This document shows, piece by piece, positions 1 to 64,000 of a stretch of DNA of 64,000 nt. The notes under the pieces were generated by a model. The model searched no databases. It worked only from the letters and a program-made list of their open reading frames with translations, and was not told the origin of the DNA. How positions within the stretch are numbered: the first letter of the stretch is position 1; each line of letters starts with the position of its first letter. The translations under genes were made by a program, and so were the position numbers. Source of the DNA: a virus. Location: positions 1-64,000 of the IMG/VR virus record IMGVR_UViG_3300028766_000004. The stretch is one strand, 5' to 3'.

Positions 1-47
1 GTTATGTTCATGCATTTGTGTGAGGTTAAATATACAGAGAAAATTAT

Positions 48-852
48 ATGCATCCAAGAAAATATAGCGAAGACGTAGTAGACCAAATAAAACAAATGTA
101 CAAAGACGGAAAATCATCAATCAAAATAGGAGATGAACTTGGGATATCGAAGGTAACTATAATTTACATCTTAAAAAGAGAAAATGTTGATCGAAGAACT
201 CATCAAGAACTTAATTTGAAATTCAAATGTAATGAGCATTTCTTCGACAGCATAGACTCTGAAAGTAAAGCTTATTGGCTTGGTTTCATCTCGGCAGATG
301 GGTATATCCGTCCAGCTCCAAAAAGAAACTCCAAAAGAATACTCGGAATAACATTGTCTGATAAAGACGAACACCATATTCAGCTGTTGAAGAATGCGTT
401 GGGGAGTGACCACACTATAACCAAATATGGAGGAACTGCTCGATTACACATCTATTCCGATTTCTTAACTTCAGCTCTTGCCGTACATGGGGTTATTCAA
501 AACAAAACATTTACAATGGAATTTCCATCCATTCCACAACATATAATCAGACATTTCATCCGCGGATATTTCGATGGAGATGGATGCTTCACAGCTAATA
601 AGTCAAATCACGACAATATTTCTTTTTCCATAACTTCAAATACAAAAATAATCACGAGCATACAAGAAATCTTGATGAAGGAGTGTCTTTTTAGATAAAA
701 CAAAATTCAGCATACGTCATAAAGATAGTCCAAACATAGGAGCTGTAACCTATGGCGGACACAAACAAATTGCTCGTATCGCTCACTATCTTTACGATGA
801 TGCCACGGTTTATTTAGAGCGTAAATACAACAAAGTTAAGCATTTACTATAG
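48..852 (+). pseudogene. LAGLIDADG homing endonuclease, frameshifted
   Basis: The ATG at 48 opens a 216-codon frame that stops at 698. Residues 1-50 look like a helix-turn-helix DNA-binding segment. Two LAGLIDADG-type motifs follow: AYWLGFISADGYI near residue 80 and FIRGYFDGDGCF near residue 170. These alpha-helical motifs carry the catalytic acids of this homing-endonuclease family. The frame breaks in a run of five T at 688-692. Removing one T joins it to a second frame ending at 852, whose last residues (LYDDATVYLERKYNK) are a typical C-terminus for the family. The full protein would be about 267 residues. It lies on the opposite strand from nearly everything else and converges on the recombinase gene. 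I infer a selfish gene inactivated by a one-base insertion; a sequencing error in the homopolymer or a +1 translational shift are alternatives. Confidence 0.8.
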
Positions 853-861
853 ATAAACAGC

Positions 862-902
862 GTGGTATGTCAGATAATTGCTACATTTATCTGACATACC
901 AC
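862..902. terminator. Perfect 16-bp hairpin between convergent genes
   Basis: GTGGTATGTCAGATAA at 862-877 is followed by a 9-base loop and its exact reverse complement at 887-902. It sits between the end of the plus-strand endonuclease and the end of the minus-strand RecA-like gene, where a bidirectional terminator is expected. Neither side carries a clear U tract, so intrinsic termination is an inference from position and stem strength. Confidence 0.55.
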
Positions 903-907
903 AACCA

Positions 908-2167
908 TTACGCTTTCTTTGTTTTTGGTTCTAGTGCAGGCATCGGTGTTCCATTAACCAAATAATCCAATAACCCCGGAGTATCTTCAATTTTGTATTG
1001 GATGTCCCTAGCGTAGAACTGCTTGAATCCTTCTATCTGGTGATAATAAGTACCCTCACAAGTAGGGCATGTCTTACCGTCCGGTCCTTTTCCAGAAGGA
1101 ATCATAGCTGGTTCAGCACCCTTTTCTACCAATTCAGTATTTTCGTTAGGTACAAGGCAATCAGAACATGGTTCAATAATTTGGTTCCACGACCCATTAA
1201 GTCTTGCACGAAGGTTACGCTTTCCAATTTCCAACGCTTCCCAATTTACATCACATCCAGATTTATACTTATCATCGCCGAACATGATATGAAGAATACG
1301 TTCTTCAAAAGGCTTCCAAAGGCGATTCTTGGTAATCTCTATGGTTGATGCGATGCCTATTTCAGTATCATCTTCTTCAACCTTCCCAGATTGATAAATA
1401 GTCATCATCAAGTGAGAATGGAAATCAAGAGCGTTCTTACCAATGTAAGTATCCTTGTCATACATTGCATTGATATTGACTTTTACTTGATTAATGATGA
1501 AGAACAAGATATTAGTCTTCCCCAAGCGTTTGGCAATCTTACGGAACCATTGAGATAGCAGTTTAGAGTGTTCACCATAATGACCACCCTCACCCTTATC
1601 ACCTTCCAGTTCCTTTTGAGTTGGTGATGCGGCTACAGAATCCCACACAACAACAGTGGGACGCTTCGTCTGTTCAGCAATCTCAATGATGCTTTCCAGC
1701 TTTTCAAATACCTGTTCAAGATAATCAGGTTGACCAATCATCATGCGATTGGGGTCTACGCCGATAGCTACAGCTCTATCTTGGTCAAATGCAATTTCAG
1801 CATCCAACCAAAACGTATCTGCATCGACTTTAGTCGACGTTTCAACATCTAGAACACCCTTTTGAGCCTCGGCTACAATCTGTTGAGCGATAGTAGTCTT
1901 GCCGCTGCTCTTCTTGCCTGTAATTGTAACGATTTTTCCGAAAGGAACACCCCATCCGGCTTTGGTTATGGCATTGTTTAGTTCGAAAGAACCAGTAGAA
2001 ACCCAATATCTAGGCTTAGAGTTGTCGTCTAGGTTAAGAACTTGCAGGGAATTAACGCCATAGGCTTTGTTGAATACCTTGACGATATCCCCTGCATCGG
2101 TCTTACCCTTTTCAAGAACCATCGCCGGAATCTTAGCGACTGGCTTTTTTGCTTTAGGGAGTGCCAT
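908..2167 (-). CDS. recA: RecA/UvsX-like recombinase
   Basis: ATP-dependent strand-exchange protein of the RecA family, 419 residues, expected to form filaments on single-stranded DNA during phage recombination and replication. Visible motifs are a Walker A GKKSSGKT (residues 84-91), a Walker B strand ending in Asp176 (TVVVWDSVAA) and the FFIINQ segment around residue 225, which matches the RecA NQ signature. Unlike bacterial RecA, the C-terminal third has two CxxC pairs (Cys334/337 and Cys367/370), which could form a zinc knuckle. The gene follows the SSB gene directly, and its ribosome site (GGAAG) lies inside the last SSB codons, so the two are probably translationally linked. The family call is firm; the zinc role is inferred. 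Confidence 0.92.
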   Translation of the reverse strand: MALPKAKKPVAKIPAMVLEKGKTDAGDIVKVFNKAYGVNSLQVLNLDDNSKPRYWVSTGSFELNNAITKAGWGVPFGKIVTITGKKSSGKTTIAQQIVAEAQKGVLDVETSTKVDADTFWLDAEIAFDQDRAVAIGVDPNRMMIGQPDYLEQVFEKLESIIEIAEQTKRPTVVVWDSVAASPTQKELEGDKGEGGHYGEHSKLLSQWFRKIAKRLGKTNILFFIINQVKVNINAMYDKDTYIGKNALDFHSHLMMTIYQSGKVEEDDTEIGIASTIEITKNRLWKPFEERILHIMFGDDKYKSGCDVNWEALEIGKRNLRARLNGSWNQIIEPCSDCLVPNENTELVEKGAEPAMIPSGKGPDGKTCPTCEGTYYHQIEGFKQFYARDIQYKIEDTPGLLDYLVNGTPMPALEPKTKKA

Positions 2168-2169
2168 AG

Positions 2170-3420
2170 TTATTTACTTCCAAGTGCTGCCATCATCTGC
2201 GCAGCTAGGTCGCCTTCGTCAGCCACTGGTGTGGCAGCCGGAGGATTGTTCTTTGCAGCACGAGCAGCTTTTAAAACAGCCACTTCACAATCATCAACCA
2301 ATGGACACTTCAGGCAAATCTTGGCATCGCCATCAAAAGCAATCCCAAAACAAGGCTTAGTTCCGTTAACTAAATCAGCCACTGGAACAACCTTAACTGG
2401 TGGCTGTGTTCCAACTATAGCTGATGTAGTTGCTACCGATGCGAAAGCTGGTTTAGGTGAGCCAACATTAACCGCTGCCTGAACTGGAGAACTAACCGAT
2501 GCATTTGTTGGAGCTGTATTTACAGTCGTGTGGGTGGTCGTAGGTGGAGCTGTATTTACAGTCGTGTGGGTGGTCGTAGGTGGAGCTGTCTGAGGTGGGG
2601 CCGAGCTATCATCCGTGTTTACACCTGGGAAGAATTCTGAATTCTCAGAACCATCCGTTAGTTGGCGATATCCAGTACCATGCACAAGCTCTTTTCCAGC
2701 TGTTTCATCTCCAGTAACCACCCTCTGTAAACAAGCCTGAGTGAACTCGAGCGTTGGAATTCCCATAATGGAATCCAAATCCCAAATCTTCTCCATGATT
2801 GCTTCATCGATAGGTGCAACTTGCAACGAAGCCGTGATTGTGAAGTCACGTTTGTTCTTGTTTGATGTACCTGGAACTTTCGCACCCTCCACAATAGTGC
2901 TCTTAATAGATACATTACGTCCCCTAAATGGATGCGTAAAATCAGAATATCCTGCAATCGAAAGCCAATCAAAAAGCTGCTTATAAACTGCATAAGGGAT
3001 GTTGAGTACACCAACAGTCTTCTCAGGGTCATCAACATTGAATGCATTGACGTAGTAGTTGCTAGTGGAGCGTAGGGTTTTTGCAAGAGCTGAATCAACC
3101 GGGTCTTTCGACTTATTGAGCTTGTAACTCTCGTCACACAATGCACACGGAAACTTCACGTCAGAGCCTTCCTCCTCGAAGAAAGACTTAGGGCATGTAA
3201 CAGCGCCTTTATATCCCGGAACATTCCAATGTTTCATAATCTTGCGGAAGAAAGTACGACGTTTAGTCCAAGGTAAAATGCGCCACGTAGAAGTTGTTTC
3301 GCCATCTGGAATGTTGTGATAAGTGACTTTTAGCCCACCCTTCTTTGCAGCGTCTTTCTGAATCTGATCTGTATCTAACGCATACGGATCATTCGGATCG
3401 AATTGATAAGTGTCAGTCAT
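2170..3420 (-). CDS. Single-stranded DNA-binding protein (gp32-like)
   Basis: Probable phage single-stranded DNA-binding protein, 416 residues. It matches the T4 gp32 plan: a basic N-terminus, a zinc-binding pattern (His64, Cys76, Cys92 and Cys95, the last two as CALC) within an OB-fold-like core rich in aromatic and basic residues, and an acidic C-terminal tail. Between core and tail is a flexible Thr/Pro linker holding two copies of a 12-residue repeat. Near residues 355-380 a second Cys cluster (CxxC followed by C) resembles Cys-rich tails of some phage SSBs. It stands between the UvsY-like candidate and the RecA-like gene, a typical recombination trio. T4 gp32 is 301 residues; the extra length is mostly linker and tail. 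Confidence 0.75.
   Translation of the reverse strand: MTDTYQFDPNDPYALDTDQIQKDAAKKGGLKVTYHNIPDGETTSTWRILPWTKRRTFFRKIMKHWNVPGYKGAVTCPKSFFEEEGSDVKFPCALCDESYKLNKSKDPVDSALAKTLRSTSNYYVNAFNVDDPEKTVGVLNIPYAVYKQLFDWLSIAGYSDFTHPFRGRNVSIKSTIVEGAKVPGTSNKNKRDFTITASLQVAPIDEAIMEKIWDLDSIMGIPTLEFTQACLQRVVTGDETAGKELVHGTGYRQLTDGSENSEFFPGVNTDDSSAPPQTAPPTTTHTTVNTAPPTTTHTTVNTAPTNASVSSPVQAAVNVGSPKPAFASVATTSAIVGTQPPVKVVPVADLVNGTKPCFGIAFDGDAKICLKCPLVDDCEVAVLKAARAAKNNPPAATPVADEGDLAAQMMAALGSK
2510..2581 (-). repeat. Two 36-bp tandem repeats in the SSB gene
   Basis: Two identical 36-bp units (2510-2545 and 2546-2581) followed by a partial third unit. Each encodes 12 residues (TAPPTTTHTTVN) in the flexible linker of the SSB. 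The exact identity suggests recent duplication by replication slippage. Confidence 0.9.
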
Positions 3421-3426
3421 AGTAAT

Positions 3427-3906
3427 TTATTCCTCGTCGTGAGTATTTGGTGTCAGTCGCATCATTTCTTGACGTTTCGTAGCACCCAAATTAAATAACA
3501 TCTGGGAACGTTGCTTAAAAGCGTCTTTCCACACATCCAGTTTACCAACGATGGCTTGCATTTGTAGCACAGAGCTACTAATTTCCTGCCATTTAGGTTC
3601 ACGCTTTAGTGCAGCTTCAATCTTGGCTTCAGACATACGTTCACTTTGTCCAAGATTTTCAGAGACCTTCTGTCGAATGTCGAGTTCGATTTCAGCCTCG
3701 TAAGACGATAAAGCACGTTTGCGCGATTCAAGCTCTATGTAACAATCAGAATGAATTCCGCCATAAAACGCAAATTTCGATGCTTGTTCGCAAAACTCTG
3801 TGTTAAGTGCTCCCTCTTCAATATAGAGGTCAGTGGCAGGGTCAAGAAATTCTTCCTTGCCGTTTAGCATGATGGTTAAACTACCTAAATCACGGTCAAA
3901 AGCCAT
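3427..3906 (-). CDS. Putative UvsY-like recombination mediator
   Basis: A 159-residue, mostly helical, charged protein. I chose the ATG at 3906 because it follows GGAG at good spacing and leaves 4 bp after the upstream stop; a longer open frame reaches 3981 but would overlap that gene. The C-terminal half has long amphipathic helices with a KWQEI...LDVWKDAFKQRSQML pattern, resembling small phage proteins that sit beside recombinase genes and measure DNA-loading helices (UvsY-type). No catalytic motif is visible. The functional suggestion rests on helix composition plus its place just upstream of the SSB and RecA-like genes, and is tentative. Confidence 0.45.
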   Translation of the reverse strand: MAFDRDLGSLTIMLNGKEEFLDPATDLYIEEGALNTEFCEQASKFAFYGGIHSDCYIELESRKRALSSYEAEIELDIRQKVSENLGQSERMSEAKIEAALKREPKWQEISSSVLQMQAIVGKLDVWKDAFKQRSQMLFNLGATKRQEMMRLTPNTHDEE

Positions 3907-3910
3907 GTGA

Positions 3911-4519
3911 TTACTCCGTTGGTGAATTATACCCGGCTTGCAAAGAGTCTGTACTGAGAAGAACCCCACCACAATAAACACTACAAGCGTTCTCGATTTT
4001 ATTTACCCTTACAACTTCCATGCCCGGTTGAACATTTAATTTGTCAGATGATGACGTAATATATGCCCACTTCTCTTCCAACGCTGCATATACACTTTGT
4101 TGATTAAGTGGTTTAAAAATGAACAATTCTGCATTTTTAGCAGCGCTTAAACATTTTTCGCCGCATGTAGATATGATAGGTCTTGATGGAAGATAAAGTT
4201 TCTGACAAACAAGGCAGTGAATGAAATACGCCTTTACCAAATTGCCGTGCTTCAATTCTTCAGGGTGTCTCCAACCGTCCGGCGTTTTTAATAATGCATC
4301 GCTAGTTAAATATATCTTTATACTGCTGTTTCTAATCCTATCAGGAGTTGGAACAGCATCAACTCTGATCATCCATTGTTCACCCTTTAAAGCTTCGTCT
4401 CGTCTAATTTCCATTTTGTGGAATTCTAAACCCTCTGTCAAAACATCTCGACCTTGCAATGTAATAATCGTCCCAACACCATCTCTCGTAACGATTGGGC
4501 ATAGGCCATCAGTCACCAT
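3911..4519 (-). CDS. Hypothetical protein with two Cys pairs, downstream of dnaE
   Basis: A 202-residue protein I do not recognise. The start at 4519 is chosen because GGAGG precedes it and because its ATG overlaps the dnaE stop (TTATGGTGA), giving translational coupling. A central CLVCQK...TCGEKC pattern could bind zinc. Flanking segments (TPDGWRHPEELKHGNLVKA, and a C-terminal IENACSVY region) loosely resemble Hint/intein-type beta folds, but no catalytic Cys start or HN ending is present, so this is not called an intein. Its position suggests an accessory role with the polymerase, which is inference only. Confidence 0.6.
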   Translation of the reverse strand: MVTDGLCPIVTRDGVGTIITLQGRDVLTEGLEFHKMEIRRDEALKGEQWMIRVDAVPTPDRIRNSSIKIYLTSDALLKTPDGWRHPEELKHGNLVKAYFIHCLVCQKLYLPSRPIISTCGEKCLSAAKNAELFIFKPLNQQSVYAALEEKWAYITSSSDKLNVQPGMEVVRVNKIENACSVYCGGVLLSTDSLQAGYNSPTE

Positions 4520-7311
4520 AACTTTCCCTCCAGTACTTGAGCCGGTGGCCCACCCTTCTTCGACAAACCTTGTCTCAGACTGATACAAATCGCTTTAGCT
4601 GCTTTCATATCATGCATCGAGGCAAATGCTCCACAGGATAATAAAATCTCTTGTGCCTTTATGTTCACCACTCGCCTATTTTCCAGTCTGTTGAAGAAGT
4701 CATCGAAACTAAGAAATTGAACTTCACCTCTGGTTTTCAATACAGCGTCTATAACAGCATCACCGATTCCTGAAATCTCATTAAATCCAGCTCTAAGAGC
4801 CTTTTTTCCATTCGGTAGAATTTCAACACTGCACAATTTATGAGACCGATTGATACACGTTGGAAGGTATTGGACATCCTCTCTCCCAACTTCCTTACGG
4901 AGGTCTGGTCTGTCTTCATCCTTGGAATGGGCTATCTGTGCCGATAGAAATTCACATGGAAAATGGGTTCTAAGCCACATGGCGTAGTAACTAACAAGAG
5001 TGTAAGTCGTAGCGTGCGATTTATTGAAACAATATCTTCCGAAATCAACAATTTCGCTGAACAGTTCGTTAGCAGCGGCATCTGAAAGTTTTCCAAAGCT
5101 TATGCATCCTTCCACAAATTTCAAACGATCTTTCTCGATTTCTTCCTTGCCCTTAGATTTAGAAATCTTTTTACGAAGTGTATCAGATTCAGGATATGTA
5201 TATCCTGCCACTTCTACAGCTATCTGCATCACCTGTTCCTGATAGATGAACACTCCGTATGTATCTCGAGTGATTTTATCCAAAGCAGCATTTCCAGTAG
5301 ACTTTATCAAATTTGGAGTTTTTTTGTTCTTTACGTAAGTATCCTTAAACTGCAATGGACCCGGGCGATACATTGCATTAGCTGTAATTAGCGTGTTGAT
5401 GTCGTGTGGTGCCATTTCACGAAGCATTTTTCTCATACCCGGTGACTCAAACTGAAACACTCCAGTAGTTTGACCCATATTGAACTGCATGAGTGTTGGC
5501 TTATCTTCCAAATCTATCTTCTGAAAATCTAGTTCTTTACCAGATGTTTCCTCAATCATTTTCTTAGTGTATTCGAGTACTGAAACGGTCTTAGAACCCA
5601 ACACATCTACTTTTAGAAGCCCTAAGAACCCGACATCATACATATCGTAGTTGATGGTGTATTCGCCTTTTCTATATTCAACAGCAACACGGTTCTCTAG
5701 AGGTTCAGAGCTAACAATCACACCACCAGGATGGATACCAGTTTGTCTAACTTGTCCTTCGAGAACTTTAGCAACTTCCAAAATAGAGAAGTTTTTTTCC
5801 TTAAAAGCAGCATATTGCGGGTATTTTTCAGGCTCATCTTCGACTTTTTGCAATGTTAGTTTAGCCTTGTCTTGTTTGGCTGTTTTTTCATCTATCTCTT
5901 TGCACACAACATCAACTACTTTTAAGTCTATCTCTTCATAACGGCAAACATCTTTCAAAACCTGTTTGGTGTTCATACCGTTGAACGTGGCTATGTGAGC
6001 TACATGCTTATAGGTCTGCAATAAATACTGATAAACTTCATCACGCCTATCGTGTTCGAAATCTAGGTCGAGGTCGGGAAGGTCGATACGCTCAGGGTTT
6101 ATGAAACGTTCAAAAATGAGTCCATAGGTAAGTGGATCGGCGTTTGTAATGCCCAGTAAATAACACACCAGTGAACCAGCACCAGAACCACGCCCCGGAC
6201 CATAGGCGATACCAACAGAATCACAATATCGATAAATGTCTTGCACTAATAGAAAATACTTTTCAAAATTCAGCTTTATAACTGTATCTAATTCCTTTGT
6301 CAACCTTTCCCAATATGGCTTCCCTTTTTCGCTGGTAAATGCCATATCAGGAAAGCGTTTCTTCCACCCCTGAACACACAAAATCTTCAATGCTTGTACT
6401 TGGTCGCTTGTTCCCAAAGAAGTCGTATTTACGTTCGGTAGTTCTACTTCAAAATTTGGCAAAGACCAATTACACTTCTCGGCAACCTCAACTGTGTTTA
6501 GAACAGCTGCATTTACCAACTGAGACGACAAAACACTCTTTTGCATTCCGAGAAACGAATCTATCATCTCTGGGTAAGTCTTCATCCACAAACCCGGCGT
6601 AAAATCCCACTTATTATCGCTTGATTTAGTTTGCTTCCGAGCCGTAGCTAACAAACACTCTTGAGCGTGACAATCTTCAGCGTTAGCGTAGTGAAAATCA
6701 TTCGTGGCAATAAGCTTCCTGCCGAATCTATTCGCCAGTTGCAGTGCTTTCATGTTCGTATTGTATTGGAGGTCGAATTGGTGAGGTTGAACTTCGAAGT
6801 AGAAATCTTCCTTGAATGTTTCATTAAACATCTCAGCTTTCTTCACATAATCATCATGTGAAAGCATCCCACCAACACAAGCCGTAGATATTACACAATC
6901 TTTCAGAGCGAGAGTGTCATTCCACCCAACACGAGGCTTGTAGTAGAAACCATCCTTTGAATAAGCCTTTGTAAGAAGCTTTTGGAGCGACACAAACCCG
7001 TCCCAGCTCTTAGCCAGAACGATAGTATGATATAAGTCTTCACGTTCTTTCTTGACATTTTCAGGCTTGCGATACAGCACATCATCCACTATATAAATTT
7101 CGCACCCTAAAATTGGTTTTATGCCATTCTTCTTACATTCTCTAGCGAACTTAAGCCCACCACTGACCGTACCATGATCAGTCTGCGCCAGCGCCTTAAA
7201 TCCCTTTTTCTTAGCTTGTGCAACAACGTGTTCCACGGTGCCAACAGCATCAAGCTGTGAATATTCAGAATGTGCATGGAGATGAACCAAGTTTTCATTA
7301 CTATCGCTCAT
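4513..7311 (-). CDS. dnaE: DNA polymerase III alpha subunit (DnaE type)
   Basis: C-family replicative DNA polymerase, 932 residues. The N-terminal PHP domain is clear (HLHAHSEYSQLDAVGT, then TDHGTVSGG). The palm has the catalytic aspartates in PDLDLDF (about residues 411-417) and the third in KVDVLG (about 569). A helix-hairpin-helix segment (EISGIGDAVIDAV) lies near residue 847. Cellular DnaE is about 1,160 residues; this protein stops soon after the HhH region, so the OB-fold and tau-binding C-terminal domains appear missing. That suggests it works without the usual host clamp-loader contact or with another partner. It overlaps its downstream neighbour by 7 bp and follows a small helical gene. 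Confidence 0.93.
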   Translation of the reverse strand: MSDSNENLVHLHAHSEYSQLDAVGTVEHVVAQAKKKGFKALAQTDHGTVSGGLKFARECKKNGIKPILGCEIYIVDDVLYRKPENVKKEREDLYHTIVLAKSWDGFVSLQKLLTKAYSKDGFYYKPRVGWNDTLALKDCVISTACVGGMLSHDDYVKKAEMFNETFKEDFYFEVQPHQFDLQYNTNMKALQLANRFGRKLIATNDFHYANAEDCHAQECLLATARKQTKSSDNKWDFTPGLWMKTYPEMIDSFLGMQKSVLSSQLVNAAVLNTVEVAEKCNWSLPNFEVELPNVNTTSLGTSDQVQALKILCVQGWKKRFPDMAFTSEKGKPYWERLTKELDTVIKLNFEKYFLLVQDIYRYCDSVGIAYGPGRGSGAGSLVCYLLGITNADPLTYGLIFERFINPERIDLPDLDLDFEHDRRDEVYQYLLQTYKHVAHIATFNGMNTKQVLKDVCRYEEIDLKVVDVVCKEIDEKTAKQDKAKLTLQKVEDEPEKYPQYAAFKEKNFSILEVAKVLEGQVRQTGIHPGGVIVSSEPLENRVAVEYRKGEYTINYDMYDVGFLGLLKVDVLGSKTVSVLEYTKKMIEETSGKELDFQKIDLEDKPTLMQFNMGQTTGVFQFESPGMRKMLREMAPHDINTLITANAMYRPGPLQFKDTYVKNKKTPNLIKSTGNAALDKITRDTYGVFIYQEQVMQIAVEVAGYTYPESDTLRKKISKSKGKEEIEKDRLKFVEGCISFGKLSDAAANELFSEIVDFGRYCFNKSHATTYTLVSYYAMWLRTHFPCEFLSAQIAHSKDEDRPDLRKEVGREDVQYLPTCINRSHKLCSVEILPNGKKALRAGFNEISGIGDAVIDAVLKTRGEVQFLSFDDFFNRLENRRVVNIKAQEILLSCGAFASMHDMKAAKAICISLRQGLSKKGGPPAQVLEGKLW

Positions 7312-7314
7312 TAC

Positions 7315-7551
7315 TCAACCTTTTTTCTTTATGTGCAAAAGCTCGTCTATCACGGCAAAATCTTTAACCTTCTTAATAGCCTTTGACTCTTTTTTGATTT
7401 CGTCCATCAGAGCTTTCGCTTGTAGTGATATTCTCCACAAAGCGTTAATAGATTCAATTTTATTGTATTTCTTTCCATACGTACGGAACAATTCGTAGTT
7501 ATGTCTGAACTTTCTGAATTCAGTCGTCAAATCGTCGCTCAATTTACTCAT
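7315..7551 (-). CDS. Small helical hypothetical protein
   Basis: A 78-residue lysine-rich protein predicted to be mostly alpha-helical, with no recognisable motif. I take the ATG at 7551 (MSKLSDDL), which overlaps the end of the methyltransferase gene by 8 bp (AATGAGTAA), rather than the longer frame from 7587. It is sandwiched between the methyltransferase and dnaE genes and is probably co-translated with them. Function unknown. Confidence 0.6.
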   Translation of the reverse strand: MSKLSDDLTTEFRKFRHNYELFRTYGKKYNKIESINALWRISLQAKALMDEIKKESKAIKKVKDFAVIDELLHIKKKG

Positions 7552-8284
7552 TAGCGTCAACCCAATCCATAAGAGGTGCCCCCTCAACTCGAGTCACTAG
7601 TTTTCCTTTTTTATTGGTTTTTTCGATTATGCCACAACCATCAAGCCTTTGGGTGCCTGTTTCGTAATGAATAGGGTCTATTTCAACGCCAATATACCCC
7701 ATACCCAATGATTTCGCTCCCATACACGTACTAAACGAGCCTGCAAATGGGTCAAGGATTACGTCGCCTTCCTTGTTATATTGGCTCAGTGCCTTCCGTA
7801 CCAGTTCGATAGGCTTCTCGGTAGGGTGCAACGTGTTAATGTGTCTGGCGATGTTCCACACGTTGCTGGGGGCAGCTTCAAGAAGCAGATTTGGTTCACC
7901 TTTACTTACCACCCATATGTACTCGTGTTGGGGGCGAAATTGGTAACCTATGCCAAAATTTGTCTTAGCCCAGACTACCTGATTAACGATTTCGAACCCG
8001 ACATCTGTCAATACTTCATGAAACACATGAGAACATTGCCAATTGCAGCAAAACCATGCAACCTTGTTATGTTTTAGTACCCGATAGCAATGATGTATCA
8101 CTGAACTAAGCCATTGCTTGAATTCTTCCGGAGCAATATTGTCGTTAGCTATGATGTCATGCGTTTTTCGCTGAGGAACAAGGTTTATGTTAAATGGAGG
8201 GTCGGTCATAATCCCATCCACAGAACAATCTTGAATCGTTGGTAGCACGTTCACACAATCATCGTTATATGTTTCTTGAGTCAT
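7544..8284 (-). CDS. DNA methyltransferase (DPPF, beta-class order)
   Basis: S-adenosylmethionine-dependent DNA methyltransferase, 246 residues. The catalytic motif DPPF (residues 28-31) comes first and the SAM-binding motif DPFAGSFST (178-186) comes near the end, the order of beta-class N6-adenine or N4-cytosine enzymes. The LHPTEKP box at 152-158 is also typical of this class. The protein is full length and contains no obvious specificity domain insert. No restriction endonuclease gene is adjacent, so it is probably an orphan enzyme that modifies phage DNA against host restriction or for regulation. Adenine versus cytosine specificity cannot be settled by eye. Confidence 0.9.
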   Translation of the reverse strand: MTQETYNDDCVNVLPTIQDCSVDGIMTDPPFNINLVPQRKTHDIIANDNIAPEEFKQWLSSVIHHCYRVLKHNKVAWFCCNWQCSHVFHEVLTDVGFEIVNQVVWAKTNFGIGYQFRPQHEYIWVVSKGEPNLLLEAAPSNVWNIARHINTLHPTEKPIELVRKALSQYNKEGDVILDPFAGSFSTCMGAKSLGMGYIGVEIDPIHYETGTQRLDGCGIIEKTNKKGKLVTRVEGAPLMDWVDANE

Positions 8285-8287
8285 TGG

Positions 8288-8698
8288 CTACTGTCTTTCC
8301 ATCCGATTCTTAACCCATTCGCTTAATCTCTTAGACACTTTAGCAAATGGTCCTTTGACGCGATCATCAATCAAATTACCGCTTTCCTGTGCGTCTAGAA
8401 GAATACCTAAGCAAGCTCTTGCGTGTCCGAGATGGTGAACACCAGAATCTTCAGCTACTTCGTCGCCTTCAAGCCATCCGTCTAAGTGACGCTTACAGGC
8501 ATCGATATAAACCCTAGCACGAACATCTTTCGCGCGCCAATTTCTAAACCCATATTTTATTTCTCCATCAAGCATCGCACAAGCTTCATGAGCGATAGCG
8601 GCTGGAGATACAGCTCCCATCGGAACCTTCTTAAAACCTAAAATGTCTTTAGGGTTGGTCGAATCTGCTTTCGAAACTGCTCCATTATCTTTATTCAT
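8288..8698 (-). CDS. dATP/dGTP diphosphohydrolase N-terminal-domain protein (DUF5664)
   Basis: A 136-residue protein matching the small phage family once called DUF5664 and now labelled as dATP/dGTP diphosphohydrolase N-terminal domain. Family features seen are NPKDILG near the start, KYGFRNWR in the middle, and HLDGWLEGDEVAEDSGVHHLGHARACLGILLDA, with metal-ligand-like His and Asp residues. The start at 8698 follows AAGGAAAA and overlaps the upstream stop by 8 bp; a frame from 8731 is longer but lacks such a site. It probably acts on the nucleotide pool. The activity of this small form is not shown by the sequence itself. Confidence 0.75.
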   Translation of the reverse strand: MNKDNGAVSKADSTNPKDILGFKKVPMGAVSPAAIAHEACAMLDGEIKYGFRNWRAKDVRARVYIDACKRHLDGWLEGDEVAEDSGVHHLGHARACLGILLDAQESGNLIDDRVKGPFAKVSKRLSEWVKNRMERQ

Positions 8699-9221
8699 AT
8701 TGTTTTTCCTTATGCTTTTTAATGTATTCAAGACTTCTATGAACCAAATCAGACTCCAACTGCCCTAATCGCATATTACATCCATGGCAGAGCGCCTCTC
8801 TGACGCACTTTTCGCAACTTCTACCAGCAGGACAACAAGAATGATCATGATCTAAACACAAACCTATAGAGTCTTCCAAACCACAGATAGCACATTTTTC
8901 ATTCTGCTTGATGCGCATTTCATCTAGTTTCTTCTTTGCCCAGCTTCTAGCTACATATTCAGGACCGCTTCCAGTAGGAACACCTTTAGATATCCTAATA
9001 GTTCCAAACTTGTCTCCAATCTTCTTATTTCTTCTTAGATAATAGTATCTACTCATACAGCTGGAGCATCTTCCATATCTGTCTTTTATTCTGTCTGTAT
9101 GAGTACATGGAGCAGTTAGGTTCTGCGTCCATTCCCAACATTCTCTGCACATCCCAAAATAATGATTTAGTTCACTTGGATGACATCTTGCAAGTTTTAT
9201 TCTTCGTGTCACGTGTGGCAT
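8691..9221 (-). CDS. Endonuclease VII-like HNH nuclease
   Basis: About 176 residues with a C-terminal recombination endonuclease VII/HNH signature: CAICG, then LDHDHSC, then VREALCHGCNMRLGQLES. The DHDH holds the catalytic histidine and the two CxxC pairs bind structural zinc. In T4 this family (gp49) resolves branched DNA before packaging; other relatives are homing enzymes. The N-terminal half has extra CxxC pairs (CREC and CSSC), suggesting a second zinc ribbon. The start is uncertain: ATG at 9221 or TTG at 9227. Its place among replication and recombination genes favours a resolvase role, but a mobile HNH gene cannot be ruled out. Confidence 0.7.
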   Translation of the reverse strand: MPHVTRRIKLARCHPSELNHYFGMCRECWEWTQNLTAPCTHTDRIKDRYGRCSSCMSRYYYLRRNKKIGDKFGTIRISKGVPTGSGPEYVARSWAKKKLDEMRIKQNEKCAICGLEDSIGLCLDHDHSCCPAGRSCEKCVREALCHGCNMRLGQLESDLVHRSLEYIKKHKEKQYE

Positions 9222-9241
9222 CTCCAATATATTCTACCCGG

Positions 9242-9580
9242 TTAGTATTTTGCCATCTTCTTGATATACATCTTGTAATTTCCACACAAATCTTCAATCT
9301 TCCCGAATATTCTTGCGTATTCATCTTCTGTAACCGGCTCATCCCAAAGATGATATAAATAGAACTTGCTTCCGTTTACCAACTCGACATAATCAACCAT
9401 TCCATTAAGTGGATAGCTGTATCTCCCATCTACACCATTGTCGATGAAATCTTCCAGTTGATAGGCTGATATGGAACCGCAAGCAGAACACAACCCAGTC
9501 CAGAATTGAGCAACCTTGCCTAGATACTGTTTAGATACACAACGGCATCTTTCATTGATCTGTATCACTTGTTTGGGCAT
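9242..9580 (-). CDS. Hypothetical protein
   Basis: A 112-residue protein I do not recognise. The ATG at 9580 follows GAGGAAAACT and overlaps the upstream gene by 29 bp in another frame. It has several cysteines near the N-terminus (CRC and CSAC) and an acidic, aromatic-rich C-terminal half. It may be a small metal-binding protein. Function unknown; it belongs to the cluster of small genes before the endonuclease VII-like gene. Confidence 0.6.
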   Translation of the reverse strand: MPKQVIQINERCRCVSKQYLGKVAQFWTGLCSACGSISAYQLEDFIDNGVDGRYSYPLNGMVDYVELVNGSKFYLYHLWDEPVTEDEYARIFGKIEDLCGNYKMYIKKMAKY

Positions 9581-9749
9581 AGTTTTCCTCGATTACATCG
9601 CGTCCATTTGCGAATTCAAGCCCCATCAGGCAGGCTTCGCATTGAATATCGTTGATATTAGACAGAGCCGCGTACCAATTAGCACGCGGATGTCTAATGC
9701 AATGAACTTTGTTGAATTGTTCGGTTACTGGGATTACCTGTTCCATCAT
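9552..9749 (-). CDS. Small hypothetical protein
   Basis: A 65-residue protein with no recognised motif beyond a CEAC pair. Start codons at 9752 (TTG), 9749 and 9746 (ATG) are all possible; only a weak AGAAAG lies upstream. It is the second gene after the metallophosphoesterase in transcription order. Function unknown, and the call as a real gene rests on tight packing with its neighbours. Confidence 0.5.
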   Translation of the reverse strand: MMEQVIPVTEQFNKVHCIRHPRANWYAALSNINDIQCEACLMGLEFANGRDVIEENYAQTSDTDQ

Positions 9750-9773
9750 CAAACTTTCTGCTAATCACGATTA

Positions 9774-11117
9774 TTAAATCGCTCCAGCTCTCTTAGACTT
9801 TTCCATTCCTGCAACCACAGCCGTTGATTCATCATCACGTACGAATCCTCTAAGCTCAGCGTTTTTGATAGAGTCTATAACGTCTTGAGAGTCTCTAATT
9901 TCGGTAGCTTCCATATCACGGAAGTAGAATCTCCCATTCACATTAACAAACGGTTCAGTGAACATAACGTGGTTGAGCTGTACCTTTTCGTTGATAGCGT
10001 CGACGTACGCAATGGCAAACGAATTTTGCCAGTTTGTTTTCGTAGATGTGTAGTCAGAATCCAACTTGCACATACACCCAGTAGTCAGCTTATTAATCGG
10101 TCCTTGCAGCAGATGAACTTCGGTTGCAAGGCCCGGACGGTGTAGGTGTCCACTCACGGTCGTCACGCCAAAATCTTCATATCCAGTGTGATTGCACACC
10201 AAGCAATTGAAATACAACTTGAAGTTCTTAGCCATTTCGTCTTTGATTTCCTTGGCTTTGAAAGCAGTTGTGTTCCCTTTGGATACAAGATTAATCTGGA
10301 ATTTATCTAACCCTAGCAACTCTGCCAGAGACAGATTCATTAGTTCCATCAGTGCAGCCATGTTTTCAGTCTTAGACGCCATATGCTTCAGAAGACGATG
10401 TTCGTGGTTACCAACTACGAAGTCAATTTGAGACTTCGGACAAGCTTCACGCAACGGACCCAAGATACAATCTCTAACGAACTCCATGCGTAGTCTCAAC
10501 TTTATTTTGCGAGGGTCTCTATCGAAGTGAGAAAATTCATACAGGTCGAATATATCACCGTTTAGTACGATTATATCTGGTTGCTCAACTCTGCACGTGT
10601 CGATAAAAACAGATAAGCAAAACAGATCAGTATCGATATCGTGGAAATCAGAAGCGATGATCATCTTCTTCATACCAGCAACATTCGTGATAGTTTTGTT
10701 GTATTTCTCCACCCACGGTTCTATCTCAAGCCTATAGAACTTTCGTGATTCATCCAGAGCGGCGTGTTTTGCAATATGTTTTTCAAGTTGTCTTTGACTG
10801 CGACTTAATTGAATCCCGGCTCCAGAGCGAAACTCTTCCATAGTACCGAAATATTGATCCCATGTTTTATCAGAATACTTACCGTTGGTGCGGTAAAAGT
10901 TTCGAGCCATGAAGGTATCGTTATTCTCCAACTGGAGCCTTCTAAGGTCGTTTACAACATCTTCTCTAGTCGCTGTTGGGTCGAACTTCTTTCCACGCTC
11001 AGCTAACATTGCTCTTTGTCCTTGAGTTAGCTTTGGTTCTTTATTTGTAGCTTTGATTGCAACCTTGGATGTTACTTTGTTGCTCTTTTTAATCGAGGAC
11101 TTCACTGGCTTACCCAC
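9774..11117 (-). CDS. Calcineurin-like metallophosphoesterase
   Basis: A 447-residue protein with the dinuclear-metal phosphoesterase motifs in order: DFH (157-159), NGDIFD (186-191), GNHEH (236-240) and VSGHLHRP near residue 325. About 150 basic, Lys-rich residues precede the catalytic domain and may bind DNA. The start is GTG at 11117, after GGAGGT. Such enzymes act on nucleic acids or phosphate esters; in phages some are nuclease subunits (Mre11/SbcD-like). No SbcC-like partner is in the window. It is the first gene of the replication block and has a candidate promoter upstream. Confidence 0.85.
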   Translation of the reverse strand: MGKPVKSSIKKSNKVTSKVAIKATNKEPKLTQGQRAMLAERGKKFDPTATREDVVNDLRRLQLENNDTFMARNFYRTNGKYSDKTWDQYFGTMEEFRSGAGIQLSRSQRQLEKHIAKHAALDESRKFYRLEIEPWVEKYNKTITNVAGMKKMIIASDFHDIDTDLFCLSVFIDTCRVEQPDIIVLNGDIFDLYEFSHFDRDPRKIKLRLRMEFVRDCILGPLREACPKSQIDFVVGNHEHRLLKHMASKTENMAALMELMNLSLAELLGLDKFQINLVSKGNTTAFKAKEIKDEMAKNFKLYFNCLVCNHTGYEDFGVTTVSGHLHRPGLATEVHLLQGPINKLTTGCMCKLDSDYTSTKTNWQNSFAIAYVDAINEKVQLNHVMFTEPFVNVNGRFYFRDMEATEIRDSQDVIDSIKNAELRGFVRDDESTAVVAGMEKSKRAGAI

Positions 11118-11131
11118 ACAGATTACCTCCG

Positions 11132-11177
11132 AAGTTGCTTATGTTTGATTATACCCGGAGCAACTTGGCACTACCAA
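11132..11177 (-). promoter_or_regulatory. Candidate sigma70-type promoter with hairpin upstream of the replication block
   Basis: On the minus strand TTGGTA (11177-11172) is followed after 18 bases by TATAAT (11153-11148). AAGTTGCT (11132-11139) and AGCAACTT (11159-11166) form an 8-bp inverted repeat around the -10 box, just before the GGAGGT of the metallophosphoesterase. The site lies exactly where structural genes give way to replication genes, so an independent promoter makes sense. TATAAT alone is common in AT-rich DNA, so confidence is modest. Confidence 0.35.
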
Positions 11178-11356
11178 CTCACAAATATCTTTGTCAATCT
11201 GTTGCGCAAATGCTCTTTAATCGAGTTATTGTTTTCGTTGGATTGTAGGTCGTTGCACACTACATGAAATTTATCCAAGCTCTTCTCTAGCTCTTCTTTA
11301 CTTGTTTTTAAATGTGTAAAAACACACGAAGTTGTAGCACCAGTCTCGACTTTCAC
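11171..11356 (-). CDS. Small hypothetical protein
   Basis: A 61-residue protein, basic at its C-terminus and probably helical, with no known motif. The open frame reaches an ATG at 11386 that overlaps the preceding gene by 20 bp, but AGGAG stands 7 bases before a GTG at 11356, which I prefer. It follows the putative membrane protein gene. Function unknown. Confidence 0.45.
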   Translation of the reverse strand: MKVETGATTSCVFTHLKTSKEELEKSLDKFHVVCNDLQSNENNNSIKEHLRNRLTKIFVSW

Positions 11357-11366
11357 AATCACACTC

Positions 11367-11813
11367 CTATGATTCCTTGGTTGCATCTTTGATGATGTCC
11401 AACATTCTGTTTATAACTTGTTGCAATCCGTTAGTAGCCGACAATTGGTTTTGAGCGACCAATTCCATTTGATGTCCTAGAGCAGCGAGCTTCTCTGCTA
11501 ACACATTTAAATCGTCGCCATTGTCTACTTCTATTTTTTTAACCTCTTCGATTTTTTTCCAAGATTCTTTCTGCCACACTTGAATATCTTTTGTCTTCTG
11601 AACAATGTCTACAACAGAAGCAAGGATGCTCACCAAATTAGCAGTCATCGCTTCATGGCTTTTATTACTTGCTTTAGTTTCCTTGCTGTTAAGGAAATTT
11701 GTAATTGACGACCATACAAACAACCCAACCGAAATGACTGCCAACGATACAGCTTTTCCATCTGTAACCAGTGGTAATACAGTCGGCATTTGCATAAGCA
11801 TGAGGTCGGGCAT
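11367..11813 (-). CDS. Small membrane protein with coiled coil
   Basis: About 148 residues. One hydrophobic segment near residues 17-40 (LPLVTDG..AVSLAVISVGLFVW) can span the membrane, and the rest is a charged helical region with heptad-like leucines. The ATG at 11813 follows AGAAGG; the open frame extends to 11822. Lying at the end of the tail genes, it could be a holin- or spanin-related protein or a virion anchor. No lysin is adjacent, so no lysis role is assigned. Confidence 0.55.
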   Translation of the reverse strand: MPDLMLMQMPTVLPLVTDGKAVSLAVISVGLFVWSSITNFLNSKETKASNKSHEAMTANLVSILASVVDIVQKTKDIQVWQKESWKKIEEVKKIEVDNGDDLNVLAEKLAALGHQMELVAQNQLSATNGLQQVINRMLDIIKDATKES

Positions 11814-11826
11814 GATATACACCTTC

Positions 11827-12495
11827 TTAGAAGAATATAGAAAAACTGTAAACTGGTATTATCGATTTCGTATCGTTAGATAGTTTGAAGACGAATCTGT
11901 TATGTGTATCAGACAATTCGATAGACGGACCACCATCTATAAACGTATCACCACCATCAAAACTATATTGTAGCGATAACCCTGAAAAATCGTAAGTATC
12001 ACCAGCTTCAATATTCACATTTAATTGCTTAACGTCACCTGTAAAGATTGGATGGAATGTTAAAAAACCGCCATCTGGGATTTGAACACACTTTACGTTG
12101 AATGCCGCTGCATGAATGTCATCCAATGATGATGAATCTAGAAATTCATCAAACCAATATTGCTTTCCGTTAGCCAATGTATTGTACTTTGCGTTGATTA
12201 CGTCTTGCACATTTATTGATGATGGGTCTGATAATAGATTCGCTTGCCGCGTCTTAACTACCGGCTCCATAGATGGAACATTTTCGCGATAATTGGTTGT
12301 TGCCGATATCACCTCAACCCCATCGCTTTTAAGAAACAGTAGACGTCCTAGCGAGTCTATTTTTTGTGTATATACAGTATGCGAAACTGACACAGATTTT
12401 ATAGAATCTGGGCAATGTATGAAAGCTCCATTGCCCTTCCCGTTTCCAACATCAACACTCGCGATCCGAAGATTACTGTCAAAAAATACGTTCAT
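11827..12495 (-). CDS. Tail-fibre-associated hypothetical protein
   Basis: A 222-residue protein rich in beta-forming residues, with a C-terminal segment (LQYSFDGGDTFIDG) typical of extracellular beta-sandwich modules. It follows the NHL-repeat fibre gene closely and has a clear ribosome site. The composition (no cysteine clusters, many Asp/Ser/Thr) and position suggest a distal tail or fibre accessory protein. No family was recognised. Confidence 0.55.
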   Translation of the reverse strand: MNVFFDSNLRIASVDVGNGKGNGAFIHCPDSIKSVSVSHTVYTQKIDSLGRLLFLKSDGVEVISATTNYRENVPSMEPVVKTRQANLLSDPSSINVQDVINAKYNTLANGKQYWFDEFLDSSSLDDIHAAAFNVKCVQIPDGGFLTFHPIFTGDVKQLNVNIEAGDTYDFSGLSLQYSFDGGDTFIDGGPSIELSDTHNRFVFKLSNDTKSIIPVYSFSIFF

Positions 12496-12505
12496 TGTCT
12501 AATCC

Positions 12506-15500
12506 TTAATAACGAACAATAGGTCTGTTTTGAAGTCTGAAAATATCGATGGCAGTCGTTACATTGGTTTGCCCATTCAGCTGACTTGATGTTGATGTGT
12601 TGTAGGTATTTATTACAACCATAACGATTTCACCCTTAATCAAATCAGGTATAACTGGTGTTATTCCGTTATTTTGTAGGTCGCCAGAAGCAACCGCTAA
12701 GAACGCTCCAACAACACACTTATTAACAGCTTGAGTTTGAATGGAATTAGCAATTACGCTGTCATACCCATAATTATCAACATACCGTTGTAATGTGTTG
12801 ATACCCCTTATGCTGTACGCTGCAGCTGTCAACTGCGAGATAAGAATTTGAGAGCCAGATATGTTAATGGTTGATGAGTTACCCTCAGAGCCAACCAATC
12901 CAGCGGTTGATGTGGTTAAGAGAGGTGAATTGTCATATCCGCTGATCGTAAAGTTTGTTCCACTGCAGGCCCATTCACCAATGGTGTTTGTTCCGTCGTT
13001 AGATGGCATCGGAAGGTTAACCAAAGCGCCATTAAGTAGATCAGAAACAACTGTATTTCGTCCACCAGTTCCCAAGGTGTTGATGTATAGAGTAATCGGT
13101 GTCAAAGCCTTGAGATGATACGCAATCGGCGTACTGCCCTGACTAGCGATTATTCCTTGATAAGCCTTGAAATTGTACCACAATTTCAATGTATCGGTCG
13201 GGTTACCACCTACAACAATTTCAAACTGGCGAAGTGGGAAATCACATGCACCCATGAACTTATTTGTCTTAACCACACGGTAGTTATTGGTATCGGATAT
13301 GTAGATACCACCAATCGTGTCCAGAAAGAAACCAGTTGGATGGTTCAGATGTGATGTATCGGTTCCAACAATGCCTGTTACGCCATATTGTCCGACATAA
13401 ATAAGGTTGTTGTTGAGCCTTACGATTCGATGATTATTAGTGTCGGCTACATAGATGTAGCCATCAGCGCCATATTCTATATTGGATGGGCTGTTAAGTG
13501 CGTAGTTGCTCGCTCCGCTTGTCAAAACAGAACCAAACCTGGCAGAGAAAGAACCACCACTGGTATATCTGGCAACACTATGCCCTGTCGTGATCCAGTA
13601 ATTTCCAGAAGCATCCACTGTCACACAATTTATAGCATTAGCCAATCCAGTAACCGGAGTTGCGCTGTATGTGAACGAACTTAGATTAACTTCAACCACG
13701 CGATTATTCAAACTATCGGCGATAAAAAGGTTTGTGCTGTTTATATTCATCCCAAGCGGCGTGTTCAAATGTGAAGAATCAGAGCCAGCAACACCAGTGT
13801 TGAAAAGCGGTGTTCCAACAATAGCTAACGAGTTCGATAACTTAACAAGTCTGTGGTTCATAGTGTCAGATATGTAAACATTGTTACTGCTATCGATTGC
13901 AATTCCTTGAGGGCTATTGAGATGCGATGTATCGTTTCCAGATACGCCTGTTTGACCAAACTGTGCTTGGAATACAAATGCCGAGCTATACTTCAATATT
14001 CTGTGGTTTCCAGTATCGACTACAAAAATGTTTCCAGCTGTATCGGTTGCAACCCCGTTTGCCAAAGCAAAATTGTTATTGCCTGTTCCAACATTTCCAG
14101 TACCGATTACACCTACAGTGTAATCTGTGCCTGATATATTGGCATCCTGAGCCACAATGTTGTATGGGCGATGGTTTAACCCATTTCCAGCTGGATAGTA
14201 AATCCCGAACACAGAAACTACTCCATTAGCTAACGCAGCGGCAGACCATTGCGTTCCGGGAGTAATTCTAAACGTCGAGCTAACTGTTCCCAACCCGCTC
14301 CATACACCTGTCACTGCGATACCAGTACTGAACTCATAAACAATGATTGAATATCCGTTCGGAAAACCACCAGCATCAGATTGATTAGTGCTATTTGTCA
14401 TTGTTTTTATAGCAGCGCCAGTCGGATTCTTAAGACCACTGGTGCTGAGTGTAAACAATAAAGGTGATGATGCACTGTTTACTGTTTGTGTCGCTGTAAC
14501 AGTCAAAAGAGCAGAGTTTAGAACTTTATTCGTTCCGATAGATATCGGGCTGCTGTTTTGTTTAAATAGATTGGCAGCACCAGTTGTAGTTCCGGCGTAT
14601 ACATTGTAATATGAAGCCCCGGTTACTGCTGCAGGGCTTGAGATTGTCAGCGTTCCGTTAGTACCCATTGCCAAAGAAGCTTCATTAGCGCCATTGGTTT
14701 CATATAAGCCAGTTGCATCTGTACAGTAGGTCAAACGAACATATATTGTTATTCCGTTTAATGTTCCACCAGCCGAAGCAGCGAGTGCTGGAACAGCTGG
14801 AGGATTAACATTCCAAGGTAGTAAACTCGCCGTAGGAATAACAGTAGCAGCCGTGTAGTTCCATTCAGTTTGCTGTAAAACAGCAGCATCGGAATAGATT
14901 CTGCGTTGATAATTGTATTGAGAGAATCCCAAGTAGTACGGCACAGATGAAGAATTCAACTCTTGAGCAATTAATGGAGCCGTGCTTCTATAAGCAGCGT
15001 CGTTACCAGTACCGTCTCCAACACCAAAAAGACTGTTCGAATTACCTCTTAAAAGCTTGTCGAAATTGTCTTGTAACAAGGATGGAAAATCCCATTGCTG
15101 TTGTATTAGAGCTTGGTGTCTAAGACTTAAAAGGTCTCCAACCACAATTTGATCGGCATAAAGATGATCAGGTCGTCCCGAAATTCCAGAAGCAATCGTT
15201 CCACCACTAGGACCAGACGCCGCACATCCATCTCTGTTTGAATCAGCATAAATACCAGTATTTCTACGATATATAGCAGCGATAGGAATAGCGTATGAAT
15301 ATCCGTCGATTGTTCCCAATGTCGCCTTAGCTGTAGTTGAACCGTCACCAGCCACGTATAACCCCGGATCGGTAGCAGATACGGAGAAAGTATAAGGAGT
15401 AGCAGCTCCTGAAGCACCGAAAGCCTTCACAACAGATGTTTGACTAACGCCATCAGGATACGTATCTATGTTTACGCCTTGAGCAATCTGAATAGCGTAC

Positions 15501-16093
15501 TGAATTTGCCACCGGCGATTGATTTCCATATCAACTTCTGAAATGTCGTCAGTAGCATTTGTTCCAGCGTATTGAGTATTTCCATAAAGCCAAAGATGTG
15601 TTGCATCAGGTTTATTTGATGTATTCGAAATGGTCGCCGACGTTCCACCCAATTCGGCTATCCAAACTTCAAGATATGCGAGGTCTATTCTATTTCCGGT
15701 GGTCGGTGGCGCAGGCAAAGTTATGTTGCTACACGTTCCAGTTGTTCCAGCTGTATTGGTAATAGGAATTTTCCATCCATTCACCAATCCAAGCATATTT
15801 CCAAGCCGTATTTGATTAGATAATGGAATTCCGTTTGTGGTTAGAACCATCAGTTCGCCGTCGGCATCAGCGGTGGTAGTCGTCTCTATAAGCGAAACTG
15901 ATTTGATCTTGGTGATAAACCCACTAGGAGACATAGAACGATAAATCTCTTGATCTGCTTTTATGCGTAGCCAGTCTTTAATGTTGTATTCTTTGGTGGA
16001 CGCTGGACAGCCCAAACCCCAAGGGTTCATCACGACGTTCGTGTTGCTGATAGATTGTTCCGTAGTTATATCACGGCTTTTTGACCAGCTCAT
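12506..16093 (-). CDS. Tail fibre with NHL beta-propeller
   Basis: A 1,195-residue tail protein. The N-terminal part (MSWSKSRDITTEQ...) probably attaches to the baseplate and is followed by Gly/Thr/Ser-rich beta regions. Around residues 480-530 there is an FN3-like module (LTISSPAAVTGASYYNVYAG). From about residue 665 to 945 come six NHL repeats, each with a GNHRILKY-like or NNHRIVRL-like core, the signature of a six-bladed propeller. A C-terminal beta region follows. NHL propellers bind proteins, RNA or carbohydrates, so a receptor-binding role is inferred from the domain and from the location after the baseplate genes. Confidence 0.75.
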   Translation of the reverse strand: MSWSKSRDITTEQSISNTNVVMNPWGLGCPASTKEYNIKDWLRIKADQEIYRSMSPSGFITKIKSVSLIETTTTADADGELMVLTTNGIPLSNQIRLGNMLGLVNGWKIPITNTAGTTGTCSNITLPAPPTTGNRIDLAYLEVWIAELGGTSATISNTSNKPDATHLWLYGNTQYAGTNATDDISEVDMEINRRWQIQYAIQIAQGVNIDTYPDGVSQTSVVKAFGASGAATPYTFSVSATDPGLYVAGDGSTTAKATLGTIDGYSYAIPIAAIYRRNTGIYADSNRDGCAASGPSGGTIASGISGRPDHLYADQIVVGDLLSLRHQALIQQQWDFPSLLQDNFDKLLRGNSNSLFGVGDGTGNDAAYRSTAPLIAQELNSSSVPYYLGFSQYNYQRRIYSDAAVLQQTEWNYTAATVIPTASLLPWNVNPPAVPALAASAGGTLNGITIYVRLTYCTDATGLYETNGANEASLAMGTNGTLTISSPAAVTGASYYNVYAGTTTGAANLFKQNSSPISIGTNKVLNSALLTVTATQTVNSASSPLLFTLSTSGLKNPTGAAIKTMTNSTNQSDAGGFPNGYSIIVYEFSTGIAVTGVWSGLGTVSSTFRITPGTQWSAAALANGVVSVFGIYYPAGNGLNHRPYNIVAQDANISGTDYTVGVIGTGNVGTGNNNFALANGVATDTAGNIFVVDTGNHRILKYSSAFVFQAQFGQTGVSGNDTSHLNSPQGIAIDSSNNVYISDTMNHRLVKLSNSLAIVGTPLFNTGVAGSDSSHLNTPLGMNINSTNLFIADSLNNRVVEVNLSSFTYSATPVTGLANAINCVTVDASGNYWITTGHSVARYTSGGSFSARFGSVLTSGASNYALNSPSNIEYGADGYIYVADTNNHRIVRLNNNLIYVGQYGVTGIVGTDTSHLNHPTGFFLDTIGGIYISDTNNYRVVKTNKFMGACDFPLRQFEIVVGGNPTDTLKLWYNFKAYQGIIASQGSTPIAYHLKALTPITLYINTLGTGGRNTVVSDLLNGALVNLPMPSNDGTNTIGEWACSGTNFTISGYDNSPLLTTSTAGLVGSEGNSSTINISGSQILISQLTAAAYSIRGINTLQRYVDNYGYDSVIANSIQTQAVNKCVVGAFLAVASGDLQNNGITPVIPDLIKGEIVMVVINTYNTSTSSQLNGQTNVTTAIDIFRLQNRPIVRY

Positions 16094-16167
16094 AGTAATT
16101 CCTCTTTAACTGATAATACGAAATTTTCGGTGCGTTTACCAACCTTAATATGTACTACCAGTTCTAT

Positions 16168-16713
16168 CTAAAATGTGAAATAAATCTTTCTGCTTAAAGA
16201 GAGCGTGTCATCAATTGAAAGTGGCGCGTGTGGCACGTAATCCATCATTAATCCGCTATTTGGTAGATTGGCTTGAAATCCGCTAAATATCCCAAATTCA
16301 GTGAGAATAACAGTCGAACCTTGGCTTAATTCACCCTTCACCCAACTAGCCGTCATCATAATGCGATTAGTAGGAGATGTTGTAATGGCGTTGTTTTGAT
16401 CTACAAAGCTGATAGTACACTGCTTTCTTGTATATTCATTGACAAGAGTGGCAAGATTAGGACTTTGTGTTTGGGAACCGATTCCAACGGCCCAAAAGCT
16501 ATTATTTCCAGCATAGAAACCCTGAATCAAGCCAGCCACTAGAGTGCTTATTCCAACCGTAATTATGTTGTGACGAATGGGAGTAACGATCTTCTCTACG
16601 ATACGACCAATTTCGTCATATCGTATGATTTCATCCTGATATTCGCCCTTAATAGTGGACTTAATATCAACATTTACTTCCAATCCATCATTAGTTTTTA
16701 TCATGTTCTTCAT
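16168..16713 (-). CDS. Tail/baseplate-associated hypothetical protein
   Basis: A 181-residue protein with beta-rich composition lying between the TIG-like protein and the fibre gene. The middle resembles small tail-collar or fibre-adaptor proteins (FWAVGIGSQTQSPN, then ILTEFGIFSG), which describe phage tail modules with an exposed beta sheet. The start uses ATG at 16713 after GGGAATTAAAC. Role in fibre attachment is inferred from context. Confidence 0.55.
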   Translation of the reverse strand: MKNMIKTNDGLEVNVDIKSTIKGEYQDEIIRYDEIGRIVEKIVTPIRHNIITVGISTLVAGLIQGFYAGNNSFWAVGIGSQTQSPNLATLVNEYTRKQCTISFVDQNNAITTSPTNRIMMTASWVKGELSQGSTVILTEFGIFSGFQANLPNSGLMMDYVPHAPLSIDDTLSLSRKIYFTF

Positions 16714-16715
16714 GT

Positions 16716-17258
16716 TTAATTCCCAAAATTACCAAATGGAGTTTGAAGCACGATACCTGTGTAGTTAGTTCTTTGATTATCCTGTGCAGTAACCCCTTCG
16801 TCTGTCACAACTGAAGGGTCTGAGGACTTAATAGCTGTTGCGTTTCCCAAATCGTCTACTGAAACCGAAGCAGGAGTCTCGTACTTCCTAATTTTAGAAC
16901 CTGTTGAAACACTAGCTGTTCCTATTCCTTGAATAACCGTCGATGGAATAACGATCGGTCTTCCCGCCGAACCCAAGGCTGGAATGTTCAATGAAGGATC
17001 GGGGTCCGTTATAGTCAATTGTTGTCTAAACACATAACTCGATTGATCACCATTTACCACAGTAATATCATATATCCCAGCGGGGATATATGGAAGAACG
17101 AATTTAGCCATAAAAGAGTTGGCATAGTGGCATGGTATTCTAACCATATTAATAATCACAGCTATAGGGGCTACAAAACCTGTTCCACCTATGGTTATCT
17201 CGGCAGATTTGCCAGTCATAAACGAAGCATGTGAAATAGAGTTTACAAGAATCGCCAT
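16716..17258 (-). CDS. TIG/Ig-like tail protein
   Basis: About 180 residues. The first half fits an IPT/TIG immunoglobulin-like domain: a start of ISHASFMTGKSAEITIGGTGF, a conserved GTGF loop, and an ending in PAGIYDITVVNGD. The second half is low-complexity and ends in a TPFGNFGN tail. The start overlaps the preceding stop as TAATG (17260-17256); a TTG at 17267 is less likely. It looks like a small companion of the giant Ig-rich protein encoded just before it. Confidence 0.65.
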   Translation of the reverse strand: MAILVNSISHASFMTGKSAEITIGGTGFVAPIAVIINMVRIPCHYANSFMAKFVLPYIPAGIYDITVVNGDQSSYVFRQQLTITDPDPSLNIPALGSAGRPIVIPSTVIQGIGTASVSTGSKIRKYETPASVSVDDLGNATAIKSSDPSVVTDEGVTAQDNQRTNYTGIVLQTPFGNFGN

Positions 17259-20200
17259 TATTCCCAACCCCCAGATTGTGCTGCAACATCAAAAACACCA
17301 ACATTTATTGGATCAGCGTTAACAGGGGAAACATCGACACCGTTGATAGATGTGGTTTGTATAGCTGTGTTTGGATTCTGTGGAACATATACTGTCGGCT
17401 GTAAAATAACAGCACCTACAATTTGGTCAGGGATCACTGTCGATATAACATTGTTATTTGGAGATATGTTCAAAGGACCATTCAAACTACCAATTGTTTG
17501 AGAGGATGGAACTTGAGTGGGTGTTGTGGATGCTGGAATAAATACCGTCAACCCCATCCAGCTAACCGAGCCATACGTACCAACCGAATCAACCACAGTA
17601 ACCACATATCCACCAGCTGTAACACTTGGGACTACGAAATTTAACTTTGTTGTGCTCACATAGGTTGTTGTACACGCCGTAGCTCCTACATATACAGTAG
17701 ACGTACTCGCAAAATTATTCCCAAATACTGAAGAAGTGCTCAACGTATCAACAAGCGCTGGCGAAACATAAGAAATAGACATCGCCGCTGGCGGTGTTGG
17801 AGGAGACGCCGGAGATGGGGTTGGAACAAATGTCTTTTGAAGCGCTCCGAATCCGTTTTGCGTCATTATGATGATTCCGGTAACTGTGGCAGAACTTAAA
17901 ACCACCAGTACTGGATATCCAATACCGTCGAAACCACTAATCGAAAGTATATTCGCTTCAACACCACCAACCAGAATGGAAAATCCAGCATCCCTAATCG
18001 GATTATACGAGTCTATTTCTAATGTATATTGGTCTCCGGAATGTCCAGCGACAGCTATAGTATCCAAGAAACTAGGCACATATGTATCAACAGTGAAACT
18101 AGTTAACGCTGTCTGTTGAAAGCTGACGCCAATATCATTCTGTACTATAACGAAATAACGATCAGCCAATGTGTATTCATAAACATGTATCTTGCAACGA
18201 ATATAAGTATCGGTTACCGTGTCGATTCCAACCACATCAATTAGCGGTACTTCACCATTCTGATTAGATAAAACAACACGTACAGCACCAACAATTGTAG
18301 ATGTTAGAGCGCGTCCACCAACAAATCCAGAACCGTAAATTTCAAGTACGTGAATAGCATCCATCTCGGTCGTACTTGGCGTATTTCCATTTCCATCCAA
18401 ATAAATACTCGTAACATTTGGAATATCCAAACCGCCACACGTCGGCGATAAGACTTGTGGATTAACCGATATATGTATAGTCGCTGTTGTTGTTAAACCA
18501 GTTGAACTGGTGGCAGTTATCTTAAAATCTTGCGTTCTATCTGGGTATATGACAAAGCTAGCCAAGCCTAGAGGAAGATTTTGTCCACCAACAAAATCTC
18601 CTGTCACATTAACAGCGCCAGTTGTCTGCCACGAAACCGTAACAGGGTCTCCCACATTGACGCTTGCCGAAGATATGCTGGTTGATATAAATTTTGCCCC
18701 TGCATCAACATTCACAAATCCAGCAGCAACAAAACTAGAATAATTATTTTTTCCATTAAACCTATACATCGTATTGGTAGTTGGAAACGCCGTGTATTGA
18801 GCGTTATTCGCGTTGGATAGCAAAGTAGTTTGATTCTGCGTTGGTCTGGCACCGTTTACAGAAACGACAGAGTCGCTAAAAGCATACAACGTCACCTGTT
18901 CAACCGAATAAGCGTTGTACGCAACGTTTGAACTTTGCCCAAGTTGGACTATGGCTGGTTTACAAAGTATGGTGATCTCGTTGGATACAGCTGTTGAAAC
19001 ATTGACAGTAATGTCGCTAATTACAACCGCTCCACCATACCCAACGACATACAAACGATAACTGGTACTGCATGTTGGCATCACCAACATGGTGCCTGCA
19101 TCAGCAACACTGGTCGATATCATGGTGGATAAATCTGTAATCGAAACGCTGAATGCATTAGAAGTATTCCAGCACAACCCTATTCCATCTGCATAACCGA
19201 CAGTGATAGATGTGGAAGACTCGGCAGACATCGAAATGTCTGCATCATACGCAGTGAATTTATTAATCACCGGAGCGTCAACCGAAAGCAAATTGCCAGA
19301 TGCTTTTAGTGTCAGTTGTGTACCGTGATTCGCTACGACAATATTGTATACGTGCGATGCTGACAATGTTTCCGGAGTTGTATAATCCCAATTCAATTGT
19401 AAATCTTCGTTAAGAACTGAAACTCCATCAATAGAAGCTGTTCTAACGTTATTCACATCTATGGTTAACACAGCTTTCGTTGTTTGAGATAGGTTTAAAG
19501 GAATGCTATCAATTGGTGCGATTGTCCCACCATTACTCGTGATTTGGAACGTGCGCCCATAATGATACCAGTAATCCCAATCGCCCTCTAATGGGTAGAT
19601 TCCGGCAGCGTTGAAGGTTACAGGAACTTGTGAATTTCCTTGTTGACCTCCCTCACCTCCAGATTGCGCAGCTGGAAGTAATGGATAACCACCAATCACA
19701 GTCTTTGTTTGACCTGATGTGCCAGTTATTGAACCACGCCCTGCCCACGTGCAATTCCCACCTATTCCCCAAATAATGCTGTCTTTATAAAATGCACCTA
19801 TATCATATGTTCCAGCAGCCGGGACGTACAAATAAGCCAATATACAGCAGTTAAAGTTGCTGTATCCTCCGCCACCAGTAAGCGACGGGTCGAATAGATT
19901 TTTCGTTCCTATTTGTATACCAGAGCTGTTCAATATAGTCCATTGTACCGGGCTTGATATAGAGCCGTATGGATTTTCGTCAAAGAGCAACGAATTTCCA
20001 ACCGTCATTCCATCTGCATCAGACAACACACGAGTGATTCCATTTGCGTACAAGTCGGAAACATTCTGCCATATATATGCACTTACCGATCCACTATGTG
20101 GCGAATCACCCCAATAGTATGTAAGAACAGAACCAAACAGATATATTTTACTTAATACTGATGTAGAACTTAGCGGTAAGAAGGCGAAAGGCGGGGTGAC

Positions 20201-23200
20201 ACCAATATCGTAAACCGACAAACAAGGGTCTGTCCCATTTACCTGAATGATGGTACTAAGAATACCTTGCGTATAGACATTATCAAAGAAACTAACCCGT
20301 ATCGTAGTAATTCCGAGAGTTATATAGGTTACAAGCCCATCATTCACTGTGATGGATGACGAGTAATTGCTATAGCTGCATACCGACGTTACATCAAGAG
20401 ATGAACCATCCGAATATATAGCCATAACTGTAATCTGCTGTTGCAGTCCTAATTGACTGTAATCTATAACCATCGGATTAACTTGCAATTCTACAGGGTA
20501 AGGCAATTGTATTGATACGACGGCTATATCTGTATAACCTTTCCAACTTGCCAATACAGAGACCACTCCATTTTGAACTGGGTTAAGCACAAATCCAGCC
20601 AATGTAGCAAGACCTGTAGTAACCGGATTTCCCCTAAAATCTACAAATGAAAAAGTAAGGTCACTGTCTGTAGTAATATCTACAAAAATTTGGTCTCCGG
20701 TAGAATCATCCACAAGAGTTTGTAGAACGCTAAGTTTATACGGCTGTTTTAAGTTCATATAAACTGGGTCTGGCGATATCGCAATACGTTCGGTGTGATA
20801 GCTCTGTGCTTGCGTAAAGGTAATAGTGTCTGGTAAGGTATTGCCACATATATTATGTGCATACATCGTAATTGTCACCCCCTCAGCGGGTATGACAACT
20901 GAAACTGAGCCCTCACTTCCCCAAATTCCAGATAAGGCCGCCTCAACATCTGCATCACTCGACATAAACGAAACGTCAGAGGTATTCTGACAAGACCAGT
21001 GTAAATTGAAAGATTGTCCGTATAGAGCAGTTGTTCCATCGATGGTTGGGAATGTGTATCCGAATTGTGTAACTATCGGGATTATAGAGCTATCTTGTAC
21101 TTGGAACATCTGTGTTGCTATTCCTTGTGACGTATCCGTATTTATGAGAACCAAATTATAAATACCTGCTACATCGACATCCATCAAAAACGAAATCGTA
21201 TTCTCGTTGATAAAGGTTGTTGTCTTGGCTACCAATCCAGTGTTCATCACCATATACACTACAATGCCTGACCTGAAATTAGAACCGTTCAGAACAATGG
21301 TTGTAGGTGTAAATCCAGTTCCAGAGCAAACATAATTGGGTTGGCAATTTGCTACGAATGGCGGAAATCTATACGTCGATTCGTCATAAACCAGCACGAA
21401 TGTTTCATTCATCGCTATCACGTCTTCCACACAATCCAACTTAACCAAACGAACAGGATATGAACCAAACGTAAATTGTGGAGCGATGAACGTAATACTC
21501 CCATTCACCCAATCAATATTGGTAACTGCCGCTTGCACCAGTTGCGTCAAGGTTGGATTACCAGGCGATACAGATTCAGCTGCTTGTCTAGTCGGCGTTC
21601 TCAACCACACTTCCATCTTCGAACTGAAACCAGTACCAGTTAAGGTTACAGGAACGGTCTCACTAATCGTAGGCCCAACTGCTTCAGGTATATTGGTAGG
21701 GCTAATATTATTTACAGCAAAATTTCCAGCGCCTTGTTGAACTGGTTGCACGTATACCGGAAGGATTATGGTACGTGTTCCAGCAGCATTAACAGCTGTA
21801 ATAGCGTAATTAACAATGTATTGCACAATTTCAGTACTTCCAACCATATAAGAGTCGTAACTTGAAATGGTTGGGCTACCTGGCTTCGGAAGTATCACTG
21901 TCATCGTTTGAGAATAGGTTTCAATATCGGGGTTTATTGCTATAGCATTGTTATTAAAAAATAATTGGTGATTACCGTACTCTACGGCGTATTCAAAAAA
22001 TAGCGATATACCATCTAACACTCCATTTTGGAATTCCAGCGTTGGTACGAAGGTCAACACACTTGTTCCATATCCTTCCCAAGAACCATATACAGGTGTG
22101 TCATCGTCTACTCTCGATACAATCGGAACTTCATTAGCGAATGCAGTTCCAACTGGGTCTGAAGATAATGGAGTTAAATTCAAAGAGCTTGATCCATATT
22201 CCCAAAGTACTGTTTGTTCTTCACTTACATGGTCGTTGAAATCAACTAGATAAGAAATCTGAGTTTGATCAGACTCGCACAATTCAACCACACTAGGAGT
22301 TGCAATAGCTGTAATTGTAGGAGCATCAGTCGTAATCGGAACTAAAACCACAGATACTACGATGGAAGCAGAAGCAATTTGTCCATTGTTTCCTGTTGCC
22401 TCGATTACATAACGAGTATTGACAGTTGGGTAATAGCTGATTGAACCACTGTATCCAACCGTTGTATCGTCTTCTAAAATAACGCCAGTATCGTTGTTAT
22501 ATCTGTATATCCCAACAGCATCAGAATTTGTAACCTCCCAGCATATGTTGACCATTCCACCTAGCACAACCTGTACTTTAGGTCTCGCATCGGGATAATC
22601 AGTAGTAGAAAGAGGGTCGGTTGGGTCTAGAGACCAGATGTAGGCAGTAGGATTAAGAATTCTCAATACAGTGGCTGGTGGAGGAGGTGAAGCCGGAACA
22701 TTAATTGTTTGGTAGTATATGTTTCCAGCGGCATCTTGATAGGCTATTACGATGCTTCTAGTATCTGAGTAATCGGTTCCCCAATTTTCACCAAGATATG
22801 GAGCGTCTATGTTCCTAATAACAACAGGAACATTATGAATATTTTGTAGCATCAAAGCTAACGTGTTAACCGACAATCCTTGCATACTCGTTGGAGCGGT
22901 AACACTAATCGGTGTTGTAATAATCACAGATGTGGAACTCAAAACATCTATCTTACTGCCGGTTCCAGCCCAAGACGAAACAGGGCCAGTGATAGATGAA
23001 AGCGTCTTTTCCATCACATCATCACTCAGCGTTTCGCCAACGCGTGGATTTAAATAATCATCAGATACACGTTGATAAGATAGGAATACTGGATCGTTTT
23101 CGTATGTTGGCGGCGGTGCTGGATTAGTAGTTGATGTTAATATATTGATAAACTTTACGTTGTCCCCTGTTCCGCTACTATCACCTACCAATAAATTAGT

Positions 23201-24496
23201 GTTGAATCCTCCTGATAATCCATCTCCTAGTGAACCGTCCAATACTACGGTATCAACTTCTGTCGTGAATGTTGGAGGCGCTATAACCTGTCGCGTCTCT
23301 ACAACTACCCCATCTCCAACACTTGGTATGTTTAGATTGTTCTGATACCAAGGCGTAGGAGCAACGTTGCTGGCAGCCCAATGATCTCCATAGAACTGTT
23401 CATCAGGTTGTGAAAAGAACTTAACACTAGCGCTAATTTCTTGGTCGATGATACCTTCAATCGAAGCCAAGGTATCGTTCACCATCAGTAACACTTCATT
23501 AGCAACTTGAGTAACGGTAAAGTATGGCGTAGTTCCAGCTGCACGATGACGTGCTACGATTTCCTCAAGATGTTGTGTAGTATATTGAAAATACGATGTA
23601 TTGATGGGTACGTCGACAAAAACACCAAAATTAGTAAAGCTATACTGACCACCCAATCCATACTTTGCCGTGTCTGTCGGAGAACCCATCGTTGGGTTGT
23701 TCAAGAATCCATCGCCAACCATCAAATCGTCAGTATATTCGTTAGATGGAGTAACATTTATCAACGATGGCATACCGTCGCCAAGAAGTATGTTGGGGCT
23801 GTATTCAAGAATGGTAGTTTCGTATCCAATGCCACGAGAGAGTATATTCTCGATAGCTAAATTGTTGATGCGTGGTTTTACGGTTTCCCACAGCAGACGG
23901 TTGGAGTATTCATAATCTGGTTCAACAGTGTAGCCAATAATATTGTTATGTTGCGGGTCGCTCGTAGCATACATTGGTATCGACAATCTAGGGATGTCGA
24001 ATATCGTTCCCCAATAATCTAAGAAACCGTTTTGAGCTGTGGCGAATCCTAGCTGCTGAATGGCGAGGTCTACATCATTTTTAGCTGTTTCTAATATATA
24101 TGCTAACGGTCTAAAAATAGCCCACAGCGTAGATGTAAAAATCTGTACGTTGTACCAGTCGTCTTCACTTAAAGCAAATGTACCTTCCAATAGAGCAATT
24201 GCACCCAAACCACTGAAAGGAGTAGAAATATTTTGAACAGATATTCCAGACGTATTATTTAATTGATTGCACAGGTCTGCAATAGTTATGCTCTTAGCTG
24301 CATCATATGGATTATTAAAATTTATTGTGACAACGGGGATAGTTTCTCCAACCGTGGTGATAGTTAACACGCGGTTGGAGATTACTAAGTTTGAATTTCC
24401 GCTCGCCTTCAACTGAAAAGCAGGAACACTCTTAGGGTCTCGCGAGAAAACTCGGTTCAATCTATTTAAAAGATTACTAAATATCCCATTTGCCAT
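17258..24496 (-). CDS. Giant multi-Ig baseplate/tail protein
   Basis: A 2,412-residue protein, the largest gene here. The first about 350 residues are a baseplate-type domain (NGIFSNLLNRLNRVF; then DDWYNVQIFTSTLWAIFRPLAYILE) comparable to tail proteins that follow gpJ in other phages. The rest is a long chain of beta domains: several Ig-like/PKD-type repeats, IPT/TIG domains with GTGF or GSNF loops, a BIG2-like region near residue 1,370 and a possible PA14-like lectin fold near residues 1,550-1,680 (LYVPAAGTYDIGAFYKD). A last TIG domain and Pro-rich tail end it. Such chains usually extend from the virion and bind cell-surface sugars. Placement in the baseplate is firm from context; binding is inferred. 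Confidence 0.75.
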   Translation of the reverse strand: MANGIFSNLLNRLNRVFSRDPKSVPAFQLKASGNSNLVISNRVLTITTVGETIPVVTINFNNPYDAAKSITIADLCNQLNNTSGISVQNISTPFSGLGAIALLEGTFALSEDDWYNVQIFTSTLWAIFRPLAYILETAKNDVDLAIQQLGFATAQNGFLDYWGTIFDIPRLSIPMYATSDPQHNNIIGYTVEPDYEYSNRLLWETVKPRINNLAIENILSRGIGYETTILEYSPNILLGDGMPSLINVTPSNEYTDDLMVGDGFLNNPTMGSPTDTAKYGLGGQYSFTNFGVFVDVPINTSYFQYTTQHLEEIVARHRAAGTTPYFTVTQVANEVLLMVNDTLASIEGIIDQEISASVKFFSQPDEQFYGDHWAASNVAPTPWYQNNLNIPSVGDGVVVETRQVIAPPTFTTEVDTVVLDGSLGDGLSGGFNTNLLVGDSSGTGDNVKFINILTSTTNPAPPPTYENDPVFLSYQRVSDDYLNPRVGETLSDDVMEKTLSSITGPVSSWAGTGSKIDVLSSTSVIITTPISVTAPTSMQGLSVNTLALMLQNIHNVPVVIRNIDAPYLGENWGTDYSDTRSIVIAYQDAAGNIYYQTINVPASPPPPATVLRILNPTAYIWSLDPTDPLSTTDYPDARPKVQVVLGGMVNICWEVTNSDAVGIYRYNNDTGVILEDDTTVGYSGSISYYPTVNTRYVIEATGNNGQIASASIVVSVVLVPITTDAPTITAIATPSVVELCESDQTQISYLVDFNDHVSEEQTVLWEYGSSSLNLTPLSSDPVGTAFANEVPIVSRVDDDTPVYGSWEGYGTSVLTFVPTLEFQNGVLDGISLFFEYAVEYGNHQLFFNNNAIAINPDIETYSQTMTVILPKPGSPTISSYDSYMVGSTEIVQYIVNYAITAVNAAGTRTIILPVYVQPVQQGAGNFAVNNISPTNIPEAVGPTISETVPVTLTGTGFSSKMEVWLRTPTRQAAESVSPGNPTLTQLVQAAVTNIDWVNGSITFIAPQFTFGSYPVRLVKLDCVEDVIAMNETFVLVYDESTYRFPPFVANCQPNYVCSGTGFTPTTIVLNGSNFRSGIVVYMVMNTGLVAKTTTFINENTISFLMDVDVAGIYNLVLINTDTSQGIATQMFQVQDSSIIPIVTQFGYTFPTIDGTTALYGQSFNLHWSCQNTSDVSFMSSDADVEAALSGIWGSEGSVSVVIPAEGVTITMYAHNICGNTLPDTITFTQAQSYHTERIAISPDPVYMNLKQPYKLSVLQTLVDDSTGDQIFVDITTDSDLTFSFVDFRGNPVTTGLATLAGFVLNPVQNGVVSVLASWKGYTDIAVVSIQLPYPVELQVNPMVIDYSQLGLQQQITVMAIYSDGSSLDVTSVCSYSNYSSSITVNDGLVTYITLGITTIRVSFFDNVYTQGILSTIIQVNGTDPCLSVYDIGVTPPFAFLPLSSTSVLSKIYLFGSVLTYYWGDSPHSGSVSAYIWQNVSDLYANGITRVLSDADGMTVGNSLLFDENPYGSISSPVQWTILNSSGIQIGTKNLFDPSLTGGGGYSNFNCCILAYLYVPAAGTYDIGAFYKDSIIWGIGGNCTWAGRGSITGTSGQTKTVIGGYPLLPAAQSGGEGGQQGNSQVPVTFNAAGIYPLEGDWDYWYHYGRTFQITSNGGTIAPIDSIPLNLSQTTKAVLTIDVNNVRTASIDGVSVLNEDLQLNWDYTTPETLSASHVYNIVVANHGTQLTLKASGNLLSVDAPVINKFTAYDADISMSAESSTSITVGYADGIGLCWNTSNAFSVSITDLSTMISTSVADAGTMLVMPTCSTSYRLYVVGYGGAVVISDITVNVSTAVSNEITILCKPAIVQLGQSSNVAYNAYSVEQVTLYAFSDSVVSVNGARPTQNQTTLLSNANNAQYTAFPTTNTMYRFNGKNNYSSFVAAGFVNVDAGAKFISTSISSASVNVGDPVTVSWQTTGAVNVTGDFVGGQNLPLGLASFVIYPDRTQDFKITATSSTGLTTTATIHISVNPQVLSPTCGGLDIPNVTSIYLDGNGNTPSTTEMDAIHVLEIYGSGFVGGRALTSTIVGAVRVVLSNQNGEVPLIDVVGIDTVTDTYIRCKIHVYEYTLADRYFVIVQNDIGVSFQQTALTSFTVDTYVPSFLDTIAVAGHSGDQYTLEIDSYNPIRDAGFSILVGGVEANILSISGFDGIGYPVLVVLSSATVTGIIIMTQNGFGALQKTFVPTPSPASPPTPPAAMSISYVSPALVDTLSTSSVFGNNFASTSTVYVGATACTTTYVSTTKLNFVVPSVTAGGYVVTVVDSVGTYGSVSWMGLTVFIPASTTPTQVPSSQTIGSLNGPLNISPNNNVISTVIPDQIVGAVILQPTVYVPQNPNTAIQTTSINGVDVSPVNADPINVGVFDVAAQSGGWE

Positions 24497-24499
24497 TTT

Positions 24500-25048
24500 T
24501 TACTCTGTTGTGGCGACTTCCAATCCAAGTGGTGCCAAAGGCAAATTCCACTCCGTTGCTACGACGAGCTTCTCTTCAACAGTCAAGCTACAATCCGGTG
24601 CAATCAACTCTGAGAACTTAACTGCACGTTGCTGTTCGTATGCTCGAGTTTCCTGAACATCTGATTCCTTAACAAGACCGAGACGATATAGAGTTTTGGC
24701 GAGAACGAAGATGTCGTTATCGCGCGATTGAATCATCTGCATGATATCGTTCAAATCTTCAATCTTAGCATTAGAAAAAGGCTGAGAACGCCGAAGGTCT
24801 CGAGCTTTCGCGTTCCTTTGTTCATGCTGTTGTAATTTCTTTTGCTCTTTGAGGCGCGCTATGAACTCGTCTTGAGTAATAATTTTCTTTGGCTGTTCAT
24901 AAGTCTCAATAGGCGCTGTATCATTTTGCTGAAGAGTATCTTCGATGGATGGTTCGTTTTCGTTTTCCGCTTCCAGAACTACATCGGCGGCTGCCGCAGC
25001 GACTGCTTCCTGTACTGTTTCTTGATCTACCACGTTTGGTTCCTCCAT
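24500..25048 (-). CDS. Acidic baseplate-region hypothetical protein
   Basis: A 182-residue protein, acidic with Ala/Glu/Val-rich helices in the first third and charged helices thereafter. It lies between the J-like gene and the giant Ig protein, where small baseplate proteins or assembly chaperones are common. No motif was recognised, so only the context is informative. Confidence 0.55.
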   Translation of the reverse strand: MEEPNVVDQETVQEAVAAAAADVVLEAENENEPSIEDTLQQNDTAPIETYEQPKKIITQDEFIARLKEQKKLQQHEQRNAKARDLRRSQPFSNAKIEDLNDIMQMIQSRDNDIFVLAKTLYRLGLVKESDVQETRAYEQQRAVKFSELIAPDCSLTVEEKLVVATEWNLPLAPLGLEVATTE

Positions 25049-25054
25049 TGTGGG

Positions 25055-26242
25055 TTACGATATTGTTATTGTTCCGGCCTTTATAACTGTTTGAGAGTTA
25101 CCTGGAATCACATCTCCTGAAGGCGTTGATAATACGCAATTATACATTCCGTTTTGTCCCATAACCAGCGAAATAAGTTCGTTATAAATTAACGAATCTC
25201 CCGGTTTAAGTGTTGACATATACTGCACAACACTTGCCGCTATCGCCGCTTCGGCATTGCTATCTAGAATATACCCGGATAACCATGTTGTTTGTAGAAC
25301 AAAGTTCTGAGGTTGTTCTGTGGCTGCAATGGTTGTGGCTACTATACCAGCGGCTTTATACCCCGGCAATCTGTTCCCATCCGAGTCTGTATACCCATAT
25401 ATGATGTTTTGACAGTTTGCGACCAGGGCAGCAGAAGTAGAACCTAACCCGTTGTAAATGTATATATTTACGTGTCCGATTGGATTAGAACCGTCTAGTA
25501 CGTATGGTTCTACAGCTGTACAACTTTTAACTTGTTCTATGATGTTGCCATTGGAGTCTGTCACTACAGCTAAAGAAGCGCCATATTCTATAGCCCCCAA
25601 AGTGCCTCTAGATAAACTTTGTAGATATGCCGCAAATCTTACTTTCTGACTAGCAGAACTTTCTTGATCAGCTCCATTCACAAACGGAAATTGGTTAGTA
25701 ACGACATAGACCGCATCTGCAACCACCGGAAGATTGTCAACTGGCACAGTGATTGTATTAGCAACAGCGTTTCCAACGATTCCAGCTGTATTAGAGATAA
25801 CCATAACCAATTGTGATGTTGCTCCAGCAGGCCATACCGTATCAGAAACTACACTATACGTAACACTAGCTATAGATGAAGCGGTTACAGTCGACCCTGT
25901 GGATGGAACCTGAAAGCGAGTTCCAGCTGGTATAACAATCGCCGATGTAGGAGCTATTGGGGTCGTTGTTCCTGCAACTACTAGTGATAATAGCAATTGA
26001 CCTGATGAGGCGATTGGAGGTAACGGTGGAAAATCAAAGCTATTATAGATTGCTGTATCGATGCCCTCGAGAATACCACGGAGCATCATATGATAGAACT
26101 GTTCAAGTTCTTCAGCAAAAGCTTCCAACATGGTACGAGTCTTCGAACCAATATTAAAATCGGTGAGCGTAGATGTGGATTGAGCTACCGATTGTATCAG
26201 GCTGGCTGTAATATTGGCGAAATTACGGATGTAGAAAGCGAT
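25055..26242 (-). CDS. Baseplate J-like protein, apparent AUC start
   Basis: Baseplate wedge protein of the J/gp47 (T4 gp6-like) family, 395 residues from the start I propose. The first in-frame ATG is at 26131, but the 37 codons upstream are open and read as a normal J-type N-terminus (IRNFANITASLIQSVAQS, then LTDFNIGSKTRT, joining MLEAFAEELEQFY). Upstream of them is a strong GGGAGG at 26255-26250, 7 bases before ATC at 26242; no ATG, GTG or TTG fits. The middle has the GTRFQVP segment common in this family. J forms the wedge ring that contacts sheath and tube. It follows the gp25-like gene, as in other myophages. Confidence 0.8.
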   Translation of the reverse strand: MAFYIRNFANITASLIQSVAQSTSTLTDFNIGSKTRTMLEAFAEELEQFYHMMLRGILEGIDTAIYNSFDFPPLPPIASSGQLLLSLVVAGTTTPIAPTSAIVIPAGTRFQVPSTGSTVTASSIASVTYSVVSDTVWPAGATSQLVMVISNTAGIVGNAVANTITVPVDNLPVVADAVYVVTNQFPFVNGADQESSASQKVRFAAYLQSLSRGTLGAIEYGASLAVVTDSNGNIIEQVKSCTAVEPYVLDGSNPIGHVNIYIYNGLGSTSAALVANCQNIIYGYTDSDGNRLPGYKAAGIVATTIAATEQPQNFVLQTTWLSGYILDSNAEAAIAASVVQYMSTLKPGDSLIYNELISLVMGQNGMYNCVLSTPSGDVIPGNSQTVIKAGTITIS

Positions 26243-26255
26243 ACGTCTACCTCCC
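26240..26255 (-). promoter_or_regulatory. Ribosome-binding site deciding an AUC start
   Basis: GGGAGG at 26255-26250, seven spacer bases, then ATC at 26242-26240. This is the strongest ribosome site for the J-like gene and lies after the upstream gene's stop. It favours an AUC-initiated protein over the internal ATG at 26131, which would lose 37 conserved-looking residues and has no comparable site. Confidence 0.6.
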
Positions 26256-26263
26256 AGCTATTT

Positions 26264-27577
26264 TTATACTGCTGGAATTACGAAATTGAAGTTCTGCGAT
26301 ATATTTAACAAATCTATATTAGCGCTAGCAGACACTCGCAATGTATCAGCATATAGATTAACATTAACATTAGTTACAGACGAAACTCTAGGGTCTTGTG
26401 ATAGAGTTCTATTTATTTCATATGCAGCAAAAACCAAAAGAGAATCGTTATCTATCGAACCGACATAATCCAGCAGTCTATCTCCATATTCAGGATGATA
26501 GTGAAGCGAGCTAGTTTCTGTGGTCAATCTGTGTGCAAGCGCTTGATTAAGATTCATCATGCCTGAAAACGACAATAAATCTCCGTTCGTATCTGCCCAT
26601 AGCTGACCATAAGCGTCTAATGCAATATCTTCCCCAAGAATGTCATAAAGACTATTCGCATTATAATTGTTGTTTTGGATATTCGATTGGCTCGAGCTGT
26701 TCGATGGTATGAGAATATAGCTACCTGGGCTGACGACTCTAGACGTAATATTTATCGCTGCAGATAACACGTTTACAACGAACCCAGATTCGTAAGTATT
26801 TTGAAGCGGCGATGATAAAACCACTATCGATTGAGTGTTGTCCCCAGTTACCGAGTCTACCGTCACCAAATCTGAAAGAACCTGTGATTGCCCATTCGTT
26901 AACGGACTTGTCAAATTGAAATATAGTGTAGACCCAATGGATAACAATTGGCTCAATCCATTGATATAGATTGTTGAAGTTCCAGCCTTAGCCTTTTGGG
27001 TCAGATAAACATTGAAATTTGTTTGTCCCATCAAAACGTTCTGGTCGCTGCTGATATATGGATATGTCAATTTGTTCATATCCGCTATGACTTCCCAATT
27101 TGAAGCATCTCCGGTCATTTGAGCTGCTATACCCTGCAAATTATCAAAAGGTTTAATTTGGTAAACTTGCATGTTGTTTATCGTCATCGAGTACGGGTCT
27201 GTGGTTGTAGCTGTGAATTGACTGGCGTTTGGAATCTGTATCGCATTAACCATACTTTGTATATCTGCCAAAGATATCAAGCCTTGTTGATCAATGGTAA
27301 ATATCACAGAATTAGATGGACCGTTATTCGGATCGTCTATATATATTGTCGCTCCTCCTAACGAGAAAGTAGCGAAATAAGATGGTAAAACATAAGCATA
27401 TAGGTAAGTATTGTCTACATAAACTGTGGCATGATTTCCGTTTCCGTCCAAAAGAACTTCACCGCCGAACACAATATCACTATCACCTGTAAAGTTGGTT
27501 CCTCGCACAGCGAACAAGAACTGTGAGCCTCCAGCAACCACGTAATCAGGTGTTATCGATGCTATGACGGGAACCAT
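26264..27577 (-). CDS. Baseplate protein: TIG, LysM-like and gp25-like domains
   Basis: A 437-residue baseplate protein with three parts. Residues 1-95 form an IPT/TIG-type Ig domain (ASITPDYVVAGGSQFLF, GTNF loop). Around residues 140-175 is a LysM-like segment (IKPFDNLQGIAAQMTGDASNW). The C-terminal 130 residues match the gp25/GPW lysozyme-fold wedge family (EDIALDAYGQLW; then HYHPEYGDRLLDYVG; EINRTLSQDPRVSSV). In T4, gp25 joins the first sheath ring to the baseplate. The fusion is larger than stand-alone gp25 (about 130 residues). The next gene, encoding the J-like partner, begins 22 bp further on. Confidence 0.8.
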   Translation of the reverse strand: MVPVIASITPDYVVAGGSQFLFAVRGTNFTGDSDIVFGGEVLLDGNGNHATVYVDNTYLYAYVLPSYFATFSLGGATIYIDDPNNGPSNSVIFTIDQQGLISLADIQSMVNAIQIPNASQFTATTTDPYSMTINNMQVYQIKPFDNLQGIAAQMTGDASNWEVIADMNKLTYPYISSDQNVLMGQTNFNVYLTQKAKAGTSTIYINGLSQLLSIGSTLYFNLTSPLTNGQSQVLSDLVTVDSVTGDNTQSIVVLSSPLQNTYESGFVVNVLSAAINITSRVVSPGSYILIPSNSSSQSNIQNNNYNANSLYDILGEDIALDAYGQLWADTNGDLLSFSGMMNLNQALAHRLTTETSSLHYHPEYGDRLLDYVGSIDNDSLLVFAAYEINRTLSQDPRVSSVTNVNVNLYADTLRVSASANIDLLNISQNFNFVIPAV

Positions 27578-27578
27578 A

Positions 27579-28931
27579 TTACCTACCTATAAGTTTCAAA
27601 ATCATATCAACCGAATTCATATCTTTAGCTGCTGTCGTATTAGCAACGCTAATCTGGTTAACTGCGGTTTGTATGCCGCTTGTATTGGCTGCAGCTGTTA
27701 CAGCTATAAATGTATTAGGCGTGTCTTCTGCTATTGAGTATATTGCTCCAACATATGGAGGAACAGGGCCAGAACTTACAAGATTTGTTGGTACAGTTAT
27801 CCCCATCGGAGTAACCTGTGTAGCGAGTGTAGACGCATCTTTCATAAATTGTGTTGTGTCTTTCCACGCCAATTGAGCTGTGACACTCATCGTATTGAAT
27901 GATGTTCCATTTTGAGCAATCATCATCGCTCCGCCAATAGAATTAAACGTTTCTTGAGCCATCATCGTTAAACCAGGCGTACTAGATGGATTGACAACCG
28001 ATAACAAACCGCCTATACCACCACCCGCGTATGCTACTTGATTAAGGACTTCCATAGCAACCATCACATCTGAAGCAACAGCTGCAATAGTAGATAGAAT
28101 GCTTCCCAATTTTGACCAGAACCCACTAGGAGACGATGAATTATTCTTATTGATCGTAACTGGAGGCCTCGAGTTGTTGGAGTTTACAACTTGAAAATCA
28201 GTGTTTTCTTGTGTAACTATAAACGACGCTTCATACATGTGAAGCAGCGGATTTGATTTGTTTCTGAGCAACTTGAACTGTTCTGGAACAACGTAATGAA
28301 CCATTCTGTGTAATTTGTCGATGATATGTACTGTTAATTTTTGCTCCAACTGAGATTGAGGAAAGTTGGCAGAGTTTGTGTCTCTCAAAAGGAAGTAATT
28401 ATCAAACAAATTTTTCAGAGCCATCACGTTCGCATATCCGTCTTGGGCTTGAGATGTGGACCCACTAAAATTGTGCGTTCTCCATCCAGTATTCCCACGT
28501 AACGTAAGCCTCACAATTGTTTTACCCCACACATCTACGAATGCACCGCTCATTGTTTGGGTGGCGTTTACACGATATGGAGTATCTAATACGAAATCAT
28601 CAGGATTGATATTCATCGTCACAGTTGTTGGAACCGTGGTTCCACTCAAGCTATTCGACAACATCACGGTGAAATGATTGACGTGGCCTAACCACGATAC
28701 AACATTGACAGGGGATGTACTATTCGTCCACCCATTTTCAGAAACGTTGGCATTGGCTAAAGCGGATGAATAAGGAGGCCCGAGAGTTGGAGTTGTTGCA
28801 GCTGATAACCCAGAATACGTTGAATCCGTGGTAAATGGCGCTGGTGTTGTGGTTACCGCTGCGGAGCTCAGCGGCGTTCCATACGTGGATGCCGTCAATG
28901 GTGTGCCACTACCAGCACCAGTAATAGACAT
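27579..28931 (-). CDS. Tail/baseplate hub-associated protein
   Basis: A 450-residue protein between spike and gp25-like genes. The N-terminal 70 residues are Ser/Thr/Pro-rich and probably disordered, followed by a folded region with aromatic and basic positions (LRGNTGWRTHNFSG, then LFDNYFLL and HYVVPEQFKLLRN). The last third has small-residue-rich helices (ILSTIAAVASDVMVAMEVLNQV). The location suits a tube initiator or central-hub component. No family could be named. Confidence 0.55.
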   Translation of the reverse strand: MSITGAGSGTPLTASTYGTPLSSAAVTTTPAPFTTDSTYSGLSAATTPTLGPPYSSALANANVSENGWTNSTSPVNVVSWLGHVNHFTVMLSNSLSGTTVPTTVTMNINPDDFVLDTPYRVNATQTMSGAFVDVWGKTIVRLTLRGNTGWRTHNFSGSTSQAQDGYANVMALKNLFDNYFLLRDTNSANFPQSQLEQKLTVHIIDKLHRMVHYVVPEQFKLLRNKSNPLLHMYEASFIVTQENTDFQVVNSNNSRPPVTINKNNSSSPSGFWSKLGSILSTIAAVASDVMVAMEVLNQVAYAGGGIGGLLSVVNPSSTPGLTMMAQETFNSIGGAMMIAQNGTSFNTMSVTAQLAWKDTTQFMKDASTLATQVTPMGITVPTNLVSSGPVPPYVGAIYSIAEDTPNTFIAVTAAANTSGIQTAVNQISVANTTAAKDMNSVDMILKLIGR

Positions 28932-28933
28932 AT

Positions 28934-30058
28934 CTAACCAGCCTTCGTAATGCTCGTAGCATCCGTAGTAGTAATCTGTTGATCAGGTGTCGTTGTCGGA
29001 CTACCTGTGCCAGTACAAGTGTGCTTATGGCTATTAAACTTATCAGCAACCTTTTTATACAGCAGAAGATTATCCAATTGTGAAGCGTTCGGTCCCAAAA
29101 TTATGCTGTTTTGCTTTGCGGAATCGGTTTTAACCGTAATGGTCGTATTCGACTCAGCGGTTAATTGCCCTTTAACCGATTGCAGCGTGACATCACCAGC
29201 AACACTCTGCAGTATAACATTCCCTCCCGCAATAATCTTCACCTGATTATTAGCTGAACTCGCACTGCTGGTATCCATCGGAGTGTTGATTACAACGTTT
29301 CCTGTAGCTTTATCGATCTGTATCAGAACAGTTCCTTGTGCAGTGACAACCTCCAATTGGGCGTATAACTTACGGCTATTATTCAGGTTCCCATCAACAC
29401 CCTTCTTCAGTTGGGTGTTCCACGCCATATTTGTCGGTTTTCCGTTCATGACGGATTTCCTATTACCCTTGCTCAAATCGACATGCACAGCGCCATCAAC
29501 TGGTTGCGTCGGGGTCTCAGCTAATCTAAAGAAAGAACCATTAGGGTGTGCCCATTCATAATTTCCATCCACATCAGTAAAACTGTAAACATCGCTATTT
29601 GTTCTACTTATTGTAGCTCCAGCCAGTTTCTTAATTTGTGTTGTGGTTGGGGCTGGTAAACCGGGAGGAATATTCTGAGGGTCGAACAGCATTTGAGAGC
29701 GTTGTGGGAATAGGAACCCAAGACAAACCCACGAACTTTGTCCAAGATTGGCGTCTAATTTATCTATAACAGCGTATACATAATTAGAAGTTGGATCATC
29801 CAAATCTGGATTATTAGAAGATAAACTTTCATACTTATATACATTAGGAACCTGTTTAGTGGTTCCATCATAAGACAACACAGTTCCAGCCTTATTTCCA
29901 ACAGTTTTAAGCACTGGAAGCGAAATCATTCCACCATTCGTAGATGCACCAAGAGTGGGTACATGGACACCATAGATGATTCCGCAACCCTGCTCAAGAA
30001 GCACATCTATAGTGTGAGCGCTGTAATCAACGTTAATAACTTTTCCTTGACGGGCCAT
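28934..30058 (-). CDS. Baseplate spike protein (gpV/gp5-like)
   Basis: A 374-residue probable central spike. The N-terminal about 100 residues have OB-fold character (GKVINVDYSAHTIDVLLE, then GMISLPVL). The next region has a short DG/N-rich strand pattern. The C-terminal half shows regular beta-helix-like strands (VKIIAGGNVILQSVAGD, then VTLQSVKG). The end has SHKHTCTGTG, a His-rich tip motif resembling phage spike apexes that bind iron. It follows the hub gene, which is the usual order. It likely punctures the outer envelope. Family assignment rests on fold pattern and position. Confidence 0.72.
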   Translation of the reverse strand: MARQGKVINVDYSAHTIDVLLEQGCGIIYGVHVPTLGASTNGGMISLPVLKTVGNKAGTVLSYDGTTKQVPNVYKYESLSSNNPDLDDPTSNYVYAVIDKLDANLGQSSWVCLGFLFPQRSQMLFDPQNIPPGLPAPTTTQIKKLAGATISRTNSDVYSFTDVDGNYEWAHPNGSFFRLAETPTQPVDGAVHVDLSKGNRKSVMNGKPTNMAWNTQLKKGVDGNLNNSRKLYAQLEVVTAQGTVLIQIDKATGNVVINTPMDTSSASSANNQVKIIAGGNVILQSVAGDVTLQSVKGQLTAESNTTITVKTDSAKQNSIILGPNASQLDNLLLYKKVADKFNSHKHTCTGTGSPTTTPDQQITTTDATSITKAG

Positions 30059-30061
30059 ATT

Positions 30062-31708
30062 TTAATATCCGTAATCAGCATAACGTGGATCGTCCTGCAT
30101 TCTGTCTAAATGAGCTTCCCCACGAGTCAATGTTAGCATCGTCAACCACGATTCCATAGGAGTGAAATTCTGATGCACTTCTTCCACATAAAAAACGTGA
30201 ACCATCGTGTCGAGTCGTTCATCCCAAAACGCTACAAACATTCCAGCTCGTATATCTTCTCGCCCACGAATAACCATCGAACCTTGTTCTAATTGCGAAT
30301 TGTGTTCAAAGGCATTAAACAAAGTCATTGCCAGTTGCTGCCCAACCTTAAACATGTCGGAAGTAGTTATATTCGAACCAAAATCGCTTCTGTAAAAAGC
30401 ATTAGTATCTTCCAAACTACCAATTGTTTTTGGGTCCACTGATAGCAACTTGCTAGTGATTAGCAATTTTCTAAAACCAAACAACTCCATCCTAGAATAT
30501 TCAAGCTTTGTCGATTGAGGAAGAGTCACGCCAGTATCAGTAAACGAACTAGTATCAACCGTAAAATGTGGATTAAGGTTAGTAAGCTGCCCCATCGCTT
30601 GAGATTCGAATGATTCTCCAATCCCACTATTCGTAGCATTAACCATGATATAGTTCCACACTTCTTGGTCGCTGCGACCTAAGTTATAGTTTACTATTTC
30701 ACTTTGATCTATGAATATTGGCAATCCCTTCGCACATGCATCTATACTCCGTGAACCCAGTGGGGTGTACGTAGGGCCAGTTCCACTAAAACTGGTGGTT
30801 CCTACCCATTCCCTGTCTCTATCTCGCCAAGGGGTTGGTCTGAACACTAAGTAAGTGCCATCTGGAGCATCATCTGTGAATATCTCGATAAACGGCTTTC
30901 CAGTGAATTCGTTAAACAAGTCCGACACAGACATTTCCGTCGAGGCTATTGATGGGTCAACTACTCTGAGGCTATAACTCGCTACGTCATCACCTATCCC
31001 TTGGGCAGCTCTATTTCCGTCTACACCATCCACATCAACATCTAATTCAAAAGGTGCTGCAATATTAACTGAGGATATTATGTCGTTGCTTTCGGAGCCG
31101 TTAGCTGAAGATGAATTACTCTGCGTCTGATTCCTGTTAGTGGTTGTTTTTAGAATGTTCTGAAAAGTTGGCGTGACAACTTCATTCCACACCATTGTTA
31201 CTATCTTGGATGGGGTGCAATTACCCTGCAAAATATCGATTCCATATCCAAAAAACAACGGCGATGTAGTCCCAGAAGCAGCGAACACTTGACTCGGGTC
31301 TAAAGCATAAACATAATGTATTACAGCATTTTTAATAGCTTTTCCATAATTCTCTCCAGAAATAACAATCGATCTAACAGGCTTTCCGCTAGACATATCT
31401 AGCGATTTAGATATGGTGGTTACGAAACCCCTCATGATGGTTGTATAATCTTTCGATTCACGCTTCATCCTTATTTCACAATAAACCATCGGTTCTATCA
31501 TATCGTATAGCGTTGCACCGTTAGTATCATCTCTTGGAACAAGGGTGATTCTAAAACTATTCGTCAAATCCTTACACGTAGCCTGCGTCTCTATTTTAGT
31601 CACGTAACCAAGCTGGTTGAATCCAGTGCTAAATGATTGTATTCCTGATGGAAGACCGAGAATTACATCGTATTTTGGATTGAACGTGTTGATATTGCTT
31701 GTGCTCAT
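30062..31708 (-). CDS. Baseplate hub protein (gp27/gpD-like)
   Basis: A 548-residue protein directly before the spike and after the tape measure, the position of the central hub. The N-terminal half has long beta strands and ISGENYGKAIKNA, comparable to the tube-like domain of gpD proteins. A segment around residues 290-310 (YLVFRPTPWRDRDRE) and the C-terminal EVHQNFTPMESWLT resemble phage hub proteins. Three copies would attach the spike to the tube. I see no lysozyme insertion. Confidence 0.7.
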   Translation of the reverse strand: MSTSNINTFNPKYDVILGLPSGIQSFSTGFNQLGYVTKIETQATCKDLTNSFRITLVPRDDTNGATLYDMIEPMVYCEIRMKRESKDYTTIMRGFVTTISKSLDMSSGKPVRSIVISGENYGKAIKNAVIHYVYALDPSQVFAASGTTSPLFFGYGIDILQGNCTPSKIVTMVWNEVVTPTFQNILKTTTNRNQTQSNSSSANGSESNDIISSVNIAAPFELDVDVDGVDGNRAAQGIGDDVASYSLRVVDPSIASTEMSVSDLFNEFTGKPFIEIFTDDAPDGTYLVFRPTPWRDRDREWVGTTSFSGTGPTYTPLGSRSIDACAKGLPIFIDQSEIVNYNLGRSDQEVWNYIMVNATNSGIGESFESQAMGQLTNLNPHFTVDTSSFTDTGVTLPQSTKLEYSRMELFGFRKLLITSKLLSVDPKTIGSLEDTNAFYRSDFGSNITTSDMFKVGQQLAMTLFNAFEHNSQLEQGSMVIRGREDIRAGMFVAFWDERLDTMVHVFYVEEVHQNFTPMESWLTMLTLTRGEAHLDRMQDDPRYADYGY

Positions 31709-31710
31709 AA

Positions 31711-34700
31711 TTACTTAGTTCCAGATGGTGACAAGGTCTTAACAGAGGTACTCGCCTTGTTATGATTCAATTTAGAGAAATTCATAGTTCCAACAGTCGT
31801 TTGCTTAGACTGTCCTCCATCAGGCATCGTCAAATTCAATACTGAAAAGTGACTAAACTCAAGAGATTCTCTATTATCTTTAGCTATTTGTCTTAAAGCA
31901 TTATGTATTTCTGTCGCTGTCATTACAGGTTTTTTTTCTACAGGTTTTTTTTCTACAGAACTTTGAAATCCACCAACAGCGCCAGCTCTTGATACGGAAT
32001 TTGCGAACACTGTAACTTGCTCACCTTCTCTTCCTTGATCTGATTCATGACGATGTCCCCAATTTGCATATACCTGCCCAAATTCAGCACCGGCTGTTAA
32101 TGAGTCTAACCTTCCACCATGTGCGGAAACTATTTTACGCAATTCGTCTTCATCGTGGAACGCTCCACCGCTAGCTCTAAGCGCATACTCAACTTCAGAC
32201 CTTAATTTTACATTATTTGGGTCTAACCCAACCCTTTTCAAAATACCTTCAGCTTGGTCTATGTAGTCTTTCTTATATAACTTCATCTGAAAATCTTTAG
32301 TATTTTGAAGAATACGCCTCAGCGTACTACCAGTTTTATTCCCTTGTTCACCCCAATGTTCTTCATTACCCCAATCAGACTCGACGGAAGCAATGTCTTT
32401 AACCAATAACTTGTTTTCGAGGGGATTTAATCCAAGTGTATTATCATTTGCAGCAACTCTAGCACTATTAAGAAAATGTGCCAAAGAACTATCTTGATAA
32501 CCTTTACCACTCCAATTAGCGAATCCAGCATTAACTATAGTACGCCCTGTTTTTGGGTCGTTAAGTGGGTCGTTGTTGATATCAGTGAAGGATTTATCTA
32601 ATGTCATCATATGCTCAGCAGCTGCAGCTTTGGCATACTCTTCAAAATTAGCTCGCTCTGTCTCAGAGCCGTGAGCTGCTCCATTACTAGCTAATACACT
32701 CTCGAAAGACTTAGCCCATGCAGTATTTCCTGATGAAATAAATTTATTATTCTTAAAATCGTTAGCAGTCTCTTGTCCAGCAACACCCCATTGTTTAGCA
32801 TCGATAGATGCTTGAACTGCTTCTTGGACATCTTTCTTACTCCCACCAGAAAACCAACTAACAGCCGCAGCTGACATCCTTATAAGTGGATCAGTCATCG
32901 ACTGTACATATTGGCTAATGTCAACCACAGCCTTTCTAGCCTCATCTTCGTTATTCGTGGATTTAATATTCTGTGTTGCACTAGCTACCGCTTGAACTAT
33001 TTCTTCAGTCGTTTTTCCATCCTTTTTTGCGATGTCGTACACTGCTTGTATCGTTTTTGCGTCTCCCGTACTAAGTGTTTGAATAAGGTTTTCAATGGCT
33101 TTATTAGCTGAAGTTTCCTTATCTCCCTTCGTAACACGTAAATTATTCCCCAAATCCTCAACGAATCGAGTCAGACCAGGACTATTCATCAAGTTCATAT
33201 CTTTCAAACCGTATATGTTCATAGCACTCTTCGGGTTGAGTGGGTCTAAGTCTCCATGTTTTTTCATCTCAATCATACTGAATGCTTGAGACATATTAAT
33301 CCCAGTTTGATTACTTAACGTCTGCATCGCATAATCAACACTCCCGCCACTAGCACTTAAATATTTTGCAATTAGCTTATCCAGCATTTCAGCAGAGTGT
33401 TGTTGTCCGTCGGCAAACTTAGCCTCAAATCCTTGAGACCTAGTCAATTGAACATCACCTGTGTAATTTAATTTTCTAACACCATCAACGACACCACTGC
33501 CGCCACCATACTCTCGCATCATGTCTTGAACAACTGCCGAGCTGATCAAATAACCAAATGGAGATTTAGGATTAGATATACTTTGATCTATACTTCCAAT
33601 TACCTGTGCAGCATATTTACCTTTTAATCCAGGGCCGCTAAAATCACTTCCAGATACACTCCCCATCATACCAGCGAGCTGCAAAGCATTTGGACCGTTA
33701 ACACTCTGTGAACGTCCTATTCCAACCAGGTCTTGGATTCCTTTAAGCATCTCTTCTTCAAGGCCAGCCATTTTTCCAGTTCCGATGGCATCTGCTACTG
33801 ATAAGGCAAACTTATTTTGTTCTTGACCACTAGAGCTTACAGCACCTTCACGAACCATCTGAGCGTTAAATTGGGATGTAGAGTTCAAATCCATCCCATA
33901 CGCTCTGCCCATGATAGCCGAACTATTCAACACACTTCCAAAATCACCCCAAGCCCTCTTACCCATTCCTCGCATCGACTCGCCCATGCCGATACGTTCT
34001 TCCCTAGTTATTCCAAGACCATCCACAGCACTTGTCATTTCACTTCTAAAATCATTTGTGTTCTGACCTTGAGCAGCGGTCATCTTCCACAAATCACCTT
34101 CACGGACTTGCCATTCATACGTCTTTTTAAGTTGCTGACTGACATATTGAACAGCGGTAACTGCTCCCATCAACGCTAATCCAATCCCGGCAGTACTTGC
34201 AGCTGCGCCAAGACCGCCTGTGAGCGCTGCAGCAGATACTTCTTCCCCTGCTATAGCAGTACCTGCCTGAGTAGCTCTATACCCCTGAAATAATTTAACG
34301 GATTTATCAGCGCTCTCCATCATCATAGCTCTACCATAACGATGGGTTCCCGTCATAATACCACTACTAGCTAACGTTCTCGCAAACCCGTACTTCAAGA
34401 CACGGAAAGACTCTCTCTCCTCATCTTTTCCCTGATCATCTATGTCTTTTTTTAAATTTTGCCTAGCCCATGAAGAATACTTAACTGATAATCTTGAAGT
34501 GTTCTCCACTATCCGTATTCTTTCCCGAGCTTGTTGAGCTTCTCTAATCGATGCATTACGAGATGCAACAGCATCATCCTTCATCGCCTTTTTTTTGGCT
34601 GCGAATGCGTCACCTTCAGCTGTTTTTAATGATTTTTGCTGTTTTATTTGTAAATTTAACGATTCTATCGTCTTGGTGTAGCCTATTTGAGATTCTTTAG

Positions 34701-34974
34701 CATATCTTATAGTTTGGCGAGCTTGTTCTTTCTGAACATCAGCTAGCCTAATAGCACCTTTTGAAAAATCTTTTAGGCGTTTATCAGCTGCTTTATAATC
34801 ACCACCAGTAACGGCATCAGATGCATTCTGTAACATAGATTGAAGATATGCGTTGTTTGCACCAGCAGAAGAATCCTCATTTGGATTAGGTACTGCAGCA
34901 GCTTGCTTAGAGGCTTGCTGCTGCATGATATTGAAATTAGGATCGTTGAATGCTCCGCCGTTATTATTTGGCAT
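31711..34974 (-). CDS. Tail tape measure protein
   Basis: A 1,087-residue helical protein. It has N-terminal coiled-coil (Gln/Lys-rich) segments, a central glycine-alanine hydrophobic stretch (LTGGLGAAASTAGIGLALMGAVTAV, about residues 250-275, given in part), and long helices afterwards. It comes right after the overlapping chaperone genes, the invariable position of tape measure genes. By the usual ratio of about 0.15 nm per residue the tail would be about 160 nm. A VEKKP repeat occurs near residue 1,010. The start ATG (34974) overlaps the chaperone extension by 11 bp, with GAGGTAAAAG as ribosome site. Confidence 0.87.
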   Translation of the reverse strand: MPNNNGGAFNDPNFNIMQQQASKQAAAVPNPNEDSSAGANNAYLQSMLQNASDAVTGGDYKAADKRLKDFSKGAIRLADVQKEQARQTIRYAKESQIGYTKTIESLNLQIKQQKSLKTAEGDAFAAKKKAMKDDAVASRNASIREAQQARERIRIVENTSRLSVKYSSWARQNLKKDIDDQGKDEERESFRVLKYGFARTLASSGIMTGTHRYGRAMMMESADKSVKLFQGYRATQAGTAIAGEEVSAAALTGGLGAAASTAGIGLALMGAVTAVQYVSQQLKKTYEWQVREGDLWKMTAAQGQNTNDFRSEMTSAVDGLGITREERIGMGESMRGMGKRAWGDFGSVLNSSAIMGRAYGMDLNSTSQFNAQMVREGAVSSSGQEQNKFALSVADAIGTGKMAGLEEEMLKGIQDLVGIGRSQSVNGPNALQLAGMMGSVSGSDFSGPGLKGKYAAQVIGSIDQSISNPKSPFGYLISSAVVQDMMREYGGGSGVVDGVRKLNYTGDVQLTRSQGFEAKFADGQQHSAEMLDKLIAKYLSASGGSVDYAMQTLSNQTGINMSQAFSMIEMKKHGDLDPLNPKSAMNIYGLKDMNLMNSPGLTRFVEDLGNNLRVTKGDKETSANKAIENLIQTLSTGDAKTIQAVYDIAKKDGKTTEEIVQAVASATQNIKSTNNEDEARKAVVDISQYVQSMTDPLIRMSAAAVSWFSGGSKKDVQEAVQASIDAKQWGVAGQETANDFKNNKFISSGNTAWAKSFESVLASNGAAHGSETERANFEEYAKAAAAEHMMTLDKSFTDINNDPLNDPKTGRTIVNAGFANWSGKGYQDSSLAHFLNSARVAANDNTLGLNPLENKLLVKDIASVESDWGNEEHWGEQGNKTGSTLRRILQNTKDFQMKLYKKDYIDQAEGILKRVGLDPNNVKLRSEVEYALRASGGAFHDEDELRKIVSAHGGRLDSLTAGAEFGQVYANWGHRHESDQGREGEQVTVFANSVSRAGAVGGFQSSVEKKPVEKKPVMTATEIHNALRQIAKDNRESLEFSHFSVLNLTMPDGGQSKQTTVGTMNFSKLNHNKASTSVKTLSPSGTK

Positions 34975-35320
34975 CTTTTACCTCAACCCATTCATCAGAT
35001 GGGTTTTTACTTTGCGAAGCTTCAAGTTGAGCTTGTTTTAGGTACTCTTCCATTTCCTTATCGGATGCACCCTCGAATTCATCGTCTTGCGTAATTCCAC
35101 TCGCTCTACGAACCGCCTTCTCATACTCATCGTGGGTCAAGAATTCTAATTCCATCTTCCACGGTTCTATATCCAAATATCTGTCATCGTTCGGTGGAAG
35201 GTTGTATTTCTTGCGAAACCAGAAATCATAACCATCTAAAGCCTTACTTTTCGCCAACTTCCTCTTGTTTTCTTGAAACCACAGGGCGAAAGGAGTTCTC
35301 CCATTTCGTATACACGTCAT
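34964..35320 (-). CDS. Tail assembly chaperone, frameshift extension
   Basis: This open frame (118 codons from its first ATG) overlaps the 3' end of the preceding chaperone by 77 bp and runs into the tape measure start. It has no ribosome site before its ATG, so it is probably translated as the tail of a fused protein, like the T part of lambda G/GT. The frame relation is +1 (equivalent to -2). The fused protein would have about 217 residues. The extension is charged and helical with a D/E-rich C-terminus. Confidence 0.75.
   Translation of the reverse strand: MTCIRNGRTPFALWFQENKRKLAKSKALDGYDFWFRKKYNLPPNDDRYLDIEPWKMELEFLTHDEYEKAVRRASGITQDDEFEGASDKEMEEYLKQAQLEASQSKNPSDEWVEVKDAK
35244..35291 (-). 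other. Candidate ribosomal frameshift site
   Basis: The overlap frame opens only after a TGA at about 35341-35339, so the shift must occur in the last about 95 bases. Two slippery candidates are visible. At 35252-35244, GAA AAG TAA allows tRNA-Lys on AAG to slip back two bases to AAA just before the stop. At 35291-35288, TTT C allows tRNA-Phe to slip forward one base to TTC. Both give the observed frame. No classic -1 heptamer would do so. Confidence 0.5.
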
Positions 35321-35621
35321 ACAAGTCGTATACAGGCTTCATATCGTACAAGTCCTCGAAATCTAATCCTTCTGGTTTCTCAGTCAACACCACTTCAAGT
35401 GTTGAAATAACCCACGCCATGTTTGAGAAACCAATCGGCAAATCAACACCTTCTGTTTTCTTAGCATTATTCACAGATATTGCAAGAACATCTCTATTAT
35501 TGGGGCGCTTGAATACGAACCTTCCTACTAAATCCTTGAAGCCTTCGATTTCAGCGCAGTTAACTACTAGCGGTATACTCGGGTCTATCGGTTTCTTATG
35601 TTCCAACTTTTGATCTGCCAT
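35244..35621 (-). CDS. Tail assembly chaperone (gpG-like)
   Basis: A 125-residue protein placed between the tube and tape measure genes, which is where phages encode the chaperones that keep the tape measure soluble. It contains no catalytic motif; the KRPNNRDVLAI and DLYDMKPVYDLYDVYTKWE segments fit small helical chaperones. It ends GEK-stop at 35244. A frameshift near that end would yield a longer GT-like form. Confidence 0.8.
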   Translation of the reverse strand: MADQKLEHKKPIDPSIPLVVNCAEIEGFKDLVGRFVFKRPNNRDVLAISVNNAKKTEGVDLPIGFSNMAWVISTLEVVLTEKPEGLDFEDLYDMKPVYDLYDVYTKWENSFRPVVSRKQEEVGEK

Positions 35622-35631
35622 AGGTTCCTCC

Positions 35632-35787
35632 TTATGGTTTAACTAGGTCTTCGGGCTTAATACTTTGGTTTTTTGATATTTGGAATAATTTTCCATCGCG
35701 GAAACGGAATGTCACTTCTCCATAGAACTTCTCTGTTTCAGCAACTTCTAATAGTCTAGTATAAGCTGCTTTCTCTGTATCCTTCAT
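35632..35787 (-). CDS. Short protein of DUF2292/YezD-like type
   Basis: A 51-residue gene too short for usual cut-offs. It has ATG at 35787 preceded by GGAG at the right distance. The core YGEVTFRFRDGKLFQI matches the small DUF2292 family pattern (YGxVxIxVxDGKxxxI). It lies after the tube gene terminator and before the chaperones. The function of the family is unknown; a small DNA- or protein-binding role is only a guess. Confidence 0.7.
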   Translation of the reverse strand: MKDTEKAAYTRLLEVAETEKFYGEVTFRFRDGKLFQISKNQSIKPEDLVKP

Positions 35788-35800
35788 ATTTACTCCAGCA

Positions 35801-35847
35801 AAAAAGCTGAGGATATGGGAGGGAAGACACCCACAACCTCAGCTTTT
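35801..35847. terminator. Intrinsic terminator after tail tube gene
   Basis: An 11-bp stem AAAAGCTGAGG (35802-35812) pairs with CCTCAGCTTTT (35837-35847) across a 24-base loop. Read on the minus strand it ends in TTTTTT, so it fits termination of the transcript from the sheath-tube genes; the opposite side also carries a T-run, making it bidirectional. It would lower expression of genes downstream of the highly expressed tube gene. Confidence 0.75.
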
Positions 35848-35895
35848 GTTAAACTTTAAGACTGGGGTTCTTCCCTATCCCTTAGTTACCTTTAA

Positions 35896-36321
35896 TTACA
35901 GCGTACCCGACACGTCCAGGGCATTGAAGTTCGCCGAGCTTACCAAAATTGCGTGTTTCTGGATTTCGATATCACCAGAGGCATACGAGCATCCGATAGC
36001 CTTTCTAAGCAGCGATCCGTCACCGTTATCATAAACTGCGATATCGAATACGAATCCTTGCATAACACCGTCGGCATCCTTTGGAACAACGACACCAGCT
36101 TTATACATGCTTCCGAGGTTAAGCACCATGAATCTTGCGGAAACTGTGTACTTCGCCATGGTCGGAACGTATTCCACCACACGAATGTTTCCAACTCCAC
36201 TCGCCTCAGCAGGCGCGTAGTCTTCGTTAAATCGAACATCCTGTAGCAGGCCAATCTGTACACCGTCGAACATTACAACAGCCCGGTTACCACTACGAGT
36301 TTGAAGATTAATAGTAGCCAT
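35896..36321 (-). CDS. Tail tube protein
   Basis: A 141-residue protein directly downstream of the sheath gene, the normal position of the inner tail tube. Size and all-beta composition (GNRAVVMFDGVQIGLLQDVRF; YVPTMAKYTVSARFMVLN) fit the gp19/gpFII type beta-barrel that stacks as hexameric rings. A strong GGGAGG ribosome site precedes it and a strong terminator follows, as expected for an abundant protein. Confidence 0.85.
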   Translation of the reverse strand: MATINLQTRSGNRAVVMFDGVQIGLLQDVRFNEDYAPAEASGVGNIRVVEYVPTMAKYTVSARFMVLNLGSMYKAGVVVPKDADGVMQGFVFDIAVYDNGDGSLLRKAIGCSYASGDIEIQKHAILVSSANFNALDVSGTL

Positions 36322-36338
36322 AAATCAAATCCTCCCTA

Positions 36339-38441
36339 TTAGGAACCAGCCACCGTAGAACTAACCGACGCTGAACCAACATACGGCACGGTAGAGATAT
36401 TTACTAGAACATAATTTGCTGGGATTGCAGGAGAAATCTGGAACGACACATTAATCGTATCTCCGCCGCCCGTTGATGCCGTAATATTTTGATAAGAAGG
36501 CGAATTAGCGTCACCAACAATCAAGTTATCGGTAGTTGCCTGCTTCAAAATCGTTTCAGCAACTGAAACAGCTAGTGCTAAAGTGATTGGTGAGACTACC
36601 TGCCCAACAACATCGTCGTCGAGAGCGTCTTGCACTCTACGAGACACAGTGTCGATAGCCATCTTAGTACTGATTTCAGTGTGTGCCCAGCTGGTTGTTT
36701 GTGTCCAAGTTGTGCGGCTCTGGCAGATTCTATACCCCTTGTTTTGTACGTACTGTAGCGGCGAAATTCCACCAAGCAATAACGTATTAAGGTCGGAAGG
36801 TGTATAAGTTGTCTCCAATGCAACAACATTTGAAGGGTACTTGTGTGTCAGCGGAACACCCGGAGCCACTGCAGCTAGCATTCCAGCGTATAGAGCAGCT
36901 GTGAAGCAAGATGAAGCAACTTGTAGATTCTGGTTAACATCGTAATACGAAATACCGGGAGATGCCAACAGAATTCTATCCGTATTTAATGCTGTAGCCC
37001 TAGCCACAATGGTTGCAACCGGGTTGGAACCGTTAGGCAGGTATTCGCCCAAAGCACCGCCGCAAATTCCAACACGAGGCATCCTTCCAGGTCCAGCCAT
37101 ATAGCTGCAATGTGTGCTTACGGCAGCGTGAATAGAGGCGTTAGTCGATGTCGGGATGATGATTTGACAATCAACATTCTGAAGTGAAGCTATGGAATTT
37201 GTCCAATCCGTTACAGTGCTTGTTCCTTCCGTGCCACCAACCAAAAACTGATTATTTGCGGAGAAATACGGAAGAACAGCTAGAGGATTAACAGCGCGTG
37301 CAGCACTAATAAACGGTGTGCTTGGAGCGTTCAACCAATCAATCAAGGCCTGAAGATTAGCATTGAATGACACCGCTGAAGCTTTGATATTCACAGCCGA
37401 AACGTTATCAAACTGTGAAGCAGTCGTGTAGGTTCCGTTGTTGTTCAAAACGGTTGCTTGGTATATTCCAGTTGCATTGAGATAATCGGCAAGATTCTGC
37501 ACGGTTGTGTATGTAGCAAACAATAGATTCAACGATTCACCTACTGTTGCTGATGTGGTCACAAATGCAGTATCGTTAACAGTCGCTGTGCATGTTCCAG
37601 CAGTACCTACGTATTGCACCTGAAGCAACGGGCGAGCTAGGTTGTCTTGTGTGACCGTTCCACCAACTATATTTCCAACCGTTGTCAAACCAACCGTTGC
37701 TTTTATTCCTGATACAGAACCAGCTGCAAACTTAAAATATATTTGGCTCGTATACAAGCCGTAATCATCAGATGTGATGGTTATCAGTGTGTTTCCCGTA
37801 CCAGTGGTTAGCGTTCCAGCTGAAGCAACAAGAGTTACACCTGTGCCAGTTGAAACCGTTGTGATGGCATTGCCGTCTACGCCAGCTGTACGAGCGGTTA
37901 GAGTAATCACAGCTGCAACAGCTGTAGCAGTAACACCAGTTAAGCTATTTCCAAGGGCAGCGTTCGTGTTTATCGCTAATGCCAGCGAAGTAGCAACACC
38001 ACTAATGTTTGTATCACCAGCTTGAGTTGTGTAGCTGACGAGAACTCCGCCGATTGTTGCAGTCAACACGACGCCAGCGGCGAATGTTCCGCCGACAGTC
38101 AGTGTTCCAGTAGCCTTTGTTCCAGCAACATCAAGCACACGAGCACTTGATGAAGTTGCGGAGTTGGCACGGACTACGTAAATGTTTGTAGCACCACCAG
38201 TTTCAGCGGATGGAGAAAACGCCAGAAGCGTTGCATTCAGCAAATCGCCACTGCGAAGTAGGCTACGAGCGGTTGTCGGGTCTGACACTAACACAGGCCG
38301 TTGTGGAACGCCAGCAGTGCATGTGCCAACAATCGCCAAAACGTTCTGCGCGCCTGGATTTAGATTCAAAAGCTGTGAATCATCAACCGCCACGCTTGCT
38401 TGTGGTTGCACAATAAATTGACCATTAAATACAGTTGGCAT
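36339..38441 (-). CDS. Tail sheath protein with inserted beta domain
   Basis: A 700-residue contractile sheath. The N-terminal region has VAIVGTCTAGVP-type residues and the C-terminus holds the characteristic core (GYRICQSRTTWT; EISTKMAIDTVSRRVQDAL). Between them, about residues 108-215, is an inserted Gly/Thr/Ala-rich module of the type often seen in gpL-like sheaths (TGTLTVGGTFAAGVVL..., then AAVITLTARTAGVDGNAITT). The inserted module contains the 108-bp DNA segment that is identical in the structural gene at 50.5 kb. The gene precedes the tube gene by 17 bp and is expected to be strongly expressed. Confidence 0.92.
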   Translation of the reverse strand: MPTVFNGQFIVQPQASVAVDDSQLLNLNPGAQNVLAIVGTCTAGVPQRPVLVSDPTTARSLLRSGDLLNATLLAFSPSAETGGATNIYVVRANSATSSSARVLDVAGTKATGTLTVGGTFAAGVVLTATIGGVLVSYTTQAGDTNISGVATSLALAINTNAALGNSLTGVTATAVAAVITLTARTAGVDGNAITTVSTGTGVTLVASAGTLTTGTGNTLITITSDDYGLYTSQIYFKFAAGSVSGIKATVGLTTVGNIVGGTVTQDNLARPLLQVQYVGTAGTCTATVNDTAFVTTSATVGESLNLLFATYTTVQNLADYLNATGIYQATVLNNNGTYTTASQFDNVSAVNIKASAVSFNANLQALIDWLNAPSTPFISAARAVNPLAVLPYFSANNQFLVGGTEGTSTVTDWTNSIASLQNVDCQIIIPTSTNASIHAAVSTHCSYMAGPGRMPRVGICGGALGEYLPNGSNPVATIVARATALNTDRILLASPGISYYDVNQNLQVASSCFTAALYAGMLAAVAPGVPLTHKYPSNVVALETTYTPSDLNTLLLGGISPLQYVQNKGYRICQSRTTWTQTTSWAHTEISTKMAIDTVSRRVQDALDDDVVGQVVSPITLALAVSVAETILKQATTDNLIVGDANSPSYQNITASTGGGDTINVSFQISPAIPANYVLVNISTVPYVGSASVSSTVAGS
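38007..38114 (-). repeat. 108-bp perfect repeat, copy 1 (sheath)
   Basis: Identical base for base to 50481-50588, in the same orientation. It encodes the first strands of a beta module (TLTVGGTFAAGVVLTATIGG and beyond) within the tail sheath. Sequence on either side has diverged, so identity reflects recent exchange or strong conversion rather than shared ancestry alone. Confidence 0.95.
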
Positions 38442-38466
38442 ATATCACCCTCTCACAACCTTCAGG

Positions 38467-38661
38467 TTAAACCGGAAGGTTTTTGAATTCTGCCAAGCGT
38501 AACTCAAATTCATTTTCAGTAGCTTGGGTAACGTGTTTAACATTTTCCATCCAATGTGCAAAGCCGCCAAGTATCTCGACTCTCTTAGATTTATAAAGTG
38601 GATGCTGATTGAGAAATTCAATCAAACTTATCCGGGGTGCTTTGATTTTTTCGTTTGCCAT
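38467..38661 (-). CDS. Small hypothetical protein before sheath
   Basis: A 64-residue basic protein with two predicted helices (SLIEFLNQHPLYKSKRVEIL; FAHWMENVKHVTQATENEF). It lies between the neck genes and the sheath gene. No motif; it could be a small tail terminator accessory. Gene call rests on spacing and an RBS-like AAGAGG upstream. Confidence 0.5.
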   Translation of the reverse strand: MANEKIKAPRISLIEFLNQHPLYKSKRVEILGGFAHWMENVKHVTQATENEFELRLAEFKNLPV

Positions 38662-38683
38662 TCCCCTATTCCTCTTTCGCTAC

Positions 38684-39355
38684 TTAAACATTTGTTTGAA
38701 CCGAAGTCCCGTAAACTTGGGGTACTACGATTGGAGTAGATGTAGCAGCAACAACAACATCATTTCTCTTGATACAATAATCCAAACAGCCATTTGTGTT
38801 TATATTCAAATACCTAATATAAACCATACTCGGCGCAAAACTTTTAGAGTCTAATTGCATTGGCATTCCAGATGTATTTGCAATGCTGACAGCCTGAAAA
38901 GAGTCTCTCAGTAATAGTACACAGTATTTTACGAAAGAATACAAGTAAAGAGTTGTAGCTGGATTGGTGCTGAACACTCCAATCGAAAAAGATTTGGCGT
39001 AAACTGAGCCAGATTGAATTTCTAGTTTCCCGGTGTCAGTATTTATATCACTATTAATGAACTCACCTACCACCGGGTCTTCTTGCTCGTTACCAACTTC
39101 GACATCGATGCAAGGAATACTTGCATTCCCTACAGGAAATTGGAGAACAAACCTTAAATCGTCATCTGTATTACCTGTAGCCATTGCAGTAAAAATATCA
39201 GCTATCGAAGCTTGATTTCCATTCCATTGTCCGGTAGTAGGCAAAGCACCAAAAATATCAGGGATCATATCGGTGTCGCTGCCAATAGCAGCTATCATCG
39301 TTGTCCATTGAGCCTTAATTGCGGATAGTAGTTCCAACTCAAAGATTTTTATCAC
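38684..39355 (-). CDS. Neck/tail-completion candidate
   Basis: A 223-residue protein whose ATG overlaps the preceding stop (ATGA at 39355). It is acidic and beta-rich in the centre (FVLQFPVGNASIPCIDVEVGNEQEDPVVGEF), similar in layout to tail terminator/completion proteins that cap the tube. It comes between the head-tail joining proteins and the sheath, which supports the role. Family not identified by motif. Confidence 0.55.
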   Translation of the reverse strand: MIKIFELELLSAIKAQWTTMIAAIGSDTDMIPDIFGALPTTGQWNGNQASIADIFTAMATGNTDDDLRFVLQFPVGNASIPCIDVEVGNEQEDPVVGEFINSDINTDTGKLEIQSGSVYAKSFSIGVFSTNPATTLYLYSFVKYCVLLLRDSFQAVSIANTSGMPMQLDSKSFAPSMVYIRYLNINTNGCLDYCIKRNDVVVAATSTPIVVPQVYGTSVQTNV

Positions 39356-40062
39356 AGCGATGCTCCAGCATTTGCCCCATTTCCACCCAAGAATTCCAAC
39401 TTAATCATGAATCTGACTGGCATCATTTGGAACTCGTCGGTCGGGTTATTGAATTTTACGAACGTGTCTCGTATGTAGTTAGGCGTATCCATCACTATCC
39501 AAGTAGGGCGGGTCATATAACGGAATGAAACAGCTTGCCCTTCTGTCGAAACAGTTTCGGTTACCCATGTGATTTTACCATCTGTACCCAAGGTATAATC
39601 CGTTCCTTGTACAAGCGGCGTAACCGTGTTCTTTGCAGTAGATGTAACAGCGTACAGCACATTTCCAACTGGAGTGTAAGACAACCAATCACCACTATTA
39701 ACGTTGTTGGTGTGTAACACCATGTCATTAAAAATAACTTGGCTATCTATATTTGTAATCCTGTCGAACAAAGACATGAAATTCACATGCTCAACAGTAA
39801 GATATGCTTCACCGAGATTCAAAATACCAAGGTTGTGCTGAGCGTCTGGTTGTTTCTGTTCCCTATTAATCAAACCCCTTATGGTAGATGAAGTGTAGTA
39901 GTATCTACCAGTTCCGTCGCACACATTGCAATCAGCTACAGCCTGCCTCGTAGTCGGGTCTACACAAGGGCAAGGGATTTGCTTTTCCCAAAGAAGATTC
40001 AGTCCTTTGGTGTTTATCAAATCTATGAATTGTTGAGGATCAAAATCTACTCGCTGTAGCAC
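39352..40062 (-). CDS. Head-tail joining protein with N-terminal Cys motif
   Basis: A 236-residue protein with a zinc-ribbon-like motif near residues 31-52 (CPCVDP...DCNVCDGTG), a hallmark of a small phage head-tail joining family. The rest is beta-rich (YLTVEHVNFMSLFDRITN; RYMTRPTWIVMD). It probably sits in the neck between connector and tail terminator. It overlaps the next gene by 4 bp. The family identification rests on the Cys pattern. Confidence 0.65.
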   Translation of the reverse strand: MLQRVDFDPQQFIDLINTKGLNLLWEKQIPCPCVDPTTRQAVADCNVCDGTGRYYYTSSTIRGLINREQKQPDAQHNLGILNLGEAYLTVEHVNFMSLFDRITNIDSQVIFNDMVLHTNNVNSGDWLSYTPVGNVLYAVTSTAKNTVTPLVQGTDYTLGTDGKITWVTETVSTEGQAVSFRYMTRPTWIVMDTPNYIRDTFVKFNNPTDEFQMMPVRFMIKLEFLGGNGANAGASL

Positions 40063-40063
40063 G

Positions 40064-40795
40064 TTAAATCACCGTGAACGGAATACCTCTGTACTCAGCC
40101 ATCAAGGTATTAACCAATTCCTGAATCTGTTCGTTATATGAGTTTATTCTTCCACTATAAGGACCATATTTACCACCCATGACACTCATGGTCTGCGACA
40201 AACCGTCTTCACCAATACTTTGGCTCTGTATTCCGGGATTCAATACAGTGGAATTATTCATTACATGAATTGCAGCTTTCATACCAATAATGGCATTAAC
40301 AATGTCTGGAACCTTGCCGGTGTCGAATCCAGCGGTATACGATACGTGGAACAACGATGGCAAACTATTCAAACGTCCCATTAATGGTAGCCAGTTTCCA
40401 CCTTGACCGATGAGCACTTGAGATAGTGTTCCAGCAGTTGGTATTAGCTGAATCTGACCAGCTTTCTTTCTCAATTTAACCCACGGCTGAGGAAATATCA
40501 TTATTGATTGGCCTGTTGGGTAGATAGCTTGTACTGATTGAACGGATAGTACGGGGTAATGATATAAGGCAATATAGCAATAATCTTGATATTGCTCTAC
40601 ATAGTAATCATGCTGTTCGTCTTCAATAATCTCAGGTGCTATAAACACCTTATGAGTCATACTGAACCAAGCGACGGCATTAATTATAGCGGTATCGAAC
40701 AGGGAATCAGGGAGAGCGACACCGTTTTGGTCGGTGAGCTTAACACCGCTCAAATAATTCGCTATTAAGTCTGCTTCAACTATTAAGTTTGCCAT
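40064..40795 (-). CDS. Head-tail connector-type neck protein
   Basis: A 243-residue protein, first gene of the neck block. The layout (LIANYLSGVKL..., DTAIINAVAWFSMTHK, CYIALYHYPVLSVQSVQAIYP, then VPDIVNAIIGMKAAI) resembles phage head-tail adaptor proteins of the gp6/gp15 type: helical bundle followed by beta strands and a helix. It follows a strong hairpin. Context of sheath, tube and capsid genes supports a connector role. Confidence 0.6.
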   Translation of the reverse strand: MANLIVEADLIANYLSGVKLTDQNGVALPDSLFDTAIINAVAWFSMTHKVFIAPEIIEDEQHDYYVEQYQDYCYIALYHYPVLSVQSVQAIYPTGQSIMIFPQPWVKLRKKAGQIQLIPTAGTLSQVLIGQGGNWLPLMGRLNSLPSLFHVSYTAGFDTGKVPDIVNAIIGMKAAIHVMNNSTVLNPGIQSQSIGEDGLSQTMSVMGGKYGPYSGRINSYNEQIQELVNTLMAEYRGIPFTVI

Positions 40796-40807
40796 GTTTT
40801 AATCATA

Positions 40808-40844
40808 CAACTCACATCGCTATGTTGTATAGCGAAGTGAGTTG
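40808..40844 (-). terminator. Long hairpin between HTHT paralogue and neck gene
   Basis: CAACTCAC-TCGCTAT at 40808-40823 pairs with ATAGCGA-GTGAGTTG at 40829-40844, 15 of 16 base pairs, with a 5-base loop and one A/A mismatch. It lies after the stop of the 64-residue gene and before the next start. A poly-U tail is weak, so it may act as a terminator, an attenuator or an RNA-processing signal. Confidence 0.5.
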
Positions 40845-40848
40845 TGAA

Positions 40849-41043
40849 TTACTTCTTTGTCGTTACGGGAGTTGCCTTAACTGTGCTCTGTTGACCAGCT
40901 ATGATAGACGTATTCAGTGCGGTATGTGTATGAGCATTGAATTGGGATGTTAGGAGAGCGATATCAGTCGTCAACTGATTCACTTGTTTAATCAGCTCTG
41001 CCACCACTCCAGACCCACCCGAGTCGTCTAAAACTAATGCCAT
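40849..41043 (-). CDS. HTHT-motif small protein B (tandem paralogue)
   Basis: A 64-residue protein with GGAGGATTATT ribosome site. Residues 14-35 are a helical coiled-coil segment, followed by a FNAHTHTAL motif and a short Thr/Lys-rich tail. The adjacent gene upstream is similar in length, layout and key residues (QVNQL, HTHT, IAG), so they arose by duplication. HTHT motifs often mark tips or metal-binding turns of trimeric phage fibres. A trimeric decoration or neck whisker is a possible role, inferred only. Confidence 0.6.
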   Translation of the reverse strand: MALVLDDSGGSGVVAELIKQVNQLTTDIALLTSQFNAHTHTALNTSIIAGQQSTVKATPVTTKK

Positions 41044-41089
41044 AATAATCCTCCAATATAGACCTTGTGCGTATTAAGAACCATCGTGT

Positions 41090-41284
41090 TTAATACTTCG
41101 TATTAATGGTCTGCGCTGCGGGTGTAGTTTGGAAACCTGCGATTACAGCTGTACCGTTCGCTGTGTGTGTATGGGTATTGTGTGCGATTGCTAGTGCATT
41201 AATGTCTGCCTGCAACTGATTCACCTGTATTAAGAGCTGTGTAAGAATGGCGATTCCGCCATCATTATTTACTGTTACTGTCAT
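41090..41284 (-). CDS. HTHT-motif small protein A (tandem paralogue)
   Basis: A 64-residue paralogue of the gene that follows it. It has the same GGAGGATTATC site, a QVNQLQADINAL helix, an NTHTHTANG turn and an IAGFQT tail. Same strand and spacing of 46 bp indicate tandem duplication. Amino-acid identity is moderate (visibly about 40%), so the duplication is not recent. Function unknown. Confidence 0.6.
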   Translation of the reverse strand: MTVTVNNDGGIAILTQLLIQVNQLQADINALAIAHNTHTHTANGTAVIAGFQTTPAAQTINTKY

Positions 41285-41305
41285 GATAATCCTCCAATCT
41301 TACTT

Positions 41306-41665
41306 TTATGTTGTCGTAGCGTCTGCAGCGGAAACTTTTTCAAGCTCAATAGCTGCTTGAACCTCGTCGTCAACTGCTTTGGCAGCTTCTGCGGCTTTCG
41401 TAGCTTCTACGGCTTTTGCGGCTTCAACGGCTTTTGCGGCTTTAGCAACCTCTGCTGCTTTTGCGGAAGCTACAACTGCTGTAACTACAACTGGCGCTAC
41501 AACTGACGCTTCTGGAACTAAAAAGAATACACCTGGAAATGAGCTTAAGAACAAATCGGCTACTTCCTGATCTACAGTTGCTATTCCTGATGCATCAGTT
41601 GTTACATTACCAGAAGATGTAATAAGGGTTTCGTTACGTTTTGTATAGCATTGAATCTTTGGCAT
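41306..41665 (-). CDS. Ala/Lys/Glu-repeat protein
   Basis: A 119-residue protein. The N-terminal 55 residues look folded (IQCYTKRNETLITSSGNVTTD). The second half is a nearly pure A/K/E/V helix with repeats such as AKAAEVAKAAKAVEAAKAV, likely a long single helix. The DNA is correspondingly low-complexity (repeats of gcggctt-type codons). It lies between the capsid and neck genes, compatible with a head or decoration role. Function unknown. Confidence 0.55.
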   Translation of the reverse strand: MPKIQCYTKRNETLITSSGNVTTDASGIATVDQEVADLFLSSFPGVFFLVPEASVVAPVVVTAVVASAKAAEVAKAAKAVEAAKAVEATKAAEAAKAVDDEVQAAIELEKVSAADATTT

Positions 41666-41679
41666 ATTGGCTCCAAATC

Positions 41680-42007
41680 CTAAGCTGCTTGCGCTTCAAC
41701 ACAGTTATCTTGCTGAAACTCCACAAACTTATTATATTTTCTTTTTATATGGATGTCATCATCTTCTTTGTACTTTCGCCATTTCTTGTACTTTCTTTCC
41801 ATAGGAACAACCTTGCTGCTATATAGCCAATCGCCCAACGTTTCAAATTGCTTACGACCACCAACACTCCACTTCCAACATTGCTTGCCTTTAACATTCT
41901 CTAAACTTCCACCAACATTAAGCGTACTACTAACAACATCTTTCAACCATTTACAGGTTTCTTCTGTGTTTGTGATAGAAAATGTGAATGCACGAACTTT
42001 ATTGTTG
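41680..42007 (-). pseudogene. Homing-endonuclease remnant, 3' part
   Basis: Codes for about 110 residues, of which the last part (WKWSVGGRKQ; DWLYSSKVVPMERKYKKWRKY) resembles the C-terminal region of LAGLIDADG-type endonucleases, including the ending seen in the left-end endonuclease. The remaining open frame begins with a GTG inside the IS end, so it has no native start. It is the part of a disrupted gene lying after the IS200/IS605 element; the other part is at 43747-44026. Confidence 0.6.
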
Positions 42008-42130
42008 TTGATACTCCCCACGAATAAATTCGGGGGATTCTAGCGTTCTTTCGAACGCCTTAACTGTTTCAACCAGCGTAGCTGAATTTCTCTAGACTTA
42101 CACACTGTCCGCAGTCGTTTAACGACTCCA
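41990..42130 (-). ncRNA. Predicted omega RNA (TnpB guide RNA) region
   Basis: TnpB proteins use an RNA from the right end of their element, whose 3' extension is the flanking sequence and serves as guide. Here the tnpB 3' end and right-end hairpin (42016-42036) fit the scaffold, and the guide would begin at 42007 with CAACAATAAAG read on the minus strand. The extent given is approximate; it is inferred from family knowledge. Confidence 0.35.
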
Positions 42131-43244
42131 TGTATCCCAAGGCGTCGAGTATCCTGATTCCTTCCGCTTTCAGATTTAGAGATGCGTTTCCATCCCGGCT
42201 GTGATGACTTCCACAAGAAGGACAGTTCCACTCTCTATCTGAAAGAGTTAGGTTATTGTTTTTGTATCCGCATTCGCTGCACAGTTTCGTGCTTGGAAAG
42301 AACCTATCAACCTGGACTGCGTGCCTGTTATTCCAAAGTGATTTATACTTCCATTGTCGAACTGTTTCTCCGAATGCGGCATCGAGCATCGACTTAGCCA
42401 GCTTGGTTTTCGCAAGACCTTTGATGCTTAAATCTTCAAGACACAGCGCTGGATACTTTTCAACCAGACCATGCGTTAGTTGATGAGCAAAATTACTCCG
42501 TAGATTTGAAATCCGTTCATAGACCTTTGCAACAGCGGCAACTGCTTTGGCACGGTTACGACTACCTTTAACGCGACGGCACACCTTTTGTTGAGCTTTC
42601 TTTAGCTTTTGAGCATGACGACGGTAGAACTTTGGAACTGAGACCTCGTCCCCGTCAGACAGCGTTAGATATGTATTCAATCCAAGATCGCCACCTTGCA
42701 CCTGCTCAGGTTTTACCTTTGGCAAACATTCTGTTAATTCAAACTCAGAAACTAATATAACAAACCAACGACCCGTTGCTGTGCGCTTAAATGTCGCTGA
42801 TTTTGTTTCACCGTCAATGATTCGTGATTGACGTATCTTTATCCAGCCGATCTTAGGAACATACACTTTACCATCTTTTACCACTACTCTCTGTGGTATA
42901 CGGAAGGTTTGTTTTGTACTCTTCTTGGTTTTGAATACAGGAAATCCGGCATTCATCTTTGGGTTGAAATGGTTATCGTATGCACGCTTCAAATTCTTTA
43001 GAACCTGCTGCAACGACTGTGAATCAAAATCGTACATCCACGGCCTAGACTCTTTGAATTTAGTGAGTTCCACGGATAATCGTGACTGAGATATGCTTTT
43101 CTTGTTTTCTTTGTAGAATGTCCGGCAGCAATCCAAAGCAAGGTTCCACACAAGCCTAGATGCCCCCGCTTGGCACAAAAGTTTCTGTGCTTCGTCAGAC
43201 GTTGGCTCCATGCGGAATTTGAACACCTTGCGTTGTTTAGACAT
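42069..43244 (-). CDS. tnpB: TnpB RNA-guided nuclease (OrfB)
   Basis: About 391 residues. RuvC residues are visible as GGDLGLN (Asp191), LCLEDLSIKG (Glu275) and HSRDGNASLNL (Asp356), numbered from the longer start at 43259. A zinc finger is in place between the last two (CSECG and CPSCG). Length agrees with active TnpB proteins (about 400 residues), and all three acidic residues are kept. TnpB cuts DNA next to the target tetranucleotide (TTAC here) with guide from its omega RNA, aiding retention of the element. The start at 43244 overlaps the tnpA stop by 8 bp. Confidence 0.93.
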   Translation of the reverse strand: MSKQRKVFKFRMEPTSDEAQKLLCQAGASRLVWNLALDCCRTFYKENKKSISQSRLSVELTKFKESRPWMYDFDSQSLQQVLKNLKRAYDNHFNPKMNAGFPVFKTKKSTKQTFRIPQRVVVKDGKVYVPKIGWIKIRQSRIIDGETKSATFKRTATGRWFVILVSEFELTECLPKVKPEQVQGGDLGLNTYLTLSDGDEVSVPKFYRRHAQKLKKAQQKVCRRVKGSRNRAKAVAAVAKVYERISNLRSNFAHQLTHGLVEKYPALCLEDLSIKGLAKTKLAKSMLDAAFGETVRQWKYKSLWNNRHAVQVDRFFPSTKLCSECGYKNNNLTLSDREWNCPSCGSHHSRDGNASLNLKAEGIRILDALGYMESLNDCGQCVSLEKFSYAG

Positions 43245-43638
43245 TTTTCTGATTTTCAACGTACTGTTTTATTACTTCCAGTGGAGACCCGCCAACTGTT
43301 GAAACAAAATAGCTATTTGTCCACAACGTCGGCAACTTTGATTTCAGCGTTCTAAACTCATTTCTCAGCGTGTGAGATGAAACACCCTTCATGTTCTTGA
43401 CAAGGCGGTGAATGCCAAACTGAGGATCAATTTCCACGAGTACGTGAACATGGTCTGGCATGATTTCTAGCGCAATTACTTCTGCCTTATACTTCTCTGC
43501 CACTTGCCTAATGACAGATTCGCACCGTGCTGCAATATCACCAATCAAAACACTGCGCCTATACTTCGGCGTCCATACCACATGGTACTTGCTCGAATAC
43601 ACCACATTTAAGTTCGATTTGTAGCCTTCTAGTGCCAT
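43237..43638 (-). CDS. tnpA: TnpA Y1 transposase (IS200/IS605)
   Basis: 133 residues, typical for the Y1-HUH transposases of this family. The HUH motif is MPDHVHVLVEI (His63 and His65) and the catalytic tyrosine is Tyr126 (VIKQYVENQK). It acts as a dimer on single-stranded DNA, cutting at the hairpin ends. All essential residues are present, so the element is probably mobile. It precedes tnpB on the same transcript. Confidence 0.93.
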   Translation of the reverse strand: MALEGYKSNLNVVYSSKYHVVWTPKYRRSVLIGDIAARCESVIRQVAEKYKAEVIALEIMPDHVHVLVEIDPQFGIHRLVKNMKGVSSHTLRNEFRTLKSKLPTLWTNSYFVSTVGGSPLEVIKQYVENQKNV

Positions 43639-43746
43639 AACAAAACTATACAGTACATCGGTATATATGGTAAAGAACTATTTTTCTACGCAAAACACGC
43701 CTTATATCCCCATGCCTAAAGGCAGGGGCTTTACGGCGCTTTCTCG

Positions 43747-44026
43747 GTAACCCTTGATAACGAGCCAATGTCCCAACGGCATTTTCTGTTCTACCAAGCA
43801 TTTTGGCAAGTTCTTTTGTAGACATCGAGGAATAATTGTCAGAAAGCAATTTCCGTTCTTCTTCAGTATATGCGTCATGATTTCTGCTATATCCCAAACG
43901 TTGAATCTTCAATTTTACAGATGCTTCCGTTCTGTCAAGATAACTCGCTATTTCCATCAACGATTTATCTTTGTAGTTGGCGGATATATATTCGATTTCT
44001 TGCGTGTTCCAGCTCTTCTTTATCAT
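43747..44026 (-). pseudogene. Homing-endonuclease remnant, 5' part (Myb-like repeats)
   Basis: About 93 residues of two Myb/SANT-like or helix-turn-helix repeats (KKSWNTQEIEYISANYKD...SLMEIASYLDRTEASV; then EERKLLSDNYSSMSTKELAKMLGRTENAV). Such repeats form the DNA-binding N-termini of phage homing endonucleases. The frame then runs into the left IS end, where it stops at 43646. The start at 44026 (ATG) is preferred to an upstream TTG. This, plus the 3' part at 41680, suggests a single gene between the capsid gene and the next structural gene, split by the element. Confidence 0.65.
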
Positions 44027-44082
44027 GATTTTAGTATGACAGAAAACAGAATTTTGCGTACCACCCAAATAAAATAACAGCG

Positions 44083-44115
44083 CAAAAAGAAAACGGGCGC
44101 TGTAAAAGCGCCCGT
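44083..44115 (-). terminator. Intrinsic terminator after major capsid gene
   Basis: An 8-bp GC-rich stem ACGGGCGC (44093-44100) / GCGCCCGT (44108-44115) with 7-base loop, read on the minus strand as a hairpin followed by TTTTCTTTTT (44092-44083). It stands 25 bp after the capsid stop. This separates the capsid transcript from the endonuclease/IS segment. Confidence 0.85.
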
Positions 44116-44140
44116 TGTTAAGTTGTTTATTATCAATGTT

Positions 44141-45571
44141 TTACGAAATATCGCCAACATTGATGATACGAACCCATTTCCGAGGAGCATACATTACCAA
44201 AGTTCCATACAGCAATATCATCCAACGAATAGCCGGGCCGATAACAGCGAGGTCCATCTTCATAAGCGGTGCAAGCTGCTTGAAAGCGAGGACTTCGTTA
44301 TCCATTTGACCAAGGTAGCAAGTGCTAACCACAGTCATATAGAGGCCTGTATCGGTGTATGTCGTTGTTGCGGAGGCAGTAACAGAAGCAGCTGCAACCG
44401 AGAACAGGTAGTAGAACGAACCTGTAGACGACACATCACAAGCATAAACGTTGAAGTAATCGGGCACCAAACCGCTCATCGAAGCAGGGTTGGTAATGGT
44501 CAACAGTGAAGAGTTTCCAGCGGAAACGTCACCAGATGAAACCACCAAACCAGATGAAGCAGCAGTAGCTGCAGACTCACCAAAGCGGTTAACAGCGGTC
44601 GCCTTGTAGTAACGAGTCCCAGGATTCTTCCATGCGCCAATCTGTGCAGAGTTGTAAGCGGTGGAAGCAGGAGAGATAGAAGCAGGTGTTTGAGGAGCGT
44701 TAGCCGAAGTTGCTGCACTCGGTGCCAAACCAGTAGCCTTACGGTTCTTGGTAAGGAATACATCAGACAGAATGTCGATGTTACCGAACTGTGAAGCGAA
44801 CGTGTTGATCACGCTACCAGCAGCATATCCACCGGACGCTGTTGGGAGCAATGCACGCTCTTTCGGGAAGAAGGTCTTGGAGAAGTCGCTAGCCACCTTG
44901 TAGGGGGTGTAGAGACATGATGCACGACCAAACTGCTCGGCAATCAGCTCGCAAGCGTCTTCCAGAATACCTTCAGTTAACGACCCACCCTTGGCGTCGA
45001 TAATCATCGTAGGATCGATCTGTGCTTCCAGACCAGCCCACTCGATGCCTTCCTTTCCGCCCGACACATTGCTGTATCCAGCAGTCAGAGTGTTGTTGCC
45101 CCAGAACAGCGAACGCTCAATTTGCTGTAGAAGCCAAAGAATGCCGTTCTTGTTCTCCAGTGCAACCACATCACCGTGAGCGCTGCGAACCATCGTCATA
45201 ACATGGGAAACCACACGTGTGGTGCCCAAGAACTTGACAAGTGCAACCTTACGGCTGTAGTTGCTATCCTGTGTTTCAGGCATCACTGCCTCAGGAATGA
45301 AGGCGTTGCTGTTATCGCCATAGGCGGTAAGCTGGTTATATTCCTCAACGGTGTTGAATGCTGGCATCTTGGGGAGATTCTTCCACAGACGAATATTCTG
45401 TTCTGTGAACGATAGAACCTTTAATGAGCTTTCGAGCGATTCCACACGGAACGCTCCACCGCCTGCTTGGTCGGTAACCCCGTAGTTGTACCCAGCTGAC
45501 AAAGCCTTCTGCAAGTCGGGAACATCTCTTGATTCACCGTAACCGTTAATACCACGAAAGTCTAAAGCCAT
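44141..45571 (-). CDS. Major capsid protein (HK97 fold) with FN3-like insertion
   Basis: 476 residues. I use the ATG at 45571 since GGAGGATAAC precedes it. The N-terminal segment (residues 22-48: KAL..GY..GVTDQ.GG.A.RVESLE) is shared with the protease C-terminus. The core (VALVKFLGTTRVVSHVM; IERSLFWGNN; ELIAEQFGRASCLYTPYKVASDF; then the C-terminal VMYAPRKWVRIINV) fits phage HK97-type capsids. Between about residues 285 and 400 lies an FN3/Ig-like insertion (TRYYKATAVNRFGES; LTITNPASMSGLVPDYFNVYA) likely exposed on the capsid surface. The gene follows the scaffold-like protein and ends in a strong terminator. Confidence 0.9.
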   Translation of the reverse strand: MALDFRGINGYGESRDVPDLQKALSAGYNYGVTDQAGGGAFRVESLESSLKVLSFTEQNIRLWKNLPKMPAFNTVEEYNQLTAYGDNSNAFIPEAVMPETQDSNYSRKVALVKFLGTTRVVSHVMTMVRSAHGDVVALENKNGILWLLQQIERSLFWGNNTLTAGYSNVSGGKEGIEWAGLEAQIDPTMIIDAKGGSLTEGILEDACELIAEQFGRASCLYTPYKVASDFSKTFFPKERALLPTASGGYAAGSVINTFASQFGNIDILSDVFLTKNRKATGLAPSAATSANAPQTPASISPASTAYNSAQIGAWKNPGTRYYKATAVNRFGESAATAASSGLVVSSGDVSAGNSSLLTITNPASMSGLVPDYFNVYACDVSSTGSFYYLFSVAAASVTASATTTYTDTGLYMTVVSTCYLGQMDNEVLAFKQLAPLMKMDLAVIGPAIRWMILLYGTLVMYAPRKWVRIINVGDIS

Positions 45572-45597
45572 GTTATCCTCCAAAAAATCAGCAGTGA

Positions 45598-46500
45598 TTA
45601 AGCTACTGGCAATCCAACCAACTCACGAAGCTCGGGGCGAACAAAACCGGAAGCATCAGCTGAAAGTACATCAGCCACTGTTACGCTCTTGTTACCACTT
45701 TCCATGAGAGTTGTAAGCTTTGCAGCAATATCGCTCTTCTTAAGTTCTGTTCCCTCTTTACCACCGAAGCTCTTCTCAACAACGCTGACATCGGATTTAC
45801 GCTGCCCAGCAGGTGTCGTACCGAAAGATTCAACCTTTTCAGTCAAGCCCTTTAGCAAAATACCAACTTGCTGCATAGCCTTTGCAAGCGCCACATTGAA
45901 TTCGCCTTGACCAGCCTGACGTGCCAACGACTTCTCAACACGAGCTGACAAACCATCTGTTGATTCCGAAACTGCATACACAAAATCACGAAGATAGTCG
46001 GAAATGTCGATGGCCTTCGAAACAGCTTCTGAATTCTCGGCTAGCGTATCGGCAAATGATTTCTTTGTCTTCTTTTTCTTGCTAGCTGATTTGAACTCAG
46101 GCTCTCGGGCCTCTTCCTCTTCCTCTTCCTCTTCTGGACGTGACCTCCGACGAGGAGCAAACTCCTGCTCTTCCTCTTCTTCCTGTTCTGGAAGGGGGAA
46201 TCCCTTCTTGGCAACTTCCTCAACGCCCTTCTTGGTCTTGGGCTGCTCTTCTGTTTCGCCCTCGCCATGTTGGCCGTATTTCTTCTGCAGTTCCTTGGCG
46301 TCTTCAGCAACTTCTTTAGCCGTACGCTTGTCGGTATCGTTTTCCTTTGCAGGAGCTGGACGAACACCCTTAGAAACATTCTCGAGAACAGCTAAGCTCT
46401 TATCGAGACTCTCGAAGCTAAGACCAGCAGCCGACTTTGATGTGCAAGCTGAGCAAGCAGCGCCATTTGTTTGAGTACCGCATTCGCCACAAAATTTCAT
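45598..46500 (-). CDS. Scaffold-like head protein with zinc ribbon
   Basis: A 300-residue protein. The N-terminal CGECG...ACSAC pattern could bind zinc. The middle is a long, very acidic low-complexity stretch (EEEEEQEF; RPEEEEEEEEA) flanked by Lys-rich segments. The C-terminal third is helical (FVYAVSESTDGLSARVEKSLARQ; VALAKAMQQVGILLKGLTEKV), like scaffolding proteins. It sits between the protease and capsid genes, the standard place for scaffolds. It is likely removed or cleaved during maturation. Role inferred from order and composition. Confidence 0.6.
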   Translation of the reverse strand: MKFCGECGTQTNGAACSACTSKSAAGLSFESLDKSLAVLENVSKGVRPAPAKENDTDKRTAKEVAEDAKELQKKYGQHGEGETEEQPKTKKGVEEVAKKGFPLPEQEEEEEQEFAPRRRSRPEEEEEEEEAREPEFKSASKKKKTKKSFADTLAENSEAVSKAIDISDYLRDFVYAVSESTDGLSARVEKSLARQAGQGEFNVALAKAMQQVGILLKGLTEKVESFGTTPAGQRKSDVSVVEKSFGGKEGTELKKSDIAAKLTTLMESGNKSVTVADVLSADASGFVRPELRELVGLPVA

Positions 46501-46548
46501 ATTAGTTCTCCCACAGCTAAGGCTGTATTAGATTTTTTTTACTACGCT

Positions 46549-48762
46549 TTACTTCTTAACCTTTTGAGCTAAACCTGATATATCTCCGTCATTCTTCACC
46601 ATCAATAAGAGTATCCGGTCGGCTTGAGCCTCAGGGATACCACGATTAACGAGAAAGTCTAGTGCATCACGAAGCGTAACGTATGTTTGACCACCGTTAG
46701 CACGTGCTGTATCAAACTCAACCTTAGTAGTCTTCAGGTCGGGAGCAATCACCTTCCCATAAGACAAATCTTTTTGCTGACCTTCTAATGATTCCACCCT
46801 TAATGCTGAACCACCTGTTTGGTCAGTTACACCGAAAGCATATCCAGTAACCAAAGCCTTTTCGATACAGCTATCATCACAATATGAATGGCCGTCTTCT
46901 ACCATATACATATTTCCTTTGATGATGATTTCCTTACACACATCACAAGCTTCAGTACTATCAGCAGCACATATGAGCGCTTTCTTAATCAGCTTGTTTT
47001 TATCCAAAAACTTGTGATTGATACCGAATCCATCAAGATACTTCTTACATTTGTCTTTACCCTTTGCACCAGTCTTTGGATCATCAGCAAATATTCTTGA
47101 ACCAATCGTTTCCAACGTCCCCTTAGCATTAGGAAGTGCATGAAGAACAGCAAATGCGCCTGTGTCTCCATCGCCAGAAACAGATACTTGATGCTTCTTA
47201 TCCTTGTCTTCGTAGGTAACACTATGAAGTGGCATCTTCTTATCCCCAAGCTTTATTTCTCCACCGTGAGAATGAATTGTTGTCCACTTCGTACTTTTTT
47301 CAAACCATCCATTATCAATCGATGAAATAGACTTTGTTATGGGAGAAATTGGCATTTTTGGAGCTTTCAAAGAACTGTCTAGTGCTCCGACATGTGTTCC
47401 AGTCGTAACATCACCACTAGGATGAATATGAGTAAATCCAGTATGTGATATGTGTAACATGCCTTTCTCTGGAGATGCAAAACTGGTCACAGTTTTGTGA
47501 GTATTCATCCCTAAAGGTTTCATTCCATGTCCGTTCTTTATACCATTATGGATACCAGAATCTATTCCTTGGTTTACATGGCTGTAATTTTGTTTATTTT
47601 CACCATAATGACCAATCTTGAAATCGTTGACTCTGGGATCGTATGAAGATATCTTCGGTTCAATCTCAATACCCTTTTCTAAATCCGTATCAATCGATTT
47701 CTTAGCAGTAGTTGGTCTATGTACACCATTCACTATTGGTCCAATTTCTTTGTGGTTCTTGTCGGAGTCTGCCTCGGCGTGTGAGTGCATTGTCTTATTC
47801 TCTTCATGCCCTTGCTCATCGCCTTTCAGCGCTTTACCTTCTTCTATATCCGGAACGATTGCTTGGTCTTCTTTAGGAAGTTTGAATGTGCTTTTTTTAC
47901 CTTTAATCACAACATCGCCGTTTTGATTAACTTCGATTGTGAATAGTGGTTCTGATTCGACGCCTTTCTTAGCCAGCGGAACATCATCTAATTGCTTTTC
48001 CATATCCTGCTTCGGCTTCTTATCACTCAACGCTCTCTTGGTTTCGTCTAATGCATCCTTCTCTTCCACATCGATTTGATTAACCACAGGAGACTTTGTC
48101 GCCTCTTCTGTTCTTTCTAAAACATTGTCGGCTTTCTTCTCTTCACCTTCCGGCTTAGTATCTGTATCTGGTTTCTGCGTAGTCTTGGTTTGAGTTACGT
48201 CAGCAGCAACTCCTTTGTTAATAGCTTCTTCGTTTTCGCCAAACACAAGAACCTCATCATACTTCTGTGAAGCAAACGATTTTGCAATATCCAAGAACGT
48301 GTTCGGATTGATGGGTGATGCTGTGATGGCGATATCTTTAATCCAAGCCTTGGTGATGATTGTGTGGTCGCTGGCATCACGAGATAACACCTTACCCTCT
48401 ACAGAGAATCCCAATTTACGGGCATCTCCAGCTTTCTTTAATCCCTCAGCCAAATCCCAAATTCCATTCGCTCTCGGTGTATCAAGCAGGAATCCCTTCG
48501 TCCACAACCCTTTAGATGTGATACGTGCTTCTGTTGGGATACCGACTTTACCTGACGTTTCTTTTGCATGATCATCATTGAAGTATCCGCGCTTCAAGAA
48601 ATAGCTTAATTCCAAACCATCCTGTTTAATCTTCTCGCCTTGTAAGTCTTTGTGGTCTGTACTAGCAATACCTTCGATCCAGCGCTTGCCATCTTCGCCT
48701 TTAGCTAGATTAGCTTCGTACCAGAATTCGAATGTACCGTCTTGTTTGATCGCGTTCGCCAT
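46549..48762 (-). CDS. Prohead protease (S78-type) with long C-terminal extension
   Basis: 737 residues. The first about 180 residues are an HK97-type prohead protease: His65 in FNDDHAK, Ser120 in KLGFSVEGKV, and the family pattern IKDIAITASPINP at 141-153. The usual length is about 200 residues. The other 550 residues have a charged linker, His-rich segments, a LIM-like Cys cluster (CDVCKEI...YCDDSC, about 604-630) and, at 635-661, a copy of the capsid N-terminal motif. The end resembles small helical domains (RDALDFLVNRGIPEAQADRILLLM). The start ATG at 48762 follows GAGGATATA; a frame from 48795 is longer. It cleaves scaffold and capsid N-termini in maturation. Confidence 0.88.
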   Translation of the reverse strand: MANAIKQDGTFEFWYEANLAKGEDGKRWIEGIASTDHKDLQGEKIKQDGLELSYFLKRGYFNDDHAKETSGKVGIPTEARITSKGLWTKGFLLDTPRANGIWDLAEGLKKAGDARKLGFSVEGKVLSRDASDHTIITKAWIKDIAITASPINPNTFLDIAKSFASQKYDEVLVFGENEEAINKGVAADVTQTKTTQKPDTDTKPEGEEKKADNVLERTEEATKSPVVNQIDVEEKDALDETKRALSDKKPKQDMEKQLDDVPLAKKGVESEPLFTIEVNQNGDVVIKGKKSTFKLPKEDQAIVPDIEEGKALKGDEQGHEENKTMHSHAEADSDKNHKEIGPIVNGVHRPTTAKKSIDTDLEKGIEIEPKISSYDPRVNDFKIGHYGENKQNYSHVNQGIDSGIHNGIKNGHGMKPLGMNTHKTVTSFASPEKGMLHISHTGFTHIHPSGDVTTGTHVGALDSSLKAPKMPISPITKSISSIDNGWFEKSTKWTTIHSHGGEIKLGDKKMPLHSVTYEDKDKKHQVSVSGDGDTGAFAVLHALPNAKGTLETIGSRIFADDPKTGAKGKDKCKKYLDGFGINHKFLDKNKLIKKALICAADSTEACDVCKEIIIKGNMYMVEDGHSYCDDSCIEKALVTGYAFGVTDQTGGSALRVESLEGQQKDLSYGKVIAPDLKTTKVEFDTARANGGQTYVTLRDALDFLVNRGIPEAQADRILLLMVKNDGDISGLAQKVKK

Positions 48763-48776
48763 TATATCCTCACAAA

Positions 48777-48831
48777 CAAAAAAGGGAGAAAACATATACG
48801 GGCAGTTGTGCCGTACGTTTTCTCCCTATAG
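48777..48831 (-). promoter_or_regulatory. CTATAGGGAGA plus hairpin: terminator or leader
   Basis: On the minus strand, CTATAGGGAGA (48831-48821) is followed by a strong hairpin: GGGAGAAAACGTACGG pairs with CCGTATATGTTTTCTCCC, with T6 just after it (48783-48778), and then the protease ribosome site. The hairpin with T-run fits an intrinsic terminator. The upstream motif matches the -5 to +6 part of a T7-type promoter, for which such a leader hairpin is known. Only one such motif occurs here, so a terminator is the safer reading. Confidence 0.5.
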
Positions 48832-48991
48832 CCACAAACTTAAGCAGCAGAGTCTCAATTGTCTTGAATTAAGAATATCAATCGAATGCGTCTAGCTGCA
48901 AGCTGCAAAAAATGATGATTTTGGTATTCTGGCGCTATTTTACGCTACTAAAGTGTATCGTTATTGCTATTTATCGCACTGTGTTGCATGT

Positions 48992-49249
48992 TTAATGTTT
49001 TTTATTAGACATTTCTACAATGAATCTTGGGCGTTCTGTAGATGATTTACGAACTTCGTTGCCAAGTTCGATGACAAATCCAGCACCTTTAGCACGAAAT
49101 TCAAGAGGTAGACTGTTGAATCCTCGACACATATTACACTGAACGATAGCCGTATCACTACCTTCCCATCGAATACTCTTACTGCGCAGTTTCACCGTCT
49201 GACCATAAGATTTTAATAACGGAGCACCACAAGTACAGTTGATTACCAT
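48992..49249 (-). CDS. Small zinc-ribbon protein
   Basis: 85 residues with a CTCG...CNMCRG pattern (residues 5-7 and 38-41) typical of zinc ribbons such as Mu Com-like regulators. It is basic and ends in a hydrophilic tail. It follows two small proteins of unknown function and is followed by a 230-bp gene-free stretch. Function unknown; a nucleic-acid role is likely for such ribbons. Confidence 0.6.
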   Translation of the reverse strand: MVINCTCGAPLLKSYGQTVKLRSKSIRWEGSDTAIVQCNMCRGFNSLPLEFRAKGAGFVIELGNEVRKSSTERPRFIVEMSNKKH

Positions 49250-49255
49250 AATTTC

Positions 49256-49834
49256 CTATAATGCATCCTCGAAGTGATTAGCTAATCGTTCTAGCTTGTG
49301 CTTCAAAGCAGAGCTCAATGGTCTCTTCGAAAGCTCGTCAACTGTCTTAAACATCCCAGACGTCTTTCGTTCTGCCGTTCCACTCAAACGAGTGGGTTTT
49401 ACATCCGGCGATGTAAACACTGATTCCAATCCTTCATCCATATAACCAAGTTCTTTGATAATCACCTTGCATGTGAACAAAACCTGTCTAAGTCTGGCAA
49501 TCTCACCATCTTCAAAAGAATTAATAGTATCGACTATCTTAATTATCACTGGAAGAATGAAGTTAAATGGTTCTTCGTTGGTTCCGTGATTAACGTATAA
49601 CGGTGTTATTTTTTGTTTCTTCGACGTCTTATATTCCTTCGGTAGTCTACGTCTAGCTGTAGGTGTTTTAACACGCACATCAGTACTCCTTCCGGGAGAA
49701 ACACGTTTATGACGCTGTTTTTCATTGGAGTATGGATTAATCCAAACTAGCTTACCACCCCTATGTTCGAAATATCCCTTCACGTTCCCCTTTTCGAACG
49801 TAATGATGGGGATAATGTCTTTATTCTGTTCCAT
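49256..49834 (-). CDS. Basic hypothetical protein
   Basis: A 192-residue protein, basic in the N-terminal half (QRHKRVSPGRST...KTPTARRRLPKEYK) with an N-terminal ITFEKGNVKGYFEHRGGKLVWINPY segment that occurs in phage or bacterial small proteins near head genes. The GTG start at 49840 and the ATG at 49834 are both possible; it overlaps the upstream gene by about 14 bp. Function unknown. Confidence 0.55.
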   Translation of the reverse strand: MEQNKDIIPIITFEKGNVKGYFEHRGGKLVWINPYSNEKQRHKRVSPGRSTDVRVKTPTARRRLPKEYKTSKKQKITPLYVNHGTNEEPFNFILPVIIKIVDTINSFEDGEIARLRQVLFTCKVIIKELGYMDEGLESVFTSPDVKPTRLSGTAERKTSGMFKTVDELSKRPLSSALKHKLERLANHFEDAL

Positions 49835-50129
49835 CGACACTGACTCTCAAGCTATCTAAAAAGCTCTTATCGTCTGATGTTAGCAGCTCTTTAAACTCTT
49901 TCTGTTTTCTCGACGTCTTAATAACGTGAGAAAATTTAGGTCTCTTGTTGGTGTATCGTCTGTTAGACGTTGCAACGTTTTCAACTTTCAAATCTTGTGG
50001 GTCGAACATCAAATTAAATTCTACGTTGTTGCATGTGATAGCTATGCAATTTGTTTCTTCTGGTAAACCATCTGGAAAGACAGCCTTAATGAACGAAGTT
50101 ACATTCTTTTTATATTGTTGGCTTTCCAT
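49821..50129 (-). CDS. Hypothetical protein
   Basis: A 102-residue basic protein with no recognised motif. It precedes and overlaps the basic protein gene. It follows the terminator at 50150. The Lys-rich composition and KRPKFSHVIKTSRKQ segment recall the next gene (RLPKEYKTSKKQ), and both may bind nucleic acid. Function unknown. Confidence 0.5.
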   Translation of the reverse strand: MESQQYKKNVTSFIKAVFPDGLPEETNCIAITCNNVEFNLMFDPQDLKVENVATSNRRYTNKRPKFSHVIKTSRKQKEFKELLTSDDKSFLDSLRVSVDGTE

Positions 50130-50149
50130 ATTTTAGCTCCGTAAACACA

Positions 50150-50182
50150 CTAAAAGCAGCGATGATTAGTCGCTGCTTTTAG
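50150..50182 (-). terminator. Terminator after 334-residue structural gene
   Basis: Perfect 13-bp stem CTAAAAGCAGCGA (50150-50162) / TCGCTGCTTTTAG (50170-50182) with a 7-base loop, immediately after the stop of the structural gene. The U-run is part of the stem (GCTTTTAG). This is consistent with an intrinsic terminator of a strongly expressed gene. Confidence 0.7.
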
Positions 50183-50189
50183 TTTTGGA

Positions 50190-51194
50190 TTAGTAAATTC
50201 CAAGTGGTTGTCCAGTTCCGCCAAGTGGGTTATTCCAGCACTGAATTTCATCTTGGTCGGTGATGCCAAAATTGCTTAGTGGTGCAGCATAATCGTTTCT
50301 TACACCGCCAGTCAGAGTTCCACCAGAAGCTGTTACTGTAACGCCGGTTCCAGTAGCAGTCAATGTCAGGTTGAATCCACCTGTTGACGTAAGAGTGATT
50401 ACAGCGGAAGCGGCAACAGCCTTAACACCAACATTGGCAGTATTAATTGCAGCGGCTAACGATGCTGCAATACCGTTCAAGTTTGTATCACCAGCTTGAG
50501 TTGTGTAGCTGACGAGAACTCCGCCGATTGTTGCAGTCAACACGACGCCAGCGGCGAATGTTCCGCCGACAGTCAGTGTTCCAGTAGCATTAGTAGCACC
50601 AGAGAAAGTTACAATCGAGTTAGTTACAGAAGTGATAAGGAACGTTGCACCTGTTCCGTGTCCACCAGTTGCAGGTACACCAGTAATACCCGGAAGTTGG
50701 GTAACTCCGTTAACGATGGATTGTCCAGTATATCCACCAGCATCAGTCGTCTTGTAGTTTGTACCGTTAGTGGTCTGTGTGAATGTTGCAATTGTGCCAG
50801 CCACACCATTAACAGTGGCGATAGAAGCCACAGTGACGGTTGCATTGTCGGTATTTGTATAGGCTGCACCGTCGTAGTTCTTATCAAGTGCCGTTGGAGA
50901 CTGATTCAGCGTCAGAACATCACCTATCTGATATCCACTTCCAGCGAAACCGAGAGCGACACCACCAGCAGATATCGGGCCGGTAGGACTGACCACGGTT
51001 AGATTGGAAATTGCTGATTCAACTGGAAGAACTGGGTTGGGCTGAGCACCAACTTTATTAGTAAGTCCAAATCCTTGAAACAGTCTTGCACCAGTCTTGT
51101 CAAATGCCTCACGAGCGAAATCCGTAAGCGTAGCGGTATCAGAGATGATAATCGACTGTCTCTTGATACCCGGAATTGTTAAATAAAGCTGCAT
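50190..51194 (-). CDS. Structural protein with sheath-like beta module
   Basis: 334 residues from the ATG at 51194, preceded by GGAGGATTTCAAT. The N-terminal MQLYLTIPGIKRQ and later YQIGDVLTLNQ fit a small virion surface protein. Residues about 200-300 are nearly the same module as in the tail sheath (TGTLTVGGTFAAGVVL) with a 108-bp identical DNA stretch. It ends DEIQCWNNPLGGTGQPLG. Placed among head genes, with its own leader hairpin and terminator, it is probably an abundant virion protein such as a head decoration protein. The role is inferred. Confidence 0.6.
   Translation of the reverse strand: MQLYLTIPGIKRQSIIISDTATLTDFAREAFDKTGARLFQGFGLTNKVGAQPNPVLPVESAISNLTVVSPTGPISAGGVALGFAGSGYQIGDVLTLNQSPTALDKNYDGAAYTNTDNATVTVASIATVNGVAGTIATFTQTTNGTNYKTTDAGGYTGQSIVNGVTQLPGITGVPATGGHGTGATFLITSVTNSIVTFSGATNATGTLTVGGTFAAGVVLTATIGGVLVSYTTQAGDTNLNGIAASLAAAINTANVGVKAVAASAVITLTSTGGFNLTLTATGTGVTVTASGGTLTGGVRNDYAAPLSNFGITDQDEIQCWNNPLGGTGQPLGIY
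50481..50588 (-). repeat. 108-bp perfect repeat, copy 2 (structural gene)
   Basis: Identical to 38007-38114 in the sheath gene and in the same orientation, 12.4 kb away. It encodes the first strands of the shared beta module. Flanks differ, so exchange or conversion is recent. Confidence 0.95.
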
Positions 51195-51214
51195 ATTGAA
51201 ATCCTCCAAATCTT

Positions 51215-51267
51215 GTGAGGGTGCATCTCAAAGGACGGTCGTGTATTACACGAACAATACCCCTCAC
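51215..51267 (-). promoter_or_regulatory. Structured leader upstream of structural gene
   Basis: GTGAGGG (51215-51221) pairs with CCCTCAC (51261-51267). Inside is a second hairpin TCGTGT/ACACGA (51239-51244 and 51248-51253). It ends just before the ribosome site of the gene starting at 51194. Further upstream is a TATCAC-TT-GTGATA inverted repeat (about 51273-51286). It may be an mRNA-stabilising 5' structure or an attenuator. Confidence 0.45.
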
Positions 51268-51300
51268 TCGCATTATCACTTGTGATAGGTAGAAAGGCAA

Positions 51301-51747
51301 CTAAATTGACTCGTCAGATGCTTCTAGAGCCTCTTTACCTGTTTTATGTTCATCATTAACATGTAGTTCAGCCCATGTTGGTTGTGGTGTCAAACTGTCT
51401 TTAATTTCCTTATAAAGTTGCTCATCTAGGCTATGAAAGGTAAACATATTTCTTGCTTCATCAGATTGAATAGGGCGAACTACATATATTGTTCCAGAAT
51501 CAGACCGCAAAATTACACGTTTCTTGGCTTTTTCGATCATGAAATCATATAGGGTGAATGATCTGATTGGCTCATACGGGAGTTCTGAAGACGGCTTTAG
51601 AAGAACGTAATGCACATCTGACAGTTCCGGAACAACCACCATTACAGCGATTGCTCCGACTTCTTCTTGCGCATTGAAGAGTAGCTCAGCGCCAACTTCT
51701 GATTCAATCAATTGATCTAATGCTGTCTGCAATTTTTCTAAATTCAT
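51301..51747 (-). CDS. Hypothetical protein
   Basis: A 148-residue acidic protein with an alpha/beta pattern (AIAVMVVVPELSDVHYVLL; RSFTLYDFMIEKAKKRVIL; GTIYVVRPIQ). It follows the kinase-like protein gene at 14 bp and precedes the leader of the structural gene. No motif was recognised. Confidence 0.55.
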   Translation of the reverse strand: MNLEKLQTALDQLIESEVGAELLFNAQEEVGAIAVMVVVPELSDVHYVLLKPSSELPYEPIRSFTLYDFMIEKAKKRVILRSDSGTIYVVRPIQSDEARNMFTFHSLDEQLYKEIKDSLTPQPTWAELHVNDEHKTGKEALEASDESI

Positions 51748-51761
51748 CTACATAACCAGCC

Positions 51762-54700
51762 TTACACGCCTAAAAAGGTAGTGTGATTAAGCATGTGGGG
51801 TTTGTGTTTCTTTATTACTGCCTTAAGCTTCTTCTTGAAGGTTGATGTTCCCTTTGGTCCCAACAGCCATTTGTAAAGACTAATACGGTTTTTAAAGTTC
51901 AACTCATGAACATGTGAACCATTCTTAACATAATCCATAGCACCTATACGGTTCTCAGTTTTAGTGTATCCGCTATATCCACTGCCTGCTTCAAACGTCG
52001 CACCGTAATTGTCATTGGAATAGGCTAGGGTGTCGGTACGAGCTAGCAGCTCGGGGCGGAATATAAACCCATTAGAACCTTTGCTGCTATCGTTTTCTAA
52101 TTCTTGTCCTTTTGGAACACATTTACTACCGTTCTGCAGATTATTAAATACGTATGCTGCACCACCGCTAGATTGATCTGTGGTGGAACTCATACCATCA
52201 ACCTTGAATCCCATCTGGTGCCTAGCCTCAGTGGATAGCATACCCAAATTAACCATGTTTGTTACAGCATCAATATCAGAATCATTACTACCAGTAATAC
52301 CGTGCGACGTTATTGGAACTGTATCCGACTCTTGGAGATGGTCAAGAACCCAAGGATTCAAGAAATAATGATATCCAGTGTTATCATCCCACTGCGGCAT
52401 TGGGTTGTAATTCTTCAATTCATCTGGAGACTTTCCGTATACCTCTGTAGCTAGTTCTTTTAGCGCCTTTATTTTGTCGGGGCCATTCTCCATAGCTGTT
52501 ACTTTTTTCCATTTTTTTGCATTAGAGACGTCTCCCTTATTATGAAAAATGGAGCGAGTGAGGTACAAACACTCAATATCATCATGATTGGATAAGCGGT
52601 GATCTAATCCCATATCCTTAAGGGTATGACGGAGTTGATGCATAGATTCGAGATTACCATCCCACTTGTGCATGTCAATCATCAAAGAACCCTGTTGGCT
52701 TCTATAGTTGTTCTGCCCGTGCAGCTGTGTTGAATAATGTGGGTAGTAACGAACCTCAATGTTCCCCGGCAAACTCTTGCTAAACATTGTTCCGTAGTTT
52801 GCTTGTTCTTTGTATGTGGCCTTCTTCTCGCCTTTCGTCCTAATTAAACCACCCGTAGCAGGGTCGTATTCAAACTTCGGGAACGAAGCCCAAGGCTTAT
52901 TGGTTTTGGATACACTGGTAGACTTAACATCATATCCGTCTTTTCCTGCCCACTTGCCGTACATCTTAGAAGCAGTTTTACCGCCGGTCTTTACTGCTTG
53001 CATTACATGTGTTGCAATCTGGTGATAATGGTTGGCAACGTCTAGAGAAAGAGCGATAGGGTTATTGAAGTTGTCTTTATTGATGTTGGTCGACTGAAAC
53101 TTCATAGCCAAATCACCAATATCAAGCAACGGTTCATTCGGGTCGAACTTATCGAGCCCTTGGAACATTTTGGCGAATTCGTTCATCTTGGTTTCGTTTG
53201 GATTCCCATCTGGGTTCTTTCCACCGTTCTTACAGTGATTATTAACTGTTTTGGCTGCAGAAATTACAATATCGCCAGCTGTGTCTTTAGGCAACGGTCC
53301 AAGCTGGTGTATGTATTCAACTTGTTGGTCTACGACCGTGTCGAACCAACCCAATATTTTCGCTTCCGAACCTGCGAGAACCTTACCAGATGCTGTTAAT
53401 CCCTTATTACCGTCTTTCCAATCATAGGTAGTGAACAACATGTTCATATCTTCAATGTCGCCGCCGCCGAGCATGATCGCCTTACCACTTGCCTTTGCAT
53501 CTACAACATGGGCATGGAATGTAGCATCGATATTCTGGAATGCATCCGGTTGGTGTGTTTCGGATGCCGGAAGTTCTTCTTGTTCTGCTTGGCTATAAGA
53601 ACCGTGTTTGGCATCGTATTCAGTGGCAATACCAGCCGATGCATATAGCTTTTTGAAATCCTTGAGCAGGTCTTCTTTACGCTGAACACCGAGGTTAACA
53701 AAATCATGCTGTTTGTTACCCCAAGCTGCAGAATGAGCTGCGTACGGGAATAACATCTTAGTCCATGCCAACGGAGTAAGATTCTTCATGTTATGTTCGA
53801 TGAAGTTCTGGACAGGTGCCCAATCCAGCTTGATATCACCAGCTTTAGCAGCTTCTAACATCAGGTTGTAAATCTGAGCTAACTTTTTATGATTAACGTT
53901 TGGGTCGTACGTTAAATCAAGCTTATCTTGTTTGTAAAACTTGAAAGCTTGTCCCTTATCAACACCAATAATTTTGCCATCGTTCAAAACAACAAACTGC
54001 TCTTGGTGAGCATCGTTGTTTCCGAGGAGCCAATCCACTACATGTTCTTGTTGAAAGCGTTCAATAATTTCTTTCGGTACACTTGCCCAACCCTTCTTGA
54101 TAAGGTGTCCAATATCTTTATGCTTAACATTTGGCATAACGCGCTGTACAGAACCTACAGCGTTACTACCAGCATAATGACCACCTGAGCCGGATGGAAT
54201 TTTAACAGTAATCGGTTTCGAACCAAATTCGGCTGTGGGGAGGCCTGTAGCTTGAGCAACTTTACAAGCGATGATATCAGCCCATGCACGTTGAGGTTCT
54301 TCAGCCAGATACGGCTTGAACAGGTATTGATGACCATCGCCCGGGTCGAGAATGTATTTTGTATGAATACCGCCAAACCCAAAATTATCGGCAGTTCCCA
54401 TAACCTTGAATTTTTTGGGGTCGGAGAACAGGTTGGCAATGTCGTCTTCATCGATAGATTCAGGCGCTGGCGTCGGTGTTTTCTTTGCTTCAGGATTAAT
54501 CTTGTCTTCAGGGATTGTAAATGATGGTCCAGTTTTCTTTGGCGCAGCTGGCTTATCCTTCGGTGGTGGAGGAACCATTTGCGCTGCTGGCGCTGGAACG
54601 GCAGGTTGCGGGTACTTAAAAATCTGGTCGGTTGTATCGTGAATAACAGAACCGTGAACATTGGCAACTTCTGTATAGTTAAGATCAGCTCCCCATACAT

Positions 54701-55799
54701 TCTTCTGTGGTTTAGGTACAGAAGGTGTAGAACCAGTTTCCTTCTTAATCTCAGCCATCAAGCTGTCTAATTCATCTTCATCGATTTTTTCATCAGTGGT
54801 TTGAAGTGGGAAGCTATTTTTATACCATGCTTCCGGCATGATGAATGGTTCTTTCTTCGACTTCTTTTTGTGGTACTTGGGGAACGGAACATCCGGTGCT
54901 CCCTGTTCCTTCAATGTTTTCAAATCATTAAGAAGGTTTTGCATCGCCTTATAATGAGTTCCATCACTATATCCACTAGCGCTAACCTGTTCCACAAGCA
55001 ACTTGAACGGTACGACAGCTATGGGGTTTAGGCTTTCTAATAGCGCTTTCTGTTCCTTAGTCATATCCGACTTATTCTTCGGATAAGTACCATCTGCATT
55101 AACGAACTGATCTTTATTGTTCTGAAATGCAAATATTTCACTCGTACGCTGCAATTTGAACCACAAGTGTTGAAGATCGTAAAACTGTCCCAGCTGCACG
55201 TCGTTCAAATGCTTGTAGTGTACTGGCTGGCCTTTTTCGTCTGTGTTGTGATCTTCTTTCTCGTCTTGACGATTCTCTGCATCACCCTTGCGAATGTGCA
55301 TCAAACTCTTGGGTTTGTAAGACTCTACTTTTCCGTTCTGTAGCTGCACGTTAATGAGTAGTCCGGCGTGACTAACGTCGTCTCGAATACCAACAACAAC
55401 TCCAACTAGGAATTGTTGATCGTGCATATGGGAATAACGAACAAAAACTTGGTCGCCGTATTGATACGATGTGTAGTGTTCGTTAACACTAGATAATGGC
55501 TGGCCGGGTTTCATAACCTTCGGATGGATGCCAAGATGTCCAGTCGAAGCCGGTGTTAATCCGTTTTCTTTGTAATACTGTTCCGTCAATTCTTCAGGCT
55601 TCTTGGTCACCTTGTTGTGGTACGAATCAACGTGAACCATTTTGCCATTCACAATTTTGTAATACGAATGAACGAAAGCCTTTTTCATCGGAAGGACGAC
55701 GAAAGCCGCCTGCCCCAGAGGTGTATCGTGCAGGGTCGCTTTATCCATTTCCTTAATCTCGTTTGGACTGTAAATGTCGAATTGGTTGGATTTTATCAT
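51762..55799 (-). CDS. Large head-region protein with HipA/PI-kinase-like domain
   Basis: 1,345 residues. Residues 1-460 hold a charged N-terminus, a Pro-rich linker (PAVPAPAAQMVPPPPKDKP) and no known enzyme. About 470-700 is kinase-like: a nucleotide-binding Lys in YLFKPYLAEE (about 496), a catalytic-loop-type DWLLGNNDAHQEQF (about 588-601), and a metal-binding-type GVDKGQAF (about 612-619). HipA family loops read N-x-DAH-x-x-N; the final Asn is Gln here. The C-terminal 350 residues contain a conserved-looking FRPELLARTDTLAYSNDNYG block. It lies between the portal-side genes and the protease; a packaged or capsid-associated enzyme is a reasonable inference. Confidence 0.65.
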   Translation of the reverse strand: MIKSNQFDIYSPNEIKEMDKATLHDTPLGQAAFVVLPMKKAFVHSYYKIVNGKMVHVDSYHNKVTKKPEELTEQYYKENGLTPASTGHLGIHPKVMKPGQPLSSVNEHYTSYQYGDQVFVRYSHMHDQQFLVGVVVGIRDDVSHAGLLINVQLQNGKVESYKPKSLMHIRKGDAENRQDEKEDHNTDEKGQPVHYKHLNDVQLGQFYDLQHLWFKLQRTSEIFAFQNNKDQFVNADGTYPKNKSDMTKEQKALLESLNPIAVVPFKLLVEQVSASGYSDGTHYKAMQNLLNDLKTLKEQGAPDVPFPKYHKKKSKKEPFIMPEAWYKNSFPLQTTDEKIDEDELDSLMAEIKKETGSTPSVPKPQKNVWGADLNYTEVANVHGSVIHDTTDQIFKYPQPAVPAPAAQMVPPPPKDKPAAPKKTGPSFTIPEDKINPEAKKTPTPAPESIDEDDIANLFSDPKKFKVMGTADNFGFGGIHTKYILDPGDGHQYLFKPYLAEEPQRAWADIIACKVAQATGLPTAEFGSKPITVKIPSGSGGHYAGSNAVGSVQRVMPNVKHKDIGHLIKKGWASVPKEIIERFQQEHVVDWLLGNNDAHQEQFVVLNDGKIIGVDKGQAFKFYKQDKLDLTYDPNVNHKKLAQIYNLMLEAAKAGDIKLDWAPVQNFIEHNMKNLTPLAWTKMLFPYAAHSAAWGNKQHDFVNLGVQRKEDLLKDFKKLYASAGIATEYDAKHGSYSQAEQEELPASETHQPDAFQNIDATFHAHVVDAKASGKAIMLGGGDIEDMNMLFTTYDWKDGNKGLTASGKVLAGSEAKILGWFDTVVDQQVEYIHQLGPLPKDTAGDIVISAAKTVNNHCKNGGKNPDGNPNETKMNEFAKMFQGLDKFDPNEPLLDIGDLAMKFQSTNINKDNFNNPIALSLDVANHYHQIATHVMQAVKTGGKTASKMYGKWAGKDGYDVKSTSVSKTNKPWASFPKFEYDPATGGLIRTKGEKKATYKEQANYGTMFSKSLPGNIEVRYYPHYSTQLHGQNNYRSQQGSLMIDMHKWDGNLESMHQLRHTLKDMGLDHRLSNHDDIECLYLTRSIFHNKGDVSNAKKWKKVTAMENGPDKIKALKELATEVYGKSPDELKNYNPMPQWDDNTGYHYFLNPWVLDHLQESDTVPITSHGITGSNDSDIDAVTNMVNLGMLSTEARHQMGFKVDGMSSTTDQSSGGAAYVFNNLQNGSKCVPKGQELENDSSKGSNGFIFRPELLARTDTLAYSNDNYGATFEAGSGYSGYTKTENRIGAMDYVKNGSHVHELNFKNRISLYKWLLGPKGTSTFKKKLKAVIKKHKPHMLNHTTFLGV

Positions 55800-55805
55800 T
55801 AGACA

Positions 55806-56222
55806 TTACGAGGTGCGTGGAACTGCACCCACCCTCTCGTTGGCTTTAAGCCATAATTGTTCGTATAGTGTGTTTACAAGGTGTGGTTGGCAATCATCCT
55901 TGTATTCTATTTTTCCATCCTTCACATCCAAATGATGGTCGTTCTTTGCCAGTTTCTCGAATTCCCGTTTAAAGGCTTCAGGATTGTTTTTTTCTCCGTC
56001 TTCGCCATGGCTTACATCCAGTTTGTTCAAGAGCATATGATGATTAACGGCGTTAACGGCAGACCGCAAAAACGACATGTATTTATCGCCTTTCTTGCCT
56101 TTATAATTATCTTGGATGTGTTGGGTTAGCAAGGTGTGAAATTTTAACGGATGCTCGTGTTGATAATCGGGGGTAAACCCTTTTATACCAACTAACCCTG
56201 CAATATGTATACCATGTATCAT
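55806..56222 (-). CDS. Hypothetical protein before kinase-like gene
   Basis: A 138-residue protein of mixed charge, His-rich (HEHPLKFHTLLTQHI; HHMLLNKLD), with ATG at 56222 after AAGGGG. Its termination codon is 4 bp before the kinase-like gene start, so the two are probably co-translated. No motif was recognised. Confidence 0.55.
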   Translation of the reverse strand: MIHGIHIAGLVGIKGFTPDYQHEHPLKFHTLLTQHIQDNYKGKKGDKYMSFLRSAVNAVNHHMLLNKLDVSHGEDGEKNNPEAFKREFEKLAKNDHHLDVKDGKIEYKDDCQPHLVNTLYEQLWLKANERVGAVPRTS

Positions 56223-56226
56223 ATAT

Positions 56227-59200
56227 TTACCCCTTAAATATAAACTTCACACCTTCATTTTTTTTGTCTATAAACACAAACGATTTATATCCCATATCAT
56301 CTTCTTGCTCTTTTTCAAGTTTAGCAATTTGTTCAGCTGGAGTTAATTCTTTAGGATCGGTTTCCTCAGGATTCGATTCTTCGTCGAATATGAGCGGCTC
56401 TGGTTCTTCAACTCCAACTGCTTTTTGTTTTTCATGATACCATTGTTTAACTTTTTTCCGCCATGCTTGTTTGGCCGCTTCTTCTGTCTCTATATCACCG
56501 CCAATATGGCTATTCCAATCAATAGAATCTGGAGGTGTGTGATAAAAAAGACCGTGCATAAAATCAATCTTTCTTTCACCCTTACGTCTTAATGTACCCG
56601 GCCCGGCCAAACTTCCACCTCCACCGTAATGTCTATTCGAGTCGGCAATGAAGTCGAACATTTTTCTATCTTCATGAGATACATATGGATTGTCGTCAAC
56701 AAGTGCATCTCCAAGTGCTTTCAGCGGATCGAAACCATCTGCTTCTCCAAGAACCTTCTTTGCGTTTTGGTCAAGCGTCTCTTCATCTACGTCGTTTTTT
56801 TTGTTAATTTTTGGCTTCTTTCTACGGATCAAAGAATTAAGTTCTTCAAATTCCTCTTCTCTAGATAGCACATCTTCACGAGTCTGAGGATTTACGTGAT
56901 ATTTGCTGAATTGAAGAGCGGTTATAACAACTTTATTCGCATTCATTCGTGCAACATTTTTGCTCGCCTCTTCCTCTGTTGCGCCGTTTTTCATTTCTTC
57001 TTTAATCTGTTCTTGCGACGGTTCAACCAAACCTACAATAAATTTCCATTTACGCTGTGCAGTATCTCCTTTAGCTCCAGTTTTTGCAGCGTGTAACCAC
57101 TTAGGTATATCATCGTGATTGGCTCCGTTTTTCTTCGAAAATTGTTTTATAAGTTCTTCTAAACGGTTTGTAAAATCGCCATCTTCTACGTATTTAATCA
57201 TCCTATCGTTGGCTACATGGACTAATCCATTGGGATTCCCGTCTGAACCAAACAACGTAGAGAACGATCCTTTTTGAACAAGCTTTTGCATTGCTGCGGC
57301 GTTAGGTGGTTGGTAGTCTTGATGATTCTTATTATATATTCCATCCAACACCTGGTCTTCTTTCCAATGATCCCCAATGTCTTGATCTTTTTCTTGTAGA
57401 CCATCATCGAAACTTAACGCTTCTTCACCAGATTCTGGTGTTTCATCCTCAAGACTATTTTGTGTTTCATCACTATTTTCATATTCATCATCTTTATTGT
57501 AATCTTTAGACTGCTGTAAATCTGATACATCTAAATTTTCACCGTCATCTGTCTTGTGATCGGTGCTAACCGTTTTGATTCCTTTTTGTTGAGCAGCTAA
57601 TTCTGCGAGTTTTTCTTCTTTTTTTGATATTTCGTCTTTTAATTCCTTATATTTGCCAATCCCAGGAAGTCCACTCTCAAGCTTTTTCAATTTGTCTTGA
57701 ATCTGCTTAACATTATCCAAAGATGGGTTAAGTTCTGCCTCTATTGCATCTTTTTGGTCGAAAAGGTCATCCAACTTCAAGTCGAGCTTTGGGTCTGCCA
57801 GTTCTTGCATGGATTTTATATCTTTAGACATCTTGTATGTTTTAATTTTCAATTCTGTCAGAACATCGTTATACTTCTCCGGAAGCACTAACGATGTAAT
57901 GCGCTTTTCAGCAAGATTTAAATTATGTTCCGTTTCGTCTTGGTCTTGGTCTTCGATTCCATCTACAGCTACCGTTAGTCTTTGGAGGATGTATCTAATT
58001 ACATCTTTCTGACTTTTTGTAAGGTCTGTTGCTTTATCTAGCGTTTCAACTATATCGTAAACATCGCTTCCATTTTGCTGAGCGTTAGCCTTATGTTTCT
58101 GAATTTCTCCATCAATGTCTTCAGGTGTGAGACGAGAGATGTCGTGTTTCAACGCTTCAAACTTCGACCCAAGTTCATCCGCCTTCTTCGTATGTCCTAA
58201 TAATTCTCCATGCGCAACATCGTATTGATCGTACGGATTCTGAGAAATCTCCTTTAATTTACCCATATTTACTAGTTGTTCTCTAAGTCCAATCATGGTT
58301 GGAGCTTCAGCTATCTTATTACCACTGTGATCAGAAATAGAATAAGTATAGCCACCATTCTGGTTTTGAACAAGCTGGTTAAAGACTGCTCCAATTCCAG
58401 TAGCAACGTCCTTCATATTCTGCATCGTTGTTACGTTATTTAGGTCTGGAACCTCATAAACACCTTCCTTCTGTACACCGGCTTGTTTCAGACCACCCAC
58501 GCTCTCAATTTTATCCCTGAGGTCTTTCATTGTTGGAGCTTCAGCTATTTTATTACCACTGTGATCGGAAATAGAATAAGTGTAGCTACCGTCCTGGTTT
58601 TTAATCGGATCGTCGAGCACACCTCCAATTCCAACAGCCAATTTGTGAACATCAAGCTCCTCTTTTGCACTCTTGACTGATCTTGCTTTCACAGATTGCT
58701 TTTCATATTCTTTATGGCCTGTTAGCTCACCAAACTTCCTTTTTTCCAGCAAAACACGATTAGCCCAAGTATCAATCATCTGAAAGTCTGGTATCACACT
58801 TTCACGAGTATTCCAATCATATCCCTTGTGATATTCATGCGTATATGGAGTACTTTCTAGTTTCCCTTCTTCTTTGGCTTTTTCACCCTTCTCATTGAGT
58901 TGCAGACTTGGACCCATCTCTTGAATAATTTTTTCGACAACTTCCGGAATTTCGTGCTCTAATGTAAATCCAGAACCTTCTGTATTCATGAGTTTTTTTA
59001 TTGCGGGGAGTTGTTTCACTCTTGCAAATACAATTTTGTTCAAATCTCTTCTAAGGACTTTATTTTCCTTTTCGTTGAAGTGTTTGAATGGGTTGGCTGA
59101 TTCAGACACATGCTCTTCTTTTTCGTGATCAGGAAGTTTATGAAAATGGTGATGTTCTAAATATCTTTGCTTATGTACTCTTGGAAGCAGGTCTTTGAGT

Positions 59201-59601
59201 CCCATGTGTGCCTCATCCTTTTCAGAAGGCTCAGGAACAGGAGCTGATTCAATCTTCGGTGGTACTGAATGGTCCCAATCCGCAGGGACTTTTTGCCTGT
59301 TAGGTGCGTACTTCGAAAATAATTTAGGAGCCTTTACTTTCTTTTTAGCCGGTGTATTGACTGTGAATTTTTCCGGTGTGAATCCGTACTGTTCTTGTGG
59401 CCCACCATCTGGTGGCGATGATTGAGCTAAAGTATGTGGAACTGTAAGAATCTCTTTAGGAGCTACGGGAATCTCTTTAGGAGTTGTGGATGACGAATTA
59501 TAAGGATGAGATGATTCCAAATCTGATTTTTTGACACTTTTAGTGTTTCTAAGAAAGTTATAATGGATTTCGTCCAACGTCATCACTTCAAATTTTGACA
59601 T
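56227..59601 (-). CDS. Large repeat-containing head-region protein
   Basis: 1,124 residues from the ATG at 59601, preceded by GGGGAAG; the GTG at 59613 is less likely. The N-terminal 200 residues are Pro/Lys-rich and disordered. Two 55-residue repeats at about 330-385 and 405-460 share GGYTYSISDHSGNKIAEAPTM-like cores. Residues 560-760 form a coiled coil (ELKDEISKKEEKLAELAAQ). The C-terminal region is charged with a RKKPKINKKN stretch and a final KNEGVKFIFKG. It lies between portal and kinase-like genes. Likely a minor head or internal virion protein; function unknown. Confidence 0.55.
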   Translation of the reverse strand: MSKFEVMTLDEIHYNFLRNTKSVKKSDLESSHPYNSSSTTPKEIPVAPKEILTVPHTLAQSSPPDGGPQEQYGFTPEKFTVNTPAKKKVKAPKLFSKYAPNRQKVPADWDHSVPPKIESAPVPEPSEKDEAHMGLKDLLPRVHKQRYLEHHHFHKLPDHEKEEHVSESANPFKHFNEKENKVLRRDLNKIVFARVKQLPAIKKLMNTEGSGFTLEHEIPEVVEKIIQEMGPSLQLNEKGEKAKEEGKLESTPYTHEYHKGYDWNTRESVIPDFQMIDTWANRVLLEKRKFGELTGHKEYEKQSVKARSVKSAKEELDVHKLAVGIGGVLDDPIKNQDGSYTYSISDHSGNKIAEAPTMKDLRDKIESVGGLKQAGVQKEGVYEVPDLNNVTTMQNMKDVATGIGAVFNQLVQNQNGGYTYSISDHSGNKIAEAPTMIGLREQLVNMGKLKEISQNPYDQYDVAHGELLGHTKKADELGSKFEALKHDISRLTPEDIDGEIQKHKANAQQNGSDVYDIVETLDKATDLTKSQKDVIRYILQRLTVAVDGIEDQDQDETEHNLNLAEKRITSLVLPEKYNDVLTELKIKTYKMSKDIKSMQELADPKLDLKLDDLFDQKDAIEAELNPSLDNVKQIQDKLKKLESGLPGIGKYKELKDEISKKEEKLAELAAQQKGIKTVSTDHKTDDGENLDVSDLQQSKDYNKDDEYENSDETQNSLEDETPESGEEALSFDDGLQEKDQDIGDHWKEDQVLDGIYNKNHQDYQPPNAAAMQKLVQKGSFSTLFGSDGNPNGLVHVANDRMIKYVEDGDFTNRLEELIKQFSKKNGANHDDIPKWLHAAKTGAKGDTAQRKWKFIVGLVEPSQEQIKEEMKNGATEEEASKNVARMNANKVVITALQFSKYHVNPQTREDVLSREEEFEELNSLIRRKKPKINKKNDVDEETLDQNAKKVLGEADGFDPLKALGDALVDDNPYVSHEDRKMFDFIADSNRHYGGGGSLAGPGTLRRKGERKIDFMHGLFYHTPPDSIDWNSHIGGDIETEEAAKQAWRKKVKQWYHEKQKAVGVEEPEPLIFDEESNPEETDPKELTPAEQIAKLEKEQEDDMGYKSFVFIDKKNEGVKFIFKG
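58245..58650 (-). repeat. Two diverged about 165-bp repeats inside the large gene
   Basis: Two direct repeats encode the 55-residue units. The most conserved stretch (58297-58350 and 58531-58584) keeps about 50 of 54 bases. It corresponds to the SISDHSGNKIAEAPTM core. The rest is less conserved. Confidence 0.8.
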
Positions 59602-59693
59602 TTTCTTCCCCACAATCCGTCAATCGAACAGAACACAGCCCAACCTATATTTAAATCTATTTTTAGCTATATGTCTAGGAATATACAGACGGA

Positions 59694-59870
59694 TTACTTT
59701 CTAATAGACACACGATATTCATGTCCAAATTTGGACATATCAGTCGCCTGTTGTCTACATATCGGAGAACAAAACCTCTCATCCTTATTCATCTCTCTTT
59801 TTTTACCACATATATTGCATGTCCTAACTACTAATTTCTTTTCATACAAGTTCTTTATCTTCACACTCAT
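59694..59870 (-). CDS. 58-residue zinc-finger protein
   Basis: A short gene whose ATG overlaps the portal stop (ATGA at 59870-59867). The protein is basic and carries CNICGKK..., then FCSPICR, a CxxC-x12-CxxxC zinc-finger pattern. Length of 58 residues, strong overlap and the clear Cys pattern support it. Its position just after the portal gene suggests a small DNA-binding or assembly role, but no function is assigned. Confidence 0.75.
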   Translation of the reverse strand: MSVKIKNLYEKKLVVRTCNICGKKREMNKDERFCSPICRQQATDMSKFGHEYRVSIRK

Positions 59871-62566
59871 TTTGCTTTTCCTTGCCTAGCTGGTGGTTGC
59901 CCTTCTGGAGCCTTACCAACTTGGAGGCTTGGATGAGACGAAGCTCCACCTTGTACAAACTCGTTCGGGTCTCCGGGGTTATTGGGGTCTGGCTGTCCTT
60001 GTTCCCCACCTTGTCCAGCTTGAGCTTCCATTTGTTGGGCTTGTTGTTGCTGCGCTTGTTGCTGTAGTTTGTAGTTAACCACAACAGGGTTAAGTATTAG
60101 GTTCCCAATTTCTTCGTCATCGTACGGTTCTAATCCAGCCTCCTCACGAGTCTCATCTAAAGTCTTATAAGCTTGTACTTCAGACGCTCTGATATTAACC
60201 ATCTCCTGCTCATCTTTCATATCAATGCCAGTGAATTCAAAATACAAATTTCTGTCAATTTGATGGAGGATGTGGTAATTCATCTGTTCTTCTATGAAGT
60301 TGAGAAGGTTTCGTAATCCTTTATCCCTAGAATGTTTTAATTTCGCCTCAGGAGATGTTTCAAACAATGGAGCAGACTCAGATGCACCGCGATAATCAAA
60401 GTTGATTTCGGCTGGATCAATCAAATAAACAGCTGTAACCATCTTTACGAGGTATTCAATCCAAGAATTGTACTCCATATCCCTATTATTGGAATGTAGG
60501 TTGATAAACTCGATGCCATCCTTGCTTGTCAAAACAGGGATTTTATGTGCGTTCGTAACATTTGAAGCGAGAGCGTGCCACTGTCTACGAAAAGATTCAA
60601 GCATCTCTTGTGGAACATTGGCACCTTTTATGTTTAAGAGTCCGTTAATCATACTTCCATTCGAGAAGAACCTGCGATTATATTCTTGGGCAAATAGGAT
60701 GCTCGTAACCATATTGATAAGCATCTCTAGTTCACTATATCCATAACCATTCAACTTGATGGAGTTGCGAACATTTCTAATGCAGAACGCCAATTCGCGG
60801 TACGTATAGGTATGACGAACAACATTGTTGTAAATCTGCACGTATTTGATGAGGTCTCTACCATCATCCAAACCTTCCACGCTCTGCATACGAGGTTGAG
60901 CTACGCGAATTGTAGATGCGTCTACAGCCCAGAACTCACACGGTTTTCCATTCTTGGCAGGGACGATTTCAAAACAGTTATGGCTGATACATCCATTAGC
61001 TAAATAACTATGAGTTTTCTCAACTTCAAAGTTGTAAACGTCCAAATCTTCAACTTGCGAACATTTAACTTCATTTACTCGAATATAGAAATATTCGTCG
61101 TCTACCAAATAGGCCGAGCGTTCTTTGGTTGGTTCGGCAACTTCTAATCCGTTTTCTCTAGCCAATTCTCTATATTCTTTACCACTAATATTTCCTCTGT
61201 ACTGGTCTAAACACGGAACACCATATCTATTAACCTTCAGTTCAGATTCTGCTAAATATATTCCCTCGGCGCTAAGTAGATGACGTAAGCCAACAAACAA
61301 TTGTCTGGATGTTGTGTTTATCTTAGCTTTTGTTTTATATATCGTACCATCCCCGCTTAAATAGCCGCCAATAAAAGCCCTTCTAACTTTTCTAGAAGAC
61401 AGCAGTATGGATAAAGGAACCATCTTGTTTTCTGAACCTTTTCCGCATAAGTCTTCTAACCAATCTCCAAAACCGCTACCGTTAGAATTAATAAATACGG
61501 TTATGGCGTTTCTTCCTTCAACTGGATCGACGTGAGATTTTAATCCTATTTTTTCAGCAAATTTTAGAGTAAAATCAGCCAATTCTGTTTCATCAGAATG
61601 AAAAGTCAACCTCACACTTCCATTTTGTTGATTCCCTTCCGCCACGTAGAGACCTAAGAATCTCCCAAATTCACTATCAATATGATGAGTTTTATCTCCA
61701 AATACAGCTTCAACATCTGATTCAGGCAGTTTTATGCGGGGGTAGGTTAAATACATTCCTGAAGAAATATTCTTAGCCTCTAACCATTCTGAGACGAATG
61801 GCTTACGACGAGTTCCAAGATAAGCCCACTTATCTTTAAGAACAAGAAGAGGGTGACCTTCTGTAGCCGTAATCTTCTGACCTCTAGATTTTATAGAGTA
61901 AAGATTCCCAGAATATTTGCGAGAATAAATTTGTTCTACCTTAGCTAATTCTCCATTATGGGAAAAAACTTGATGGCCGACCTTAACGTCTTGGATGTTT
62001 ATAAACGCTCCAAACATTTCAATCCTAGTATTAGCCGGATGACATGCTTGGTCGTAAATAAGTGAATCACGAACAAAACGCTTCAAAAACTCAGCGAAAT
62101 TGGGACGTCTTTCGCCAGAACGATATCTATCTGTATAACCAGTTTGGTAAAAAATATCTTCTAGCAGATCGAGACGTCCTCTTTCTTCCTTGGTTGGTTT
62201 CCTGTTAGCATCTTTAAAACGAATTTGGAATCCGAGTGAATTCTTTTTCCATCTCGCAGGTTGAGCGAAGCTACAAATTTGCGCTATACGAGTATTTATT
62301 ATGGCGTTAACCTGCTCTGTCTTTTCCGACATAGCAGCCAAAACATCATACGTTAAGCTGGAATATCTTTCTTTATACTGGGTTTGACCAATCAAAGACA
62401 AAGGATCGAACAACATAGAACGAGGAGATATTGCACTCGGCGCGAGACCACCCAATTCGCTAGAACGCTGAGTTAGCTCGGCATTCACTTTTTCAGTAAC
62501 CTGTTGGTCGAGAGACTTCCCATTCAGTCCTTGTCTCCAACCGGCGATAGCTTCACGAAATCCCAT
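59867..62566 (-). CDS. Portal protein precursor with intein
   Basis: 899 residues, with host-protein residues 1-174 and 531-899 giving a 543-residue mature portal. The N-extein has a clear portal start (LTYDVLAAMSEKTEQVNAII; RPNFAEFLKRFVRDSLIYDQA) and the C-extein holds CFEIVPAKNGKP, AVDASTIRVAQP and DPAEINFDYRGASESAPLFE, as in HK97/SPP1-like portals. The intein interrupts a conserved region just after YDQA. The start overlaps the upstream stop as TAATG. The portal is the dodecameric DNA entry pore at the capsid vertex. Splicing is required to make it. Confidence 0.92.
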   Translation of the reverse strand: MGFREAIAGWRQGLNGKSLDQQVTEKVNAELTQRSSELGGLAPSAISPRSMLFDPLSLIGQTQYKERYSSLTYDVLAAMSEKTEQVNAIINTRIAQICSFAQPARWKKNSLGFQIRFKDANRKPTKEERGRLDLLEDIFYQTGYTDRYRSGERRPNFAEFLKRFVRDSLIYDQACHPANTRIEMFGAFINIQDVKVGHQVFSHNGELAKVEQIYSRKYSGNLYSIKSRGQKITATEGHPLLVLKDKWAYLGTRRKPFVSEWLEAKNISSGMYLTYPRIKLPESDVEAVFGDKTHHIDSEFGRFLGLYVAEGNQQNGSVRLTFHSDETELADFTLKFAEKIGLKSHVDPVEGRNAITVFINSNGSGFGDWLEDLCGKGSENKMVPLSILLSSRKVRRAFIGGYLSGDGTIYKTKAKINTTSRQLFVGLRHLLSAEGIYLAESELKVNRYGVPCLDQYRGNISGKEYRELARENGLEVAEPTKERSAYLVDDEYFYIRVNEVKCSQVEDLDVYNFEVEKTHSYLANGCISHNCFEIVPAKNGKPCEFWAVDASTIRVAQPRMQSVEGLDDGRDLIKYVQIYNNVVRHTYTYRELAFCIRNVRNSIKLNGYGYSELEMLINMVTSILFAQEYNRRFFSNGSMINGLLNIKGANVPQEMLESFRRQWHALASNVTNAHKIPVLTSKDGIEFINLHSNNRDMEYNSWIEYLVKMVTAVYLIDPAEINFDYRGASESAPLFETSPEAKLKHSRDKGLRNLLNFIEEQMNYHILHQIDRNLYFEFTGIDMKDEQEMVNIRASEVQAYKTLDETREEAGLEPYDDEEIGNLILNPVVVNYKLQQQAQQQQAQQMEAQAGQGGEQGQPDPNNPGDPNEFVQGGASSHPSLQVGKAPEGQPPARQGKAK
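60977..62044 (-). other. Intein with LAGLIDADG endonuclease in portal gene
   Basis: 356 residues (portal residues 175-530). Block A begins with Cys175. Block B is TATEGH (Thr235, His238). LAGLIDADG motifs are FLGLYVAEG (303-311) and FIGGYLSGDG (398-407), one helix each, with the expected spacing. Block F/G ends VYNFEVEKTHSYLANG...ISHN before Cys531 of the C-extein. All splicing residues (Cys1, TxxH, penultimate His, terminal Asn, +1 Cys) are present. It appears both splicing-competent and carrying an intact endonuclease. Confidence 0.95.
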
Positions 62567-63999
62567 TATAACCCCTCGTCAACTACACTTTTATTAAGTT
62601 GCTCTACGCATTCGTTGTAGAACGATTTAAGAGCAACTTCATCATTATCTTTTACAAACTTCTTAAACCTATTGGCGTTAGTTCTGTATGGGAACAATCC
62701 AGCCTTATACATAATGTTTTCAATATATACCAAACGCTCTACCCATTGTTCTGCGCTGCTTACTTTGTCAGACTTGATCAAACTTAGATTATGAATTACA
62801 GGTTCTCTATGTATGGATTTAGAACTAGTGTCAGACTTGTTCAGATCGAAAACAAACATCGGTTTTGTTTCCATTCTGAAGTCGGTTGCAATAGTTGCAA
62901 TTTTTTGGCCCATAGATTTGATTACGTCGTCAGTCAACGGCGCTGTGAAATCTTCCTGCATCGTAGATGCTGAAAATTCGTTGTTCTTGATTACGTCTTT
63001 GATGAGGCCTTTAAGTAATGCACGATTTCCAGTTTTACGAACATCTACAGGGATAGCCTTGTAGGTGGTCATAAAGGAATCTATGAATTCATCAAAGTAC
63101 GCACCAAGAAGTTCTGTACACCGTGTCAAATCATTAGAGTTCACATCGTTATAGAACGATTTGCGTAAGGCGATACTAATATCTCTACGGGCTAGAATCT
63201 TCTCGGCTTCAATGAGTTTAACTAACGATTTCTCCGACCAGTTATCGTAATATTCATCGGCTTCTTGTTTTTCGGCCAAAAAGGCGTGATATGCGTTTAT
63301 CAGCTTCAACCCGAAATTCGTTTTAGCCATACCCATATCCAGATATTTGCCCGACTTGCCAGATTGTTGGATGGCATGGTTGATATTCGCTATGTCGCTT
63401 TGAATATCCGGCGAATAAAACTGCGAATTCTCAAGAATATTATTACGTTTTTGTTGGAATCTTTTTACGGCTACATCAGCCATGTGATTAACACCATCTT
63501 GAACCGTTTTGTTATGCTCTTCTTTGGCTTTTACTTGTTGCTCATCTACTGGGTGTTCTATCTTAGAGACATATGGTTCAAACTCTTTTCCATCTACATC
63601 TGCCAACTTTTTTCCCTGTAGATTATAATCATCAATCGCCGATTTTAAGGCGTGTTTCATAGCCTTAATAGCCGGGTCTTGGATGTATTCTGAGGATGTA
63701 CCACCACCAGCGTAAAATTTTTGTAAGTTCTTTTCAGCACCTACAATAGTATTGCGAAGGTCTCTAACTTTAAAATACAGCGCCTTATCTTTAGTAGCTG
63801 GTCCAGACGCTGCAGGAGACGTTGGTACTTGTAGCCCTTTTGTCCCTTCTTCTGACGGAACAGAAGCTTTTTCTTCTTGGTATTTATCAACCTCTTTGCC
63901 AAGTTGATCTATGTTGTTTTGTAGCACTTTGGTTTGCTTATGCATAGCTACACCATTCTTAACACTTTGTAGCTTTGCATAAGCCGTCTTCGATGGCAT
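62566..63999 (-). CDS. Hypothetical protein at window edge
   Basis: At least 477 residues. ATG at 63999 may be the true start, but the gene could begin beyond the window. It is helical and charged, with a Lys/Glu-rich N-terminus (KTKVLQNNIDQLGKEVDKYQEEK), a Pro/Ser linker and a compact C-terminal half (LTRCTELLGAYFDEFIDSFMTTYKAIPVDVRKTGNRALL). It overlaps the portal start as TAATG. Terminase genes are often at this position but no Walker A or RuvC motif is seen, so it is not called terminase. Confidence 0.55.
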   Translation of the reverse strand: MPSKTAYAKLQSVKNGVAMHKQTKVLQNNIDQLGKEVDKYQEEKASVPSEEGTKGLQVPTSPAASGPATKDKALYFKVRDLRNTIVGAEKNLQKFYAGGGTSSEYIQDPAIKAMKHALKSAIDDYNLQGKKLADVDGKEFEPYVSKIEHPVDEQQVKAKEEHNKTVQDGVNHMADVAVKRFQQKRNNILENSQFYSPDIQSDIANINHAIQQSGKSGKYLDMGMAKTNFGLKLINAYHAFLAEKQEADEYYDNWSEKSLVKLIEAEKILARRDISIALRKSFYNDVNSNDLTRCTELLGAYFDEFIDSFMTTYKAIPVDVRKTGNRALLKGLIKDVIKNNEFSASTMQEDFTAPLTDDVIKSMGQKIATIATDFRMETKPMFVFDLNKSDTSSKSIHREPVIHNLSLIKSDKVSSAEQWVERLVYIENIMYKAGLFPYRTNANRFKKFVKDNDEVALKSFYNECVEQLNKSVVDEGL

Positions 64000-64000
64000 T

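What the first reader, a model, noticed from the sequence alone, without database searches (positions are those of the whole stretch)
45428..46860. Capsid N-terminal motif repeated near the C-terminus of the prohead protease
Capsid residues 22-48 (45428-45508) and protease residues 635-661 (46780-46860) share 19 of 27 positions (KAL, GY, GVTDQ, GG, A, RVESLE), while the DNA has diverged, suggesting selection on the protein. Possible meanings: a shared cleavage site, a capsid-binding tag that carries the protease into the prohead, or capsid-like residues for packaging of the protease extension.
Basis: seen in the sequence. Interest (0 to 1): 0.7.

Follow-up and report, generated by a model that had tools for sequence, protein, structure and literature searches.

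The report
Capsid-arm mimic inside head protease
In this virus of bacteria and hundreds of its relatives, the enzyme that trims the virus shell carries a copy of the shell protein's own front end, and in each virus the two copies have changed in step, which suggests that the enzyme uses the shell's own binding arm to get into place and is then cut free.

Summary
In detail: capsid residues 22-48 and protease residues 635-661 share 19 of 27 residues, and the alignment extends over 36 residues, far above shuffled controls. The feature is not peculiar to this window. Nearly every Herelleviridae-type relative examined has a capsid N-arm copy (full or shortened) in its prohead protease, between the catalytic domain and a helical tail. 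Whole-record searches of Herelleviridae found exactly two places: capsid and protease.

The shared block starts at a lysine; structures of phages 812 and SPO1 place the mature capsid N-terminus right after it. The likeness lies downstream (+1 to about +29), not upstream. Each protease copy matches its own capsid better than other phages' capsids and, beyond ~30% capsid divergence, better than other proteases. Codons show no trace of gene conversion.

Best reading: a capsid N-arm mimic with the shared K|A/S maturation site, which binds the N-arm's partner (scaffold or neighbouring capsid subunits), tethers the protease in the procapsid and releases the catalytic domain on cleavage. Docking and self-cleavage are inferred. 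No earlier description was found in the open-access library searched.

The parts
44141..45571 (-). Major capsid protein gene (476 aa, ATG at 45571)
   Evidence: PHROG 752 major head protein E 6.4e-100; Pfam SU10_MCP E 2.5e-9; model matches the SPO1 capsid 9vel
45506..45571 (-). Predicted capsid propeptide, residues 1-22, removed by cleavage K22|A23
   Evidence: Mature phage 812 chain 9row starts at the equivalent residue; SPO1 9vel_B has 445 modelled residues, the precursor's 468 minus 23. Cleavage in this phage is inferred
45407..45505 (-). Capsid N-arm segment shared with the protease, residues 23-55
   Evidence: Local alignment; HMM hit E 3.8e-19
45598..46500 (-). Head scaffolding protein (300 aa) between protease and capsid genes; holds K-S/K-A sites
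   Evidence: PHROG 15087 head scaffolding protein E 1.5e-8; KS sites listed
46549..48762 (-). Prohead (head maturation) protease gene (737 aa, ATG at 48762)
   Evidence: PHROG 1028 head maturation protease E 3.2e-52
48277..48762 (-). Catalytic domain, residues 1-162, with invariant H65 and S120 and the domain-ending K161-S162
   Evidence: Alignment A2; the equivalent domain of a relative folds like T4 gp21 and herpesvirus proteases
46861..48276 (-). Window-specific extension of the linker, residues 163-634 (472 aa), with K-S sites and a Cys-rich stretch just before the block
   Evidence: At most 76 residues lie at this place in relatives with a detectable copy; KS/KA sites listed
46759..46860 (-). 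Capsid N-arm mimic in the protease, residues 635-668, beginning with K635|A636
   Evidence: Local alignment; HMM hit E 4.8e-19
46552..46758 (-). C-terminal tail of the protease, residues 669-737, predicted helical in relatives
   Evidence: AF2 model of the homologous L088 protease; PHROG 1028 covers this tail in L088

Best explanation
The protease is a T4-gp21/herpesvirus-type catalytic domain followed by a flexible K-S-containing linker, a mimic of the mature capsid protein's N-terminal arm, and a small helical tail. In the procapsid the mimic occupies the kind of site that the capsid N-arm occupies (on the scaffold or on a neighbouring capsid subunit) and so holds a minority of protease molecules inside the shell. 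On activation the protease cuts after lysine (K|A/S) in scaffold, capsid and itself. That leaves capsid subunits with a free N-arm, a freed catalytic domain, and a ~100-residue tail piece whose new N-terminus looks like a mature capsid N-terminus. Shown here: homology, lineage-wide conservation, position downstream of the lysine, change in step with the own capsid, no gene conversion. Supported indirectly: cleavage of the capsid after the lysine. Inferred: self-cleavage of the protease, and docking at the N-arm's site.
For: Block present in nearly all related proteases, full or shortened, and in 570 public phage records; exactly two places per genome in 12 of 14 named phages and in the window record. 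Own capsid-protease pairs 0.48 identical against 0.36 for cross pairs, 0 of 20,000 permutations; holds for 8 phages with capsids more than 50% diverged, p = 6e-5, and for 39 phages, z = 10.1. The excess is confined to +1..+29 after the lysine and absent at -1, -2 and +34..+36. Mature phage 812 capsid starts at +1; SPO1 9vel_B modelled length equals the precursor minus 23. KS 3.0x enriched in scaffolds, 3.3x in protease linkers, 0.53x in capsid bodies. No excess of shared codons. Block 49% conserved among proteases against 21% for the linker before it. It is disordered in both AF2 monomer models, as expected of an arm that binds another subunit. In other phages the scaffold contacts an MCP N-arm helix in procapsids (PMC12749128).
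Against: No direct evidence of self-cleavage or of binding. The co-change would also arise if both copies fit one site on the protease itself. In one clade the protease copy is shortened to its two ends while the capsid arm stays full length. Phages with homologous capsids (Bacteroides DAC16, Chryseobacterium MA9V-3, contig L006) do without the copy. Virion mass spectrometry is ambiguous: protease detected in CKA15 (4 peptides, 29.5% coverage), none reported for ISP, and traces of protease are also found in P1 virions.
Confidence: 0.52

Rival explanations
1. The block is a substrate-docking element. The protease has an extended groove or exosite that recognises ~30 residues downstream of the scissile lysine, and the copy in the protease is its own pseudosubstrate, used for autoinhibition or for timed self-cleavage.
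For: Starts exactly at the maturation lysine; both copies would have to fit the same enzyme and so would change together; the shortened copies keep the K-A-L end; a comparable protease, SPN3US gp245, removes its own C-terminal propeptide (PMC10052503).
Against: Scaffolds hold many KS sites with no such block; no likeness on the upstream side, where T4- and phiKZ-type prohead proteases read their substrates (specificity of those proteases from general knowledge); recognition of 29 downstream residues would be unusual; the AF2 model does not dock the block in the catalytic domain, though at low confidence.
Confidence: 0.27
2. The released C-terminal piece is itself a minor shell component: after self-cleavage it stays in the mature head, seated by its capsid-like N-terminus, and has a structural role of its own.
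For: The new N-terminus would mimic the mature capsid; a conserved helical tail follows; protease peptides in CKA15 virions cover 29.5%.
Against: No chain matching the SPO1 or Twort protease outside the capsid arm is in the PDB; ISP virion list has no entry between portal Gp8 and capsid Gp11; the CKA15 peptides are not mapped to the tail in the text read.
Confidence: 0.12
3. The copy is kept similar by recurrent gene conversion or repeated duplication between neighbouring genes, without a function of its own.
For: The genes are close neighbours, and a tree in which the protease copies form one clade is rejected (AU p = 0.0125).
Against: Identical residues show no excess of identical codons (z = -1.8); DNA identity is only 68% in the window; the block is much more conserved than the linker before it, which a relic would not be.
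Confidence: 0.04
4. Chance or low-complexity resemblance between two unrelated segments.
For: The segment is short, and single-genome likenesses of this length can mislead.
Against: Scores far above shuffles in the window and in SPO1, Twort, P100, A9, LysYB1 and Lpa804, with T4 and three sister phages at chance; present at the same place across the family.
Confidence: 0.005

Closest known systems
Herelleviridae head maturation proteases (PHROG 1028; SPO1 gp3.2, P100 gp15, Twort ORF040)
   Same: Same catalytic domain, gene order portal-protease-scaffold-capsid, capsid-like block and tail.
   Different: The window protease has about 470 extra residues, partly Cys-rich, between domain and block. 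I found no publication that describes the block in any member.
HK97 gp4 maturation protease
   Same: Protease taken into the prohead in few copies (~60 in HK97) and acting on the capsid N-terminal region (PMC12749128).
   Different: HK97's scaffold is fused to the capsid protein; no capsid-arm copy in its protease is known to me. HK97 gp4 was not compared here, and the paper on its encapsidation (Duda 2013) is not held.
T4 gp21 and SPN3US gp245 prohead proteases
   Same: Fold (gp21 is the best PDB match); SPN3US gp245 removes its own C-terminal propeptide (PMC10052503).
   Different: T4 gp21 shows no likeness to gp23 or gp24 above chance; their sites are read upstream of a glutamate (general knowledge), not after lysine.
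T4 internal-protein capsid-targeting sequence
   Same: A short shared peptide that brings proteins into the prohead next to a protease site (T4 packaging signal mentioned in PMC9024508; details from general knowledge).
   Different: The T4 signal is N-terminal, upstream of the cut, removed, and not a copy of the capsid. Here the block is downstream of the cut and copies the capsid.

Membership tests
Herelleviridae-type head maturation protease (PHROG 1028) | Homologous catalytic domain | tested here: met
   PHROG 1028 E 3.2e-52 for the window protease
Herelleviridae-type head maturation protease (PHROG 1028) | Conserved His and Ser of the T4-gp21/herpesvirus protease fold | tested here: met
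   H65 and S120 invariant in A2 and in A6 (H62, S117); fold match to T4 gp21 for the relative L088. Catalysis itself not tested
Herelleviridae-type head maturation protease (PHROG 1028) | Gene order portal, protease, scaffold, capsid | tested here: met
   Scaffold and capsid follow; portal ORF upstream but about 11 kb away, with several ORFs between; adjacent in SPO1
Herelleviridae-type head maturation protease (PHROG 1028) | Capsid-like block followed by a C-terminal tail | tested here: met
Pfam Peptidase_S78 (PF04586) | Score above the curated cut-off | tested here: inconclusive
   No Pfam hit for the window protease; 16 of 21 relatives match at E <= 0.1, L088 just above cut-off
Major capsid protein of the SPO1/812 type (HK97 fold) | Full-length homology and fold | tested here: met
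   PHROG 752 E 6.4e-100; 9vel, 5lii and 9row by sequence; 9vel by fold
Major capsid protein of the SPO1/812 type (HK97 fold) | N-terminal maturation cut after the motif lysine | not testable with these tools
   Conserved K22; cut seen only indirectly in phages 812 and SPO1
T4-type capsid-targeting sequence | N-terminal signal upstream of the cut, removed on maturation | tested here: not met
   The block is C-terminal in the protease and lies downstream of the lysine
Self-cleaving prohead protease with C-terminal propeptide (as SPN3US gp245) | Protease cuts off its own C-terminal piece | not testable with these tools
   Sites are present (two invariant lysines in A6), but there are no protein data on this protease

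The most novel reading that the evidence does not exclude
A previously undescribed way of taking the maturation protease into a phage head: the protease displays a mimic of the capsid N-arm, kept matched to the phage's own capsid, so that it is assembled as if it were a capsid arm and is then detached by the same cut that matures the capsid.
Probability: 0.42. Interest if true: 0.76.

Novelty: new variant of a known kind. Interest (0 to 1): 0.63.

Why it matters
How tailed phages take in their maturation protease, and how they time its release, is poorly understood. Here a short, conserved, co-changing segment names a candidate contact in a large family that includes SPO1, the A511-like phage P100 and the phage K group used in therapy and food safety. 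Solved SPO1 and 812 capsids (9vel, 9row) make it directly testable. It also predicts the K|A/S maturation site and the mature N-termini of capsid and protease across the lineage.

Tried and rejected
Third copy in the scaffold (CTSKSAAGLSFESLDKSLAVLEN): best non-protease HMM hit, but capsid against scaffold scores at chance; rejected. Gene conversion: codon test negative. Shared amino-acid composition as the cause of own-pair likeness: rejected because the flanking positions show no excess. The long extension as the reason for the block: rejected, because relatives without it have the block. Capsid alignment A1 was too diverse for a collection scan. MAFFT misaligned the long window protease, so the block was placed by local alignment and HMM instead. 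The phage K tryptic peptide (K)SFQTGYG says nothing about maturation because trypsin also cuts there. The Duda 2013 HK97 protease paper is not held.

Full report
OBSERVATION. The optimal local alignment runs over 36 residues (capsid 20-55, protease 633-668) with score 109, against a shuffled mean of 39. The DNA is 55/81 identical, and ten of the 19 shared residues use different codons. PHROG profiles already cross-match: the head maturation protease family PHROG 1028 matches capsid 21-59 (E 1e-4), and the capsid family PHROG 752 matches protease 629-670 (E 0.0034).

DISTRIBUTION. The window is part of an 89-kb virus record with SPO1-like head genes. Its capsid is 45% identical to that of Exiguobacterium phage vB_EalM-132 and about 43% to those of the SPO1 group. 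The proteases of SPO1, Exiguobacterium phage 132, P100, Twort and Lpa804 have the same block after the catalytic domain, followed by roughly 60-70 residues of tail. Together with 80 IMG/VR loci and further named phages, 103 of 104 sequences searched had both genes (this count includes duplicates). A capsid-arm HMM hits 62 of 103 proteases at E < 0.01. Most of the rest carry a shortened form, K-A-L..GG..(V/I)P-E-S-L-E: a pattern for the two ends is present in 68 of 77 non-redundant proteases against 4.4 expected in shuffled tails (the pattern was written after seeing the sequences). In whole-record searches 12 of 14 named phage records, and the window record, hold exactly two places, capsid and protease. 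The two exceptions are Bacteroides phage DAC16 (capsid only) and Chryseobacterium phage MA9V-3 (none). The Twort protease tail as query finds 1,098 places in 570 phage records. DAC16, MA9V-3 and a gut phage contig (L006), which have homologous capsids, show capsid/protease scores at chance, and so does T4 gp21 against gp23 and gp24.

THE BLOCK STARTS AT A MATURATION SITE. The phage 812 capsid chain deposited as 9row/9rox/9roz begins at S25, the residue after the motif lysine. In SPO1 the precursor has 468 residues and chain 9vel_B has 445 modelled residues, exactly the precursor minus the 23 residues up to the motif lysine; this second point is my inference from lengths. KS dipeptides are 3.0 times more frequent than expected in 71 scaffolds and 3.3 times in protease regions after the domain, but 0.53 times in capsid bodies. 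That is what a K|S-cutting protease that acts on scaffold and linkers, and not on the mature shell, should leave. In 21 proteases both the domain-ending K-S and the motif lysine are invariant. In Twort- and P100-type proteases the two lysines are one and the same.

THE TWO COPIES CHANGE TOGETHER. Brochothrix A9 is the clearest case: KSMTTGYNHGGTDQFNGQALRRQSLAND in the capsid, KSMTTGYEHGGTDQTDGSALRRQSLATK in the protease. Others are LysYB1 (YATSPETQVNGGA / YATTPETQVDGGA), contig L018 (ALRVQSL / ALRTQDL), contig L083 (RPV in both) and PG-2021_15 (RREAL in both). In 35 non-redundant phages own-pair identity is 0.480 and cross-pair identity 0.362; none of 20,000 permutations reached the observed mean score. 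In eight phages whose capsids differ by more than half, own is 0.566, cross 0.394 and orthologous protease segments 0.340, and 7 of 8 proteases match their own capsid best (p = 6e-5). The result holds after adding genomes (39 phages, z = 10.1; 5 phages over 55% diverged, p = 0.008). Under one ancient duplication with independent evolution, own and cross pairs should be equally distant, so this is co-change. A tree of the segments rejects the protease copies as one clade (AU p = 0.0125) and joins the A9 pair at 99/99, although 39 columns give little resolution. Identical residues do not share codons beyond expectation (248 against 269.7), so the co-change is at protein level.

WHERE THE SIGNAL LIES. 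Per position, the own-minus-cross excess is nil upstream (-0.07 at -1, +0.04 at -2), mostly positive from +1 to +29, and nil at +34 to +36. Position +16 (G or A) agrees in all 18 phages compared, and +22 (E or Q) in 89%. The shared part is therefore what stays on the downstream product, that is the N-arm of the mature capsid. Among proteases the block is 49% identical on average, against 21% for the linker before it.

STRUCTURE. AF2 of a short homologous protease (L088) gives a catalytic domain with pLDDT mostly 74-90, a low-confidence stretch 144-197 that includes most of the block, and a helical tail. Its best PDB match is T4 gp21, then herpesvirus proteases. The capsid model matches SPO1 9vel, and its residues 22-54 are low-confidence coil. 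Both fit an arm that takes shape only when bound to another subunit; they do not prove it.

MECHANISM. I favour a capsid N-arm mimic that docks the protease where capsid arms dock and is detached by the same cut. Work on other phages reports scaffold contacting an MCP N-arm helix in procapsids, and ~60 protease copies per HK97 prohead (PMC12749128). The main rival is an extended substrate-docking motif with pseudosubstrate function; co-change alone cannot separate the two. Against the rival: many scaffold KS sites lack the block, and there is no likeness upstream of the lysine. Virion mass spectrometry is ambiguous (CKA15 detects the protease; none is reported for ISP; P1 virions also hold traces of protease).

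THE WINDOW'S OWN PECULIARITY. Between the catalytic domain and the block this protease has about 470 extra residues with several KS sites and a Cys-rich stretch (CDVCKEIIIKGNMYMVEDGHSYCDDSC) directly before the block. In relatives with a detectable copy at most 76 residues lie there. Its function is unknown; if both lysines are cut it would be excised.

NOVELTY. Ten full-text searches of the open-access library found no report of the capsid-like block. Subscription papers are not covered, so priority is not certain. I rate it a new feature of a known kind of protein.

Noticed in passing
window 59867-62566 (-): The portal protein ORF (899 aa) holds an intein: intein C-terminal splicing region at residues 509-531 (NGCISHN|C), a weak N-terminal splicing match at 198-242, and portal homology resuming at about residue 532.
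   Followed up: partly
window 42069-43638 (-): ORFs that look like an IS200/IS605-type transposase (133 aa) and a TnpB-like protein (396 aa) lie just downstream of the capsid gene, inside the structural gene cluster (identified by eye; no family search completed).
   Followed up: no
window 46861-48276 (-): Roughly 470-residue extension of the protease linker, rich in charged residues and KS sites, ending in a Cys-rich zinc-finger-like stretch. One clade of relatives (L015, L036, L039, L040, L043, L056, L081, L090) has shorter Cys-rich linkers at the same place.
   Followed up: partly
window 40849-41043 and 41090-41284 (-): Two adjacent 64-aa ORFs resemble each other (MALVLDDSGGSGVVAELIKQVNQL.. 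/ MTVTVNNDGGIAILTQLLIQVNQL..) and look like a tandem duplication of a small gene.
   Followed up: no
window 45598-46500 (-), scaffold residues 19-41: CTSKSAAGLSFESLDKSLAVLEN faintly resembles a shortened block (HMM score 9.8), but the pairwise score is at chance.
   Followed up: yes
L101 (Lactobacillus phage LfeInf) 4914-7372: Gene order is changed: the capsid gene precedes the protease and scaffold genes, yet the protease still carries the block.
   Followed up: no
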